A stretch of DNA of 64,000 nt from Variovorax saccharolyticus (lineage in GTDB: Bacteria; Pseudomonadota; Gammaproteobacteria; Burkholderiales; Burkholderiaceae_C): the NCBI RefSeq assembly GCF_030316765.1, contig NZ_JASZYT010000007.1, positions 186,001-250,000 of the forward strand, read 5' to 3'. This document shows positions 1-64,000 of the stretch, piece by piece. The notes beneath the pieces are model-generated. The model saw nothing but the letters and a program-made list of their open reading frames with translations, had not been told where the DNA came from and made no database searches. The position numbers were made by a program, and so were the translations under genes. Each line of letters opens with the position of its first letter. Within the stretch, counting starts at the first letter, position 1.

Positions 1-153
1 GACGCGCTCGCCGTCGTCGCTCCATTCCAGCGGAAGCAGGTTCGCCTCCAGTCCTCCTGACGTCGACGCGATCAGGGTCGCCAGCGGGTAGGCGCGCACG
101 AGGCGCTCGATCTCCTTCGGGTCTTCGAGTTCGAACAATGGCTGGGTATGCAT
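1..153 (-). CDS. PaiB-like FMN-binding negative transcriptional regulator (partial)
   Basis: The gene starts with ATG at 153 on the minus strand and runs off the window edge, so only 51 N-terminal codons are visible. They read MHTQPLFELEDPKEIERLV and continue through YPLATLIAS and GLEANLLPLEW, which matches the opening of the PaiB/FMN-binding split-barrel family (aromatic residue, Asp, then PLATL and the LxANxLPL strand). Family members are about 200 residues long and are annotated as negative regulators of sporulation and protease genes in Bacillus; the role in proteobacteria is less clear. It lies 67 bp downstream of the AraC-type regulator gene on the same strand and may be co-transcribed with it. 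The C-terminal part cannot be judged. Confidence 0.72.
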   Translation of the reverse strand, partial: MHTQPLFELEDPKEIERLVRAYPLATLIASTSGGLEANLLPLEWSDDGERV

Positions 154-220
154 GGCGACTGGCGAAAATGCGCGAGTCTGCGGCTGCCGTCCTCGCAGGT
201 CTTGAACGTTTCGGCCAGCC

Positions 221-1033
221 TCAGCGCGACGCCGGCGCCAGGCGAACCAGGGGCACCGGCTCCGGCAGCGCTGGCGTGAAGCCGCCGAACCTGCGAAACG
301 CCCGCGTCATGTGCGCCTGGTCGGCATAGCCGGCAGCGACGGCAAGCTCGCTCAGCGACGCGGCGCCGCCGTCCAGCAGGGCCATGGCCCGCTGGAATCG
401 GAGGATGCCCGCCAAGGTCCGCAGCGGAAGTCCGGCGGCGGCCGCCACGTCGCGGCGCAATGTCCGGGACGACCATTCGGCCCGGGCTTGCGGTGCCGCA
501 CCCGTTTGCGCCAGCGCCTTCATGCGCTCGATGGCGCCGAGCGCCCGGCGATGCGCTTCGGTGACGCGCGTTCTCGCCGCCAGTGCGCTGGCGACCGTCC
601 TCAATGCGGCCAGGGCCTCGTCCAGGCTGCTCGCGCGCGTGACCCGCTGCGCCAAGGGCGCCAGCAGCAGTTCGACGCGGCTTCCCACGAGCGTGCGATT
701 GCACAGCGCCATCGGATCGACGCCGAGGACTGCGCCGCCCCAGCCGATCTGGAAGCGCACGCCGAGCAGGATGGTGCCGGGCCGGACGGGCACCAGCGAA
801 GGCCGGTCGGCCGGACCTGCGATGACCAGGCGCACCGCGTCGACCTTGCCATCAGGCTGCGCCGCGCAATGCGCAAGAAGATCCATCCTGCCGTCCGGCA
901 GCACGCGTTGGGTGCCCGCTGCCACAGGCTCGTAGCGCCACGCAGCCTCGATGCGCGCGCTGTCCAGGGATTCGAGCGGCAACTCGACATAGCCCGGCTG
1001 CGCCGCTTCGTTGGGTTCTTCACTGCCAAGCAT
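221..1033 (-). CDS. AraC family transcriptional regulator (DUF6597-type N-terminus)
   Basis: This 270-residue protein has an N-terminal sensor region typical of DUF6597 AraC proteins (VLPDGRMDLL near residue 38, then LLGVRFQIG) and a C-terminal AraC helix-turn-helix pair (about residues 185-265, with LSELAVAAGYADQAHMTRAF near the end). The reading frame stays open upstream to 1381, but the stretch before MLGSEEP runs through a repeat element and lacks family similarity, so the ATG at 1033 is preferred. It is a DNA-binding regulator of unknown target. The PaiB-like gene immediately downstream on the same strand is the obvious candidate partner. Confidence 0.8.
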   Translation of the reverse strand: MLGSEEPNEAAQPGYVELPLESLDSARIEAAWRYEPVAAGTQRVLPDGRMDLLAHCAAQPDGKVDAVRLVIAGPADRPSLVPVRPGTILLGVRFQIGWGGAVLGVDPMALCNRTLVGSRVELLLAPLAQRVTRASSLDEALAALRTVASALAARTRVTEAHRRALGAIERMKALAQTGAAPQARAEWSSRTLRRDVAAAAGLPLRTLAGILRFQRAMALLDGGAASLSELAVAAGYADQAHMTRAFRRFGGFTPALPEPVPLVRLAPASR

Positions 1034-1092
1034 GGGGAGCCAGTCTGCCGGCTGCCGCCTCGGGCGGCTATTCGCGGACACCCCAATGGCTG

Positions 1093-1361
1093 AGAACCTG
1101 CTCGCGATCTCCCTGGGGTCGCGCAGGCGTCTTTTCGGGAGGGGATGCAAGGCGCAGTGCGCCGCCCATAGCATGGCTATGGGCAAGCGCTGCAACGCCG
1201 CAGACCGCCCGAAAAGACGCCTGCCCTTCGGGTTGGGGCGAAATCGGGCGATTTCTGCGTGCCGCTGCTTGCATGGGCATGAGCCCATGCGGCGCAACGT
1301 CACTTCGAACTCATCCCGATTGCGCCCCAACGCGACCCCAGGGAGATCGCGAGCAGGTTCT
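1093..1361. repeat. 269-bp nested inverted-repeat element
   Basis: A perfect 31-bp inverted repeat (1093-1123 and 1331-1361, beginning AGAACCTGCTCGCGATCTCC) encloses two further stem-loops. Arm 1 pairs 1124-1139 with 1208-1223 perfectly and carries a tip hairpin CCCATAGC-ATG-GCTATGGG (1165-1183). Arm 2 pairs 1233-1248 with 1315-1330 with one mismatch and carries a tip hairpin GCATGGGC-ATGA-GCCCATGC (1271-1290). The folded form is a three-way junction. It fills most of the 359-bp gap between the divergent AraC-type and nuclease genes and encodes no recognisable protein. It could be a non-autonomous mobile element or a structured repeat; no target-site duplication is evident. Confidence 0.85.
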
Positions 1362-1392
1362 AAGATCGGCGCCTCATCCAATCTCGGCGCGC

Positions 1393-1929
1393 ATGCAGTT
1401 CCTCTTCGCCCTTTTCTGTCTTCTGTTCCCGATCCTCTCGCACGCCGCGCAATCCCCCGACAACTGCGTGATCGTCGGCGTCATCGACGGCGACACGGTC
1501 ACCGCCCGCTGCGGCGATCGCGGCGCCCACGAACAGATCCGCGTGCGCCTGCACGGCATCGACGCGCCCGAGAAGCGCCAGGCCTACGGCATGCGCGCCA
1601 AGCAGGTCCTGTCCGGCATGGTGTTCGGCAAGCCGGCCAGGCTCGACTGCCTGAACATCGACAGGTATGCACGCCGCGTCTGCAAGGTGATGGTGGCGCC
1701 GGCATCGGCGCCCGGCGGTCCCCAGACCCTCGATGCCGGCCTGGCCATGCTGACCGTCGGGATGGCCTGGTGGTATCGCAGCTACGCCGGCGAGCAATCG
1801 CCCGAGGAGCGGGGGCGCTACGAATTCGCCGAGTTCGAGGCGAAGTCGAGACGGGCCGGTCTCTGGCGCGATCCGCAACCGCTGGCGCCCTGGTCCTGGC
1901 GCAAGGCCGAGCACGCGGGACCGCGTTGA
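1393..1929 (+). CDS. secreted thermonuclease-like (SNase) endonuclease
   Basis: A 178-residue protein with a signal peptide (MQFLFALFCLLFPILSHAA) followed by a staphylococcal-nuclease OB-fold. Visible catalytic features are DGDTV, the RVRLHGIDAPEK block containing the Arg and Glu of the active site, and DRYARRV containing the second Arg. It should cleave phosphodiester bonds of DNA/RNA in a Ca-dependent way in the periplasm or outside the cell. The frame is open further upstream through the inverted-repeat element, but the ATG at 1393 gives the signal peptide directly at the N-terminus. An intrinsic terminator follows at 2005-2027. Confidence 0.88.
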   Translation: MQFLFALFCLLFPILSHAAQSPDNCVIVGVIDGDTVTARCGDRGAHEQIRVRLHGIDAPEKRQAYGMRAKQVLSGMVFGKPARLDCLNIDRYARRVCKVMVAPASAPGGPQTLDAGLAMLTVGMAWWYRSYAGEQSPEERGRYEFAEFEAKSRRAGLWRDPQPLAPWSWRKAEHAGPR

Positions 1930-2004
1930 ATCCGGCGGCGCGTTCATGCGCTGTTCAGCCTGGGCTTGAAAAATACGTGCTTTCCTCCGGACCCCCAGGT
2001 CCTT

Positions 2005-2027
2005 CGCCCGCTTCGGCGGGCGTTTTT
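2005..2027 (+). terminator. intrinsic terminator after the nuclease gene
   Basis: CGCCCGCTTCGGCGGGCG forms a strong GC stem with a UUCG-type loop and is followed by TTTTT. It lies 75 bp downstream of the nuclease stop codon. Confidence 0.8.
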
Positions 2028-2108
2028 GCGCCTGTGTCGGACAAGCCCTCGACCCCGAGGGGCTGGCCGCCTACGCGGCCGAATCGACGCGCGGCTACCC
2101 TGTGCCGG

Positions 2109-2447
2109 ATGAGCAAATCCGCTGCCGCGCTGCTGGGCCTCGCCCTCTGCTGCGCCCCCGCCTTCGCCGAGTCTCCCAAGCTGCCGCTGAAGAGCGACGA
2201 CGGCGGGACGGTCTACGTCAATCCGAACCTGTCCCCGACCGAGAAGTCGATGGACTCGAATGGCGCCACGGTCGGCGTGGAACGCCCGGACGGCAGCAGC
2301 AAATACATGGGCGTCGAGACCACCGGACCGCGCCCGACCTACTCGCTGGGCGGCAGCACCGCCGGCGACCTCTCCTACTCGGCTGGCGTCTTCTCGGACG
2401 GCAAGGAAAAGAAGGGCGTGAAGGCCGGCGTGACGATCAAGTACTGA
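2109..2447 (+). CDS. small secreted hypothetical protein
   Basis: A 112-residue protein beginning MSKSAAALLGLALCCAPAFAE, a clear signal peptide with an AFA-type cleavage site. The mature part is Gly/Ser/Thr-rich with alternating hydrophilic residues (VYVNPNLSPTEKSMDSNG, then YSLGGSTAGDLSYSAG) and ends GVKAGVTIKY, which looks like short beta-strands. No family is recognised. The gene sits after the nuclease terminator, so it probably has its own promoter, although none is obvious. Its stop codon TGA is the first triplet of the dispersed hairpin repeat that follows. Confidence 0.7.
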   Translation: MSKSAAALLGLALCCAPAFAESPKLPLKSDDGGTVYVNPNLSPTEKSMDSNGATVGVERPDGSSKYMGVETTGPRPTYSLGGSTAGDLSYSAGVFSDGKEKKGVKAGVTIKY

Positions 2448-2571
2448 GACCTTGCGGGACAGACCAAGAAACTGCTCAGCAGTTTTTGCTCTGTCCTCAA
2501 CTGATCAGACTTGCGGGACAGACCAAGAAACTGCGCAGCAGTTTGTGCTCTTTGCTCAACTGACTGAGACC
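2446..2571. repeat. two tandem copies of a dispersed hairpin repeat (family A)
   Basis: Two 54-bp units (2451-2504 and 2510-2563) begin CTTGCGGGACAGACCAAGAA and end CTCAACTGA, with a 59-bp period. Each has an inner stem AAACTGC/GCAGTTT. The first also has an outer stem GGACAGA/TCTGTCC, which has decayed in the second. A third copy lies at 31461-31514. The first copy begins at the stop codon of the upstream gene and the pair lies between convergent genes, so a bidirectional terminator role is likely. Confidence 0.85.
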
Positions 2572-2581
2572 ACGCCCCGAC

Positions 2582-4744
2582 TCAGCCTTCGGCCACCTGC
2601 GCCAGCGCGGCGTCGACGCGCGCCACCTCGCGCGCCAGCAGGTCGGCGGCAACCTGCACCGTCTCCCAGTCGCCACCCTCGCGCCAGGCGCTCTCGAGCT
2701 TCTTGGCCAGCTGCGCCGCCGGCTGGGCGCAAATGCTGGCCAGCGCGCCCTTCAGCGCGTGGACTTGTTCCTTGCCGGCTGAGGCATCGCGCTCGGCCAG
2801 CGCCTTCTCGATCGCCAGGCGGCGCACTTCCATGTCGCTGCGCATGGCGACGGCAATCTCGCGCACCATCTCCAGGTCGCCGCCCAGGGTCCGCACCAGT
2901 TGCCGCATGTCGACCGGCGTCGACTCCATCACGGCCCCGAACAGGTCGTCCACATCGTCCGGCCCGGCGGGCTCCCAGCCGCTGTCCGGCGCCCGGCGCG
3001 CGGCCCGCGCCTCCTGGATCGCCTGCGCCAGCAGCGCCGGCGACACCGGCTTGGACACGTAGGAGTCCATGCCGGCCGCTAGGCAGCGCTCGCGATCGCC
3101 GGCCATCGCGTGGGCGGTCAGCGCCACCACCGGCGTATGGCCGCGGCCCGGCTCCGCCGCCTCGAGCGCGCGCATCCGCGCCACCGCATCGAGACCGCTC
3201 AGCACCGGCATCTGCACGTCCATCAGCACCAGATCGAAGCGCTCGCCGGTCCAGCAGCGCAGCGCCTCTTCGCCGTTGCGCGCCACATGGAAGGTGCAGC
3301 CCATCTGGGTCAGCAGCTTGCGCATCAGCAGTTCGTTGACCGCGTGGTCCTCGGCCACCAGCACGTGCAGGCCCTGCAGCGTCACGGCTTCGAGCGGGGC
3401 CGGTTCGGTCAGCACGCTCATCTCGTCGGCGGCCTGCTCGAACACCGCGGTGAAGCGGAAGGTGCTGCCCTCGCCCGGCCGGCTCAGCAGGTGCAGCGCG
3501 CCGCCCATCATCGACACCAGCCGCGCGCAGATGGCCAGGCCCAGGCCGGTGCCGCCATAGCGCCGCGTGATCGATGCATCGGCCTGGGTGAAGGCCTCGA
3601 AGATGTGGGCCTGCTTGTCCTCCGGGACGCCGATGCCGGTGTCGCGCACCGTGAACAGCAGGCGCAACTGGTCCCGCCGCAGTTCGCTCTGGTTCGGGGC
3701 CATGCGCGCGGTCACCGAGATGCGGCCGAAGTCGGTGAACTTCACGGCGTTGGAGACCAGGTTGGAGATCACCTGGCGCAGCCGCCCCGGGTCTCCGGCC
3801 ACCTTCCAGGGCACGCCGTCGGCGATCTCGACCTCGACCTTCAGGCCCTTCTTCGCCGCCGCCGGCCGATGCAGCGCCACGGCCTCGCGGACCCAGCGGC
3901 CGACATCGAAGCGGACCTGCTCGAACACCAGCTTGCCGGCCTCGATCTTGGACAGGTCGAGCACGTCGTTGAGCAGGGCCAACAGCGAGGTGGCGGCGGT
4001 GTCGATCAGCTCCAGGTGCTGGCGCTGCTCCTCGTTGAGCGGCGACTGGTGCAGCAGCCTCGTCAGGCCCATCACGGCATTGAGCGGCGTGCGGACCTCG
4101 TGGCTCATGTTGGCGAGGAATTCGCTCTTGGCGCGGTTGCTGGCCTCGGCCTGCGCACGCGCCTGCTCGATCTCCGCATGCATGGTGCGCCGGGCCGTGA
4201 CGTCGGAATTGAAGCCCGTGAGCCGCAGCGGCTTGCCCTCGGCATCGCGCTCGGTGACCATGCCGATGCTCTCGATCCAGATCCAGCCGTGGGCGGTCGA
4301 GACGCGGTGCTCGGCGATGTAGCGGTCGGACTTGCCGCTGAGCGCGTCCTTCAGGGCCTGCCGCACCGTCGGCAGATCATCGGGATGCACCCGCGCTTCC
4401 AGGGCGCCCAGCTCCCAGCGGCGGTCCTCGACCACCTCGCCGATCATCTGGTCCCAGCGACGGCCCAGCAGCACCTTGCCGCCCGTCATGTCCCATTCCC
4501 ATTGCGCCACCCGGGCGGCCTCGGACACCATCAAGTGGCGCTTGGCAGCCACCAGGACCTTGTGCGAAGCGCCGAGTTCTTCATCCTGCTGGCGCACGCG
4601 GGCAGCCAGCTTGTCGCGCTCGGCGGTGAGCGCGACCACCCGGCGAACCAGTTCGAGCTGGCGCTGGCTCGAGGCCTCGAGGCGCGACAGCGCGTCCTGC
4701 AGGTCGGCATCGGGTGCCGGGTGTGTCATTTCATCTGCTGCCAT
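2582..4744 (-). CDS. hybrid sensor histidine kinase (PAS-HisKA-HATPase-REC-HPt)
   Basis: A cytoplasmic hybrid kinase of about 720 residues with no membrane segment. In order: a coiled coil (roughly 10-60), a PAS_3-type domain (about 75-165), HisKA with SHEVRTPLNAVMG (His near 214), HATPase with GTGLGLAIC, a receiver with LVLMDVQMP (Asp near 507), and a C-terminal HPt with HALKGALAS (His near 661). This gives a complete internal His-Asp-His relay that can pass phosphate to a separate receiver. It is divergently placed from the REC-GGDEF gene at 4902, the likely recipient. Start choice is uncertain: ATG at 4744 or 4729 fits better than the far upstream ATG at 4849. Confidence 0.9.
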   Translation of the reverse strand: MAADEMTHPAPDADLQDALSRLEASSQRQLELVRRVVALTAERDKLAARVRQQDEELGASHKVLVAAKRHLMVSEAARVAQWEWDMTGGKVLLGRRWDQMIGEVVEDRRWELGALEARVHPDDLPTVRQALKDALSGKSDRYIAEHRVSTAHGWIWIESIGMVTERDAEGKPLRLTGFNSDVTARRTMHAEIEQARAQAEASNRAKSEFLANMSHEVRTPLNAVMGLTRLLHQSPLNEEQRQHLELIDTAATSLLALLNDVLDLSKIEAGKLVFEQVRFDVGRWVREAVALHRPAAAKKGLKVEVEIADGVPWKVAGDPGRLRQVISNLVSNAVKFTDFGRISVTARMAPNQSELRRDQLRLLFTVRDTGIGVPEDKQAHIFEAFTQADASITRRYGGTGLGLAICARLVSMMGGALHLLSRPGEGSTFRFTAVFEQAADEMSVLTEPAPLEAVTLQGLHVLVAEDHAVNELLMRKLLTQMGCTFHVARNGEEALRCWTGERFDLVLMDVQMPVLSGLDAVARMRALEAAEPGRGHTPVVALTAHAMAGDRERCLAAGMDSYVSKPVSPALLAQAIQEARAARRAPDSGWEPAGPDDVDDLFGAVMESTPVDMRQLVRTLGGDLEMVREIAVAMRSDMEVRRLAIEKALAERDASAGKEQVHALKGALASICAQPAAQLAKKLESAWREGGDWETVQVAADLLAREVARVDAALAQVAEG

Positions 4745-4901
4745 CCGGGGCGCCTTCGTCGGGACATCGTGGCGAGCCCTGATAATGACGCCGATCGCCA
4801 TCCGGGCGACCGAGCGTCTTGCTGCAATTGTTCCAGGCCTCCATGGCACTTCCGCTGATCACCGCCAAGCCCACCTGCACCTCCATGGCGTTCGTCGTCC
4901 G

Positions 4902-5912
4902 ATGAGTATGCCCGGGAAAACGGCGCCGGAAGACCCGGAGACCGACGTCCAGGAGACGGTCACGGTGCTGCTGGTGGACGACCAGCCCGTGATCGCGCTG
5001 ATGGTGCGCAAGATGCTCGCGGTCGATCCGGCGATCACCCTGCATGTGTGCACGCAGGCGACCGAAGCGGTGGCCCAGGCGCGTCAGGTGCACCCCACCG
5101 TGATCCTGCAGGACCTCGTCATGCCCGAGGCCAACGGGCTCGATCTCGTCGTGGCCTACCGGTCGATGCCCGAGACCCGGAACATCCCGATCATCGTGCT
5201 GTCCTCCAACGACGAGCCGGAGATGAAGAAGTCGGCCTTCGCGATCGGCGCCAACGACTACCTGGTCAAGCTGCCCGAGCCGATCGAGCTGGTCGCGCGC
5301 ATCCGCTACCACTCGCGCGCCTTCATGGCGCTGGTCGAGCGCGACAACGCCTACCGGGCGCTGCGCCTGAGCCAGCAGAAGCTGCTGCTGAGCAACCTCG
5401 AACTGCAGCGCCTGACCCACTCCGACGGGCTCACCGGACTGCCGAACCGGCGCTCGTTCAACGATTACCTCGCGCGCGCCTGGGCCACTTCGCAGGAGCA
5501 GGGCTCGCCGCTGTCGCTCTTAATGATCGACGTCGATCATTTCAAGTCCTACAACGACCGCTTCGGCCACCTGGCCGGCGATGACGCGCTCAAGTGCGTG
5601 GCGGAGGCGATTCGCGAGTGCTGCCCCGACCCGTCCTGCCTGCCGGCCCGCTTCGGCGGCGAGGAATTCGCCATGGTGATGCCCGGCCTGACGGTGGCGC
5701 AGGCGTCCGGCATCGCCGAAGCGATCCGGCGGCAGGTCGAAGGCACGGCCCTGCCCCATGCCGCGCCGACGGCGACCAGCGTCACGGTCAGCATCGGCGC
5801 GGCCACGATGGCGGCGCCCCCCGATGCTTCGTCCGACCTGCTGATCGCGGCCGCCGATGCCCGGCTGTACCAGGCCAAGTGCAATGGCCGGAACTGCATC
5901 GTCGGAGACTGA
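4902..5912 (+). CDS. REC-GGDEF response regulator, diguanylate cyclase
   Basis: A 336-residue protein with an N-terminal receiver (VLLVDDQPVIALMV, phospho-acceptor in LQDLVMP, Lys in VKLPEP) and a C-terminal GGDEF domain (DGLTGLPNRRSF, then RFGGEEFAMVMPG). It should make c-di-GMP from two GTP once phosphorylated, like WspR/PleD-type proteins. The inhibitory I-site expected as RxxD five residues before GGEEF reads DPSC, so product inhibition is probably absent. It faces the hybrid kinase and lies 84 bp ahead of the cellulose operon, which suggests local activation of BcsA. No strong ribosome-binding site is seen; a second ATG lies two codons downstream. Confidence 0.92.
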   Translation: MSMPGKTAPEDPETDVQETVTVLLVDDQPVIALMVRKMLAVDPAITLHVCTQATEAVAQARQVHPTVILQDLVMPEANGLDLVVAYRSMPETRNIPIIVLSSNDEPEMKKSAFAIGANDYLVKLPEPIELVARIRYHSRAFMALVERDNAYRALRLSQQKLLLSNLELQRLTHSDGLTGLPNRRSFNDYLARAWATSQEQGSPLSLLMIDVDHFKSYNDRFGHLAGDDALKCVAEAIRECCPDPSCLPARFGGEEFAMVMPGLTVAQASGIAEAIRRQVEGTALPHAAPTATSVTVSIGAATMAAPPDASSDLLIAAADARLYQAKCNGRNCIVGD

Positions 5913-5952
5913 TCGCGAAATCGCATCCACGCGACAACCGGGCTTCGCTTTG

Positions 5953-5981
5953 TTGTCAATCCGCGGGCCCGCCGTGACAAT
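5953..5981 (+). promoter_or_regulatory. candidate promoter/operator of the cellulose operon
   Basis: TTGTCA (5953-5958) and GACAAT (5976-5981) are separated by 17 bp and resemble sigma-70 -35 and -10 boxes. Transcription would start only about 10 bp before the bcsD ATG. GACAAC (5933), GTTGTCA (5952) and TGACAA (5975) are repeated half-sites in alternating orientation, so a regulator site is possible. This is prediction only. Confidence 0.35.
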
Positions 5982-5996
5982 CGAAAGCTGTTGCCC

Positions 5997-6467
5997 ATGA
6001 CAGACAAAGACATTCTTAGTTACTACGAACGCAGTACTTGCTCTGTCCAGTGGCTGGAATTCAACAGAGCTTTCGCCGCCGAACTGAGCGCCGGCCTTCC
6101 GCCTGAAGAGATCCGCCAACTGTTCCGCCGAATCGGCGAGCGCGTTGCCGTGGCGCTTCCGATCGAGCGCTGCGACACGGTCGAGCAGCTCCGCGCCGGA
6201 TTCAACAGCCGATGGAAGTCCATCGACTGGGGCTTCGCCACCTTGCAGGAGCAGTCCGACCACCTGGGCATCGTGCATGCCTGCAGCCCGCTCGCGATGG
6301 CCTTCGGACCCGATGCGACCGACTGGGCAGGCGGCTTCTTCGAGGGCGCCTACCAGACCTGGTTCGCGGCACAGGGCACGCCGGCGGATCTGAAGGTGCG
6401 CGCCGACAGCAGCGGCGCCGACGGCTTGCCCCAGGTGGTGTTGCGCCTCGAAAGGGCCCCGCAATGA
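5997..6467 (+). CDS. bcsD: cellulose synthase subunit BcsD
   Basis: A 156-residue protein, the usual length for BcsD (AxCeSD). It shows family features such as YYERSTCSVQWLEFNRAF at the N-terminus, the central LPPEEIRQLFRRIGER and DWAGGFFEGAYQTWF. BcsD forms octameric rings in the periplasm that organise nascent glucan chains into crystalline cellulose ribbons in Komagataeibacter. Here it is the first gene of the operon rather than the last as in acetic-acid bacteria. No clear Shine-Dalgarno sequence precedes the ATG. bcsP follows after 25 bp. Confidence 0.88.
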   Translation: MTDKDILSYYERSTCSVQWLEFNRAFAAELSAGLPPEEIRQLFRRIGERVAVALPIERCDTVEQLRAGFNSRWKSIDWGFATLQEQSDHLGIVHACSPLAMAFGPDATDWAGGFFEGAYQTWFAAQGTPADLKVRADSSGADGLPQVVLRLERAPQ

Positions 6468-6492
6468 GCCGCCCGGCAGAAGGGGTCGACGC

Positions 6493-6909
6493 ATGAGTGA
6501 AGACGACCGCGAAGCCGAGGACGTGGCGGGGCTGTTCCGCAAGTTCGGCGGCGACGTCAAGGGATACCGGGAATTCGAGCCGGCGCCGGTGGCCGGACAG
6601 CCGCCGGCAGCCTGGACCTTGATCCCGGGTGCGGGCACGCCGACGCAGGCGGCCGAACCGGCACCCGCGCCGGTCGCCGCGACCCCGCAGCCCACGGCCC
6701 CGGCTCCAGTTCCGGCCCCAGCCCCGGCGCCGTCGATCCCCGCACCCCGGCACGCCGAGCCCGCCGCGCCGCCGGCCGTTGCAGCCCCGGCCTCCGCCTT
6801 CGCAGCGCCACGCGAGCTCGACCTCCTTTTCGCCCGGCTGGCCGGCCAGCCCCCCTCCACGCCCACAGGCAGCCACGGTCTGATGTCCCGATGGCGCAAG
6901 CCGTCCTGA
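6493..6909 (+). CDS. bcsP: proline-rich cellulose biosynthesis accessory protein (BcsP/BcsO-like)
   Basis: A 138-residue protein with a short conserved head (EDVAGLFRKFGGDVKGYREF) and a long Ala/Pro-rich tail (about residues 48-105) ending in a basic segment with LDLLFARLAGQP. The head matches the short motif shared by BcsO/BcsP/BcsR-type accessory proteins of proteobacterial cellulose operons. Its exact function is not established; position between bcsD and bcsQ supports an assembly or localisation role. AGGGG precedes the ATG at 6493. It overlaps the longest bcsQ reading frame by 19 bp. Confidence 0.75.
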   Translation: MSEDDREAEDVAGLFRKFGGDVKGYREFEPAPVAGQPPAAWTLIPGAGTPTQAAEPAPAPVAATPQPTAPAPVPAPAPAPSIPAPRHAEPAAPPAVAAPASAFAAPRELDLLFARLAGQPPSTPTGSHGLMSRWRKPS

Positions 6910-7703
6910 CGATGCCCGTGATCGCTGTCATCGGCGCCAAGGGCGGGGTCGGCAAGACCACCGTGGCCGCCAATCTCGGCACCACGCTCGCGGAATCCGG
7001 CCACGCCGTGCTGGCCGTCGACCTCGACCCCCAGAACGCCCTGCGCTTCCACCTGGCGCTCGATCGCGAAGCCTGCGAAACCGGCCTGGCCGGCGTGCTG
7101 GCCGGCCGCGCCAACTGGACCCAGGCGATGCAGCCGGGCCGGCGCGGCGTGGTGCTGCTGCCCTTCGGGGCGATCGATGACGAGCACCAGATCGACCTCG
7201 AACGCCACCTGGCAGACCATCCGGGCTGGCTGGCGGAAACCCTGGCGCGCTTCCAGCTGCCGCCCGACACCCTGGTGCTGCTCGACACGCCGCCCGGCCC
7301 CTCGGTCTACCTGCAGCAGGCGCTGCGCGTGGCCCAGCTCTGCGTGGTCACCGTGCTGCCCGATGCCGGTTCCTTCGCCACCCTGCCGCTGGTCGACCGG
7401 ATGATCGACAAGTACTGCCGCGGGCGCGCCGATTTCGTCGCCGACCTCTATCTGGTCAACCAGGTCGATGCCGGCAAGCGCCTCAACCGCGACGTGCTGC
7501 AGGCACTGCGCCACGAACTCGGCGACCGCCTGCTCGGCGTGGTCCACCAGGACCAGGCCGTGTGCGAGGCGCTGGCCTCGGCGGTCGACGTGCGCCGCTA
7601 CGCCCCCTTCAGCGAGGCCGCCGAAGACTTCGCCCAGTGCGCCCGCCAGATCCTCAGACGCCTCGCGCCGCCGGCGCCCCTCGCAGAGAACCGCCGCCCA
7701 TGA
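6891..7703 (+). CDS. bcsQ: cellulose biosynthesis ParA-like ATPase BcsQ
   Basis: A MinD/ParA-family ATPase of about 270 residues. IAVIGAKGGVGKTTVAANLG is the deviant Walker A motif, VLAVDLDPQNALRFHL is the A' motif and VLLDTPPG is Walker B. BcsQ is needed for cellulose secretion and for polar placement of the synthase in E. coli. The first possible ATG is at 6891, inside bcsP; a second at 6912, just after the bcsP stop, gives MPVIAVIG and matches the usual BcsQ start better. The stop overlaps the bcsA ATG (ATGA), indicating translational coupling. Confidence 0.92.
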   Translation: MAQAVLTMPVIAVIGAKGGVGKTTVAANLGTTLAESGHAVLAVDLDPQNALRFHLALDREACETGLAGVLAGRANWTQAMQPGRRGVVLLPFGAIDDEHQIDLERHLADHPGWLAETLARFQLPPDTLVLLDTPPGPSVYLQQALRVAQLCVVTVLPDAGSFATLPLVDRMIDKYCRGRADFVADLYLVNQVDAGKRLNRDVLQALRHELGDRLLGVVHQDQAVCEALASAVDVRRYAPFSEAAEDFAQCARQILRRLAPPAPLAENRRP

Positions 7704-9871
7704 GCACCTCCACCGCCCCGCACCGCGAGGCCCCGCCTCCCCCGAGCCATCGGGTGCCTCGCCTGGTCGCCTGGGCGATCACGCTGGTCGTGCTGCCGAT
7801 GCTGGTCATCACGCCGCTGACGCTGCACCAGCAGCTGACGCTGTCGATCGCGATCTTCATCGCCGCGCTGGTGCTGAACCGCTTCCCGGGCCGGATCCCG
7901 ACCCTGGCGATGATCTTCCTGTCGGTGATCGTCTCCTCGCGCTACATGTACTGGCGGATCACCGAGACCATGTACATGGACAACCTGCTGGATCTGGTGC
8001 TGGGCACCGGCCTGCTGGGCGCCGAGATCTACGCCTTCGTGGTGCTGCTGCTCGGCTACATCCAGACCGCCTGGCCGCTCGAGCGCAAGCCGCACCCGCT
8101 GCCCGAGGACACCAGCCTGTGGCCCACGGTCGACGTCTTCATCCCGACCTACAACGAGCCGCTGTCGGTGGTGCGGCCGACCGTGCTGGCGGCCCAGTCG
8201 ATCGACTGGCCGCCCGAGAAGATCAACATCTATGTGCTGGACGACGGCCGCCGCGAAGAGTTCCGAGTCTTCTGCGAAGGCGTGGGCGTGCACCATGTCA
8301 CGCGCGACAACAACCGCCACGCCAAGGCCGGCAACATCAACGCGGCGCTCAAGAACACCAGCGGCGAATTCATCGCGATCTTCGACTGCGACCACACGCC
8401 GACGCGCTCCTTCCTGCAGATCGCGATGGGCTGGTTCGGGCGCGACCCGAAGCTCGGCATGGTGCAGACGCCGCACTACTTCTTCTCGGCCGATCCGTTC
8501 GAGAAGAACCTCGACACCTTCGGCACGGTGCCCAACGAGGGCGAGCTGTTCTACGGCCTGATCCAGGACGGCAACGACCTCTGGAACGCGACCTTCTTCT
8601 GCGGCTCCTGCGCGGTGCTCCGGCGCACCATCTGCGAAGAGGTCGGCGGCATCGCGGTCGAGACCGTGACCGAGGACGCCCACACCGCACTCAAGATCCA
8701 TCGCAAGGGCTACAACACGGCCTACCTGGCGCTGCCGCAGGCCGCCGGGCTGGCGACCGAGAGCCTGTCCGGCCACGTCGGCCAGCGCATCCGCTGGGCC
8801 CGCGGCATGACGCAGATCTTCCGCGTCGACAACCCGCTGTTCGGCCGTGGCCTCAGCTGGCCGCAGCGACTTTGCTACATCAACGCGATGCTGCACTTCC
8901 TGTACGGCCTGCCGCGGCTGATCTACCTGACGGCGCCGCTGGCCTACCTGCTGTTCGGCGCCAGCGTGATCCACGCCTCGGCGCCGATGATCTTCGCCTA
9001 CGCGCTGCCGCACATCTTCCATGCCAACCTGACCAACAGCCGCATCCAGGGGCGCTTCCGCTACCTGTTCTGGAACGAGGTCTACGAGGCCGTGCTGGCC
9101 TGGTACATCTTCCGGCCGACCTTGGTGGCGCTGATCAATCCGAAGCTCGGCAGCTTCAACGTGACGGCCAAGGGCGGCCTGATCCAGGAGCAGTACTTCG
9201 ACACCCAGATCGCCAAGGCCAGCCTGTTCCTGCTGGCGCTCAACTTCATCGGCGTCGGCTTCGGCCTGTGGCGGCTGACCTGGGTCGACGCGGACAACAT
9301 CGCGACGGTCTGGCTCAACCTGGCCTGGACCTTCTACAACCTGATGATCCTCGGGGCCTGCGTGGCGGCGGCCAACGAATCGCGCCAGGTGCGAGGCGCC
9401 CATCGCGTCACGCTCAAGGTGCCGGCCACGCTGCACTTCGCCGACGGCCACTCGATGCGCTGCCACACCTCCGACTTCTCGAGCGGCGGCCTGGGCATCG
9501 AGCTGCCGGCCGAGGTCGCGCTCGCGAACGCCGCGCCGCTGGAGGTGTCGCTGTACCGCGGCGAGACCGAGCATCGCTTCCCGGCCACGGTGCGCTTCAA
9601 CCGCGGCAAGCGCATGGGGCTGCAGTTCGCGCCGCTCGACTTCGCCCAGGAGCGTGCGCTGGTCCAGTGCACCACCGCCCGCGCCGACATCTGGGCGGCG
9701 CGCTGGGGCAACCATCCGCGCGTCGCCGCCCACAAGGTGATCGGCCATATCGCGCGCATCAGCCTGGTCGGCTTCCGCGACATGTTCGCCCACTACGCAC
9801 GCGCCGCCGGACGCAAGCTGCGCCCGGCGCCGGCCGCAGCGCGCGCCGTCAACGCAAAGGAACCTACGTGA
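7700..9871 (+). CDS. bcsA: cellulose synthase catalytic subunit (UDP-forming) BcsA
   Basis: A 723-residue inner-membrane GT2 glycosyltransferase that polymerises UDP-glucose into beta-1,4-glucan and exports it through its own channel. Catalytic motifs are all present: VLDDGR (near 180), FDCDHTP (near 229), FFCGSCAVLRR, TEDAHT (near 323) and QRIRW (near 361). The C-terminal PilZ domain keeps RGAHR (near 565) and DFSSGG (near 592), so it should be switched on by c-di-GMP. Several hydrophobic segments flank the GT domain. The gene overlaps bcsQ by 4 bp and its stop overlaps the GTG of bcsB. Confidence 0.98.
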   Translation: MSTSTAPHREAPPPPSHRVPRLVAWAITLVVLPMLVITPLTLHQQLTLSIAIFIAALVLNRFPGRIPTLAMIFLSVIVSSRYMYWRITETMYMDNLLDLVLGTGLLGAEIYAFVVLLLGYIQTAWPLERKPHPLPEDTSLWPTVDVFIPTYNEPLSVVRPTVLAAQSIDWPPEKINIYVLDDGRREEFRVFCEGVGVHHVTRDNNRHAKAGNINAALKNTSGEFIAIFDCDHTPTRSFLQIAMGWFGRDPKLGMVQTPHYFFSADPFEKNLDTFGTVPNEGELFYGLIQDGNDLWNATFFCGSCAVLRRTICEEVGGIAVETVTEDAHTALKIHRKGYNTAYLALPQAAGLATESLSGHVGQRIRWARGMTQIFRVDNPLFGRGLSWPQRLCYINAMLHFLYGLPRLIYLTAPLAYLLFGASVIHASAPMIFAYALPHIFHANLTNSRIQGRFRYLFWNEVYEAVLAWYIFRPTLVALINPKLGSFNVTAKGGLIQEQYFDTQIAKASLFLLALNFIGVGFGLWRLTWVDADNIATVWLNLAWTFYNLMILGACVAAANESRQVRGAHRVTLKVPATLHFADGHSMRCHTSDFSSGGLGIELPAEVALANAAPLEVSLYRGETEHRFPATVRFNRGKRMGLQFAPLDFAQERALVQCTTARADIWAARWGNHPRVAAHKVIGHIARISLVGFRDMFAHYARAAGRKLRPAPAAARAVNAKEPT

Positions 9872-12132
9872 CATCGGCCCGACATCGACAACAAGCCGGC
9901 GCCATCGCGCTGGCGCTGCTGGCCTGGGCCGGTGGCCCGGCAGCGCAGGCGCAGGGCAAGGGCGCGGCCGCAACGCCGCCCGCGGCGGCACAGCCGGCAC
10001 AACCCACGGGCACGGCACGCGATCTGACCCTGACGCAGCTCGGCATCGACTACGCGATCAACCTGCGCGGCACCAGCGGCACGGTGGGCATTCCGTTCAG
10101 CGTGCGGGCCGACGAGCTGGTGACCAGCGCATCGCTCAAGCTCAACTACGCCTACTCGCCGGCGCTGATCCCGGAGCTCTCGCACCTCAAGGTCAGCGTC
10201 AACGACGTGCTGGTGACCACGCTGCCGGTGGTGCGGGGCGAGGCCGGCAAGCCGCAGAGCGCGGAGATCCCGATCGACCGGCGCCTGATCACCGATTTCA
10301 ACCGCATCAACATCGAGCTGGTCGGCCACTACACGCGCGAATGCGAGGACCCGACCCACAGCAGCCTGTGGGCCACGGTCGATGCCTCGAGCACGCTGCG
10401 CCTGAACCTCATCCCGCTCAAGGTGGCGGCCGATCTCGCGACCCTGCCGCAGCCCTTCTTCGATCGGCGCGACGTGCGCCGCGCCAGCGTCCCCTTCGTC
10501 TTCGGCAATGCCGTGGGCACGCCGACCCTGGAGGCGGCGGGCATCGTGTCGTCGTGGTTCGGCGCGCTGGCGGGCTACCGCGGCGCCGTGTTCCCGGTCA
10601 GCAACGGCGAACTGCCGCCGGCGGGCCATGCGGTGGTGCTCGCCACGCCCGAGACCGCCATCGCCGGCCTCGCGCTGCCTGCCATCCAGGGCCCGACGCT
10701 GGCGGTGGTCGACCACCCCCGCGATGCCACCTACAAGCTGCTGCTGGTGATGGGCCGCAATCCGGCCGAGCTGCGCACCGCCGCCGCGGCGCTGGCGGTC
10801 AACAGCCGGGCCTTCACGGGCACCACGGCGAGCCTCGGCAATTTCCAGGAGCCGCCGCCGCGCCGCCCCTACGACGCGCCGCGCTGGCTCGCGGACGACC
10901 GCCCGGTCAAGCTCGGCGAACTCGCGCCCGCCAGCGATTTCTCGGTCGCGGGCTATACGCCCGACGTGGTCAAGGTCAACTTGCAGCTGCCGCCCGACCT
11001 CTTCACCTGGCGCAGCCGCGGCATCCCGCTCGACCTGCGCTTCAACTACACGCCGCGCGTGCGGGCCGACCAGTCGACCCTCAACCTGAGCCTGGACAAC
11101 AGCTTCATCGCCTCGCTGCCGCTGCGCGCCGCCAACCCCGCCGGCGACCACTGGTGGAACCCGCTGGCGCTCAAGCTGCTGCCCGACGGCACCATCTCGC
11201 AGAGCAAGGACATCCTGCTGCCGCCGCTGCTGCTGAGTTCGCGCAGCCAGCTGCGCATGCACTACTACTTCGAGCCGCCGGCGGGCGACTGCAAGCCGCT
11301 GGTCAACAACGTGCGCGGCAACATCGACCCGGCCTCGACCATCGATGTCTCGCGCTTCCCGCACTACATCGCGATGCCCGAGCTGGCGGCCTATGCCAAC
11401 AGCGGCTTTCCGTTCTCGCGCCTGGCCGACCTGGCCGAGACCGTCGTGGTGCTGCCCGACCAGCCCGAGACCAGCGACACCGAGACCTACCTGGCATTGC
11501 TGGGCCACCTGGGTAACGCCACCGGCTATCCGGCGCTCCGGCTCACGGCCGGCCGGGCCGCGAACGTCTCGCAGTTCGCCCAGAAGGACCTGCTGGTGAT
11601 CGGCAGCCTGCAAAGCCAGCCGCTGTTCACGCAGTGGGCCGACCGGATGCCGCTCAGGCGCAGCACGGACGCCAGTGAATTCAAGCTCGGCAGCTGGATC
11701 GAGGACACGCTCAACCTCATCACCGGCACCCGCCAGCGCGAGGACTTGCCCGCCACGACCCAGATGACGGTCGCCCAGGACGGCTCCGATGCGGTGCTGG
11801 CCGGCTTCGAGTCGCCGCTGCAGAAAGAACGCAGCGTGGTGGCGGTGGTGGCCGGTGCGGCCTCGCAGCCGGCGCTGCTCAATGCGCTCATGAGCCCGAG
11901 CCTGGTGCGCAACATCCAGGGCAGCACGGCCTTCGTGCGCGGCAACCAGGTCAGCAGCCTGCTGGCCGGCGGCACCTACTATGTCGGTCGCCTGCCGCCG
12001 GTGATGTGGCTGCAGTGGAACCTGTCGCGCAGCCCGCTGCTGCTGGCCGCGGCGGTGGTCGCGCTGGCCTTCATCGGCGCCGCGGCGGCCTACCTGAGTC
12101 TTCAACTGCGTGCCCGTCGCCGACTGCGCTGA
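9868..12132 (+). CDS. bcsB: cellulose synthase periplasmic subunit BcsB
   Basis: A 754-residue protein starting with GTG at 9868, overlapping the bcsA stop (GTGA) and preceded by AAAGGA. It has a signal peptide (LALLAWAGGPAAQAQ), a Pro/Ala-rich spacer, two carbohydrate-binding/ferredoxin-like repeats (LGIDYAINLRG near residue 55, LDLRFNYTPRVRADQS near 390) and a C-terminal membrane anchor (SPLLLAAAVVALAFIGAAAA). BcsB wraps the BcsA channel exit and guides the glucan through the periplasm. The same frame happens to be open through bcsA, but that upstream part is not coding. Confidence 0.95.
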   Translation: MTSARHRQQAGAIALALLAWAGGPAAQAQGKGAAATPPAAAQPAQPTGTARDLTLTQLGIDYAINLRGTSGTVGIPFSVRADELVTSASLKLNYAYSPALIPELSHLKVSVNDVLVTTLPVVRGEAGKPQSAEIPIDRRLITDFNRINIELVGHYTRECEDPTHSSLWATVDASSTLRLNLIPLKVAADLATLPQPFFDRRDVRRASVPFVFGNAVGTPTLEAAGIVSSWFGALAGYRGAVFPVSNGELPPAGHAVVLATPETAIAGLALPAIQGPTLAVVDHPRDATYKLLLVMGRNPAELRTAAAALAVNSRAFTGTTASLGNFQEPPPRRPYDAPRWLADDRPVKLGELAPASDFSVAGYTPDVVKVNLQLPPDLFTWRSRGIPLDLRFNYTPRVRADQSTLNLSLDNSFIASLPLRAANPAGDHWWNPLALKLLPDGTISQSKDILLPPLLLSSRSQLRMHYYFEPPAGDCKPLVNNVRGNIDPASTIDVSRFPHYIAMPELAAYANSGFPFSRLADLAETVVVLPDQPETSDTETYLALLGHLGNATGYPALRLTAGRAANVSQFAQKDLLVIGSLQSQPLFTQWADRMPLRRSTDASEFKLGSWIEDTLNLITGTRQREDLPATTQMTVAQDGSDAVLAGFESPLQKERSVVAVVAGAASQPALLNALMSPSLVRNIQGSTAFVRGNQVSSLLAGGTYYVGRLPPVMWLQWNLSRSPLLLAAAVVALAFIGAAAAYLSLQLRARRRLR

Positions 12133-12156
12133 CACGAACCCGAGAGCGCCCTGGCC

Positions 12157-13377
12157 ATGACCCGAAACCTTCCGACCGTCCCGCCCGCGTCGAGCGCCGA
12201 CAGGGGCCGTCGCCGCTGCCTGGCCGGGCTGGCCCTGATGCCGCTGGCGACCGTACTGCCGGCCGCCGCGCAGGCGGCCAACGGCGCCTGCCTGCCGGCG
12301 ACCGACTGGACCTCCTTCGCCGCCCGCCATGTCCAGGCCGATGGCCGCATCGTCGATTTCGATACGCCGAAGCAGCATTCGACTTCGGAAGGCCAGTCCT
12401 ACGGGCTGTTCTTCGCGCTGGTTCACAACGACCGCGCGGCCTTCGCCCGCATCCTCGAATGGACCGAAAAGAACCTGGCCGCCGGCAGCCTCGCGCAGCG
12501 CCTGCCCGCCTGGCAGTGGGGCCACAAGCCGGACGACAGCTGGGGCGTGCTCGACGACAACCCGGCCTCCGATTCCGACCTCTGGATCGCCTATTCGCTG
12601 CTGGAGGCCGGCCGGCTCTGGAACGAGCCGCGCTACCAGAACCTGGGCCGCACCGTGCTGGCGCTGGCCGCACGCGACGAAGTGGCAACGCTCCCCGGCC
12701 TCGGCCGCATCCTGCTGCCCTGGCCCAAGGCCATCGCCAAGGGGCCGGCCTGGCGCCTCAACCCGAGCTACCTGCCGCTGCAGCTGCTGCGCCGCTTCCA
12801 ACAGGTCGACGGCAAGGGCCCCTGGGGCGAGATCGCCGACAACACCGTGCGCATGATCGCCGCGGTGTCGCCCCACGGCTTCACGCCCGACTGGTGCGCC
12901 TGGTCGACCCAGGAGCAGGCCTTCGTCGCCGACCCCGAGAAGGGAGCGGTGGGCAGCTATGACGCGATCCGCGTGTACCTCTGGGCCGGCATGCTGAACG
13001 CGTCGGACCCGGCGCGCCAGCCGCTGCTCAAGTCGCTCTACGGTCCGCGTCGTCTGCTCGAACAGAAGAAGCCGATGCCGGAGTTCGTCGACACCGACAC
13101 CGGCGTCACCCGCGGCACCGGTCCGGTCGGATTTTCGGGCGCCCTGCTGCCCTACCTGAAGGCGCAGGGCCTGGCGCCGCAGCTCGATGCCGAACTGGCC
13201 CGGGTCCGGGCCCGCGTCGGCAGCCCGGCGCAGCCCGCGCCCACGCCCCTTCCCTACTACGAGCGCATGCTGCTTCTCTTCGGACAAGCCTGGCTCGATG
13301 GCCGCTACGCGTTCAGCCGGACTGGCCAGTTGCAAACCCATTGGAGACTGCTATGCCCCGCCACTCAACTCGCCTGA
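12157..13377 (+). CDS. bcsZ: periplasmic endo-1,4-beta-glucanase BcsZ (GH8)
   Basis: A 406-residue glycoside hydrolase family 8 enzyme. The N-terminus has GRRRCLAGLALM followed by a hydrophobic stretch and AQA, possibly a Tat signal. TSEGQSYGLFFAL carries the general-acid Glu and NPASDSDLWIAYSLLEA is the GH8 signature with the conserved Asp pair. It trims misaligned glucan in the periplasm and is needed for normal cellulose secretion in E. coli. It lies 24 bp after bcsB, and its 3' end overlaps the bcsC start by 25 bp. Confidence 0.95.
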   Translation: MTRNLPTVPPASSADRGRRRCLAGLALMPLATVLPAAAQAANGACLPATDWTSFAARHVQADGRIVDFDTPKQHSTSEGQSYGLFFALVHNDRAAFARILEWTEKNLAAGSLAQRLPAWQWGHKPDDSWGVLDDNPASDSDLWIAYSLLEAGRLWNEPRYQNLGRTVLALAARDEVATLPGLGRILLPWPKAIAKGPAWRLNPSYLPLQLLRRFQQVDGKGPWGEIADNTVRMIAAVSPHGFTPDWCAWSTQEQAFVADPEKGAVGSYDAIRVYLWAGMLNASDPARQPLLKSLYGPRRLLEQKKPMPEFVDTDTGVTRGTGPVGFSGALLPYLKAQGLAPQLDAELARVRARVGSPAQPAPTPLPYYERMLLLFGQAWLDGRYAFSRTGQLQTHWRLLCPATQLA

Positions 13378-16300
13378 GGGCAACCACGGCGGCCAGCCGC
13401 CTGCTGACCTGCCTGGGCCTGGTCGGCGCGCTCTATGCCGGCGGGCCGGCGCAGGCACAGGGCGATGCCAAGGCGGCGCTGGTCGAGCAGGGCAACTACT
13501 GGCAGAGCATGGGCCGGACCGACCTGGCCGAGGAAAGCTGGCGCAAGCTGCTGAGCATCGATCCGCAATCGGCGGATGCGATGTACGGCATGGCGCAGGT
13601 GGAACTGGCGCGCGGCAAGGCCGAACCCGCGCGCAGCTGGATCACGCGCCTGAATGCCGCCCATCCCGGCGACCCGCGCGGGTCGCTCCAGGCGCAGCAG
13701 CAGTCCGGCACGCCGCAGACCGACCTGCAGCGCGCGCGCGCCGCCTCCAAGGCCGGGCGCACCACCGAGGCGATCCAGCTCTATCGCGCGATCTTCGCCA
13801 ACCGGACGCCCCCGGAACCGCTCGCGGTCGAGTACTACCAGCTGCTGGGCGGAACCCAGCAGGGCTGGGAGGAAGGACGCAAAGGGCTCGATCAGCTGGT
13901 CAAGGACAAGCCCGACAACCTCAACTACAAGCTGGCGCTGGCCCAGTTGCAGACCTACCGCGAGCCGACCCGGCGCGAAGGCATCCGCACCCTGGCGGAA
14001 CTGGCGAAGCAGCCGGGCGTCGGCGTTGCCGCCACCGCGAGCTGGCGCCAGGCGCTGATCTGGCTCGATGCGCGCGAGCCCGATGCGCCGCTCTACACCC
14101 AGTTCCTGGCCAGCCATCCCGACACGGCGGTGCAGGCCAGGCTCGACGGCTTGAGCGCGGCACGCAGCGCCGCCGCGCCGGCTTCGCCGGCTGCGCAGCC
14201 GCTCGGCGAGGGCTTCAAGGCCCTGGACCGCGGCGATGCCGCGACTGCCGAACAGCGCTTCCAGCAAGCGCTGAAGCTGCAGCCCGGCGACGCCGAGGCG
14301 CTCGGTGGCCTGGGTCTGATCCGGCTGCGCCAGGAGCGCTTCGCCGAAGCCCAGCAACTGCTCGAACAGGCTTCCAAGGCCGCCGGCGGCGGCAAGTGGG
14401 CCTCGGCCCTGCAGAGCGCCACCTACTGGAACCTGATCGGCCAGGCCAATGCGGCGCGCGCCAGGGGCGACACGCGCACGGCCCAGGGCCTGCTCGAACG
14501 CGCGGTCAAGATCGATCCGCGCGAAACCGTCGGCCAGGTGGCGCTGGCCGATTTGCGCCTGGCCGCCGGCGACTTCGCCGGTGCCGAGCAGGGCTACCGG
14601 CGCGCGCTCGAGAGCAAGCCCAACGACACCCAGGCGCTGCGCGGGCTCATCACCGCCTACACCCGCCAGGGCCGCAGCGACGAGGCGATGGCGCTGTCGC
14701 AGCGGCTCACGCCGGAGCAGGCGCGCCAGATCGGCAGCCTGCAGGACGTCAAGGTCGAAGCGACCCGCGCCACGGCGCGCTCCCAGATCGAGGCCGGCGA
14801 CACCGCAGGCGCCCAGCGCACGCTCGAGGACGCCATGCTGGCGGCGCCCGACAGCCCCTGGGTCCGGCTCGACCTGGCCAACATCTACCGCCGCCAGGGC
14901 ATGATGGCCCAGGCCCGAGGCGTGATGGACGGTCTGCTGATGTCGCAGCCCGACATGCCCGACGCCCTGTACGCCAGCGCCCTGCTGGCTTCCGACGCCG
15001 GCGATCCGGTGGCCGGGCTCCAGTACCTCGAGCGCATCCCCGCAGCCTCCCGAACGCGCGACATGACGCAATTGCAGCGGCGCCTGTGGGCCGCTGGCCA
15101 GGCGCAGCAGGCCCAGGCGCTCGCGCGGCAGGGCCAGGTGGCGGCGGCGCGCGGCGTGCTGGCGCAGACCGAGGCGACGCTCGGTGCCGACATGCCGCCC
15201 GAGCTGTGGGGCCAGCTGGCTATGGCCTATGCCGACATCGGCGACGCGCCGAGGGCGCTGGCGATGAGCCGGCAGCTGCTGGCGCGCAGCCCGAACCCGG
15301 GAGTCGGCGATCGCCTGCTGTATGCCTCGGTGCTGCTCAAGACCCAGCAGGACGTCGAACTGTCCGCGGTGCTGCGGCAGCTCCAGTCGGCCAACATGAC
15401 CAGCGCCCAGCGCGCCGACTACGAGCGCCTCACGATCGCCTTCAGCCTGCGCCAGGCCGACGCCCTGCGCGAAGCCGGCAACCTCGAGGCCGCCTACAAC
15501 GCGATGGCACCGGTGCTGGCCGCCCGCCCCGAAGATCCCCAGGTGCTCGCCGCGCTGGCCCGTCTCTACGCGGCGGCTCGCGACGAGAAGCAGGCGCTGG
15601 CGCTGTACCAGCGCATCCTGCAGCGCAGCCCGACCGACCTCGACACCCTCCTCGCCGCCGCCGCCAGTGCGAGCGCGCTGCGGGCCCACGGCGAGGCCGA
15701 GAGCTACGTCCAGGCCGCCCTGAAGCAGGCGCCGGACCAGTCGCGCGTGCTGGCGGCCGCCGGCCGCGTCTACCGCAATGCGGGCGACAACGCGCGGGCC
15801 GAACAATACCTGCGCGCCGCCGTGGCGTCGGACAGCCGCGCCGCCGGCGGCGGTGGGTTCGCAGCCGGCCAGCCGGCCGCACCCGTCAACCCCTTTGCCG
15901 GCATGACCGGCGGCGCGGCCAGCGCGGCCTCGCCCTTCGGAGCCGGCCTGCAGCCTGTCGGGCTGCCGGCGGCGGGCTACCCGGCGGCCGCCACCGCCCC
16001 GGGCCTGCAGCCCTCGCCCTTCGCCGGCATGCGCGGCGGCGCAGCACCGGTCGCGGCGCTGCCGCCGCTGCCCGCTGCCGTGCCGCCGGCCTATGCAGCC
16101 AACGCGGGCCTGCCGGCCGCCAGCATGCCCTGGGGCAGCGGCGCCGCGGCGCCGGCAGCGGCCGCCGGCGCGAGCAGCCGCAACAGCGCCGAGGCACGCA
16201 AGCGGACCGCCGCTGCCGGCCAGACTCCATCCGCCGCGTCCGCCAGCGCCTTGCCGCCGGTACCGCTGCCTGCGGCCACGCCACAGTACGCGCAGGCCTA

Positions 16301-17648
16301 TCCGCTGCCGCAGCCGGCCGGCCAGCCGGTCTACCCGCTGCCAGCCCCGGTGGCCGGCAGCAGCCTGTCGAGCGAAGGCAGCTGGAACGCGCTGCCGCGG
16401 GCCGGCGCGGCGCCGGTGAACCCGCTGCTGAGCGAACTGCAGGACCTCCAGTCCGAGCGCAGCACGACGATCGACATCGGCAGCGTCTACCGCAGCCGCG
16501 ACGGCGAATCCGGCCTGAGCCGGCTGCAGGACCTGCAGGTGCCGATCGAAGCCCGCATTCCGGCCGGCAACGGCAAGGTGGTCCTCACCGCCACCCCGAC
16601 CGTGCTCGAGAACGGCGCGCTGGCCCAGGACTACGGCACGTCGAGCCGCTTCGGCGCCGGCCCGCAGGCCGCGATCGACCTGCTCGCGGGACGGGTTCCC
16701 GCGGTCGACGGCCAGCACGCCAGCGGCGTCGGCCTCGCGGTCGGCTACGAGGGCAAGAACCTCAGCGCCAGCATCGGCACCACGCCGCTGGGCTTCCAGG
16801 AGACCAACGCGGTGGGCAACATCACGTACAGCGGCGCGATCTCCGACACCGTGTCCATGAAGGCCGACCTGTCGCGCCGCGCCGTCACCGACAGCCTGCT
16901 GTCCTTCGCCGGCACCGAGGACACCCGCACCGGCGACCGCTGGGGCGGCGTGGTCGCCACCGGCGCGCGGCTGGACGTGACGCGCGACGACGGCACCTAC
17001 GGCATCTACGGCTACGGATCGGGTCATTCGATCACCGGCCGCAACGTGGCCGACAACTCGCGCTACGAACTCGGCGGCGGCATGTACGTCCACCTGCAGA
17101 ACAAGCCCGGCTCGACGCTGACCGCGGGCATGAACCTCGACCTGCTGAGCTACGACAAGAACTTGAGCTACTTCACCTATGGCCAGGGCGGCTACTTCAG
17201 CCCTCAGTCCTATGTCAGCGTCGCCTTCCCGGTCGACTGGAGCGGCCGCGACGACCGGCTCTCGTGGCGCCTCAACGCCTCGCTCGGCGTGCAGTCGTTC
17301 ACCCAGGACGCGACGCCCTGGTTCCCGACCGATCCGGCGCGCCAGGCGGCCGCAGCAGGCGCGGTCGCGACGGCCACCGGACTGGGCCTCAACAAGGCGC
17401 CCTTCACCGGCTTCTATCCGTCGACCAGCCACACGGGCGTGGCCTACAACCTGGCCGGCGTCGTCGAATACCAGGTGGCGCCGCAGCTCTTCCTGGGCGG
17501 CGCCATGGCCTTCAACAACGCGCAGAACTACCGCCAGGTCACGGTCAGCGCCTACCTGCGCTACATGCTCGGGAACACGGGTCGCTTCGGCGCTCCGACC
17601 GGGGCGACGCTCAAGCCGCTGAGCTCGCCGTACACGCCGCTGCTCTAG
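13353..17648 (+). CDS. bcsC: cellulose secretion outer-membrane protein BcsC
   Basis: A 1431-residue protein, longer than the roughly 1160 residues of E. coli BcsC. It has a signal peptide (LVGALYAGGPAQAQG), a long TPR solenoid (about 40-827), an Ala/Pro/Gly-rich linker (about 828-1020) with repeated PFAGM motifs, and a BCSC_C outer-membrane beta-barrel (about 1020-1431, TIDIGSVYRSRDGESGLSRL onward). The TPR part spans the periplasm and the barrel exports cellulose. The ATG at 13353 has GGAGA upstream and overlaps bcsZ. It ends 19 bp before the convergent GGDEF-EAL gene. Confidence 0.95.
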   Translation: MPRHSTRLRATTAASRLLTCLGLVGALYAGGPAQAQGDAKAALVEQGNYWQSMGRTDLAEESWRKLLSIDPQSADAMYGMAQVELARGKAEPARSWITRLNAAHPGDPRGSLQAQQQSGTPQTDLQRARAASKAGRTTEAIQLYRAIFANRTPPEPLAVEYYQLLGGTQQGWEEGRKGLDQLVKDKPDNLNYKLALAQLQTYREPTRREGIRTLAELAKQPGVGVAATASWRQALIWLDAREPDAPLYTQFLASHPDTAVQARLDGLSAARSAAAPASPAAQPLGEGFKALDRGDAATAEQRFQQALKLQPGDAEALGGLGLIRLRQERFAEAQQLLEQASKAAGGGKWASALQSATYWNLIGQANAARARGDTRTAQGLLERAVKIDPRETVGQVALADLRLAAGDFAGAEQGYRRALESKPNDTQALRGLITAYTRQGRSDEAMALSQRLTPEQARQIGSLQDVKVEATRATARSQIEAGDTAGAQRTLEDAMLAAPDSPWVRLDLANIYRRQGMMAQARGVMDGLLMSQPDMPDALYASALLASDAGDPVAGLQYLERIPAASRTRDMTQLQRRLWAAGQAQQAQALARQGQVAAARGVLAQTEATLGADMPPELWGQLAMAYADIGDAPRALAMSRQLLARSPNPGVGDRLLYASVLLKTQQDVELSAVLRQLQSANMTSAQRADYERLTIAFSLRQADALREAGNLEAAYNAMAPVLAARPEDPQVLAALARLYAAARDEKQALALYQRILQRSPTDLDTLLAAAASASALRAHGEAESYVQAALKQAPDQSRVLAAAGRVYRNAGDNARAEQYLRAAVASDSRAAGGGGFAAGQPAAPVNPFAGMTGGAASAASPFGAGLQPVGLPAAGYPAAATAPGLQPSPFAGMRGGAAPVAALPPLPAAVPPAYAANAGLPAASMPWGSGAAAPAAAAGASSRNSAEARKRTAAAGQTPSAASASALPPVPLPAATPQYAQAYPLPQPAGQPVYPLPAPVAGSSLSSEGSWNALPRAGAAPVNPLLSELQDLQSERSTTIDIGSVYRSRDGESGLSRLQDLQVPIEARIPAGNGKVVLTATPTVLENGALAQDYGTSSRFGAGPQAAIDLLAGRVPAVDGQHASGVGLAVGYEGKNLSASIGTTPLGFQETNAVGNITYSGAISDTVSMKADLSRRAVTDSLLSFAGTEDTRTGDRWGGVVATGARLDVTRDDGTYGIYGYGSGHSITGRNVADNSRYELGGGMYVHLQNKPGSTLTAGMNLDLLSYDKNLSYFTYGQGGYFSPQSYVSVAFPVDWSGRDDRLSWRLNASLGVQSFTQDATPWFPTDPARQAAAAGAVATATGLGLNKAPFTGFYPSTSHTGVAYNLAGVVEYQVAPQLFLGGAMAFNNAQNYRQVTVSAYLRYMLGNTGRFGAPTGATLKPLSSPYTPLL

Positions 17649-17667
17649 CAGGCGCAGGCAGGGCCGC

Positions 17668-19305
17668 TCAGCAGCCCTCGGCCCGGCCCCAGGGCGGCGC
17701 CCGCTCGAACTCGGTGATCCAGGGGGGAACCTCGGCGGCCGGCAGCGGCTTGGCGATGCCGTAGCCCTGGCCGAGGGTGCAGCCCAGCGCCAGCAAGGCA
17801 TCGCCATGGGCCACCGACTCGACGCCCTCGGCGATGGTCTTGCGTCCGAAGCCGCGCGCCATCACGAGGATGCCGCGGATGATGGCCTCGTCCTCGGGGT
17901 CTTCGAGCATGCCTCGCACGAAGGACTGGTCGAGCTTGAGCGCGGTCACGGGCAGCCGCCGCAGATAGGTCAGGGACGAATAGCCGGTGCCGAAGTCGTC
18001 CATCACGACCGGCACGCCAAGGGCCTTGCAGGCGACGATGAAATCGGCCACCGCGGCGAAGTCCTTGATCGCGGTGGTCTCGAGGATCTCGAGCTCGAGC
18101 ACGCCCGCATGCAGCTGCGGGAAACGGCCCAGGTGGAAGCTCAGCCGTTCGATGAAATCCGGCCGCAGCAGGTGGCGCGGGCTGATGTTGACGCTGACCG
18201 ATGTCTTGACGCCGGCCGCCAGCCAGTCCGCCGCCTGCCGCACGGCCTCGCCGATGGCCCAGTCGCCGAGCTGCTCCACCAGCTCGTGGTCCTCGATCAT
18301 CGGCACGAAGGCGGACGGCTGCAGCAGGCCGCGCTCGGGATGCTGCCAGCGCACCAGCGCCTCGAAGCCGATCACCCGGCCGCACTGCATGTCGACCTTG
18401 GGCTGGTAGGCCAGCAGGAATTCGTGGTTCGCCAGTCCGCTCTGGATGCGGTCGCGGATCAGCAGTTCCTGCTGCTCCTCGAGCGCCTGGCCGGCATCGA
18501 AGAAGTGGACCTGGCTGCCGCCGGCCCGCTTGGCGAAGAACACCGCGTGCTGCGCCTGCTGCAGCATCACTTCGGTCGGCTGCTCGCCGAGCCGCATCAG
18601 AGAGACGCCGACGCTGGTGCGCAGGCGCGCCGAGCGGTCCTGCAGCCGGAACGGATGCGCCAGCCGCGCCAGGATCTGCTCCAGCAGCGATTCGCTCTGC
18701 GCCGCGTCGTTGACGAACAACAGCAGCGCGAACTCGTCGCCGCCGACCCGGGCGACGCTCGCATCGTGGGGCACCGCGGCCTTGAGCCGGCGGGCCACCT
18801 CGCGCAGCACCGCATCGCCGCCGACCGGGCCGAAGTTGTCGTTGATGTCGCGGAAGCGGTCGAGGTCGAGGTAGCACACGGCCAGCAGGCGCTCGCCATC
18901 GCCGTCCCGCCCGGGCGCCGGATTCAGCTCATCCGCCGACGGCACCCGGTTGGGCAGCCGCGTCAGCGCGTCATGCCGCGACAGCAGATCGAGCCGCTCG
19001 CCCCGCACGCCGCGCGCGGACGGGGTGAAGGACCACAGCGCGCAGCGGTCGTCCATGCGCTCGCCGCGCACGTCGGCCTGGATGCTGTGGCCGTGGCCGG
19101 CCCGCAGCACGATCCCGTTGCCATCGACCGCCCCGCGCGCAGGCAGTTGCAGCGCCTGGGCCAAGGCCGGCGCCAGCACGTCGCTGAAAGGCATGTCGGT
19201 CAGGGCGCCCGAGGGATAGTCGAGCAGGGTGTGTGCGTCTTCGTCGGCCCAGAGAATCAATCCGTCGCAGATCTTGAGGTGGCCGACGAGGGTGCGAATG
19301 GGCAT
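17668..19305 (-). CDS. GGDEF-EAL c-di-GMP turnover protein
   Basis: A 545-residue cytoplasmic protein: an N-terminal PAS-like region (about 1-110), a GGDEF domain (HDALTRLPNR, then RVGGDEFALLLFV near 220) and an EAL domain (GFEALVRWQHP near 330, VSVNISPRHL, LEILETTAIKD, DDFGTGYSSLTYL, LKLDQSFV, IAEGVES). Metal-binding and catalytic EAL residues are intact, so it should hydrolyse c-di-GMP to pGpG. GGDEF is also intact but no RxxD I-site precedes it. It is convergent with bcsC and probably balances the cyclase upstream of the operon. Confidence 0.92.
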   Translation of the reverse strand: MPIRTLVGHLKICDGLILWADEDAHTLLDYPSGALTDMPFSDVLAPALAQALQLPARGAVDGNGIVLRAGHGHSIQADVRGERMDDRCALWSFTPSARGVRGERLDLLSRHDALTRLPNRVPSADELNPAPGRDGDGERLLAVCYLDLDRFRDINDNFGPVGGDAVLREVARRLKAAVPHDASVARVGGDEFALLLFVNDAAQSESLLEQILARLAHPFRLQDRSARLRTSVGVSLMRLGEQPTEVMLQQAQHAVFFAKRAGGSQVHFFDAGQALEEQQELLIRDRIQSGLANHEFLLAYQPKVDMQCGRVIGFEALVRWQHPERGLLQPSAFVPMIEDHELVEQLGDWAIGEAVRQAADWLAAGVKTSVSVNISPRHLLRPDFIERLSFHLGRFPQLHAGVLELEILETTAIKDFAAVADFIVACKALGVPVVMDDFGTGYSSLTYLRRLPVTALKLDQSFVRGMLEDPEDEAIIRGILVMARGFGRKTIAEGVESVAHGDALLALGCTLGQGYGIAKPLPAAEVPPWITEFERAPPWGRAEGC

Positions 19306-19360
19306 GGACGCTATTGTTCACTCAAATCGAAGCCTCCTGCGTCCCGCCGCAGCAACAGCT

Positions 19361-19522
19361 TCAGGACAGGGGTGCGCCCCGGATGGTCTCGGCCGATTTC
19401 TTGATCTGGCTCGCCATCCGGCGCTGCAGCGGCGACGATCCTCGATGGCTGAGGACGTCGATCAACCAGCCGCCGGCCACCAGGATCGCCAATGCGCCAA
19501 GGGTCATGACCTCTGAGTCCAT
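19361..19522 (-). CDS. 53-residue single-pass membrane microprotein
   Basis: ATG at 19522 is preceded by GGGAG at good spacing and opens MDSEVMTLGALAILVAGGWL followed by IDVLSHRGSSPLQRRM, ending ETIRGAPLS. This gives one hydrophobic helix (about residues 5-24) and a basic cytoplasmic tail. Length, ribosome-binding site and amphipathic layout make it a credible gene, though no family is recognised. It lies between the GGDEF-EAL gene (19305) and the FHA gene (19648), all on the minus strand, so co-transcription is possible. Confidence 0.55.
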   Translation of the reverse strand: MDSEVMTLGALAILVAGGWLIDVLSHRGSSPLQRRMASQIKKSAETIRGAPLS

Positions 19523-19647
19523 GCTGTACTCCCGAAAATCGTCGAAGCGTCACTTTGCGCTGCAAACGGGCGGAGGTGAATCAGCCGAACGGCGTGTCTG
19601 CCTTGTGATTTAGTGCCATTTTTCCAGGCTTGCGCGTCAGGGTCCGG

Positions 19648-20028
19648 TCAGGATTTGGTACCGAGCCTTTGCAGGTCGATGTCCGCCAGCCGGCCCGGCA
19701 CGGTGACCAGCCGGAGCGCCTCGGCCGGTGCGATCGGGCCGCCCTGCGAGAGAAAGCGGATCTGGTAGCCGCCGATCTTGACTTCGTCGCCGGAGCGCAG
19801 GGCGGCGCTCTCGACCCGCTGGCCGTTGACGTAGGTTCCGTTGTGGCTTTGCAGGTCGCGGATCGTCATCGCTTCGCCAACCGCCTCGAACACCGCGTGG
19901 GAGCGACTCACGAGCGGGTTGTCGAGCACCAGGTCGCAGCTGTCGGCGCGGCCGACCACAAAAGGCATGTGGGTCATGTTGACCTGCTTTGCAGAGCCAT
20001 TCTTCTGCAGCACGATCAGTCTCGTCAT
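19648..20028 (-). CDS. FHA domain-containing protein
   Basis: A 126-residue stand-alone forkhead-associated domain: FVVGRADSCDLVLDNPLVSR contains the GR and the SRSHA phosphothreonine pocket, followed by DLQSHNGTYVNGQ with the conserved NGT. FHA modules bind phosphothreonine peptides and act as adaptors in kinase signalling or secretion. No Ser/Thr kinase or type VI genes are in this window, so its partner is unknown. GAGGAAG precedes the ATG at 20028. Confidence 0.88.
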   Translation of the reverse strand: MTRLIVLQKNGSAKQVNMTHMPFVVGRADSCDLVLDNPLVSRSHAVFEAVGEAMTIRDLQSHNGTYVNGQRVESAALRSGDEVKIGGYQIRFLSQGGPIAPAEALRLVTVPGRLADIDLQRLGTKS

Positions 20029-20154
20029 TCTTGCTTCCTCTCCATGTTGACGCTGAAATGCAGCGGCCGCCCTTCCGGTCTATGCCGCTTTGGGGGTGCC
20101 ATGCCTCCTTCGGAGAGATGGGCGAAAGTGCGGCGGCCGCGTAACTTCGAGATC

Positions 20155-20358
20155 ATGCAACATCCCACCACGCTCGCTGCCAGATTCCGGCTGCCGTTCG
20201 CGGCGGCCGGCTTCCATCGAAGCGCCCCGGCGCCCTGCCGCACGCCGGCGCCGCCGCTGCTGGTGCTGCGTGGCGTGTCCCAGCAAGGCACCATCCGTTC
20301 GCGGGCCGCCCGCGTGATCGCCGTCACGGCGATGCACTTCGACGCCCAGGGGCGCTGA
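20155..20358 (+). CDS. possible small basic hypothetical protein
   Basis: A 67-codon frame from ATG 20155 to TGA 20358, beginning MQHPTTLAARFRLPF. Third codon positions are about 90 per cent G or C, as in real genes of this genome, but no family is recognised, the ribosome-binding site is weak and the composition is Arg/Ala/Pro-rich. The rest of the 332-bp gap between the FHA gene and the next minus-strand gene holds nothing I can identify. Treat as tentative. Confidence 0.35.
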   Translation: MQHPTTLAARFRLPFAAAGFHRSAPAPCRTPAPPLLVLRGVSQQGTIRSRAARVIAVTAMHFDAQGR

Positions 20359-20360
20359 AG

Positions 20361-20699
20361 CTACAGGATCGAGTGGTCGGTCGTGAAGAGGCAAGAGTCC
20401 GGGTCGGTGCTGGAGGCCGTGGTCGCCGGGCCCGTATCGGACAGGGCGGCAGCCGTGCTTTCACCGATGCCGACGGGTGTCTTGGGCTTGCCGAAAGGTG
20501 CGAGGCCCTGCAGCACGCGAAGTGCCGAGGCGCCCTGGATGAGGGCTTCCGAGTAGTCCGGAACGCCCTGGGTCGAGCAGTCGATCGGCCGGAATCCCAG
20601 GCAGTCCTCGGACTCGGCCTGGACTGCCTCCATCAGGACCCAATGAAACTCATTGGGTTCCAGTTCAAGAACAGTCAGCGCAATGTCGCGAAGTGCCAC
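20361..20699 (-). CDS. hypothetical protein, 112 residues
   Basis: GTG start at 20699 with AAAGG seven bases upstream. The protein opens ALRDIALTVLELEPNEFHW and is acidic, with a Ser/Thr-rich C-terminal third (TTASSTDPDS). No signal peptide, membrane segment or known motif is seen. GC at third positions is lower than in neighbouring genes, which may mean an accessory or fast-evolving gene. It is about 330 bp upstream of the FHA gene on the same strand and could belong to the same unit. Confidence 0.6.
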   Translation of the reverse strand: MALRDIALTVLELEPNEFHWVLMEAVQAESEDCLGFRPIDCSTQGVPDYSEALIQGASALRVLQGLAPFGKPKTPVGIGESTAAALSDTGPATTASSTDPDSCLFTTDHSIL

Positions 20700-20841
20700 C
20701 GGGAAACCTTTCGATCTTAGAAGTCTGGATTGTTACTTCGCGGACATTTCATCGCCAAGGCACTATTGCACGCTGCCTCGACGCCGCGGCCCGCGAGACC
20801 GGCACTATGTCGCAATCGGCCGGCTTCGCGGGCGGGGTGCA

Positions 20842-22332
20842 TCAGCCGAGGCGCACCGGCACGAAGATCTTGTTGCCGTCGCGCTGGATCAGCAGGGCCA
20901 CCGACTTGTCGGCCTTGGCCACCACCTCGCGGACCTGCTCGATGTTCTTCGCCGGCGTGCCGTTGATCGCCAGCAGCACGTCGCCGGTCTGCACGCCAGC
21001 CAGTGCCGCCGGGCCACCGACATCGGCGATCAGCAGGCCGCCGTCGACCTGCGCCTCGCGCTGTTCCTGCGGCTGCAGCGGACGCAGCGCCAGACCGAGC
21101 TTGCCCTGGGTCGCAGCGCCGCCCTCTTCGCTCTTCGCCACGGCAGTGCCCTTCTCGGCGGCATCGCCGAGCTTGGCGGAGATCTGCTCGCGCGCACCCT
21201 GGCGCCAGATGTCGAGCGTGATCTTGCTGCCCGGCTTCTTCTGGCCGATCAGGGCCGGCAGGTCGCCGGAAGCGATCACGGCCTCGCCGTCGACCTTGCG
21301 GATCACGTCGCCCGAGCGCAGGCCGGCCTGGTCGGCCGGGCCGCCCTTCTCGACGTTCGACACCAGCGCGCCCTCGGGCTTGTCCAGCTTGAACGAATCG
21401 GCGAAGGCCTGGTTCACTTCCTGGACCGCGACGCCGAGGCGGGCATGGGTGGCCTTGCCTGTGGCGACGATCTGGTCCTTGACCTGCATCGCGACCTCGA
21501 TCGGGATCGCGAAGGACACACCCTGGTAGCCGCCGCTGCGGCTGTAGATCTGCGAATTGATGCCCACCACCTCGCCGCGCGTGTTGAGCAGCGGGCCGCC
21601 CGAGTTGCCCGGGTTGATCGCGACGTCGGTCTGGATGAAGGGCACGTAGCCGTCGTCCGGCAGCGAGCGGCCCTTGGCACTGACGACGCCGGCGGTCACG
21701 GTGTTCTCGAAGCCGAAGGGCGAGCCGATCGCCAGCACCCATTCGCCGGCCTTCAGGTCCTTGGTGCTGCCGACCGACAGCACCGGCAGGTTCTTGGCCT
21801 CGATCTTGATCACGGCGACGTCGGTCTTGGCGTCGGAGCCGAGCACCTTGGCGCTGAATTCGCGGCGGTCGGTCAGCTTGACCGTGACTTCCTTGGCGTC
21901 CTTCACGACGTGCGCATTGGTCAGGATGATGCCGTCGGCGCTCAGGATGAAGCCCGAGCCCTGGCCACGCACCGGGGTTTCACGCTGCGGCTGCTGCTGG
22001 CCGCCACGCGGGCCCTGGCCGCCGCCGAAGCGGCGGAAGAATTCGTACATCGGGTCGTCCGGATCCATCTGCGGGCCGCCCTGCGCGCCGGCGGTCTTGC
22101 TGCTGCCGGTGACGCTGATGTTGACCACTGCCTGGCCATCGCGGGCGGTGATGGTGGAGAAGTCGGGCATGGTCACCGTCGGGGCGGTGGTGCCGGCCAC
22201 GGCAACGGCCTGCGCCGGCGGCGCGGCCACGGCACGGGCGCTGGTGTAGGCGCCGGTGCCGACGGCACCGATCACGCCGGCGGCTGCCAGCGAAAGCACG
22301 AGCGCGCGGGGCGAGGTCAAACCGGTTTTCAT
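20842..22332 (-). CDS. periplasmic serine endoprotease, Do family (DegP/DegQ/MucD type)
   Basis: A 496-residue HtrA protease. The N-terminus is a membrane/signal segment (VLSLAAAGVIGAVGTGAYTS). The trypsin-like domain has the triad in TNAHVV (His), DVAVIKI (Asp) and NPGNSGGPL (Ser), followed by two PDZ domains (about 285-375 and 400-490). It degrades or chaperones misfolded periplasmic proteins. The ATG at 22332 has AGGA upstream; an earlier in-frame ATG at 22395 lies across the predicted regulator box and is unlikely. It is downstream of an OmpR-type two-component pair on the same strand, an arrangement that suggests envelope-stress control. Confidence 0.93.
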   Translation of the reverse strand: MKTGLTSPRALVLSLAAAGVIGAVGTGAYTSARAVAAPPAQAVAVAGTTAPTVTMPDFSTITARDGQAVVNISVTGSSKTAGAQGGPQMDPDDPMYEFFRRFGGGQGPRGGQQQPQRETPVRGQGSGFILSADGIILTNAHVVKDAKEVTVKLTDRREFSAKVLGSDAKTDVAVIKIEAKNLPVLSVGSTKDLKAGEWVLAIGSPFGFENTVTAGVVSAKGRSLPDDGYVPFIQTDVAINPGNSGGPLLNTRGEVVGINSQIYSRSGGYQGVSFAIPIEVAMQVKDQIVATGKATHARLGVAVQEVNQAFADSFKLDKPEGALVSNVEKGGPADQAGLRSGDVIRKVDGEAVIASGDLPALIGQKKPGSKITLDIWRQGAREQISAKLGDAAEKGTAVAKSEEGGAATQGKLGLALRPLQPQEQREAQVDGGLLIADVGGPAALAGVQTGDVLLAINGTPAKNIEQVREVVAKADKSVALLIQRDGNKIFVPVRLG

Positions 22333-22386
22333 CAGGAATCCTTTCGAGTGTTGGAAGAGAGCACGAAAGGAATGTCGGGCCGACGG

Positions 22387-22403
22387 CTTAAGCAATGCTT
22401 AAA
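22387..22403. promoter_or_regulatory. putative PmrA/QseB-type response-regulator box
   Basis: CTTAAGCAATGCTTAAA is a direct repeat CTTAAG-N5-CTTAAA, matching the YTTAAK-N5-YTTAAK pattern of PmrA/QseB-family regulators, and is also palindromic (TTAAGC-AAT-GCTTAA). It lies 54 bp upstream of the protease ATG and just downstream of the two-component genes. The AT-rich site stands out in GC-rich surroundings. Confidence 0.5.
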
Positions 22404-22442
22404 GCGCGCCCCTCGGGCTGCCCCGCAGTGCCAGCCGGGCGT

Positions 22443-23747
22443 TCAGGACGGGAAGCGGATCAGGACGCGCAGGCCGCCGAGGGCGGAGCGGTCGAGCGCC
22501 ACGGTCGCGCCGTGCAGGTCGGCGATCGACTTGACGATCGACAGGCCCAGGCCGCTGCCGGGGGCCTGGGGTTGGCCCGCGCGGTAGAAGCGGTCGAGCA
22601 CGCGCTCGCGCTCGCTCTCGGGCAAGCCCGGTCCGCTGTCGTCGACGCTCAGTTCGACGCCGGCCGCGGCGGCGGCGATCGCGATGTCGACCCGGCCGCC
22701 GGGCGGCGTGTACTTGACCGCGTTGTCGATCAGGTTGCGCAGCAAGGTGCGCAGCGCCTCGGGCTGGCCCTGCACCGTGGCCGGGTCGGCCCGCACGATG
22801 CCGATGTCGATGTCGCGCGACTGGGCCGCGGCCACGGTGTCGGAGATCGCCAGCCGCGCGACCTCGGGCAGGCTGACAGGTTCCGGCTGCGCGCCGGCCG
22901 CCGCGCTGGCCTCGTGGCGCGCCAGGGCCAGCATCTGCTCGACCAGCCGGGTCGCCCGGTCGATCCCGGCCGCCAGCCGGGCCACCGCGAGCTCGCGCGT
23001 CGCGTCGTCGGAGGCTCGCTGCAGGCCCTGCACCTGGAGCTTGAGCGCCGCCAGCGGCGAGCGCAGTTCGTGCGCCGCATCGGCGACGAAGTGCTTCTGG
23101 GCCTCGAAGGCCTGGCGCACGCGGACGAAAAGAAGATTCAGCTCGTGCACCAGCGGGCGCACTTCCTCGGGCAGGTCGGTCTCGCTGAGCGGAGACAGGT
23201 CGTCGGCCTGGCGGGTCGCCACCTGCCGGCGTACCCGCGACACCGGCGCCAGAGAGCGGCTCACGACCCACCAGACCACCAGCATCAGGAGCGGCGCCGC
23301 GAGCACGATCGGGCCGACGGTGCGCAAGGCCAGGGTGCCCGCCATGCGGCGCCGCGCCGCCATGTCCTGCGCCACCTGGATCACCAGCGAACGGGTCGCC
23401 AGCGAGAACACGCGGTAGGTGGTGCCGCGCGCCTGCACATTCGAGAAGCCCAGCACCGCGCGCTGCGGCAGTGCCGCCTGGGCCGCCGATTCGAAGATCC
23501 GGATGCCGTCCAGGGTCCAGATCTGGACGATGAATTCGAAGTTCTCCTCGCCGCCGCCGAGGCCGCCCACCGCGGAACTGGGCGGCAGTCCCGCACGCAG
23601 CGACAGCGCCATCTGCTGCATGTGATGGTCGAAGATGTCGTCGGCCTCCTGGAGCACGGTCCGATAGGCAATGAAGGCCTGCGTGCCCGCCGCCAGCACG
23701 ATGGCCGCCAGCAGGAACCACAGCAGGCGCGCCCTGAGCGACCTCAT
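22443..23747 (-). CDS. sensor histidine kinase (QseC/PmrB/TctE-like)
   Basis: A 434-residue membrane kinase: first helix LLWFLLAAIVLAAGTQAFIA, a periplasmic sensor (about 35-145), second helix VGPIVLAAPLLMLVVWWVVS, a HAMP-like linker, HisKA with HFVADAAHELRSPLAALKLQ (phospho-His) and HATPase with NLIDNAVKYTPPGG, DSGPGL and GSGLGLSIV. It should autophosphorylate on a periplasmic cue and signal to the regulator encoded 22 bp upstream. The ATG at 23747 (MRSLRARLLW) is preferred over a longer frame since it places the first helix at the N-terminus. Confidence 0.92.
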   Translation of the reverse strand: MRSLRARLLWFLLAAIVLAAGTQAFIAYRTVLQEADDIFDHHMQQMALSLRAGLPPSSAVGGLGGGEENFEFIVQIWTLDGIRIFESAAQAALPQRAVLGFSNVQARGTTYRVFSLATRSLVIQVAQDMAARRRMAGTLALRTVGPIVLAAPLLMLVVWWVVSRSLAPVSRVRRQVATRQADDLSPLSETDLPEEVRPLVHELNLLFVRVRQAFEAQKHFVADAAHELRSPLAALKLQVQGLQRASDDATRELAVARLAAGIDRATRLVEQMLALARHEASAAAGAQPEPVSLPEVARLAISDTVAAAQSRDIDIGIVRADPATVQGQPEALRTLLRNLIDNAVKYTPPGGRVDIAIAAAAAGVELSVDDSGPGLPESERERVLDRFYRAGQPQAPGSGLGLSIVKSIADLHGATVALDRSALGGLRVLIRFPS

Positions 23748-23769
23748 GGATGCCCCCACGCTGCGCCGA

Positions 23770-24429
23770 TCATTCCTTCGGCACCATGTAGCCGACGCCG
23801 CGCACATTGCGGATCAGGTCGGCGCCGAGCTTCTTGCGCAGCCCGTGCACGTAGACCTCGACCGCGTTGCTGCTGATCTCGTCCTTCCAGCTGTAGAGCT
23901 TCTCCTCGAGCTGGGCGCGCGACAGCACCATGCCGGGGCGGGCCAGCAGCGGCTCGAGCACCGCCCATTCGCGCGCCGACAGGATCACCGGCTGGCCCGC
24001 CACCGTGACCTCGCGCGTGGCCGGATTGACGCTTACGCCCATGTGCTCGTACACCGGCTCGGCCCGCCCCGAGGCCCGCCGCAGCAGCGCCCGGATGCGG
24101 GCCAGCAGTTCGTCCAGGTCGTAGGGCTTGAGCACGTAGTCGTCGGCGCCGGCGTCCAGTCCCTCGATGCGCTGCGCCACCGAGTCGCGCGCGGTCGCGA
24201 TCAGCACCGGCATGCGCTGCTTGCGGGCCCGCAGCGCGCGCAGCACCTCGAGTCCGTCGCGGCGCGGCACGCCCAGGTCGAGCAGCACCAGGTCGTACTG
24301 CTGGGTGCGCAAGGCCGTGTCGGCGGCATCGCCGTCCTTGACCCAGTCGACCGCGTACTGCTCGGCGCGCAGCAGGTCGAGCACGGCTTCGCCGATCATC
24401 ACGTCGTCTTCGAGCAGCAGCAGTCGCAT
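23770..24429 (-). CDS. OmpR-family response regulator (QseB/PmrA-like)
   Basis: A 219-residue two-domain regulator. The receiver (MRLLLLEDDVMIGEAV, phospho-Asp in LVLLDLGVP, Lys in LKPYDL) is followed by a winged-helix DNA-binding domain (LSAREWAVLEPLLA, SSNAVEVYVHGLRKKLG, IRNVRGVGYM). It is the first gene of the pair with the downstream kinase, and the family binds direct hexamer repeats like the site at 22387-22403. Likely targets therefore include the protease gene next to it. Confidence 0.93.
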   Translation of the reverse strand: MRLLLLEDDVMIGEAVLDLLRAEQYAVDWVKDGDAADTALRTQQYDLVLLDLGVPRRDGLEVLRALRARKQRMPVLIATARDSVAQRIEGLDAGADDYVLKPYDLDELLARIRALLRRASGRAEPVYEHMGVSVNPATREVTVAGQPVILSAREWAVLEPLLARPGMVLSRAQLEEKLYSWKDEISSNAVEVYVHGLRKKLGADLIRNVRGVGYMVPKE

Positions 24430-24471
24430 GGTTCGGTCATCCCCGGTTGGACTGGTCGGGATGGTAGCGGC

Positions 24472-25242
24472 TCACAGCAGCGCCCGGACCTCGCGGGCCG
24501 CCTCGAATAGCAGCGGCAGCAGGTCGCGGCGCAGCGCCTCTTCCTGGTAGCGGCCGCCGGACAGCACGACGTTGAGCGCCGCCACCGTGCGCCCCTGCAT
24601 GTCGCGCAGCGGCACCGCCAGCGCCTGCACGCCGAGTTCGTGCTCCTCGCTGGCGAAGCAGAAATCGTCCTTGCGGGCCTGGGCGATGCGTTGGCGCAGC
24701 ACCCGCGCCTGGGTGATGGTCTGGGGCGTGAGCCGCGACAGCCGGCGGGCCTTGAGCCATGCGGTGAGCTGGGCCGGACTCAGCGCGGCCAGCAGCACCC
24801 GGCCGGTGGAGGTCGCATGCGCCGGCAGCCGGGCCCCGAGATGCAGGCCGTAGGCCAGCACCCGCGTCGGCGCGCCATAGCTGCCGCTGCGGGCGACGAT
24901 CACCACCTCCTCGCCGTCGAGCACCACGGCCGAAAACGACTCCTGGGTCTGGGCCGCCAGCCGGTTCAGGGTCGGCTGCAGTGCGCGCGGCAGCCGCGAC
25001 GACGCCAGGTAGCTGCCCGAGAAGCGCAGCACCTTGGGCGCCATCCAGAAGTAGCTGCCGTCCGTTTCCAGGTAGCCCAGGTGCGCCAGGGTCAGCAGGT
25101 GGCGCCGCGCGGCGGCGCGGGTCAGGCCGGCGCGCTCGGCGGCCAGGGTGGCGTTGAGCCGCTGGCGCTCGGTGTCGAAACTCTCGAGCACCGCCATGCC
25201 CTTGGCGATGCCCTCGATGAAGTCTGCTTTGGCGATGGTCAT
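24472..25242 (-). CDS. pobR: IclR-family activator of p-hydroxybenzoate catabolism (PobR-like)
   Basis: A 256-residue IclR protein of the PcaU/PcaR/PobR branch: FIEGIAKGMAVLESFD, a winged helix (LTRAAARRHLLTLAHLGYL) and an effector domain containing LPAHATSTGRVLLAAL. It is divergent from pobA with a 119-bp gap holding a palindrome, the standard layout for a regulator that activates pobA with 4-hydroxybenzoate. The ATG at 25242 is chosen since the upstream in-frame codons cross the predicted operator. Confidence 0.87.
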   Translation of the reverse strand: MTIAKADFIEGIAKGMAVLESFDTERQRLNATLAAERAGLTRAAARRHLLTLAHLGYLETDGSYFWMAPKVLRFSGSYLASSRLPRALQPTLNRLAAQTQESFSAVVLDGEEVVIVARSGSYGAPTRVLAYGLHLGARLPAHATSTGRVLLAALSPAQLTAWLKARRLSRLTPQTITQARVLRQRIAQARKDDFCFASEEHELGVQALAVPLRDMQGRTVAALNVVLSGGRYQEEALRRDLLPLLFEAAREVRALL

Positions 25243-25255
25243 GGTCGGAACTGTT

Positions 25256-25292
25256 TGCGCGATGATCGCGCAACTGCTTTCATGATCGCACA
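25256..25292. promoter_or_regulatory. putative PobR operator
   Basis: TGCGCGATGATCGCGCA (25256-25272) is a perfect palindrome around one central base. ATGATCGC recurs exactly 20 bp further on (25282-25289), about two helical turns. The site lies in the pobR-pobA divergent gap, where IclR-type activators bind. Confidence 0.55.
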
Positions 25293-25328
25293 CAGCGTGC
25301 CGTTCGGCCCCCCCGAAACGGCGCCTGA

Positions 25329-26543
<1,215 letters not shown>

Positions 26544-26583
26544 CGCCAGAGAGCTGCGTCCAACCGGACCCCCCCTTCCAGGG

Positions 26584-26637
26584 ATACCGCGGAACCGGCT
26601 TCGCCGGGCCGCTGGTATCGCCCCCTTGAGGGGGGCG
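26584..26637. repeat. dispersed double-hairpin repeat (family B), copy 1
   Basis: GATACCGCGGAACCGGC and GCCGGGCCGCTGGTATC form a long imperfect stem (26584-26620), followed at once by GCCCCCTTGAGGGGGGC (26621-26637). It lies between the convergent pobA and CoxL-like genes. A diverged copy at 44411-44489 has compensatory changes in the stem. A terminator role is likely. Confidence 0.75.
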
Positions 26638-26660
26638 CCGCAGGCGCTATCGGGGGTGGT

Positions 26661-28991
26661 TCAAGCCTCCGGCTGCATCAACCGCCAGACCCGGTCCGGC
26701 GTCAACGGCATGTCCAGATGCGGCGTGCGGCCCGCCAGCCCGTTGCGCGCCAGCGCATCCGCCACCGCATTCACCACCGCCGGCGTGGCGCCGATGGTCC
26801 CCAGCTCGCCCACGCCCTTGACCCCCAGCGGGTTGTTCTTGCACGGCGTCGACTCGTCCATCTCCATGCGGAACATGGTGGCGACGATGTCGGCCCGCGG
26901 CGCCGCGTAGTCCATCAGGCTGCCGGTCAGCGGCTGGCCGGTCTCGCGGTCATAGACCACGCGCTCGCACAGCGCCTGCCCGATGCCCTGCACCGCCCCG
27001 CCCTCGAGCTGGCCGCGCACGATCAGCGGGTTGACCACCCGGCCGACGTCGTTGACCGACGCATAGGTCAGCACGCTGACCTCGCCGGTGGGCGGATCGA
27101 TCTCGACCTCGGTGATGTGGCAGCCGTTGGGCCAGGTCGGCCCCGACACCGTGCTGGTCGAGTCGACGAAGATCTGCTGCTCGGCCTGCTTGCCGGCCAG
27201 CGTGAACAGGTCCAGCTTCAGGTCGGTGCCGGCGACCTTGAACACGCCGGCGGCGTATTCGACGTCGGCGGCCGCCACTTCGAGTTCCTGCGCCGCGAGT
27301 TCGCGCGCCTTCTCGATGGTGCGCTCGGCCCCCACCCGGACCGCCGAACCCCCGGTGAACAGCGATCGCGAGCCGGCGCTGCCGAAGCCGTCGCCGCGGT
27401 CGGTGTCGCCCAGCACGATGTGCACCTGCTCGATCGGCACCCCGAAGGCATCGACCACCAGTTGCGCCAGCGTGGTCGCGATGCCCTGCCCCATCGCGTT
27501 GACCGCCGAGAAGACCTCGATCACGCCGTCGGCGCGCACCGCGACCGTGACGCGCTCCTCGAACACGTTGCCGCCGGTCCATTCGAGGAAGGTGGCGATG
27601 CCCAGTCCGCGCATCCGCCCCTGCCGCTTCGATTCGGCCGCCCGGGCGTCGAAGCCCTGCCAGTCGGCCAGCGCCAGCGCCTGGTCCATGACCGATTCGA
27701 AGGCCCCCGTGTCGTAGACCTGCTGCATCGGATTCTTGTAGGGCATCTGCGCCGGCCCGATGAAGTTGCGCCGGCGCAGTTCGATCCGGTCGATGCCGGT
27801 CTGCCGCGCGGCCTCGTCCATCAGCCGCTCGATCGTGTAGATGGCCTCGGGCCGGCCGGCGCCGCGGTAGGCGCCGGTGGGTGCGGTGTTGGTCAGCACC
27901 GCCTTGAAATGGAAATCGATGGTCTGGATGTCGTAGACGCTGGTCTGCACCCAGGGGCCGATCAGCAGCTGGATCGCGACCCCGGTGCCGGTCGCGTAGG
28001 CACCGACGTTGGCATGCGTCCTGATCCGGAGGCCGAGGATCCGGCCCTGGGCGTCGAGCGCGAGTTCGGCCCGCGCCTCGATGTCGCGGCCGTGCGAGGT
28101 CGAAAGAAATTCCTCGCTGCGGTCGGCCACCCATTTGACCGGGCGCCGCAGCGCGCGGGCGGCGTAGGCGACCGCGATGTCTTCCGGATAGGCGCCGGTC
28201 TTCATGCCGAAGCCGCCGCCGACGTCGCCCACCACCACGCGCACCTTTTCCTTCGCGAGGCCGATCGCGTCGCACACCGAATCGCGCACGCCCGAGGGCA
28301 TCTGCGTGCTCATCCGGATCGTGATGCGGTCGGTGGCCGGATCGAACGCGGCCAGCACCGAACGCGGCTCGATCGTCAGCGCGACCACGCGCTGGTTGAC
28401 CACATCGAGCGCGACCACGTGACTGGCCTTGGCGAAGGCCGCCGCGGTGGCCTCGGCGCTGCCGTGGCGCATCTCTGCTGCGATGTTGCCGCTGCCTTCC
28501 TCGCAGATCAGCGGCGCGCCTTCGGCGGTCGCGCTGGCGATGTCGACCATCATCGGCAGCTCTTCGTAGTCGACCATCACGGCTTCGGCGGCGTCGCGGG
28601 CCTGCGCGGCGGTCTCGGCCACCACGATCGCCACCGGCTCGCCGACGAAGCGCACTCGGTCGAGCGCCAGCGCGCGGCGCGCGGGCGTCGCGCAGTCGGC
28701 GCCGTCGGCACGCTTGAAGCCGGCCGCGCCGGGCATCGGCTTGACGCCGGCCCGGTCCAGATCGGCACCGGTGAAGATGCCCAGCACGCCGGGCATGCCC
28801 TGGGCCGCCGAAGTGTCGACCGACGCCAGCCGCGCATGCGGATAGGGTGAACGCACGAAGCAAAGCCAGCTCAGGCCTTCCGGTGCGACGTCGTCGGTAT
28901 AGCGGCCGGCGCCGGCCAGCAGCTTTTCGTCTTCCAGCCGCCGGACGGCTTGGCCGCTGCCGAAGCGCGCGGGGTTCGTTTCAGTGGTCAC
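26661..28991 (-). CDS. xanthine dehydrogenase-family molybdopterin-binding subunit (form II CoxL-like)
   Basis: A 776-residue large subunit of the molybdenum hydroxylase family. It begins with a GTG at 28991 preceded by AAGGA. The N-terminal Ald_Xan_dh_C-type hammerhead (FVGEPVAIVVAETA) precedes GGGFGMKTGAYPED and AYRGAGRPEA, the latter typical of form II CoxL-like enzymes rather than true CO dehydrogenase (AYxCSFR). Such enzymes hydroxylate aldehydes or N-heterocycles. The small [2Fe-2S] and medium FAD subunits normally encoded beside it are absent: pobA is convergent on one side and aat divergent on the other. Substrate is unknown; partners must be encoded elsewhere. MoCo genes moaA-mobA-moeA lie 31 kb away. 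Confidence 0.9.
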   Translation of the reverse strand: MTTETNPARFGSGQAVRRLEDEKLLAGAGRYTDDVAPEGLSWLCFVRSPYPHARLASVDTSAAQGMPGVLGIFTGADLDRAGVKPMPGAAGFKRADGADCATPARRALALDRVRFVGEPVAIVVAETAAQARDAAEAVMVDYEELPMMVDIASATAEGAPLICEEGSGNIAAEMRHGSAEATAAAFAKASHVVALDVVNQRVVALTIEPRSVLAAFDPATDRITIRMSTQMPSGVRDSVCDAIGLAKEKVRVVVGDVGGGFGMKTGAYPEDIAVAYAARALRRPVKWVADRSEEFLSTSHGRDIEARAELALDAQGRILGLRIRTHANVGAYATGTGVAIQLLIGPWVQTSVYDIQTIDFHFKAVLTNTAPTGAYRGAGRPEAIYTIERLMDEAARQTGIDRIELRRRNFIGPAQMPYKNPMQQVYDTGAFESVMDQALALADWQGFDARAAESKRQGRMRGLGIATFLEWTGGNVFEERVTVAVRADGVIEVFSAVNAMGQGIATTLAQLVVDAFGVPIEQVHIVLGDTDRGDGFGSAGSRSLFTGGSAVRVGAERTIEKARELAAQELEVAAADVEYAAGVFKVAGTDLKLDLFTLAGKQAEQQIFVDSTSTVSGPTWPNGCHITEVEIDPPTGEVSVLTYASVNDVGRVVNPLIVRGQLEGGAVQGIGQALCERVVYDRETGQPLTGSLMDYAAPRADIVATMFRMEMDESTPCKNNPLGVKGVGELGTIGATPAVVNAVADALARNGLAGRTPHLDMPLTPDRVWRLMQPEA

Positions 28992-29113
28992 CGTGGTCCT
29001 TTTATGCGTATGTCCTGATGATTTTTCTCGGGCGCAGGAACGACTATAGGGTTTTAGCGATCATTCGGCTTGAGGCGGAACCACCCCGTCCGAAGCCGTG
29101 TATACCTCCCACC

Positions 29114-29866
29114 ATGCAACTGCCCTGGCTCGATCCCGGTGACCCGCTGCCCGACGCGGCCCTCGCGTGGGGCGAGTCCGACCCCGTGCCCGGCTTGCTG
29201 GCGGCCGGCGGCCGGCTCGACGTCGCCAGCTTGCTGCAGGCCTACGGCAGCGGCATCTTTCCGTGGTTCAGCGATGGCCAGCCGATCCTCTGGTGGAGCC
29301 CCGATCCGCGCATGGTGCTCCAGACCGCAGACTTCAGGCTGCACCGGTCGCTGCGCAAGACCCTGGCCGCCTTCCGTGCCAGCGGAAGCTGCGAGATCCG
29401 CATCGATCACGCCTTCGAGAGCGTCATCGCCGCCTGCTCGCAGGCGCCCCGGGTCGGCCAGTCGGGCACCTGGATCCTGCCCGAGATGGTGGCCGCCTAT
29501 GTCGCCATGCACCGCGAGGGCCATGCCCACAGCGTCGAGACCTGGATCGACGGCCAGCTGGCGGGCGGCCTCTATTGCGTCGCGATCGGCCGTGCGGTGT
29601 TCGGCGAATCGATGTTCACGCGCCGTCCCGACGCCTCCAAGATCGCACTGGCGGCGCTGGTCGCGTTCTGTCGCCGCCATGGCATCGCGATGATCGACTG
29701 CCAGCAGAAGACCGGCCATCTCGCCAGCCTCGGCGCCCGCGAAATGCCGCGCCAGCGCTTCGTGTCGCACGTCGCCCACGCACGGCGGGAGCGCAGCCCG
29801 CAGTGGCGCTTCGAGCCCGTATACTGGACCGAACTCCTGCCTGCGCGAACTTCCACCCCGACGTGA
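29114..29866 (+). CDS. aat: leucyl/phenylalanyl-tRNA-protein transferase Aat
   Basis: A 250-residue protein with family hallmarks: [20 protein letters not shown] near the N-terminus, [17 protein letters not shown], and [16 protein letters not shown]. It transfers Leu or Phe from tRNA to proteins with N-terminal Lys or Arg, creating N-degrons recognised by ClpS-ClpAP. The stop overlaps the GTG start of bpt by 4 bp, so the two transferases are translationally coupled. Confidence 0.96.
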
Positions 29867-30612
29867 CGCACCTCAAGGATCTCCCGCTCCACACGCTGCA
29901 GTTCTACGCAACGGCACCCTATCCGTGCAGCTACCTGCCGGACCGGCAGGCGCGCTCGCAGGTCGCGACGCCGAGCCACCTGATCCACAACGACGCCTAC
30001 TCCGACCTGGTCCTGAGCGGCTTCCGGCGCAGCGGGATGTTCACCTACCGGCCCTATTGCGACGGCTGCTCCGCCTGCGTGCCGCTGCGCGTGCTGGCCA
30101 ACCAGTTCAAGCCCAACCGCAGCCAGCGCCGCGCCCTGGCGCGACACGCCGACCTGCAGGCGCGGGTGCTCAAGCTGTGCTTCGTGCCCGAGCACTACCA
30201 GCTCTACCTGCGCTACCAGAACGGCCGCCATGCGGGCGGCGGCATGGACCACGACAGCATCGACCAGTACACCCAGTTCCTGCTGCAGAGCCGGGTCAAC
30301 TCGCGGCTGGTCGAGTTCCGCGAAACGCTCGCCGACGGCAGCGCCGGCGCGCTCAAGATGGTCTCGATCCTCGATGTGCTCAACGACGGGCTGTCCGCTG
30401 TCTACACCTTCTACGAGCCCGAGCCGGGTGCGGGCTACGGCAACTACAGCGTGCTGTGGCAGATCGAGCAGGCGCGCAAGCTCGCCCTGCCCCACGTCTA
30501 CCTCGGCTACTGGATCCAAGGCAGTTCCAAGATGAACTACAAGGCCCTCTACACACCGCATGAAGTGCTGATCGACGGCCGCTGGCAGGCGCCAACCGAT
30601 TTCACCAAGTAA
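29863..30612 (+). CDS. bpt: aspartate/glutamate leucyltransferase Bpt (ATE-type)
   Basis: A 249-residue arginyltransferase-fold enzyme starting with GTG at 29863. Conserved blocks are [35 protein letters not shown] (Cys-rich N-terminal element) and [16 protein letters not shown] near the end. Bacterial Bpt attaches Leu to N-terminal Asp or Glu. Together with Aat upstream it completes a leucine-based N-degron pathway. No clpS or clpA is in the window. Confidence 0.94.
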
Positions 30613-30642
30613 AATGGCGACCGGTCTCCCACCGCGTTGCAC

Positions 30643-31437
30643 ATGAGAAAACCACAATCAGACGTTCCCGCCACTCCCGTCATCCAGGTGATCGAGCGGA
30701 TGTTTTCGCTCATCGACGTGCTGGCGTCCCGTGAAGAAGCGATTTCCCTCAAGGAGATCAGCGAAAAGACGGGCCTGCATCCGTCCACCACGCACCGGAT
30801 CCTCAACGACCTGGCGGTAGGCCGCTTCGTCGACCGCCCCGAGGCCGGCAGCTACCGGCTCGGCATGCGCCTGCTGGAGCTCGGCAACCTGGTCAAGGGA
30901 CGGCTCAACGTGCGCGACGCAGCCCTGACCCCGATGCGGGAGCTGCACAAGCTGACCCAGCAGCCGGTCAACCTCAGCATGCGTCAGGGCGACGAGATCG
31001 TCTACATCGAGCGCGCCTACAGCGAGCGCTCGGGCATGCAGGTGGTGCGGGCCATCGGCGGCCGCGCCCCGCTGCACCTGACCTCCACCGGAAAGCTCTT
31101 CCTCGCGGTGGACGAGCCGCAGCGCATCCGCAGCTACGCCACGCGGACCGGACTGGCCGGCCACACGCGCAACAGCATCACGCAATTGCCGGCACTGGAG
31201 CGGGAACTGTCCAAGGCCCGCCAGTACGGCATCGCACGCGACAACGAAGAGCTCGAACTCGGCGTGCGCTGCATGGCCGCCGGCATCTACGACGACCAGG
31301 GCAAGCTGGTTGCGGGACTGTCGATCTCGGCGCCGGCCGATCGGCTCGACGAGGGCTGGCTGCCGAAGCTGCAGGCCACCGCCAACGAGATTTCAGGCGC
31401 GCTGGGCTACAAGGCCGACCAGGCGGGGACGTCGTGA
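30643..31437 (+). CDS. IclR-family transcriptional regulator
   Basis: A 264-residue protein with an N-terminal winged helix (VIERMFSLIDVLASREEAIS, LKEISEKTGLHPSTTHRIL) and the IclR effector domain (LHLTSTGKLFLA, then GVRCMAAGIYDDQGKLVAGL). The target is unknown: neighbours are bpt upstream and a convergent endopeptidase gene. ATG at 30643 is used; a TTG two codons earlier is possible. The TGA stop is the first triplet of a family A repeat. Confidence 0.88.
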   Translation: MRKPQSDVPATPVIQVIERMFSLIDVLASREEAISLKEISEKTGLHPSTTHRILNDLAVGRFVDRPEAGSYRLGMRLLELGNLVKGRLNVRDAALTPMRELHKLTQQPVNLSMRQGDEIVYIERAYSERSGMQVVRAIGGRAPLHLTSTGKLFLAVDEPQRIRSYATRTGLAGHTRNSITQLPALERELSKARQYGIARDNEELELGVRCMAAGIYDDQGKLVAGLSISAPADRLDEGWLPKLQATANEISGALGYKADQAGTS

Positions 31438-31514
31438 GACCTTGCGGGACCTCTTGAGACCTTGCGGGACAGACCAAGAAACCGCGCAGCGGTTTTTGCT
31501 CTGTCCTCAACTGA
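31436..31514. repeat. dispersed hairpin repeat (family A), third copy
   Basis: A partial unit (31436-31450) is followed by a full 54-bp unit (31461-31514) nearly identical to those at 2451-2563. The inner stem here is AAACCGC/GCGGTTT instead of AAACTGC/GCAGTTT, a compensatory change, and the outer stem GGACAGA/TCTGTCC is intact. It lies between convergent genes. Confidence 0.85.
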
Positions 31515-31530
31515 CTAGAACCCCCCGCCC

Positions 31531-32697
31531 TCAACTGGCAGCATGCACAAACGCCTGCTGCAGATTCTGATTGGGCCTGGCCATGTGGGTTGCCTCGACC
31601 CAGCGGCGCACGCGCTCGGCGTCGCCGATGCGGCTGAACTTGCCGGCGGAATCCAGGAACACCATGATCAGCTTGCGGCCGGCGATCTTCGCCTGCATCA
31701 CGAGGCATTGGCCGGCTTCCGAGATGTAGCCGGTCTTCTGCAGGCCGATGTCCCAATCCGGGCTCTTGACCAGCCGGTTGGTGGTGTTGAACTGCAGCGT
31801 CCGGTTGCCGACCTCCACCTGGTACTCGGGCGAAGTCGACAGCTGGCGCACCGTGGCGTCGGCATAGGCGGCGTTCACGAGCAGGGCCAGGTCCTGGGCG
31901 CTCGACTGGTTGCGGCTCGACAGGCCGGTCGGCTCGACGTAGCGCGTGTCCTTCATGCCGAGCATCTTGGCCTTGGCGTTCATCACGCTCACGAAGGTCG
32001 ACAGCCCGCCGGGATAGGTACGGCCCAGGGCGTGGGCGGCCCGGTTCTCGCTCGACATCAGCGCCAGGTGCAGCAGTTCGCCGCGCGGCAGGGTCGCCCC
32101 GACCATCAGGCGCGAGCGGCTGAATTTCTCGGTGTCGACATCGTCCTGCGTGATGGTGATCAGTTCATCGGAGGGCAGCTTGGCCTCGCTGATCAGCAGG
32201 CCGGTCATGAGTTTGGTCAGCGAGGCGATCGGCAGCACGGCGTGGTCGTTCTTGCTGAACAGCACTTCCTGGGTGTCCTGGTCGATCACCAGGGCGACGC
32301 TGGACTTCAGGTCGAGCGCGTCCTCGGTTCCGTGCAGGCCGGCCATCTGGCCGAAGGATTGACGCGCAGGTGCGGATTCCGTCACACGCACGACCGAGCG
32401 GCGTTGCACTGCCACCACGGTCTTGCCATTCTTTTGCCGGATCGAAGCCACGACATTGCGGCCACCGCTCACGGTCTTGTCGGCTTTGTCAACCTTTGCG
32501 ACCGGCTTGGCAGCTTGGCGCTTGGTGGCGCTGGCCTTGCTTGCAGCGGGCTTCGGGGTCGCGGCGGCCTTCTTGGAGGCCGTCGCGGCATTCGCGGCGG
32601 GCAACAAAAACGCCGTGGCGCAGAGCGCGACGGCGACCAGGCGAAGGGCGGGAAGGAACCGCTGGCTTGAAACTCGGTAGGAACGGGCTTCGGGCAT
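31531..32697 (-). CDS. pbpG: D-alanyl-D-alanine endopeptidase (PBP7/PbpG-type, peptidase S11)
   Basis: A 388-residue periplasmic penicillin-binding protein. After a signal segment (LVAVALCATAFLLPAANAA) comes a Lys/Ala-rich linker (about 40-80), then the S11 catalytic domain with SLTK (near 158), SEN (near 214) and KTG (near 320). It cleaves peptide cross-links in peptidoglycan. The ATG at 32697 has GGAGAG upstream; a candidate promoter lies at 32733-32761. Confidence 0.92.
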   Translation of the reverse strand: MPEARSYRVSSQRFLPALRLVAVALCATAFLLPAANAATASKKAAATPKPAASKASATKRQAAKPVAKVDKADKTVSGGRNVVASIRQKNGKTVVAVQRRSVVRVTESAPARQSFGQMAGLHGTEDALDLKSSVALVIDQDTQEVLFSKNDHAVLPIASLTKLMTGLLISEAKLPSDELITITQDDVDTEKFSRSRLMVGATLPRGELLHLALMSSENRAAHALGRTYPGGLSTFVSVMNAKAKMLGMKDTRYVEPTGLSSRNQSSAQDLALLVNAAYADATVRQLSTSPEYQVEVGNRTLQFNTTNRLVKSPDWDIGLQKTGYISEAGQCLVMQAKIAGRKLIMVFLDSAGKFSRIGDAERVRRWVEATHMARPNQNLQQAFVHAAS

Positions 32698-32732
32698 TGA
32701 AAAACTCTCCAGCGGCGAAAAAGGTGTCCGCA

Positions 32733-32761
32733 GTGTAAACGAAATCAAAAAAGACACGCAA
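32733..32761 (-). promoter_or_regulatory. predicted sigma-70 promoter of pbpG
   Basis: On the minus strand TTGCGT (-35) and TTACAC (-10) are separated by a T-rich 17-bp spacer, about 36 bp upstream of the pbpG ATG. The sequence is markedly AT-rich for this genome. Confidence 0.55.
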
Positions 32762-32814
32762 TATCAGTTACTTGCACCCTCTTCTTCAAATCGAATACAA
32801 GGAGCACCAAATAC

Positions 32815-34353
32815 CTAACCTTGTGCAGCTACTCTCTCAGCTTGGCTCTGTAACTTGTTGAGAGCACTTAAGTATGCTTTTGCCGACGCGACCACGATGT
32901 CGGGATCGGCACCGACCCCATTCACCACCCGGCCGGCATTCTGCAGGCGCACTGTCACTTCCCCCTGGCTCTCCGTCGATCCGCTGATCGCATTGACCGA
33001 ATAGAGCACCATCTCGGCCCCGCTCTTGACATGGGCCTCGATCGCCTTGAGGGACGCATCCACCGGCCCGTTGCCGTCGGATTCGCCCGTGACTTCCTTG
33101 CCTTGCACCGTGAAAACAATGCGTGCCTGGGGCCGCTCACCTGTTTCACTATGTTGCGACAAGGATACAAAGCCGAACTGCTCACCAACGTGCGAGAACT
33201 CTCCTTCGCTGACCAGCGCGAGGATGTCTTCGTCAAATATTTCACTTTTTCTGTCGGCCAGTTCCTTGAAGCGGGCGAAGGCGGCGTTGATGTCGGCTTC
33301 GCTCTCCATCGTCACGCCCAGGTCCTGCAGCCGCTGCTTGAAGGCGTTGCGGCCGCTGAGCTTGCCCAGCACGATCTTGTTGGCGCTCCAGCCGACATCC
33401 TCGGCACGCATGATCTCGTAGGTATCGCGCGCCTTGAGCACGCCGTCCTGGTGAATTCCGGAGGCGTGGGCGAAGGCGTTGGCGCCGACCACCGCCTTGT
33501 TCGGCTGCACCACGAAACCGGTGGTCTGGCTGACCATCCGGCTGGCGGCCACGATGTGGCGGGTGTCGATGCCCATTTCGAGACCGAAGTAGTCCTTGCG
33601 AGTCTTGACCGCCATCACGATCTCTTCGAGCGAGCAGTTGCCGGCGCGCTCGCCCAGCCCGTTGATGGTGCACTCGACCTGGCGCGCGCCGCCGATCTTG
33701 ACGCCGGCCAGCGAATTGGCCACGGCCATGCCGAGGTCGTTGTGGCAATGGACCGACCAGATGGCGCGGTCGCTGTTCGGGATGCGCTCGCGCAGGGTCT
33801 TGATGAAGTTGCCGTAGAGCTCGGGAATGGCATAGCCCACGGTGTCCGGCACGTTGATCGTGGTCGCGCCTTCATTGATGACGGCTTCGAGCACCCGGCA
33901 CAGGTAGTCGGGATCGCTGCGGTAGCCGTCCTCGGGGCTGAACTCGACATCGGCCACCAGGTTGCGGGCGAAACGCACCGCCAGCTTCGCCTGCTCGAAC
34001 ACCTCGTCGGGCGTCATGCGGAGCTTCTTCTCCATGTGCAGCGGCGAGGTCGCGATGAAGGTGTGGATGCGCCCGTTGGCCGCGCCCTTGAGCGCCTCGG
34101 CGGCGCGCGAGATGTCGCGGTCGTTGGCTCGCGACAGGCCGCACACGGTCGAGTCCTTGATCGCGCCGGCGATCGCCTTCACGGCATCGAAATCGCCGTT
34201 CGAGCTGGCCGGGAAGCCGGCCTCGATGACGTCCACCCGGAGCCGCTCGAGCTGGCGCGCGATGCGCAGCTTCTCGTCCTTGGTCATGGAAGCACCGGGT
34301 GACTGCTCGCCGTCGCGCAGGGTGGTGTCGAAAATGATCAGTTTGTCAGTCAT
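32815..34353 (-). CDS. leuA: 2-isopropylmalate synthase LeuA (type 1)
   Basis: A 512-residue enzyme condensing acetyl-CoA with 2-oxoisovalerate, the first committed step of leucine synthesis. [17 protein letters not shown] is the HMGL-like signature with catalytic Arg/Asp, [17 protein letters not shown] binds the metal, and the last 125 residues form the LeuA allosteric domain (feedback site for leucine). AAAGGAG precedes the ATG at 34353. The 3' end (32815-32880) is unusually AT-rich. A second, longer leuA lies immediately upstream, separated by 51 bp. Confidence 0.95.
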
Positions 34354-34404
34354 CGTGGGTCTCCTTTGCGGCGACGCGCCCCTGGGGCGCGCCGCTCGTT
34401 CGCC

Positions 34405-36108
34405 TCAAGCGGATTCAGCCATGGATTGTGCGCTCCGCGCGCCGCGTGCCCGCGCCCGGGACAGGCCGGAAACGATCGCCTTGAGCGAGGCTGAGATGAT
34501 ATTGCCGTCGATGCCGACCCCGAACAGCGTCATCGCCTCGTCGACGCGCAGTTCGAGGTAGGCCACCGCCTGCGCGTCAGCGCCGGCGCCGATCGCATGC
34601 TGGTGATAGTCGATCACGCGGATCGCGTGGCCGGTGGCGCCGGCCAGCGCGTGGATGAAGGCGTCGATCGGCCCGTTGCCGCGCCCTTCGATGCGGCGGA
34701 TCTCGCCCTCCCAGGGCAGGTCGGCGCGCAGTTGCACCGAGGCGCCGGCGCCCTCGCCCTGCTCCTCGAGCACCTGGTGCTGGGGACCGTTGTCATCGCG
34801 CACGCCGTACTCGGACTCGAACAACGCGTAGAGGTCGGCGGCGGTGAGCTCCTTGCCTGCGACGTCCATCACACGCTGCACGGCCTGGCTGAATTCCATC
34901 TGGAGCCGGCGCGGCAGCTCGAGCCCGTACTCGCTCTCGAGCAGGTAGGCGATGCCGCCCTTGCCCGACTGGCTGTTCACGCGGATCACCGCCTCGTAGC
35001 TGCGCCCGACGTCCTTCGGATCGATCGGGAGATAGGGCATGTCCCAGATGTCGCCGTCCTTGCGGTCGCTGAAGGCCTTCTTGATCGCATCCTGGTGCGA
35101 GCCCGAGAACGAGGTGTAGACCAGGTCGCCGACATACGGATGCCGCGGGTGCACCGGCAACTGGTTGCAATGCTCGACGGTGGCGCGGATCTCGTCGATG
35201 TTCGAGAAGTCGAGTTCGGGCGAAACGCCCTGCGTGTAGAGGTTGAGCGCCACGTTGACGAGGTCGAGATTGCCGGTGCGCTCGCCGTTGCCGAACAGGC
35301 AGCCCTCGATGCGGTCGGCGCCGGCCATCAGGGCGAACTCGCCGGCCGCCGTGCCGGTGCCGCGGTCGTTGTGCGGATGGACCGACAGCACGATCGCATC
35401 GCGGCGCGCAAGGTGGCGGTGCATCCACTCGATCATGTCGGCGAAGATGTTCGGCGTCGAATGCTCCACCGTCGACGGCAGGTTGACGATGCACTTGCGT
35501 TGCGGCGTCGGCGCCCAGACCGCGGTCACGGCATCGACCACGCGCTTGGAAAACGCGAGGTCGGTGCCCGAGAACATCTCGGGCGAATACTGGAAGGTCC
35601 ACTGCGTGGCGGGCTGCTTCGCGGCGCAGTCGTTGAACATGCGCGCATGCGTGGTCGCGAGTTCGACGATCTGGTCTTCGTCCATGCCGAGCACCACGCG
35701 CCGCATGATCGGCGCCACCGCGTTGTACAGATGCACGATCGCGCGCGGCGCGCCCTGCAAGGCTTCGAAGGTGCGCTCGATCAGGTGGTCGCGGGCCTGC
35801 GTGAGCACCTGGATCGTCACGTCGTCGGGGATGCGGTCTTCCTCGATGAGCTTGCGCACGAAGTCGAATTCGACCTGCGAGGCCGATGGAAAGCCGACCT
35901 CGATCTCCTTGAAGCCGATCGCCACCAGCGTCTCGAACATCTTCATCTTGCGGGCGATGTCCATCGGCTCCACCAGCGCCTGGTTGCCGTCGCGCAGGTC
36001 GGTCGACAGCCAGATCGGCGCGCGGGTCAGCACGGCGTCGGGCCAGGTGCGGTCCTTCAATGCGATCGGGGCGAAGGCGCGGTACTTGCGGTCGGGTTGC
36101 TTCAACAT
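34405..36108 (-). CDS. leuA: 2-isopropylmalate synthase LeuA (type 2, long form)
   Basis: A 567-residue member of the second LeuA class: it starts [20 protein letters not shown], and has the [10 protein letters not shown] active-site motif, [20 protein letters not shown] metal-binding segment and a C-terminal LeuA dimer/regulatory domain (about 435-555). It catalyses the same reaction as the shorter paralogue downstream. A leader peptide with Leu codons and an intrinsic terminator precede it, so expression is probably attenuated by leucyl-tRNA supply. Confidence 0.95.
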
Positions 36109-36148
36109 CTTGGATTTCTCGCTGTGGTTGGGAGTCCACCAGCAACCC

Positions 36149-36185
36149 CAAACAAAACGGCCCGTTGCTGGTGCGAACGGGCCGT
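36149..36185 (-). terminator. leu attenuator hairpin
   Basis: ACGGCCCGTT (36176-36185) and AACGGGCCGT (36157-36166) pair perfectly around a 9-nt loop and are followed on the minus strand by TTTTGTTTG. It lies between the leader peptide and leuA, the place of a transcription attenuator. Confidence 0.8.
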
Positions 36186-36208
36186 GGTGAGGGATTTGCG
36201 CGCGCGCT

Positions 36209-36262
36209 CTACCGTCTCCGCCCGAAGGGGATCAGTAGTAGGGCCAGCGAAATCTTGTTCAT
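36209..36262 (-). CDS. leuL: leu operon leader peptide
   Basis: A 17-codon frame [17 protein letters not shown], with four Leu codons in five positions (CTG GCC CTA CTA CTG), two of them the rare CTA. It ends 23 bp before the attenuator stem and 101 bp upstream of the long-form leuA. Stalling of the ribosome here when leucyl-tRNA is scarce would favour read-through. No Shine-Dalgarno sequence is evident, so it may be read from a near-leaderless transcript. Confidence 0.75.
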
Positions 36263-36290
36263 GAGGGTTTCGAATGTAGCACAGTGCGGC

Positions 36291-37115
36291 TCAATTGTGG
36301 AGTCCGCGTTCGTCGGGCTCGTCCGTCGAAATGCTGATCACGCTCACCTGCTGCCCCTTGGCCTTGCGCCACGCGTACACCACGTAGCCGCTCAGGCCGT
36401 AGGCGACGAAGAGGCCGAACAGCACCGTCGGAGGATGAATGTTGATAACCGCGATGCCGAGCGCGATCAGCACGATCGCAGCGAAGGGCACGCTCTTCTT
36501 CATCTGGATGTCCTTGAAGCTGTAGAACGGCGCGTTGGTCACCATCGAGAGGCCCGCATACAGCGTGAAGCCGAAGGTGATCCAGGTGATCTGGCTCCAC
36601 GACAGGTACAGCACCTCGCCGCCGCGCTTGCCCCACTCGGTCATGAGCCAGATGAAGCCGGCCACCAGCGCTGCCGCGGCCGGCGACGGCAGGCCCTGGA
36701 ACCAGCGCTTGTCGACCACGCCCGTGTTCACGTTGAAGCGCGCGAGGCGCAGCGCCGCGCAGGCGCAATAGACGAAGGCAGCGATCCAGCCCCAGCGCCC
36801 AAGCCCCTTGAGCGACCATTCGTAGGCGATCAACGCCGGCGCGGCGCCGAAGGACACCATGTCCGACAGCGAATCCATCTGCTCGCCGAAGGCACTCTGC
36901 GTGTTCGTCATGCGAGCCACGCGCCCGTCGAGGCTGTCGAGGATCATCGCCGCGAACACGCCGAGCGCCGCCAGGTCGAAGCGCGCGTTCATCGCCATCA
37001 CGATCGCATAGAAGCCTCCGAACAGCGCCGCCAGCGTGAACAGGTTCGGCAGGATGTAGATGCCCTTGCGGCGCTTGCGCGTGGGCAACTCTTCGGGCAG
37101 CGTGTCGTCATGCAT
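36291..37115 (-). CDS. pssA: CDP-diacylglycerol-serine O-phosphatidyltransferase PssA
   Basis: A 274-residue integral membrane enzyme making phosphatidylserine, precursor of phosphatidylethanolamine. The CDP-alcohol phosphotransferase motif is complete: DSLDGRVARMTNTQSAFGEQ followed by MDSLSD, i.e. DGxxAR-x8-GxxxDxxxD. About six to eight hydrophobic helices follow. ATG at 37115 has GGAGG eight bases upstream and is preferred to an ATG at 37133. It sits between the ilvC terminator and the leu leader; no decarboxylase gene (psd) is in the window. Confidence 0.94.
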   Translation of the reverse strand: MHDDTLPEELPTRKRRKGIYILPNLFTLAALFGGFYAIVMAMNARFDLAALGVFAAMILDSLDGRVARMTNTQSAFGEQMDSLSDMVSFGAAPALIAYEWSLKGLGRWGWIAAFVYCACAALRLARFNVNTGVVDKRWFQGLPSPAAAALVAGFIWLMTEWGKRGGEVLYLSWSQITWITFGFTLYAGLSMVTNAPFYSFKDIQMKKSVPFAAIVLIALGIAVINIHPPTVLFGLFVAYGLSGYVVYAWRKAKGQQVSVISISTDEPDERGLHN

Positions 37116-37215
37116 GGGTTCGGCCTCCGGCATGAAGGGGAGTCGGATTCGCGGCAGGACGGGGGGTGGCAAGCATCGGTGGCAGTGTAGTTCAGGCGCA
37201 ACGCGCGCCTCCATG

Positions 37216-37240
37216 AAAAAGGGCCACCGCATGGTGGCCC
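37216..37240 (-). terminator. intrinsic terminator after ilvC
   Basis: GGGCCACC-ATGC-GGTGGCCC followed by TTTTT on the minus strand, 22 bp after the ilvC stop. It should end the ilvI-ilvH-ilvC transcript, so pssA likely has its own promoter. Confidence 0.85.
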
Positions 37241-37262
37241 TTCCGGCATCGGATCGATCCGA

Positions 37263-38814
<1,552 letters not shown>

Positions 38815-38950
38815 GTCAGCAGGACTCCTCTTTTCGCCGCCCTCCCCCGTGCACGGTAATGCGCGGGCTCGGCGGACAATAGATTCGTCAATTAAGAGTT
38901 GAAACCCGGTCCTTCGGACACGGGGACTTGTGGCTTCGCTTTAGCTCGCG

Positions 38951-40735
38951 TCAGAGGTCTTCGGAACCCAGCAGCATCTCGGTGATGCCCATGCCCGCCT
39001 TGACCATCGGGAACACGTTCTCGGTCGGGTCGGTGCGGAAGTCCATGAACACGGTGCGGTCCTTGAGCTTCCGCGCTTCCCGCAGCGCCGGCTCCACGTC
39101 CTGCGGGCGTTCGATCAGCAGGCCGACATGGCCATAGGCCTCGGCGAGCTTCACGAAATTCGGCAGTGCGTCCATGTAGCTGTGGCTGTAGCGGCCCGAA
39201 TACTCGATCTCCTGCCACTGCCGAACCATGCCGAGGTAGCGGTTGTTCAGCGAGCAGATCTTGATCGGCGTGTTGTACTGCAGGCAGGTCGAGAGCTCCT
39301 GGATGCACATCTGCACCGAGCCTTCGCCGGTGATGCAGAACACCTCGGATTCGGGCTTGGCGAGCTTGATGCCCATCGCGTACGGAATGCCCACGCCCAT
39401 CGTGCCCAGGCCGCCGGAATTGATCCAGCGCCGCGGCTCGTCGAAGCGGTAGTACTGCGCCGCCCACATCTGGTGCTGGCCGACGTCGGACGTAATGTAG
39501 GTGTCGGCGTCCTTGGTCATGTTCCACAGCGTCTCGACGACGTACTGCGGCTTGATCACTTCCTTGTTGCCGCGGTCGTACTTGAGGCAGTCCTTGCCGC
39601 GCCATTCCTCGATGGTGCTCCACCAGCTGGCCAGCGCGCCGGCGTCGGGCCGCGTCGTGCTCTCGCGGATCATCGAGATCAGCTCGGTCAGCACGTCCTT
39701 GACGTCGCCGACGATCGGGATGTCGACCTTGACGCGCTTGGAGATGCTCGACGGGTCGATGTCGATGTGGATGATCTTGCGTTCGTTCTGCGCGAAGTGC
39801 TTCGGATTGCCGATCACCCGGTCGTCGAAGCGCGCGCCCACGGCCAGCAGCACGTCGCAGTTCTGCATGGCGTTGTTGGCCTCGATGGTGCCGTGCATGC
39901 CCAGCATGCCGAGGAACTTGCGGTCGCTGGCCGGATAGGCGCCCAGGCCCATCAAGGTGTTGGTGACCGGGTAGCCGAGCATGTCGACCAGCGTGCGCAG
40001 CTCGTTGGTGGCGTTGCTCAGCAGCACGCCGCCGCCGGTGTAGATGTAGGGCCGCTTGGCGTTCAGCAGCAGTTGCAGCGCCTTGCGGATCTGGCCGCCG
40101 TGGCCCTTGCGCACCGGGTTGTACGAGCGCATCTCGACCTTGTCGGGATAGCCCGCGTAGGGAATCTTCTTGAAGGAGACGTCCTTGGGCACGTCGACCA
40201 CCACCGGGCCCGGACGGCCGGTGCGGGCGATGTGGAAGGCCTTCTTCATGGTCATCGCCAGGTCCTTGGGATCCTTGACGAGGAAGTTGTGCTTGACGAT
40301 CGGCCGCGTGATGCCGACGGTGTCGCATTCCTGGAAGGCATCGAGCCCGATCGCCGCGGTCGGCACCTGGCCCGAGATGATCACCATCGGGATCGAGTCC
40401 ATGTAGGCGGTCGCGATGCCGGTCACGGCATTCGTCAGGCCCGGCCCGGAGGTGACCAGGGCCACGCCGACATCGCCGGTGGCGCGGGCATAGCCGTCGG
40501 CCGCGTGCACCGCGGCCTGCTCGTGGCGCACCAGCACGTGCTGGATGGTGTCCTGCTTGTAGAACGCGTCGTAGATATAGAGAACCGCGCCGCCCGGGTA
40601 GCCCCAGACGTACTGGACGCCCTCGGCCTGCAGTGCCTTGACCAGCACTTCGGCGCCCATGAGTTCTTGGGGTTGATTGCCCATCCCTGAGGATGCGGCT
40701 GCTGCGGAAGCGAGTTCCGCTTTCGAGATTTCCAT
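38951..40735 (-). CDS. ilvI: acetolactate synthase large (catalytic) subunit IlvI
   Basis: A 594-residue thiamine-diphosphate enzyme. GAEVLVKALQAEGVQYVWGY with PGG is the ALS N-terminus, RHEQAAVHAADGYARATG carries the catalytic Glu, and GEGSVQMCIQELSTCLQYN is the ThDP-binding region. It joins two pyruvates, or pyruvate and 2-oxobutyrate. ATG at 40735 (MEISKAEL) has AAAGG upstream. The frame stays open another 31 codons to an ATG at 40828, but those residues are not family-like. A T/A-rich hairpin lies just before the ribosome-binding site. Confidence 0.96.
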   Translation of the reverse strand: MEISKAELASAAAASSGMGNQPQELMGAEVLVKALQAEGVQYVWGYPGGAVLYIYDAFYKQDTIQHVLVRHEQAAVHAADGYARATGDVGVALVTSGPGLTNAVTGIATAYMDSIPMVIISGQVPTAAIGLDAFQECDTVGITRPIVKHNFLVKDPKDLAMTMKKAFHIARTGRPGPVVVDVPKDVSFKKIPYAGYPDKVEMRSYNPVRKGHGGQIRKALQLLLNAKRPYIYTGGGVLLSNATNELRTLVDMLGYPVTNTLMGLGAYPASDRKFLGMLGMHGTIEANNAMQNCDVLLAVGARFDDRVIGNPKHFAQNERKIIHIDIDPSSISKRVKVDIPIVGDVKDVLTELISMIRESTTRPDAGALASWWSTIEEWRGKDCLKYDRGNKEVIKPQYVVETLWNMTKDADTYITSDVGQHQMWAAQYYRFDEPRRWINSGGLGTMGVGIPYAMGIKLAKPESEVFCITGEGSVQMCIQELSTCLQYNTPIKICSLNNRYLGMVRQWQEIEYSGRYSHSYMDALPNFVKLAEAYGHVGLLIERPQDVEPALREARKLKDRTVFMDFRTDPTENVFPMVKAGMGITEMLLGSEDL

Positions 40736-40748
40736 GATGAACCTTTGC

Positions 40749-40769
40749 GTTTTTTCGGGAACGAAAAAC
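40749..40769 (-). promoter_or_regulatory. A/T-rich hairpin in the ilvI 5' leader
   Basis: On the minus strand GTTTTTCG-TTCC-CGAAAAAAC forms an 8-bp stem with one bulge, ending about 5 bp before the AAAGG ribosome-binding site of ilvI. Its position could affect translation initiation. No Val/Leu/Ile-rich leader peptide was found upstream, so it does not look like a classical attenuator. Confidence 0.3.
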
Positions 40770-41019
40770 CTTGGGTGCCCCTTCGCCAGCTCTTGTGAAG
40801 CCGCGTCAGGACTTGAGGCCAAAGCCATGGGCGTATCTGTATACCGCCGGACCTTGACCCGTTTGCCTTTTGACTTGCAAGGCGGATTATGACACGCGCC
40901 AATGGCACCCGGCGGCCGGAGGCGCCAGATCGGGTGCGGAGGCATAATCCGCGGCGACAAAAAGACAAACGTCCCAGAGACACTTCCCCACGAGGCGCAG
41001 CTTTTGGCGCCGGATCCGC

Positions 41020-41586
41020 TTGGCCACTGACAAAGAACTTTCCGACTTCCTGAAGAGCGTCGAACGACGGGCGTTCAAGCGTTCCGTCTACCACGTGCGG
41101 GACGAGGAGGCGGCGCTCGACATCGTGCAGGACAGCATGATGAAACTGGCCGAGCACTATGGCGACAAGCCCGCCAACGAGTTGCCGATGCTGTTCCAGC
41201 GCATCCTGTCGAACTGCACGCTCGACTGGTTCCGCCGGCAGAAGACGCGGCGGGCGCTGTTCTCCAACCTGAGCGACTTCGAATCGATCGACGACGACGG
41301 CGATTTCGACCTCCTCGAGCATGTCCAGGCGCCCGCCGACGCACGCGAGAGCGAGAGCGCGGAAGACACCACCCGGCGGACTCAGATCTTTCACGAGATC
41401 GAAGAAGAAATCGCCGCGCTGCCAGGGCGTCAACGCGAGGCCTTCCTGATGCGTTACTGGGAGGAAATGGACGTCGCCGAGACGGCCGCCGCGATGGGCT
41501 GCTCCGAAGGGAGCGTCAAGACCCACTGTTCGCGGGCGGTTCACGCCTTGAGCAAGGCGCTCAAAGCCAAGGGAATTTCGCTATGA
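41020..41586 (+). CDS. RNA polymerase sigma factor (ECF/sigma-70 family)
   Basis: A 188-residue sigma factor with region 2 (FKRSVYHVRDEEAALDIVQD, LDWFRRQKTR) and region 4 (IAALPGRQREAFLMRYWEEM, AAAMGCSEGSVKTHCSRAVH). No in-frame ATG precedes it; TTG at 41020 gives the expected N-terminus MATDKELSDF. An acidic spacer (DFESIDDDGDFDLLEH) separates the regions. Its stop overlaps the start of the DUF3619 gene (ATGA), which suggests paired function. Confidence 0.88.
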   Translation: MATDKELSDFLKSVERRAFKRSVYHVRDEEAALDIVQDSMMKLAEHYGDKPANELPMLFQRILSNCTLDWFRRQKTRRALFSNLSDFESIDDDGDFDLLEHVQAPADARESESAEDTTRRTQIFHEIEEEIAALPGRQREAFLMRYWEEMDVAETAAAMGCSEGSVKTHCSRAVHALSKALKAKGISL

Positions 41587-42017
41587 AACCATCGAACTCT
41601 GCACCGTCAGGGTCTGCCGCAGCCATCGAAGAGCAATTCGGTCGCCGGGTTGCTGCGCGCTTGTCCGCCGGCAACCTCGAGCTCTCGCACGATATCGGCG
41701 AACGGCTCCGCGCGGCCCGCGTCCAGGCGGTGGCTCGACGCAAGGCGGTGCCGCAGCTGCGGCCGGCGCCCGTCGCGCTGTCGAACGGACCCGCTGCGGC
41801 CCTCGGTGGCGGCTGGTGGACCCGCATCGGCTCGGTGGTGCCGCTGGTCGCGCTGGCGGCGGGCCTGATGGCGATCAGCGTCATCCAGGATGAACGCCGC
41901 ACCAACGAACTGGCGGAGGTCGATTCGGCCCTGCTGACCGACGACCTGCCGCCTGCGGCCTATACCGACCCCGGCTTCGCGCAGTTCCTCAAGACCAGCG
42001 ACGCTGCCGAGCGCTGA
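41583..42017 (+). CDS. DUF3619 family protein, possible anti-sigma-like membrane protein
   Basis: A 144-residue protein: a soluble N-terminal part (about 1-78) with IEEQFGRRVAARLSAG, one membrane helix (IGSVVPLVALAAGLMAISVI) and a short acidic tail ending DPGFAQFLKTSD. This is the DUF3619 layout. Overlap with the sigma-factor gene and the single membrane span make a cytoplasmic sigma-binding role plausible, by analogy with other ECF pairs; no known anti-sigma domain is visible. Confidence 0.85.
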   Translation: MKPSNSAPSGSAAAIEEQFGRRVAARLSAGNLELSHDIGERLRAARVQAVARRKAVPQLRPAPVALSNGPAAALGGGWWTRIGSVVPLVALAAGLMAISVIQDERRTNELAEVDSALLTDDLPPAAYTDPGFAQFLKTSDAAER

Positions 42018-42030
42018 TACCCCGCCACGA

Positions 42031-42801
42031 ATGCCGCGTCCCCTCCTTTCTCGTGTGCCGGCGCCCCGCAAGGTGCGCGCCCATCCGCTCATGGCCGGCG
42101 TGCTCGTCGCCGCCCTGCTGACCCTGGGCGGCCTGATGTCGGCCCAGGCCCAGACTGCGGCGAAGACCGCGGTCGCGAAGCCGGTGCCCGTCGCCAAGCC
42201 CGCGTGGCGCGAGCTGAGCAGCCAGCAGCAGCGAACGCTCGAACCCCTGGCATCCACCTGGGACGATCTGAACGAGCCTCATAAGCGCAAATGGCTGGCG
42301 ATCGTGCGTGATTACGAGGAGATGTCGGCTGCAGACAAGGAAATCCTCAACAGCCGCATGAAGGAATGGGCCAAGTTGAGCAACCGCGAACGCGCCCAGG
42401 CGCGTCTCAACTTCGTCGATGCCAAGCGACTGCCTGCGGGCGAACGCAAGGCCAAGTGGGAGGCCTACCAGGCACTCAGCGACGAGGAAAAGGGTCGACT
42501 GGCGGCCAGCGCGCCGAGCGCAGCGCCCGGCGCCGCCGCCACCATCCGGCCGGTGCCGGCCCAGAAGCTGGTGCCCTTGCCGGCGGTCGGATCCGATTCG
42601 CAGCACACACCGCGCATCCAGCTCGCGCCGCCCACGGTGCCACCGACGGCATCGGCGCGCCCTGCTGCGCCCGCCGCCCCGTCGGCCCCGGTGTCCGCAG
42701 AGGCGCAGGTGCCGGCACCCGCCGCCCCGTCGACGCCGGAACCCTCCATGGCTTCATCGCCCCCGGTTCGCCTGACCGACCAGCCCTCTTCGGCGCCCTG
42801 A
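42031..42801 (+). CDS. DUF3106 family secreted protein
   Basis: A 256-residue protein with a signal segment (LMAGVLVAALLTLGGLMSAQ), a conserved DUF3106 core (about 60-145: WRELSSQQQRTLEPLASTWD, MSAADKEILNSRMKEWAKLS, RLPAGERKAKWEAYQALSDE) and a Pro/Ala-rich tail. The core resembles helical repeats seen in periplasmic Spy-like proteins, but function is unknown. It follows DUF3619 by 13 bp and precedes the RDD gene by 7 bp. Confidence 0.85.
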   Translation: MPRPLLSRVPAPRKVRAHPLMAGVLVAALLTLGGLMSAQAQTAAKTAVAKPVPVAKPAWRELSSQQQRTLEPLASTWDDLNEPHKRKWLAIVRDYEEMSAADKEILNSRMKEWAKLSNRERAQARLNFVDAKRLPAGERKAKWEAYQALSDEEKGRLAASAPSAAPGAAATIRPVPAQKLVPLPAVGSDSQHTPRIQLAPPTVPPTASARPAAPAAPSAPVSAEAQVPAPAAPSTPEPSMASSPPVRLTDQPSSAP

Positions 42802-42808
42802 TCGACGC

Positions 42809-43366
42809 ATGGTTTCCAGCTCTTCCGGCCAGGCCGGGCCGCAGGCCGCCGCGGCCGCAGCATCCCCGCTCCAGCCCCTGACCACACCCGGCCTCTGGCG
42901 CCGCATGGCCTGCTGGCTCTACGAGGGCATGCTGCTTTTCGCAGTGGTGTTCGTCGCCGGCTGGTTGTTCAGCACCCTGGGCCAGATGCGCGATGCGATG
43001 GATTCGCGCCGCCATCTGCTTCAAGCCTTCCTTTTTGTCGTCTTCGGCGTCTATTTCGTCTTCTTCTGGGCCAAAGGCCAGACTTTGGCGATGAAGACCT
43101 GGGGCATCCGGGTGGTCGACCGCCAGGGCGCCCCGCTGACCCAGGGCCGCGCCCTACTGCGTTATCTGCTGAGCTGGGTCTGGTTCCTGCCTCCTCTGGC
43201 CGTCATCGCCCCCTTCAAGCTCGGCGGCGGCGAAGCCACCGTCCTCCTCCTCGGCTGGGTCGCGGTATGGGCCCTGCTCGCGCGCTTCCATCCGGAGCGC
43301 CAGTTCTGGCACGACGCCTGGGCCGGCACCCAGTTGGTCAGCTCCAGGCCGATGAGCCGCCGATGA
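42809..43366 (+). CDS. RDD family membrane protein
   Basis: A 185-residue protein with an RDD-type membrane domain: GLWRRMACWLYEGMLLFAVV, a second helix QAFLFVVFGVYFVFFWAKGQ, TLAMKTWGIRVVDRQG and a last hydrophobic pair ending FHPERQFWHDAWAGTQLV. RDD proteins are often transport-related but this subgroup has no defined function. Its C-terminus (PMSRR) is encoded by an 11-bp tandem repeat that runs to the dgkA start. Confidence 0.88.
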   Translation: MVSSSSGQAGPQAAAAAASPLQPLTTPGLWRRMACWLYEGMLLFAVVFVAGWLFSTLGQMRDAMDSRRHLLQAFLFVVFGVYFVFFWAKGQTLAMKTWGIRVVDRQGAPLTQGRALLRYLLSWVWFLPPLAVIAPFKLGGGEATVLLLGWVAVWALLARFHPERQFWHDAWAGTQLVSSRPMSRR

Positions 43367-43373
43367 GCCGCCG

Positions 43374-43763
43374 ATGAGCGACTCCGACCCGGTCAACCCG
43401 CAGGCCCTGCGGCGCGGTCTGTCCCGCATCTGGCATGCCGCGCTGATCTCGGTGAACGGTTTTCGGGCTGGTTGGCGCGAAGCCGCCTTCCGCGAGGAGG
43501 TGGTCTGCGCCATCGTGATGATCCCCGCTGCCTTCTGGGTCGGCCGCAGCTGGGTCGAGATCGCACTGCTGATCGCCACGGTGGTGCTGGTGCTGATCGT
43601 CGAACTGCTCAACAGCGCCATCGAGAGCGCGATCGATCGGATCGGGCCCGAATGGCATTCGCTGTCGAAGGCGGCCAAGGACCTCGGCAGCGCCGCGGTG
43701 CTGCTGTCCATCCTGCTGTGCAGCGGCGTCTGGGTGGCGGCCCTGTGGCAACGTTTCATCTAG
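43374..43763 (+). CDS. dgkA: diacylglycerol kinase DgkA
   Basis: A 129-residue integral membrane kinase with three helices. WHAALISVNGFRAGWREAAF with REE, and VELLNSAIESAID, are the family's catalytic and lipid-binding signature. It phosphorylates diacylglycerol to phosphatidic acid, recycling lipid released by membrane-derived glucan synthesis. It starts 7 bp after the RDD stop, inside a short tandem repeat. Confidence 0.95.
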   Translation: MSDSDPVNPQALRRGLSRIWHAALISVNGFRAGWREAAFREEVVCAIVMIPAAFWVGRSWVEIALLIATVVLVLIVELLNSAIESAIDRIGPEWHSLSKAAKDLGSAAVLLSILLCSGVWVAALWQRFI

Positions 43764-43781
43764 GCGCGGCATGATCGGGGC

Positions 43782-44372
43782 ATGACTCCCTCTTTTTCGA
43801 TTTGCGTCTATTGCGGCTCGCGTCCCGGCGAGCGTCCTGAATTCACCGCCGTGGCGCAGGCGGTCGGCCGCTGGATCGGCGAGCGTGGCGGGCAGCTGGT
43901 CTACGGCGGCGGCCGCACCGGCCTCATGGGCGCGGTGGCCGAAGCCACGCGCGAGGCCGGCGGCCGGGTGGTCGGCATCATCCCGAAGGCGCTGGTCGAC
44001 AAGGAACTCGCCAACCGCCTGAGCGACGAGCTGCACGTGGTCGACACCATGCACGAGCGCAAGGCGATGATGGGCGAACGCGCCGACGCCTTCCTGGCGC
44101 TTCCGGGCGGCATCGGCACCTTCGAGGAGCTGTTCGAGATCTGGACCTGGCGCCAGCTCGGCTACCACGACAAGCCGATCGGCATCCTGAACGCCGGCGG
44201 CTACTACGACGGCATGCTCGCCTTCCTGGCCGAGAGCGTCCGCGCGGGCTTCATGAACGACTGGCAGATGACCCTGGTGCGCACCGGCACCGATGCCACC
44301 CCCCTGCTCGAGGCATTGGCCGAAGAAGCCAGGCAGCACCCCAAGGGCGACAAGCTCGCAGAAGTTCTTTGA
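43782..44372 (+). CDS. LOG family protein (TIGR00730 Rossmann fold; nucleotide 5'-monophosphate phosphoribohydrolase-like)
   Basis: A 196-residue protein with ICVYCGSRPGERPEF at the N-terminus, LVYGGGRTGLMGAVAEA, and the LOG motif ALPGGIGTFEELFEIWTW. Homologues hydrolyse N6-modified or plain nucleoside monophosphates, releasing free base (cytokinin activation in plants). The bacterial substrate is uncertain. It follows dgkA by 18 bp and may share its transcript. Confidence 0.92.
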   Translation: MTPSFSICVYCGSRPGERPEFTAVAQAVGRWIGERGGQLVYGGGRTGLMGAVAEATREAGGRVVGIIPKALVDKELANRLSDELHVVDTMHERKAMMGERADAFLALPGGIGTFEELFEIWTWRQLGYHDKPIGILNAGGYYDGMLAFLAESVRAGFMNDWQMTLVRTGTDATPLLEALAEEARQHPKGDKLAEVL

Positions 44373-44410
44373 TCGCGAAGGGGCCGGCGCAGCCAGGCCC
44401 TTGTTGGTGA

Positions 44411-44489
44411 GACACCGCGGAACTGGCTCTGCCAGGCCGCCGGTGTCGCCCCCGGACGGGGGTGGGCGCCCGGACACGAAGTGCCGGGC
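44411..44489. repeat. dispersed double-hairpin repeat (family B), copy 2
   Basis: GACACCGCGGAACTGGC and GCCAGGCCGCCGGTGTC (44411-44447) form the long stem, then GCCCCCGGACGGGGGTGGGC, then a third stem GCCCGG/CCGGGC (44468-44489). Relative to the copy at 26584, T/A pairs are replaced by C/G on both sides of the stem. It lies between convergent LOG and P-II genes. Confidence 0.75.
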
Positions 44490-44504
44490 AACCTGGGGGC
44501 GAGC

Positions 44505-46535
<2,031 letters not shown>

Positions 46536-46641
46536 TCACTTACAGGAAAAGGCCTGGACGATTATGTCATCGGCCTTCGAAGGCCATGGCTTGCGGCGCG
46601 CGTTCCACGCCCGGCGACGCGGACTGTTACCCTCGGTGTCG

Positions 46642-47580
46642 ATGCGCACGGGCTCTTCTCTCCATACTTTCTTCGACTCCGTTCTCCCGCGGCCCCAGGG
46701 GCAGGCCTACGTGCTGCTGGTGCTGGCGACGCTGACCTGGGGCGCCAACGCGGTGGCCGCCCGGCTGGCGGTAGGCGAAGTCTCGCCCATGATGCTGACC
46801 TTCTCGCGCTGGTTCGTCTGCTGCGCCGCGCTGGCCCTGAGTTCGCGCCACGAGATCGCCACCCACTGGCGCGCACTGCGGCCGTCCTGGCTGCCCATCA
46901 CGCTGATGGGCACGCTCGGCTTCACCGGCTTCAATGCGCTCTTCTACGCCGCCGCGCACCACACGACGGCAATCAACATCGCGATCATCCAGGGCACCAT
47001 TCCGGTGCTCGTGCTGGTCGGCAGCTTCATCTTCTTTCGCAGCCGGATCGGCGCGCTGCAAGTGGTCGGGGTGGCGCTGACGCTGGGCGGCATCGTGGTG
47101 GTGGCGTCGCGCGGGCGGCTGGCGCTGCTGGCCGACCTTGCCTTCAACATCGGCGACGTCTGGATGGTGCTGGCCTGCCTGCTGTATGCCGGCTATGCGC
47201 TCGGCCTGCGCAACCGGCCGAAGGTGCCGGCGATCGTCTTCTTCGCCGCAACCGCGGCAGTCGCGGCCCTGACCTCGCTGCCGCTGCTGGCTGCCGAGGT
47301 GGCGATGGGGGATTTCTTCATGCCGACGCCGATGGGCGTCGCCCTGATCGTCTTCATCGGCCTGCTGCCTAGCTTCGTTTCACAGGTCTTCTTCATTCAG
47401 GCTGTCGCAACGATCGGCCCGGCGAGGGCCGGCCTGTTCCTCAACCTGGTGCCGATCTTCGGGCCGCTGCTGGCGGTCTTGATCCTCGGCGAACCGCTGT
47501 CCGGCTACCACGCGGTCGCACTGGCCCTGGTGCTCGGCGGCATCACCATCGCCGAGTCCTTCGGGCCCGGCAAGCGCTGA
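46642..47580 (+). CDS. DMT-superfamily (EamA) transporter
   Basis: A 312-residue membrane protein with ten predicted helices in two EamA repeats: QAYVLLVLATLTWGANAVAA and INIAIIQGTIPVLVLVGSFI in the first, FNIGDVWMVLACLLYAGYAL and LNLVPIFGPLLAVLILGEPL in the second. It probably exports a small metabolite. The frame extends upstream to 46564 but ATG at 46642 is nearer the first helix. It is divergent from nadE. Confidence 0.88.
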   Translation: MRTGSSLHTFFDSVLPRPQGQAYVLLVLATLTWGANAVAARLAVGEVSPMMLTFSRWFVCCAALALSSRHEIATHWRALRPSWLPITLMGTLGFTGFNALFYAAAHHTTAINIAIIQGTIPVLVLVGSFIFFRSRIGALQVVGVALTLGGIVVVASRGRLALLADLAFNIGDVWMVLACLLYAGYALGLRNRPKVPAIVFFAATAAVAALTSLPLLAAEVAMGDFFMPTPMGVALIVFIGLLPSFVSQVFFIQAVATIGPARAGLFLNLVPIFGPLLAVLILGEPLSGYHAVALALVLGGITIAESFGPGKR

Positions 47581-47591
47581 GGTCCACGCCC

Positions 47592-49022
47592 TTGGCCACC
47601 CCGATCGTCCGCATCCACCGCTCGCCCGCCGAGATCGACGCCGCCGCCTGGGACGCGCTGCTGGCGGTGCAGGCCGCGCCCTCGCCTTTCATGCGGCACG
47701 CCTACCTGGCGGCGCTCGACGCCAGCGGCAGCGCCTCGCCGGCGAGCGGCTGGTCGCCGCAGTTCATCACGCTGTGGCGCGGCAAGACGCTGATGGCGGC
47801 CTGTCCGCTCTACACGAAGGACCATTCGTACGGCGAGTACGTCTTCGACTGGGCCTGGGCCAATGCCTACGAGCAGCACGGACTGGCCTACTACCCGAAG
47901 GCGGTCTGCGCCGTTCCCTTCACGCCGGTGCCGGGGGCCCGGCTGCTGGCGCGCGACGCCGACAGCCGCACCCTGCTGGTGCAGGCCCTCGTGGCCTGGT
48001 GCAAGGAAGAGGAGTTGTCTTCGCTGCACCTGCTGTTCGGCGCCGACGAGGACATCGCCGCCTGCTCCGAAGCCGGCCTGATGCTGCGCCACACGGTCCA
48101 GTTCCATTGGGACAATGCTGCCCCCACGCTCGGCACTGACGTGTCCTCGCTGCCCCCCGAGGGGGCGCGTTCCGCCTTGGGGCGGCCCGGCGGCGGAACC
48201 GCAGCCCCCACGCTCGGCACTGACGTGTCCTCGCTGCCCCCCGAGGGGGCGCGTTCCGCCTTGGGGCGGCCCGGCGGCGGAACCGCAGCCCCCACGCTCG
48301 GCACTGACGTGTCCTCGCTGCCCCCCGAGGGGGCGCGTTCCGTCTTGGGACGGCCCGGCGGCGGAACGTGCTGGCCCGACTTCGACACCTTCCTCGCAAG
48401 CCTCTCCCACGACAAGCGCAAGAAGATCCGCCAGGAGCGTCGCAAGGTGCATGAGGCAGGCGTCCGCTTCCGCTGGTCGCGGGGCCGCGACATCAGCGAG
48501 GCCGACTGGGATTTCTTCTATCGCTGCTATGCCCGCACCTATCGCGAGCACGGCAATCCGCCCTACCTGAACCGCGACTTCTTCCATCGCATGGCCGCCG
48601 GCATGCCCGAGGCCTGGCTGCTGTTCATCGCCGAACGCGAGGGAAAGCCGATCGCGAGCAGCCTGATCGCGCTGTCCGCCGGCCCAGGGGGCGAGCATGA
48701 CTCGGCGGCGCCACTGATCGCCTACGGCCGCTACTGGGGCGCGCTCGAGCGCGTCGACTGCCTGCATTTCGAGGCCTGCTACTACCAGCCGCTGCAATGG
48801 TGCATCGAGCACGGCGTGCGTCGCTTCGAAGGCGGCGCACAAGGCGAACACAAGATGGCACGCGCGCTGATGCCGGTGCGCACCACCAGCGCGCACTGGC
48901 TGGCCCACCCCGCCTTCGCCGATGCGGTGGAGCGCTTCCTGGAGCGCGAGGGCGCGGGGATCGAGAACTACCTGGACCACCTGGGCGAACGCAGCCCCTT
49001 CCGTCATTCCGAGGCCCCATGA
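47592..49022 (+). CDS. GNAT-type acyltransferase (DUF482/FemAB-like) with in-frame repeat insertion
   Basis: A 476-residue protein read from TTG at 47592 (MATPIVRIHRSPAEIDAAAW, GAGG upstream). Family features are PFMRHAYLAALDASGSA, CPLYTKDHSYGEYVFDWAWA, LSHDKRKKIRQERRKV and RRFEGGAQGEHKMARAL. The acyl substrate is unknown. Residues 176-259 are three copies of a 28-residue unit (APTLGTDVSSLPPEGARS...) encoded by an 84-bp intergenic-type repeat. They split HTVQFHWDN from the following WPDFDTFLASL, which I would expect to be nearly adjacent in relatives. The frame is kept, so the protein may still fold with a loop. Confidence 0.85.
   Translation: MATPIVRIHRSPAEIDAAAWDALLAVQAAPSPFMRHAYLAALDASGSASPASGWSPQFITLWRGKTLMAACPLYTKDHSYGEYVFDWAWANAYEQHGLAYYPKAVCAVPFTPVPGARLLARDADSRTLLVQALVAWCKEEELSSLHLLFGADEDIAACSEAGLMLRHTVQFHWDNAAPTLGTDVSSLPPEGARSALGRPGGGTAAPTLGTDVSSLPPEGARSALGRPGGGTAAPTLGTDVSSLPPEGARSVLGRPGGGTCWPDFDTFLASLSHDKRKKIRQERRKVHEAGVRFRWSRGRDISEADWDFFYRCYARTYREHGNPPYLNRDFFHRMAAGMPEAWLLFIAEREGKPIASSLIALSAGPGGEHDSAAPLIAYGRYWGALERVDCLHFEACYYQPLQWCIEHGVRRFEGGAQGEHKMARALMPVRTTSAHWLAHPAFADAVERFLEREGAGIENYLDHLGERSPFRHSEAP
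48117..48368. repeat. three tandem 84-bp units of family C repeat inside a coding sequence
   Basis: Units at 48117-48200, 48201-48284 and 48285-48368. The first two differ by a base or two; the third has two further changes (GTCTTGGGACGG). Each contains CCCCCCGAGGGGG and CGCCTTGGGGCGGCC hairpin segments. A homologous single copy lies in reverse orientation in the intergenic region at 52780-52856. Confidence 0.92.
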
Positions 49023-49050
49023 AAAACGCCTCGCGGCACAGCGCGAGGCG
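49022..49050 (-). terminator. intrinsic terminator after ppa
   Basis: CGCCTCGCG (49027-49035) pairs with CGCGAGGCG (49042-49050), and the minus strand continues GTTTTTC. It serves the minus-strand ppa gene, which ends at 49071, and lies directly against the stop of the convergent acyltransferase gene. Confidence 0.82.
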
Positions 49051-49070
49051 TCGATCGGGAGCGGCGTCGG

Positions 49071-49598
49071 CTACTTCTTGAAGTTGGCGATGCCGTCCAT
49101 GATTTCCTTCTTGGCGGCGTCGATGCCTTCCCATCCCAGCACCTTGACCCACTTGCCGGCTTCGAGGTCCTTGTAGTGCTCGAAGAAGTGCGTGATCGCC
49201 TTGAGACGCATCGGGTTCACGTCTTCCACCTTCTTCCAGTGGCTGTAGATCGGCAGCACCTTGTCGGTCGGCACGGCCAGCACCTTGCCGTCGACGCCGG
49301 CCTCGTCTTCCATCATCAGGATGCCGATCGGGCGGCAGGGCACCACCACGCCGGGCACCAGGGCCCAGGGCGTGATCACCAGCACGTCGACCGGATCGCC
49401 GTCGCCCGACAGCGTCTGCGGCACGTAGCCGTAGTTGGTCGGGTAGTGCATGGCGGTGGTCATGAAGCGGTCGACGAAGATCGCACCCGATTCCTTGTCG
49501 ACTTCGTACTTGATCGGGTCGGCGTTCATCGGGATCTCGATGACGACATTGAAGGCTTCGGGGGCGTCTTTGCCGGGGGAAACTTTGCCGAGGGACAT
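49071..49598 (-). CDS. ppa: soluble inorganic pyrophosphatase Ppa (family I)
   Basis: A 175-residue cytoplasmic enzyme. [29 protein letters not shown] and the signature DGDPVDVLV (metal-binding Asps) are intact. It hydrolyses PPi to drive biosynthesis. It is divergent from the membrane pyrophosphatase gene with a 254-bp gap in which I find no confident promoter. A strong terminator follows. Confidence 0.96.
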
Positions 49599-49852
49599 GG
49601 TCTGTCTTTGGAGTAGTTGAAAGTGTTATCGGGATGCGGACAAACCCGAAGTTTACTTTCCATGTCACGGGACAGTCGCACACAAACACGTTTTTGCCTG
49701 TAAATTGCCCACGTTGGCCAATCGGTCCCTGCCCCTCGCGGCACCGGGGCTTCGAGGAAGCAACGCGGCGGAAGCACTGTCCCGTACGCGTTGCGCACAG
49801 GGTTGGGCTTTCGTCTCCATTAGTCACAACGAACGACTGGAGAAGCAAAGGC

Positions 49853-52375
<2,523 letters not shown>

Positions 52376-52377
52376 CG

Positions 52378-52746
52378 ATGCCTTCCGCCGCAACGCTCGA
52401 GGCCTTCGTCGCCGCGGTCGAGAGTGGCCAGCATGCGCAGGCCATCGAGGACTTCTACACCGAGCAGGCCTCGATGCGCGAGAACAAGGCCGAGCCCCGG
52501 CGCGGCCGCGCGGTGCTGGTCGCGCACGAGCGTGCCGTGCTCGCGCGAACCGCCTCGGTGGCTTCGCAATGCGTGCGCCCGGTGCTGGTGAACGGCGACC
52601 ATGTCGTGATCCGCTGGATCTTCGATTTCACCGGCACGGACGGCCGCCGGATGCACATGGAAGAACTCGCCTGGCAGCGCTGGGAGGGCGAGCGCATTGC
52701 CGAGGAAGAGTTCTTCTATGACCCGGCACAGATGAAGCCGGCGTGA
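52378..52746 (+). CDS. NTF2/SnoaL-like small protein
   Basis: A 122-residue protein starting 2 bp after the hppA stop, opening MPSAATLEAFVAAVESGQHA with FYTEQASMRENKAEPRRGRA, HVVIRWIFDF and EELAWQRWEGERIAEEEFFY. This is the cone-shaped NTF2-like fold used by ketosteroid-isomerase-type enzymes and ligand-binding proteins. Substrate is unknown. Tight spacing suggests co-transcription with hppA. Confidence 0.78.
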   Translation: MPSAATLEAFVAAVESGQHAQAIEDFYTEQASMRENKAEPRRGRAVLVAHERAVLARTASVASQCVRPVLVNGDHVVIRWIFDFTGTDGRRMHMEELAWQRWEGERIAEEEFFYDPAQMKPA

Positions 52747-52779
52747 TCGCAGGGGGCGCCGCGCGGCGCCCTGCCCTCA

Positions 52780-52856
52780 GTCCGCCGCCGGGCCGCCCCA
52801 AGGCGGACTGCGCCCCCTCGGGGGCAGCGAGTACACGAAGTGACGAGCGTGGGGGC
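52780..52856. repeat. intergenic family C repeat, reverse orientation
   Basis: On the minus strand it reads GCCCCCACGCTCGTCACTTC and continues through GCCCCCGAGGGGGC and CCGCCTTGGGGCGGCC, clearly related to the units at 48117-48368. It lies between convergent genes and begins exactly at the stop codon of the minus-strand gene at 52857. The paired segments could act as a terminator. Confidence 0.85.
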
Positions 52857-53423
52857 TCAGTTCAGGCCGACGCGCGGCGACGGCAGCGCACCCTGCTCGG
52901 TACGCAGCGGCACGCCCTGCAGCGTGTCGAAGTCGGAGGGCGCCTCGGGCACCCGCATCTCTTCGAGTTCATGCAGCGAGGCAACCCAACGACCCGCGGC
53001 GGATTCGGCCGGCTCGTCGTTGGTGAAGATGCCGTCGCGGATGTAGAAGGTCTCGCCCGCCGGCCGTTCCAGGTGGAGTTCGATGAGCCGCGCGATCGGG
53101 AAGGTGTAGGTCACCAGCTTCTCCTTGGTCTTGCGGTCCTTGGCTCCGCAATTGAAGAAGCCCTCGGCGGCGATCACGATGCAAGAGCCCTCGACCGAAC
53201 TGTCGATGTCGCCGCCGCAGCGCCAGATGGCGGTCGGCAGCCGGACCCGCACCTTGTCGATGACCAGGTCACGCTGCTTGTTGAGCGCATTGAGAGGCGG
53301 GACGAGCGAACGCAGTTGCCGCAGCCGCTCGGCAAAGTTGTCGTCGATGCAGAACTCGACATGGTGCGTGGCACCACCCGAGCGCTTGACGACCTGCATG
53401 ATCACGTGACGCGGTTGGCTCAC
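52857..53423 (-). CDS. hypothetical protein, 188 residues
   Basis: An unrecognised cytoplasmic protein opening MSQPRHVIMQVVKRSGGATH, with a possible basic strand-rich core (LVIDKVRVRLPTAIWRCGGD), a central SCIVIAAEGFFNCGAKDRKT segment with Cys residues, and an acidic C-terminus. No signal peptide, membrane span or known motif. Codon use is ordinary for the genome. The upstream region (53424-53656) is unusually AT-rich. Confidence 0.65.
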   Translation of the reverse strand: MSQPRHVIMQVVKRSGGATHHVEFCIDDNFAERLRQLRSLVPPLNALNKQRDLVIDKVRVRLPTAIWRCGGDIDSSVEGSCIVIAAEGFFNCGAKDRKTKEKLVTYTFPIARLIELHLERPAGETFYIRDGIFTNDEPAESAAGRWVASLHELEEMRVPEAPSDFDTLQGVPLRTEQGALPSPRVGLN

Positions 53424-53656
53424 AGAGGCCGTCCTTTCGCATGCATTCGACCCAGTTTCGACCAGACGCGGGCCAGGGTCTTCATTGGGATCATTGGAAC
53501 TACTGAATTAGAACTTAGGTATTGGCGAAATCATTTGCACCAATTGTTTCTAACTGTAGTTCGAATTGACCTCAATGGATAGGCAACACGAAGTATTAAA
53601 TCAACTCAATCAATTGAATGGGCGGGGTCGATAGCCCCACGCCCGCGGGCGCCGCG
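53424..53656. other. AT-rich intergenic spacer
   Basis: A gene-free 233-bp stretch between two minus-strand genes. Positions 53480-53620 are conspicuously AT-rich compared with the surroundings (for example TTCTAACTGTAGTTCGAATT and CAACTCAATCAATTGAATGG). It probably holds the promoter of the 188-residue gene, but I cannot assign boxes with confidence. Confidence 0.4.
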
Positions 53657-53902
53657 TCAGGCAGCGCCGGAGGCTTCGACCAGCTCGTCGAGCGCCTTGC
53701 AGGACGGCGCGCACACGGTCTGCGACTTGCCGAGCAGCTGACGGGTGCGCATCTGGGAGCGCACGCGATGCTTGCCGCACATGAAGCAGGACATGGTCGC
53801 GCCGCTGAACGACGCCGACGCGCGGAACGGGGAACCGGGTGCCTTGGCCTTGTAGCGCAGTCCGTCGGCCACCACCGCGGTCTTGACCTCGCCCTTACTC
53901 AT
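53657..53902 (-). CDS. small CxxC protein, 81 residues, hypothetical
   Basis: MSKGEVKTAVVADGLRYKAK begins at ATG 53902, inside the end of the upstream gene (8-bp overlap). Two Cys pairs, CFMCGKHR and CAPSC, are spaced like a small zinc-binding fold, set in a basic protein (RVRSQMRTRQLLGKS). It may bind nucleic acid or a partner protein; no family recognised. Confidence 0.72.
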   Translation of the reverse strand: MSKGEVKTAVVADGLRYKAKAPGSPFRASASFSGATMSCFMCGKHRVRSQMRTRQLLGKSQTVCAPSCKALDELVEASGAA

Positions 53903-54242
53903 GGGCGGATTCCGGTCCGGCAGCGTGCATGGCGCGCTCGATGGCCTTCTTCGCCGCCATCTCGGCGGCCAGGGACGCGTCCAGCGCGGAACGGCACAGG
54001 CCGGCGTGCTGGTAGTTGAGGTTTTCGTAGAGCTGCGAGGCCGCCGGATAGGCATCCAGGAGCTTGCCGAGGTCGGCGCCGGGCTCGGCATCCCGGAACT
54101 GCTCGACCAGGTGCATCACCACCGACCGGTATTGCTCGGGGCCTACCGGCACGGCGCTGTGTTCCAGCCGCTCCAGAAGCTGGGCCAGGACATGCGTCAC
54201 GGCCAGATCGGCCTTGTGCGCGGGGGTGTGGGTAGCGTTCAT
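53895..54242 (-). CDS. hypothetical protein, 115 residues
   Basis: MNATHTPAHKADLAVTHVLA begins at ATG 54242; the frame is open to 54293 but this start fits better. The protein is largely helical (QYRSVVMHLVEQFRDAEPGA, LDASLAAEMAAKKAIERAMH) with no signal peptide or membrane span. It is co-transcribed with the CxxC protein through an 8-bp overlap. Function unknown. Confidence 0.65.
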   Translation of the reverse strand: MNATHTPAHKADLAVTHVLAQLLERLEHSAVPVGPEQYRSVVMHLVEQFRDAEPGADLGKLLDAYPAASQLYENLNYQHAGLCRSALDASLAAEMAAKKAIERAMHAAGPESAHE

Positions 54243-54302
54243 GCAGAGCATGTGGGGCGGCGCCAACGGATTGCAAGAGCGTGAAAGGACCATCCCCCGA
54301 GC

Positions 54303-55880
54303 CTACAGCAGCATTTCGGGCACGATCGGCGCGATCAGGGAGTTGTAAAAACGCTTGAAAAAGCCGGATTCGGGCTCCGAAGTCAGGATGATCTCTTTTT
54401 CGCCGTCCGTCGTGAGCCACTCGAGCGTCCCGGTGCCCGGGTCCAGCCGCAGCCGGTAGGAGTTCTGGAATTTGCTGATGTTGATCACCCGCAGCATTTC
54501 GCGCGCCAGTTGCGGGCTGTCGACCACCACCCCCATTTCGGTGTTCTGGGTCGCGGAGCGGGGGTCCAGGTTCATCGAGCCGACGAAGATGCGGCGCCGG
54601 TCGATGGCGGCGGTCTTGGCATGCAGGCGGCCTAGCGACTTGCCGAACATGTCGAAGCGCGTGTTGGCCGTGGTGCGCTGCGGACTCAGTTCGTACAGGT
54701 CGGCACCGCTGGCCAGCAGGCGCTCCCGGTAGCGCGCATAGCCCGTGTGAACCAGCGGCTCGTCATTGGCGGCCAGCGAATTGGTCAGGAGCGTCAGCTT
54801 GACCTTGCGCCGGGACAGGTCCTCGAAGGCGGCCATGCCTTTCTCGCCGGGCACCAGATAGGGCGAAGTCAGGTCGACCTCGGTCCTGGCATCGAGCAGC
54901 AGAGCCCAGACCTTCATGGTCACGCTGGTGGCGAATGCCTGGTCGGCGGTCATGGTCGCCGGCTTGGTGGGCGGATCGGCGATCGCGTGCGCCTCTCCCC
55001 ACAGCAGCCCCATGCGGCCGCCGTCCAGCTCTTCGGCGATCGGGCCGTAGCCGAGCACGTCCGAAGGCGGCAGTTCGATCTTCGGCGGCGGCGAGCTCAT
55101 GCCGATCCAGGCGTCGAAGGCGTCCGGGGCGGGCAAGCGGCCATCGGCGCCGCGCACGATCTCGGCGATCGGCCAGGCCTGCTCGGCATTCCAGTATTCG
55201 TCGAAGATCGCCTCGAGCTCGGCCACCACCTTGCCCACCACCAGAGCGTCCATGTCGATGAAGTTCTGCGCCTCGCTGAGCACGAAATACTCGTCCGCGA
55301 TGTTGCGCCCGCCGACCACCGCCATCACGCCGTCGGCGATGAACAGCTTGTTGTGCATGCGATGGTTGAGCCGCACGATGTCCTGCGGCGACGCCACGAA
55401 ACGCGACAGGAAGCCGTCCCGGCCGCAGCAGAAGGGATTGAAGAGGCGGACTTCGACGTTCGGCGTCTGCGCCAGGGCCAGCAGCGGCTGCTGGCTCTTG
55501 GCCGTGTAGAGGTCGTCCACCAGCACCCGCACCTTGACGCCGCGCGAAGCCGCCTCGCGCACCGCGCGCATCAGCAGCCGCCCGGTGGCGTCGTTCTCGA
55601 GCTGGTAGTACTGGATCACCAGCGACTGCTGGGCCCGCTGGGCGAGCTGGATCCGTGCATCGAGCGAATAGACGCCCAGGGGCATCAGCCGGAAACCGGA
55701 ATGCTCGTCGGGCGGCGTCGAGTCCGCGACGATCTTCGCGAGGCGGCTCGAGCGGTCGGGCGCGGCGGCGTAGTCGGCCGGCCGGTCGCGGGAAATCGGC
55801 AGCGAGCCGCAGGCAGCCAGCAGCGCGATGCCGGCGCAGGCCAGCGCCAGGCGGACCCGGCGATCCAGGGCAATCCTCAT
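54303..55880 (-). CDS. phospholipase D-family lipoprotein (cardiolipin synthase ClsC-like)
   Basis: About 525 residues. The N-terminus (LALACAGIALLAACGS) carries a lipobox with Cys. Two HKD motifs are intact: HNKLFIADG (middle) and HAKTAAIDRR (C-terminal), each followed by GRN or GSMN. This matches periplasmic-facing ClsC-type phosphatidyltransferases, though another PLD activity is possible. ATG at 55880 gives the cleanest signal peptide; ATG 55889 and GTG 55901 are alternatives. Confidence 0.88.
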   Translation of the reverse strand: MRIALDRRVRLALACAGIALLAACGSLPISRDRPADYAAAPDRSSRLAKIVADSTPPDEHSGFRLMPLGVYSLDARIQLAQRAQQSLVIQYYQLENDATGRLLMRAVREAASRGVKVRVLVDDLYTAKSQQPLLALAQTPNVEVRLFNPFCCGRDGFLSRFVASPQDIVRLNHRMHNKLFIADGVMAVVGGRNIADEYFVLSEAQNFIDMDALVVGKVVAELEAIFDEYWNAEQAWPIAEIVRGADGRLPAPDAFDAWIGMSSPPPKIELPPSDVLGYGPIAEELDGGRMGLLWGEAHAIADPPTKPATMTADQAFATSVTMKVWALLLDARTEVDLTSPYLVPGEKGMAAFEDLSRRKVKLTLLTNSLAANDEPLVHTGYARYRERLLASGADLYELSPQRTTANTRFDMFGKSLGRLHAKTAAIDRRRIFVGSMNLDPRSATQNTEMGVVVDSPQLAREMLRVINISKFQNSYRLRLDPGTGTLEWLTTDGEKEIILTSEPESGFFKRFYNSLIAPIVPEMLL

Positions 55881-55966
55881 GTCGTTCATTTCCTTGCTCA
55901 CGGCCGAAACGGCGCCGCACGGCGTGCAGACCTAGAATTCGAAGCGCTTCCAACCGGAGTTACATC

Positions 55967-56521
55967 ATGACGCCCTCGATCGCCGTGCGCGCAAGTTTCA
56001 TTGCCATCGCCGCGGCGCTGGCCGCGCCGGCCTTTGCAGCACTCGACATCGGCGACCCGGTGCCGAAGTTCACCGCCACCGCTGCGCTGGGCGGCAAGAC
56101 CTTCCGCTATTCGCTCGCCGACGCGCTGGCCAAGGGTCCGGTGGTGGTCTATTTCTTTCCGGCTGCCGACTCGCGCGACTGCTCGCTCGAGGCTCACGCC
56201 TTCGCCGAGGCGATCGACCAGTTCGCCGCCCTCGGCGCCACCGTGATCGGGGTCTCGGCCGACGATATCGACACGCTGGCGAAGTTCTCGGTCAAGTCCT
56301 GCCAGAGCCGCTTTCCGGTGGCCTCCGACGAATCGAAGACCGTGATCGAAGGCTTCGACGCCCTGATGCAGACGCGGCCGGATTTCGCCAACCGCCTGTC
56401 CTATGTGATCACCCCCAACGGCAAGGTCGCCTACTTCTACCAGAACCTGAATCCGGACAAGCATGTCGAGCGCATGCTGAACGCGGTGCGGGCGCTGCCG
56501 AAGGCGACGGCGGCACGCTGA
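55967..56521 (+). CDS. periplasmic peroxiredoxin (AhpC/TSA-like)
   Basis: A 184-residue protein with a signal peptide (SFIAIAAALAAPAFAA) and a thioredoxin-fold peroxiredoxin domain: VVVYFFPAADSRDCSLEAHA holds the peroxidatic Cys. The usual Thr of PxxxTxxC is replaced by Ser. A second Cys (KSCQSRF) could be the resolving residue. It should reduce peroxides in the periplasm. It is divergent from the PLD gene. Confidence 0.87.
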   Translation: MTPSIAVRASFIAIAAALAAPAFAALDIGDPVPKFTATAALGGKTFRYSLADALAKGPVVVYFFPAADSRDCSLEAHAFAEAIDQFAALGATVIGVSADDIDTLAKFSVKSCQSRFPVASDESKTVIEGFDALMQTRPDFANRLSYVITPNGKVAYFYQNLNPDKHVERMLNAVRALPKATAAR

Positions 56522-56539
56522 CCCATCCAGGAACAAGCC

Positions 56540-58042
56540 TTGAACATCTTCATCGCCGGCTTCCAGCACGAGACCAACACTTTCGCGCCGAGCAAGGCCG
56601 ATTGGGCCGCGTTCCAGCTCGGAGAGTCATTTCCGCCCTACCGCGAGGGTCCGGAAGTCATCGAGGCCTATGGCGGGCAGAACATCCCCATCGGCGGCTT
56701 CATCGATTCGGCGCGCGAGCGCGGATGGGGTCTGATCGCTTCGGCGTGGGCCGGCGCCACGCCGTCGGCGCATGTCACCGAGGACGCCTTCGAGCGTATT
56801 GCCGGCGTCATCGCCCGCGACCTGTCGCAGGCCCATGCGCAAGGCAGCGTCGACGCGGTCTTTCTCGACCTGCACGGCGCCGCCGTGGGCGAGCATCTGG
56901 AAGACCTCGAGGGCGAACTGCTCGGTCGCCTCCGGGCGATCGTCGGCCAAGCGGTGCCCATCGTCGCCACGCTCGACCTGCATGCCAACGTCAGCCGGCG
57001 CATGCTCCATGAAGCCGATGCGCTGGTGGCGTACCGGACCTATCCGCACGTGGACTCGGCCGACACCGGCCGCCTGGCCGCCGAACTGCTCGCCCGCCGC
57101 ATCGCGCGCGGCGTGCGCGAATCCCTGCAGGTGCGGCGGCTCGCCTTTTTGCTGCCGCTCAACGTCCAGTGCACGATGGTCGAGCCCGCCGCTTCGGTGT
57201 ACCAGCTGCTGCGGGATCTGGACGCGCAGCACGGCACGGTGCTGAGCTTCGCCACCGGATTCCCGGCCGCGGACATCGCCGAATGCGGCCCGGTGGTGTG
57301 GGGCTACGGCGATGCCGCCGATGTCGCGGTGCAAGCCTTGTTCGCGCGCATCGACAGCCCGCGGGCGCAATGGCGCCTCGATGTGCTGCCGCCGCGCGAA
57401 GCGGTCGCCGCGGCCCTGACCATCGCCGAAGGCGCCGACCGGCCGGTGGTGATCGCCGACACGCAGGACAACCCGGGCGCGGGCAGCAACAGCAACACCA
57501 CCGGCATGCTGCGCGCCCTGCTGGCCGAAGGCGCCGGCGAGCGCCATCCCGGACGCGTCGCGCTGGGCCTCCTGTTCGATCCGGCCGCCGCCGCCGCCGC
57601 GCATGCCGCCGGCCTGGGTGCCCGGATCGAGATCAGCCTGGGCACCGAGGTTGCGACCTGGGCCGGCCAGCGCAGCGATCCGCCGGTGCGAGGCGTCTTC
57701 ACGGTGCGAGCGCTCAGCGACGGCGATTTGCTGCTCAAGGGCCCGATGAGCTGGGGCTCGGTGGTCTCGGTGGGCCCGAGCGCCTGCCTCGAGATCGACG
57801 GCGTGCTGGTGGCGGTGGCCAGCGGCAAGAGCCAGATGCTCGATCGCGAACTGTTTCGCTTCGTCGGCATCGAGCCCGAGTCCATGAAGCTGCTGGTCGC
57901 CAAGAGTTCGGTCCACTTTCGTGCCGACTTCGCGCCGATCGCGAGCCGTATCCTGGTTGCCAAGGCAGCCGGGCCGATGGCCGCCGACCCGGCCGACCTG
58001 CCCTGGACGCGCCTGCCCGCGACGATGGCGCTGCGCCCCTGA
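56540..58042 (+). CDS. M81 family metallopeptidase (MlrC-like)
   Basis: A 500-residue protein read from TTG at 56540 with AGGAA upstream. FIAGFQHETNTFAPS, FLDLHGAAVGEHLEDLEGEL, VATLDLHANVS and DTQDNPGAGSNSNT match MlrC (microcystinase C) and related M81 zinc hydrolases. Homologues degrade small linear peptides or amidohydrolase-type substrates. It is followed by an aldehyde dehydrogenase and an SDR on the same strand, which suggests a catabolic set for an unknown compound. Confidence 0.88.
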   Translation: MNIFIAGFQHETNTFAPSKADWAAFQLGESFPPYREGPEVIEAYGGQNIPIGGFIDSARERGWGLIASAWAGATPSAHVTEDAFERIAGVIARDLSQAHAQGSVDAVFLDLHGAAVGEHLEDLEGELLGRLRAIVGQAVPIVATLDLHANVSRRMLHEADALVAYRTYPHVDSADTGRLAAELLARRIARGVRESLQVRRLAFLLPLNVQCTMVEPAASVYQLLRDLDAQHGTVLSFATGFPAADIAECGPVVWGYGDAADVAVQALFARIDSPRAQWRLDVLPPREAVAAALTIAEGADRPVVIADTQDNPGAGSNSNTTGMLRALLAEGAGERHPGRVALGLLFDPAAAAAAHAAGLGARIEISLGTEVATWAGQRSDPPVRGVFTVRALSDGDLLLKGPMSWGSVVSVGPSACLEIDGVLVAVASGKSQMLDRELFRFVGIEPESMKLLVAKSSVHFRADFAPIASRILVAKAAGPMAADPADLPWTRLPATMALRP

Positions 58043-58087
58043 AGCCCCTCGCCCGGCCCTGCGCCGGGAGCCTTAAGATTTCGCCCC

Positions 58088-59521
58088 ATGCAACTCAACT
58101 ACATCGGCAACGAAAACGTTGCTTCCTCGTCCGGCCGCACGCTGCCGGTGATCGACCCCTCCGACGGCCAGCCTTTCGATGAACTGCAGCGCAGCAATGC
58201 CGCCGACATCGATGCCGCGGTGCGCGCCGCGCGCCATTGCTTCGACACCGGCTGGCACAAGGTCAGCGCGGCCGAACGGGGCCGCCTGCTCTACAAGCTG
58301 TCGCAGAAGATCGCCGAGCATGTCGACGAACTGGCGCTGATCGAGCAGCGCGACTGCGGCAAGCCGGTCAAGCAGGCCCGCGCCGATGCGCTGGCGCTGG
58401 TGCGCTACTTCGAGTTCTACGCCGGGGCCTGCGACAAGCTGCATGGCGAGACCATTCCCTACCAGGACGGCTACAGCGTCTTCACCTGGCGCGAGCCGCA
58501 CGGCGTCACCGGCCATATCGTGCCCTGGAACTACCCGATGCAGATCTTCGGGCGCAGCGTCGGCGGCGCGCTGGCCGCGGGCAATGTGTGCGTGGTCAAG
58601 CCCTCGGAAGATGCCTGCCTGTCGCTGATCCGGGTCGCCAAGCTGGCGGCCGAGGTCGGCTTTCCGCCGGGCGCGCTGAACATCGTGACGGGCTTCGGCC
58701 ACGAGGTCGGGGATGCGCTGGCGCGGCACCCGGGCGTCGACCACATCAGCTTCACCGGCAGCCCCAAGGTCGGCACGCTGATCCAGCAGGTGGCGGCCGA
58801 ACGCCACTGCCCGGTGACGCTCGAACTCGGCGGCAAGAGCCCGCAGATCGTGTTCGCCGACGCCGACCTCGGCGCGGCGATCCCGGTGCTGATCAACGCC
58901 ATCGTGCAGAACGCCGGCCAGACCTGCTCGGCCGGCTCGCGGGTGCTGATCGACCAGGCCATCTACGAGCCGCTGCTGCAGCGCCTGGGCCATGCCTTCG
59001 AGGCGCTGCGGGTGGGCCCGGCCGCGATGGACCTCGATGTCGGCCCGCTGATCCGGCAGACCCAGCAGCAGCGCGTGTGGGACTTCCTCTCGGACGCGCA
59101 CGTGGCCGGCATTCCGATGGTGGCCCAGGGCGTGGTGGTCGATGAAGCGCCCGAGGCCGGCTTCTACCAGGCGCCGACCCTGCTGCGCGACGTGCCGGTG
59201 GACCACCGCCTGGCGCAGGAGGAAGTGTTCGGGCCGGTGCTGGCCGCGATGTCCTTCCGCGACGAGGACGAGGCCGTGGCCCTGGCCAATGCGACGCAGT
59301 TCGGGCTGGTGGCCGGCATCTGGACGAACGACGGCGGACGCCAGTTCCGCATGGCCAAGCGGGTCCGCAGCGGCCAGGTGTTCATCAACAACTACGGTGC
59401 CGGCGGCGGCGTGGAACTGCCCTTCGGCGGCGTCAAGTCCTCGGGCTACGGGCGCGAGAAGGGCTTCGAGGCGCTGTACGGCTTCACCACCCTCAAGACG
59501 GTGGCCGTCAAGCACGGCTGA
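58088..59521 (+). CDS. aldehyde dehydrogenase family protein
   Basis: A 477-residue NAD(P)-dependent ALDH. VPWNYPMQIFGRSVGGALAA is the cofactor-binding segment, VTLELGGKSPQ carries the catalytic Glu (near 245) and GQTCSAGSR the nucleophilic Cys (near 280). Substrate cannot be named from sequence. It starts 45 bp after the M81 gene and is followed by an SDR gene. Confidence 0.92.
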   Translation: MQLNYIGNENVASSSGRTLPVIDPSDGQPFDELQRSNAADIDAAVRAARHCFDTGWHKVSAAERGRLLYKLSQKIAEHVDELALIEQRDCGKPVKQARADALALVRYFEFYAGACDKLHGETIPYQDGYSVFTWREPHGVTGHIVPWNYPMQIFGRSVGGALAAGNVCVVKPSEDACLSLIRVAKLAAEVGFPPGALNIVTGFGHEVGDALARHPGVDHISFTGSPKVGTLIQQVAAERHCPVTLELGGKSPQIVFADADLGAAIPVLINAIVQNAGQTCSAGSRVLIDQAIYEPLLQRLGHAFEALRVGPAAMDLDVGPLIRQTQQQRVWDFLSDAHVAGIPMVAQGVVVDEAPEAGFYQAPTLLRDVPVDHRLAQEEVFGPVLAAMSFRDEDEAVALANATQFGLVAGIWTNDGGRQFRMAKRVRSGQVFINNYGAGGGVELPFGGVKSSGYGREKGFEALYGFTTLKTVAVKHG

Positions 59522-59579
59522 GCGCCGGAACCGGGCCGATACACTGCCCGGCTGCAAATTCATTTCTCAGGAGACACCC

Positions 59580-60341
59580 GTGCGCGTCAAGGACAAATCC
59601 ATCATCGTGACCGGTGCCGGCGGAGGCATCGGCGAAGGCATCGCGAAGCGGCTGGCGGCCGAGGGCGCCCAGGTCGTCGCCAACGACATCAACCAGGCGC
59701 TCGGCGAGCAGGTGGTCGAGGCCATCCTGCGGGCTGGCGGCCGCGCCTCCTTCTTCGCCGCCGACGTCACGAAGTCGGACCAGGTCAAGGCGCTGGTCGA
59801 GGCCGCCGTGCAGCGCCACGGCAAGCTCGACGCGGTGGTCAACAACGCCGGCTGGACGCACCGCAACCGGCCGGCGCTCGAAGTCGGCGAAGACGAGTTC
59901 GACCGCTGCTACGCGGTCAACGTCAAGAGCATCTACCTGTCGACGATCCATGCGGTGCCGGCTTTTCGCGCCAACGGCGGCGGATCCTTCATCAACATCG
60001 CGTCGACCGCGGGGGTGCGCCCCCGCCCCGGCCTCACCTGGTACAACGGCTCCAAGGGGGCCGTGATCACGACCAGCAAGTCGCTGGCCGCCGAACTCGG
60101 CCCCGACAACATCCGGGTCAACTGCATCAACCCGGTCTTCAATCCCGACACCGGCCTGGCGGCCGAGTTCGCCGGCGGGCCGCTCACCGAAGAGCGCAAG
60201 GCGAAGTTCCGCGCCACCATCCCGCTCGGCCGATTCTCGACCGCGCTCGACGTCGCCAATGCGGCGCTCTACCTGGCGAGCGACGAAGCGTCCTTCATCA
60301 GCGGCGTCTGCATCGAGGTCGACGGCGCGCGCTGCGTCTGA
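59580..60341 (+). CDS. SDR family oxidoreductase (glucose 1-dehydrogenase/FabG-like)
   Basis: A 253-residue classical short-chain dehydrogenase read from GTG at 59580 with AGGAGA upstream. IIVTGAGGGIGEGIAKRLAA is the cofactor-binding TGxxxGxG, NNAG is present, and the catalytic Ser-Tyr-Lys is in INIASTAG and WYNGSKGAV. It likely oxidises a hydroxy compound in the same pathway as the preceding ALDH and M81 proteins. Confidence 0.92.
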   Translation: MRVKDKSIIVTGAGGGIGEGIAKRLAAEGAQVVANDINQALGEQVVEAILRAGGRASFFAADVTKSDQVKALVEAAVQRHGKLDAVVNNAGWTHRNRPALEVGEDEFDRCYAVNVKSIYLSTIHAVPAFRANGGGSFINIASTAGVRPRPGLTWYNGSKGAVITTSKSLAAELGPDNIRVNCINPVFNPDTGLAAEFAGGPLTEERKAKFRATIPLGRFSTALDVANAALYLASDEASFISGVCIEVDGARCV

Positions 60342-60401
60342 CCCGGCGCCAAGGCCTTGCTGGGACATCGCGCCCGTCGATGCGGTAAATTGGCCTTCCC
60401 C

Positions 60402-61517
60402 ATGAACCAGCACGTCGTCAGAGTCTCCGAGATCGGTCGCGCGCCGCGCGCGGCCTCGGGCGCGCACGCCGTGCCCGCCACCGGCGTGCTGCTCGACCGG
60501 CTGGCCCGTCCGCTGACCGACCTTCGCATCAGCGTGACCGATCGCTGCAACTTCCGCTGCAGCTACTGCATGCCGAAGGAAGTGTTCGACAAGGATTACC
60601 AGTACCTGCCGCACAGCGCACTGCTGAGTTTCGAGGAGATCACGCGGCTGGCGCGCCTGTTCGCCAGCCACGGCGTACGCAAGATCCGGCTCACCGGCGG
60701 CGAGCCGCTGCTGCGCAAGAACCTCGAGGTGCTGGTGGAGCAGCTCGCCGCCCTGCGCACGCCGGACGGCCAGCCGCTGGACCTCACGCTGACCACCAAC
60801 GGCTCTCTGCTCGCCCGCAAGGCCCGGGCCTTGAAGGCCGCCGGCCTGAATCGCGTGACCGTGAGCCTCGACGGCCTCGACGACACGGTGTTCCGCCGCA
60901 TGAACGACGTCGATTTCCCGGTCGCCGAGGTGCTGGCAGGGATCGAGGCGGCGAAGGCGGCGGGCCTGGGTCCGATCAAGGTCAACATGGTGGTCAAGCG
61001 CGGCACCAACGAGCAGGAGATCCTGCCAATGGCGCGCCACTTCCGCGGCAGCGGCGTGGTGCTGCGCTTCATCGAGTACATGGATGTCGGCGCCACCAAC
61101 GGCTGGCGCATGGACGAGGTCCTGCCCTCGGCCGATGTGGTGAGCCGCGTCGGCGCCGAATTCCCGCTGCAGCCCCTGGAAGCCACTGCTGCCGGCGAAA
61201 CCGCGCAGCGCTGGGCCTACGCCGACGGCGGCGGCGAGATCGGCGTCATCAGCAGCGTGACCCAGGCCTTCTGCCACGACTGCAGCCGGGCCCGCCTGTC
61301 GACCGAAGGCAAGCTCTACCTGTGCCTGTTCGCAAGCCAGGGCCACGACCTGCGGCCGCTGCTGCGCGGCGACGCCGACGACGCACAGATCGCCTCCGCG
61401 CTCGGCCACATCTGGCAAGGCCGCAGCGACCGCTATTCCGAACTGCGCGCGCAGCGCGTTCCCGACACCGATGCGGGTGCGCCGCGCCGGGTCGAAATGA
61501 GCTACATCGGCGGATGA
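60402..61517 (+). CDS. moaA: GTP 3',8-cyclase MoaA
   Basis: A 371-residue radical-SAM enzyme. CNFRCSYC (near 49-56) binds the first cluster, [12 protein letters not shown] is the SAM-binding GGE motif, [20 protein letters not shown] provides three Cys of the second cluster, and the C-terminal Gly-Gly (YIGG) is intact. It converts GTP to the first molybdopterin intermediate. Its stop overlaps the mobA ATG. Confidence 0.96.
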
Positions 61518-62164
61518 GCGCCCTGGCCTCGATCACCGCCAGCGAGATCACCGGCCTCGTGCTCGCCGGCGGGCGCGGCTCACGCATGGGCGGCGTCGAC
61601 AAGGGCTTGCAGAATTTCAACGGCACGCCGCTGGCGATGCATGCGGTGCTGCGGCTGGGCATGCAGGTCGGCGAAGTGATGGTCAACGCGAACCGCAACC
61701 TGGCGGCCTACGAGTCCTTCGGCGTGCCGGTCTGGCCCGATGGCCTGGCCGACTATGCGGGCCCGCTGGCCGGCTTCCTGACCGGGCTGGAGCGCTGCGA
61801 GACGCCGTACCTGCTCACCGTGCCCTGCGACACGCCGCTGTTCCCGCTCGATCTCGCCAGCCGCCTGGCAACCGCCCTCGCGTCGGAAGACGCCGATATC
61901 GCGATGGTCAGCGCACCCGAGGCCGCCGACGCACCCGACACCGCACCGGTGCTGTTCCCGCAGCCGGTGTTCTGCCTGCTGCGCGCCACGCTGCTCGAAA
62001 GCCTGGTGCTCTTCACGCAGGCCGGCGGCCGCAAGATCGACAAGTGGACCGGCCAGCACCGCACTGTGCTCGTGCCCTTCGACCGCCCTGGCGACGCCGC
62101 CGATGCGTTCTTCAATGCCAACACGCTGGCCGAACTGCACCATCTCGAGCGCCAGCGGTCCTGA
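61514..62164 (+). CDS. mobA: molybdenum cofactor guanylyltransferase MobA
   Basis: A 216-residue nucleotidyltransferase. [20 protein letters not shown] is the GTP-binding loop and [16 protein letters not shown] the metal-binding region. It attaches GMP to Mo-molybdopterin to make MGD. The gene overlaps moaA by 4 bp and precedes moeA by 13 bp, giving a compact cofactor operon. Confidence 0.94.
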
Positions 62165-62177
62165 TGCCTTTACTGCC

Positions 62178-63485
62178 ATGAGCCGAATCGCCGAAATCGC
62201 CGCCGCACTGGCGGGCTACGACCCCAAGGCGCTGGGCGTCGACGCCGTGCAGGCGTTTCTGGCGCAACTGGCCGAGCCCGCGATCGTCACCGAGGTCGAA
62301 CGGCTGGCCCTGCGCGATGCGCTCGGTCGGGTGCTGGCCGAGGACATCGTCTCGCCGGTCAGCGTGCCGCCGCACGACAACTCCGCGATGGATGGCTTTG
62401 CCTTCGACGGCACGCTGCTCGACGCCGCCGGCGATGCCACGCTGACGCTGCGCGTGGCCGGAACGGCGCTGGCCGGCGCCGCCTGGCGGGGCACGCTGGG
62501 TGTCGGCGACGCGCTGCGGATCATGACCGGTGCGGTGATGCCGGCCGGCCTCGACACCGTGATCCCCCAGGAATTCTGCACCGTCGAGGGCGAACGCGTG
62601 AGCTTCCCGGCCAAGGCACTGCGGCGCGGCGACAACCGGCGCTTCGCCGGCGAAGACCTGATGCAGGGCGAGCCGGCCCTGCGGCGCGGCCAGATCATCA
62701 CGCCGGCCGCGCTCGGCATGGTCGCCAGCCTCGGCCTGCCGATGGTGCCGGTGCTGCGGCGGCTGCGCGTGGCCTACTTCTCCACCGGCGACGAGATCCT
62801 CAGCCTCGGCGAACTGCCGCGTGAAGGTGCGGTTTACGACAGCAACCGCTACACCGTGTTCGGCCTGCTCACGCGGCTGGGCTGCGAGGTGATCGACCTC
62901 GGGCTGGTGCCCGACGATCCGGCGGCGCTCGAATCGGCGCTGCGCCGCGCCGCCGCCGAGGCCGACGCGATCATCACCAGCGGTGGCGTCAGCGTCGGCG
63001 AGGCCGACCACACGCGCGCAGTCATGCAGCGGCTCGGCGACATGGCGTTCTGGCGCGTCGCCATGCGGCCCGGCCGGCCGATGGCGGTGGGCCTGATCCC
63101 GGCGCCGGACGGCCAGCGCGGACCGGCCGTGCTGTTCGGACTGCCCGGCAATCCCGTCGCCGTGATGGTCACTTTCCTGGCCTTCGTGCGACCGGCGCTG
63201 CTGAAGATGATGGGCTGCAACGCCAGCTGCGCCGCACCGCCGCCGCTGTTGCGCGCCACCAGCGTGGAAGCGATCCGCAAGAAGCCCGGCCGCACCGAAT
63301 ACCAGCGCGGACGTGTGGAGCCCGTGGCCGGCGCCTTGCCGCAGGTGCGCATCGCCGGCAACCAGGGCTCGGGCGTGCTGAGTTCGATGGTCGAGGCCAA
63401 CGGCCTGGTGGTGCTGCACCACGACCAGGCGAGCGTGGCGCCGGGCGACACGGTGGACGTGATGATCTTCGACGGCGTGGTGTAA
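62178..63485 (+). CDS. moeA: molybdopterin molybdenumtransferase MoeA
   Basis: A 435-residue protein. SVPPHDNSAMDGFAF is the family entry motif, IMTGAVMPAGLDTVIPQE and STGDEIL follow, with ITSGGVSVGEADHT and LFGLPGNPVAVMVTF in the MoCF domain. It inserts molybdate into molybdopterin. Its presence in one unit with moaA and mobA supports the CoxL-like enzyme at 26.7 kb and other Mo enzymes of the cell. Confidence 0.95.
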   Translation: MSRIAEIAAALAGYDPKALGVDAVQAFLAQLAEPAIVTEVERLALRDALGRVLAEDIVSPVSVPPHDNSAMDGFAFDGTLLDAAGDATLTLRVAGTALAGAAWRGTLGVGDALRIMTGAVMPAGLDTVIPQEFCTVEGERVSFPAKALRRGDNRRFAGEDLMQGEPALRRGQIITPAALGMVASLGLPMVPVLRRLRVAYFSTGDEILSLGELPREGAVYDSNRYTVFGLLTRLGCEVIDLGLVPDDPAALESALRRAAAEADAIITSGGVSVGEADHTRAVMQRLGDMAFWRVAMRPGRPMAVGLIPAPDGQRGPAVLFGLPGNPVAVMVTFLAFVRPALLKMMGCNASCAAPPPLLRATSVEAIRKKPGRTEYQRGRVEPVAGALPQVRIAGNQGSGVLSSMVEANGLVVLHHDQASVAPGDTVDVMIFDGVV

Positions 63486-63520
63486 GGTCTGTCCCCGCCC
63501 TGGCCTCACCGGAGTTGCGC

Positions 63521-64000
63521 ATGGCAGCCAGCAGGATCGAACTGATGCAGCAGATGCCGATCTTCGGCGCCATCGCGGCCGACACCGTCGAATTCATGCT
63601 GACCGCCGCGCGAGTGATCGAAATGCCTTGCGGCGACTATTTCTTCCGCGAAGGCGAGCCGGGCCATGGCATGTTCGTGCTCGAAGCGGGCAGCGTGACC
63701 GTCTCCAAGAGCTGGCAGTCGCATGAACTGCTGATCCGGCGCCTGGTTCAAGGCGATTGTTTCGGCGAGATGGCGCTGCTCGACCTTTTTCCACGCAGCG
63801 CCTCGGTGCGCGCCGACGCCGACTGCATTGCGATCGAACTCACCTCGGCCAACCTTTACCGGCTGTTCGAGCGCGATGTCGAGCAGTTCGCGCTGATCCA
63901 GATGAACATCGCCCGCGAAATGAGCCGGCGCTTGCGGATCACCGACGACTTGCTGTTCCGCGCCCGCATGGGCGAGGTGCCGCAAGCGCACGAGAAGCTG
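63521..64000 (+). CDS. cyclic nucleotide-binding domain protein (partial)
   Basis: 160 codons are visible from ATG 63521 to the window edge with no stop. A single CNB domain is seen: IFGAIAADTVEFMLTAARVI, YFFREGEPGHGMFVLEAGSV, and the phosphate-binding cassette GDCFGEMALLDLFPRSASVR with the key Glu and Arg. No helix-turn-helix has appeared by residue 160, so this may be a stand-alone CNB protein rather than a Crp/Fnr regulator. Confidence 0.85.
   Translation, partial: MAASRIELMQQMPIFGAIAADTVEFMLTAARVIEMPCGDYFFREGEPGHGMFVLEAGSVTVSKSWQSHELLIRRLVQGDCFGEMALLDLFPRSASVRADADCIAIELTSANLYRLFERDVEQFALIQMNIAREMSRRLRITDDLLFRARMGEVPQAHEKL

Follow-up and report, generated by a model that had tools for sequence, protein, structure and literature searches.

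A hairpin repeat seated on stop codons in Variovorax, best described as a REP-like element of putative mobility

The window, a 64,000-nt stretch of the genome of a Variovorax species (labelled G000 in all counts), carries a short repeat in two of its gaps between genes (Table 1). The unit is about 63 nt long, reads TGAGACC-TTGCGGGACAGACC-variable stem-TTGCTCTGTCC-TCAACTGAYYAGA, and forms one long hairpin, in which an outer stem GGACAGA/TCTGTCC is followed by a C-C mismatch, the pairing CAA/TTG, a bulge, an inner stem AAACTGC/GCAGTTT and a three-base loop. The unit at 31455 has a predicted folding energy of -24.2 kcal/mol (z -3.9). The exact 16-mer TGAGACCTTGCGGGAC was found at 2445, 31435 and 31455 in the window search. 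With up to three mismatches allowed, 3 matches were found where 0.83 were expected, a number reached in 2 of 100 shuffles; chance is unable to account for three exact 16-mers, though the count at ≤3 mismatches is weak when taken alone. The original prediction had placed the repeat at 2445 and 31435, with its TGA as the stop codon of the upstream gene and with convergent genes around both loci, and exact matches and gene calls bear out each of these points. The inner stems that it listed, AAACTGC/GCAGTTT in two units and AAACCGC/GCGGTTT in one, were also recovered. The number and extent of the copies were revised: two full units lie in tandem from 2445, and the stop seat at 31435 stands, but this stop codon lies in a partial copy of 16 nt, the full unit starting at 31455. 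No Rfam family scored above its gathering threshold at the repeat loci in the window scan, and positions 2400-2620 gave weak matches only, mostly to miRNA families and far below the cut-off.

Table 1. Repeat units, surrounding genes and an RNA feature in the window (window coordinates).
Feature	Position	Strand	Details
Host gene	2109-2447	+	112 aa; without Pfam match; signal-peptide-like start (by eye)
Full unit 1	2445-2507	+	91.4 bits; begins with the stop codon of gene 2109-2447
Unit 1 stems	outer 2457-2463/2490-2496; inner 2469-2475/2479-2485	+	
Full unit 2	2505-2566 (start approximate)	+	70.5 bits; tandem to unit 1; degenerate 3' outer arm TCTTTGC
Convergent neighbor	2582-4849	-	Hybrid histidine kinase: HATPase_c, Response_reg, HisKA, PAS_3, Hpt
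Host gene	30637-31437 (start possibly 30688)	+	IclR-family regulator
Partial 5' copy, 16 nt (TGAGACCTTGCGGGAC)	31435-31450	+	Its TGA (31435-31437) is the stop of the IclR-type gene
Full unit 3	31455-31517	+	95.2 bits; begins 20 nt after 31435
Unit 3 stems	outer 31467-31473/31500-31506; inner 31479-31485/31489-31495	+	
Convergent neighbor	31531-32757	-	D-alanyl-D-alanine carboxypeptidase (Peptidase_S11)
ilvH RNA (RF02993)	38822-38889	-	Known cis-regulatory leader; 88.5 bits

A covariance model built from 15 units was searched through the window's genome and returned at least 57 units in G000 (E 3e-21 to 5e-9; 150 of 3,194 first-look candidates scored). The 66 matches listed comprise these 57 units and nine reverse-strand shadows at the same places. 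The units group into at least 51 sites, and across the genome the family is far beyond chance. Genes around all 51 sites were called with a codon-score script of our own trained on the window, rather than with an established gene finder. On these calls, the repeat lay on the strand of the gene upstream at 49 of the 51 sites, and the stop codon overlapped or abutted its 5' end at 40; at 8 further sites the stop lay 1-25 nt before the repeat, five of them with a 15-16-nt partial TGAGACC... copy in front. The gene after the repeat was co-directional at 32 sites and convergent at 17, and the remaining two sites were divergent and behind a minus-strand gene, respectively. Relatives gave the same picture, with same-strand and stop-seated sites numbering 46 and 39 of 48 in G016, 13 and 12 of 14 in G011, 6 and 5 of 6 in G021, and 83 and 60 of 89 on non-Variovorax contigs of Rhodoferax/Polaromonas type. 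Pooled over the five sets, in which related sites are not independent, 197 of 208 sites were same-strand and 156 stop-seated; 15 contig-edge sites (14 non-Variovorax, 1 G016) and 8 duplicates were omitted from these counts. The window holds 121 non-coding TGA against 43 TGA stops, so that random seating on non-coding TGA predicts about a quarter of the copies at stops. The covariance-model search and the table of stop distances and orientations, both suggested with the original prediction, show that the location of the copies is non-random: they lie at the ends of genes, in most cases on the stop codon.

No function common to the host genes was found: the 49 host proteins matched 86 Pfam families, each present in at most two of them, and a regulon reading was rejected because the 49 host genes have no common family. 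A selenocysteine or other readthrough element was likewise rejected, the next in-frame stop following after 19 codons at 31 of 46 sites and at other lengths at 15. At L258 and elsewhere in Variovorax, full units are preceded by runs made up of the 5' part alone (TGAGACCTTGCGGGAC followed by 4-6 nt, repeating about every 20 nt), as if copying had stalled at the foot of the hairpin.

In a first small alignment drawn from the window's own genome, two-sided change was limited to one stem pair, in two sequences, and 12 of the 17 pairs were invariant, so the support for covariation from this genome alone is thin. The wider alignment contained 128 non-Variovorax units (125 distinct; 91 of 92 loci searched, L204 omitted). 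Here, 98.8% of cells were paired, and both sides had changed in 9 of the 17 pairs (184 cells). The covariation value was 0.229, compared to at most 0.057 for slid versions; the alignment was fitted to the model, and so is biased towards structure, and related sequences count repeatedly. The outer stem also varies, with A-U swapped to U-A in 10 units. The compensatory stem changes first noticed in the window are matched by wide covariation outside the genus.

The original prediction took the repeat for a mobile or gene-converted bidirectional terminator that inserts at gene ends, with both window loci between convergent genes. Several observations agree with this. A T-run of 5 or 6 occurs in 49 of the 57 G000 units, the unit at 31455 satisfies a simple test for terminators, and the gap at the 31435 site contains another terminator-like hairpin in 20 of 28 relatives that do not have the element. 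There is a mild excess of convergent gaps among the sites (17 of 49, compared to 32 of 189 gene ends; p 0.009), compatible with terminator use at some of them. Of the three window units, the one at 31455 alone passed this test, and both of those at 2445 failed it; a laxer scan listed two terminator-like sites, overlapping each other, in unit 2 and none in unit 1. The convergent setting, however, is not general, since co-directional sites are nearly twice as numerous in G000; at 27 of the 32, the next start codon follows within 40 nt (median 14 nt), which leaves little room for a promoter. Moreover, the T-run sits inside the hairpin, and runs of at least 5 were found in just 6 of 141 non-Variovorax units. 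A bidirectional terminator is thus not a general description of the family, and we consider it unlikely as the explanation of the repeat, with a terminator role at the 31435 site being plausible.

Within the genus, the repeat was matched in at least 31 of 101 genomes, with no match in the other 70; the highest counts among those listed were 65 in G016, 15 in G011 and 8 in G021 (E ≤1e-5), all of them close relatives. With 13 candidates scored per genome, at least 97 of 399 genomes and at least 45 of 141 genera had a match in the family sample, and at least 6 of 399 genomes in the order sample, of which five belong to the same family, including the window's own genome, and one lies outside. A pattern scan of named genomes gave at least 105 stretches in Rhodoferax, Polaromonas, Ramlibacter, Variovorax, Comamonadaceae, Burkholderiales and unclassified betaproteobacterial bins, and in one bin labelled Gammaproteobacteria. 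There were zero exact pattern matches in viral contigs and zero blastn matches in plasmids and phages, and carriage as phage or plasmid cargo was rejected on these grounds. A sister repeat, whose outer stem GGGTCAGACC...CTCTGACCC has a swapped base pair, was observed at L126, L137, L188, L207 and L213 on Rhodoferax-type and Burkholderiales contigs, frequently in tandem.

G016 shares 23 of the 51 G000 sites on both flanks. For unshared sites, the matching gene ends in relatives were compared, and ends without a reciprocal partner were dropped. This presence/absence turnover between close relatives, seen in genome comparison, is what would be expected for a mobile or copied element, and to that extent speaks for the mobility or gene conversion originally proposed. 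Tail lengths were equal in 91 of 107 filled-empty comparisons and in 660 of 820 repeat-free gene pairs (each pair in both directions), indicating that an ortholog without the repeat usually ends at the same codon. Among the 94 stop-seated Variovorax hosts, which represent 70 orthologous groups, 90 end in TGA, compared to 399 of 556 other genes (Fisher 2.5e-8); the four others (one in G000, one in G016, two in G011) keep TAG, which is evidence against an obligatory conversion of the stop. Among non-Variovorax hosts, TAG was found at none of 65 seated genes vs 55 of 484 elsewhere (p 0.0014), and TAA was not depleted (15 of 65 seated vs 124 of 484 elsewhere).

The stop codon of empty relatives was compared with one count per orthologous group and with out-of-register pairs dropped; after removal of 27 groups without a usable relative and of 4 with a TAG host, 39 sites remained. 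The nearest in-register relative had TAG or TAA at 12 of these 39 TGA sites vs 9 of 77 control genes (Fisher p 0.02, without scar filter), and with stop-neutral scar filters at 12 of 32 vs 9 of 76 (p 0.003) or 12 of 35 vs 9 of 77 (p 0.008). Comparable relatives have TAG or TAA at L047, L049, L062 (three relatives) and L270. The excess over the controls is a hint that the repeat rebuilds the stop as TGA, and together with the TGA bias of the hosts it lends moderate support to the earlier claim that the repeat supplies the stop. At 27 of the 39 independent sites, however, the relative already has TGA, so that most sites also fit a plain insertion behind TGA. A C before the stop is more frequent at seated genes, both in Variovorax (67 of 94 vs 302 of 556, p 0.002) and outside it (34 of 65 vs 152 of 484, p 0.001). 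At filled sites, the last codons ahead of the stop are more divergent (codon -2, 0.66 vs 0.80; codon -1, 0.76 vs 0.87), which would not follow from a simple join behind the T. Junctions vary by a few bases (TGAGACC, TGAATACC, TGATGACC, TGACTTTG), and on the 3' side part of the empty-site sequence is frequently missing, so that these data do not show a clean join.

Scars such as TGAGACCTTGCTCTGTCC mark several gene ends without the repeat in G011 and G021, and eroded copies occur in relatives. At L300 and L414, both in G011, this scar reflects the precise deletion of the 5' arm and loop from between TTGC direct repeats, likely through slippage; at L097, the ortholog of the 31435 site, just TGAGACCTT and GTCCTCAAC are left. 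Such scars would be expected if the present copies were old and mostly being lost, with an ancestral TGA motif relaxing to TAG or TAA after each loss. This reading is set against the 70 genus genomes without a match, and at L062, where three relatives all have TAG without any trace of the repeat, it needs several losses. We regard it as very unlikely.

The same data bear on a selected cis-acting mRNA element (for stability, processing or the end of translation), in which the motif is UGA-spacer-hairpin and patchiness reflects functional gain and loss. Conserved bases flank the stem on both sides, the spacing from stop to stem is near-constant, and the wide covariation and the prevalence of TGA in Variovorax hosts fit such a function. 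The lack of a common function among the host genes, the many genus genomes without a match, the tandem and partial copies and the eroded copies in relatives do not, and we judge this explanation fairly unlikely.

The repeat has a fixed orientation, a seat at the stop codon, a kept gene-end register and a covarying hairpin, it occurs in tandem and partial copies, and it turns over between species and leaves scars. The description that fits it best is a new sort of REP-like hairpin whose mobility is putative. In the explanation that we prefer, a hairpin family of about 60 nt multiplies like a REP/MITE-type passenger in Comamonadaceae, and the chances that this is right as a whole are roughly even. 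A new copy would join immediately after the T of a stop, often with C in front of it, and the stop would be rebuilt from the first bases of the element itself (GA of GAGACC, in some cases AA), keeping the protein length; TAG and TAA hosts would become TGA where the element begins with GA. In the mRNA, the hairpin would form a stem-loop in the 3'-UTR or between cistrons, about 9 nt after the stop; it would be mostly tolerated, would perhaps protect or trim the upstream message, as is thought for REPs, and may have been recruited as a terminator in some of the convergent gaps.

A more specific version, a miniature element whose insertion is aimed at stops, joining behind the T of TGA, TAG or TAA in sense orientation and restoring the stop with its own bases, is tentative and, in our view, somewhat doubtful. 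If it were true, new copies would be invisible to the host protein, and a machine that senses gene ends would be needed, via coupling to translation termination or via mRNA; alternatively, cleavage between CT and RR would be followed by purifying selection that leaves copies only at stops. Short palindromes are common in bacteria. A family that is locked in orientation and seated on stops makes it possible to study how non-autonomous repeats locate the ends of genes, and there is some evidence that its arrival rewrites TAG or TAA to TGA without a change in protein length. The dozens of natural pairs with and without the repeat in close species could be used to measure the effect of a post-stop hairpin on an operon.

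Compared to known repeats, the family resembles the GTAG/CGTC REPs, as described in passages of PMC3733652, in being short, palindromic, high-copy and intergenic and in lying near 3' ends, mostly between unidirectional or convergent ORFs. The passages describe those REPs as tagged, 20-40 bp long and in many families paired in opposite orientation, and state that GTAG REPs "often provide" a TAG stop codon (PMC3733652). Unlike them as so described, the repeat here is about 63 nt long, forms head-to-tail tandems, has one orientation to the gene and has mostly TGA as its stop. With at least 57 hairpin units at G000 gene ends, it is high-copy, intergenic and palindromic as REPs are, whereas the GTAG/CGTC tag is absent from the 15-unit consensus and from the flank profiles (119 5' sites, 118 3' sites), and the single PF01797 gene of the genome has no unit within 1.5 kb. 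As these tag and RAYT features are missing, the repeat is not filed as a REP, despite working like one.

That gene (L009, G000:C12:840122-840445, upstream of an apparent gltB judged by eye) encodes a Y1, RAYT-like transposase, and the repeat could be a true REP that this single transposase moves in trans. According to passages of PMC6006769, the hairpins on which such proteins act have a guide sequence located 5' of their foot, and the genome does hold one such gene; the repeat also resembles the hairpin ends of IS200/IS605 and RAYT systems in its imperfect hairpin and conserved single-stranded flanks, as far as these are described in PMC6006769 and PMC2817692. In contrast to the RAYT genes of those accounts, which are flanked by REPs, the sole gene of this kind here has no unit near it, and the unit has no tag. 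The gene was matched in 97 of the 101 genus genomes, in single copy in all but three of these, and looks like a domesticated gene that is kept vertically; as it is present in 97 genomes and the repeat in at least 31, co-occurrence is uninformative either way. Neither the neighborhood (1.5 kb) nor co-occurrence (101 genus genomes) supports a RAYT-driven REP, which we hold to be quite unlikely. As to MITE features, the unit ends are not inverted repeats; the 3' end reads ACTGA, so that CTGA is present at both ends, and no clean target-site duplication was seen. The Variovorax units share a stem-loop and T-run with intrinsic terminators and differ from them in that the T-run lies within a longer stem and is mostly lost in other genera.

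The repeat family was not found described in the openly licensed papers searched (CC0, CC BY or CC BY-SA); the Rhodoferax ferrireducens genome paper deals with CRISPRs in its passages on repeats (PMC2755013). The nearest named repeat found for this bacterial group, compared here in length and GC, is BRE, the Beta-proteobacterial repeat element, whose description in passages of PMC3110155 includes Polaromonas and Rhodoferax among the hosts, tandem arrays and suspected mobility. The Bordetella contexts listed in those passages are all unidirectional or convergent, without mention of a link to stop codons, and some copies lie within coding sequences (PMC3110155). The two repeats are alike in betaproteobacterial hosts, tandem arrays and gene contexts. 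They differ in length and GC, BRE being described with 75-91 bp at full length and a GC content of 63.7-78.9% in Bordetella (PMC3110155), compared to 63 nt and a GC fraction of 0.37-0.60 (128 units) for the repeat here. The family is a real, non-random variant of short palindromic repeats with a stop-codon habit.
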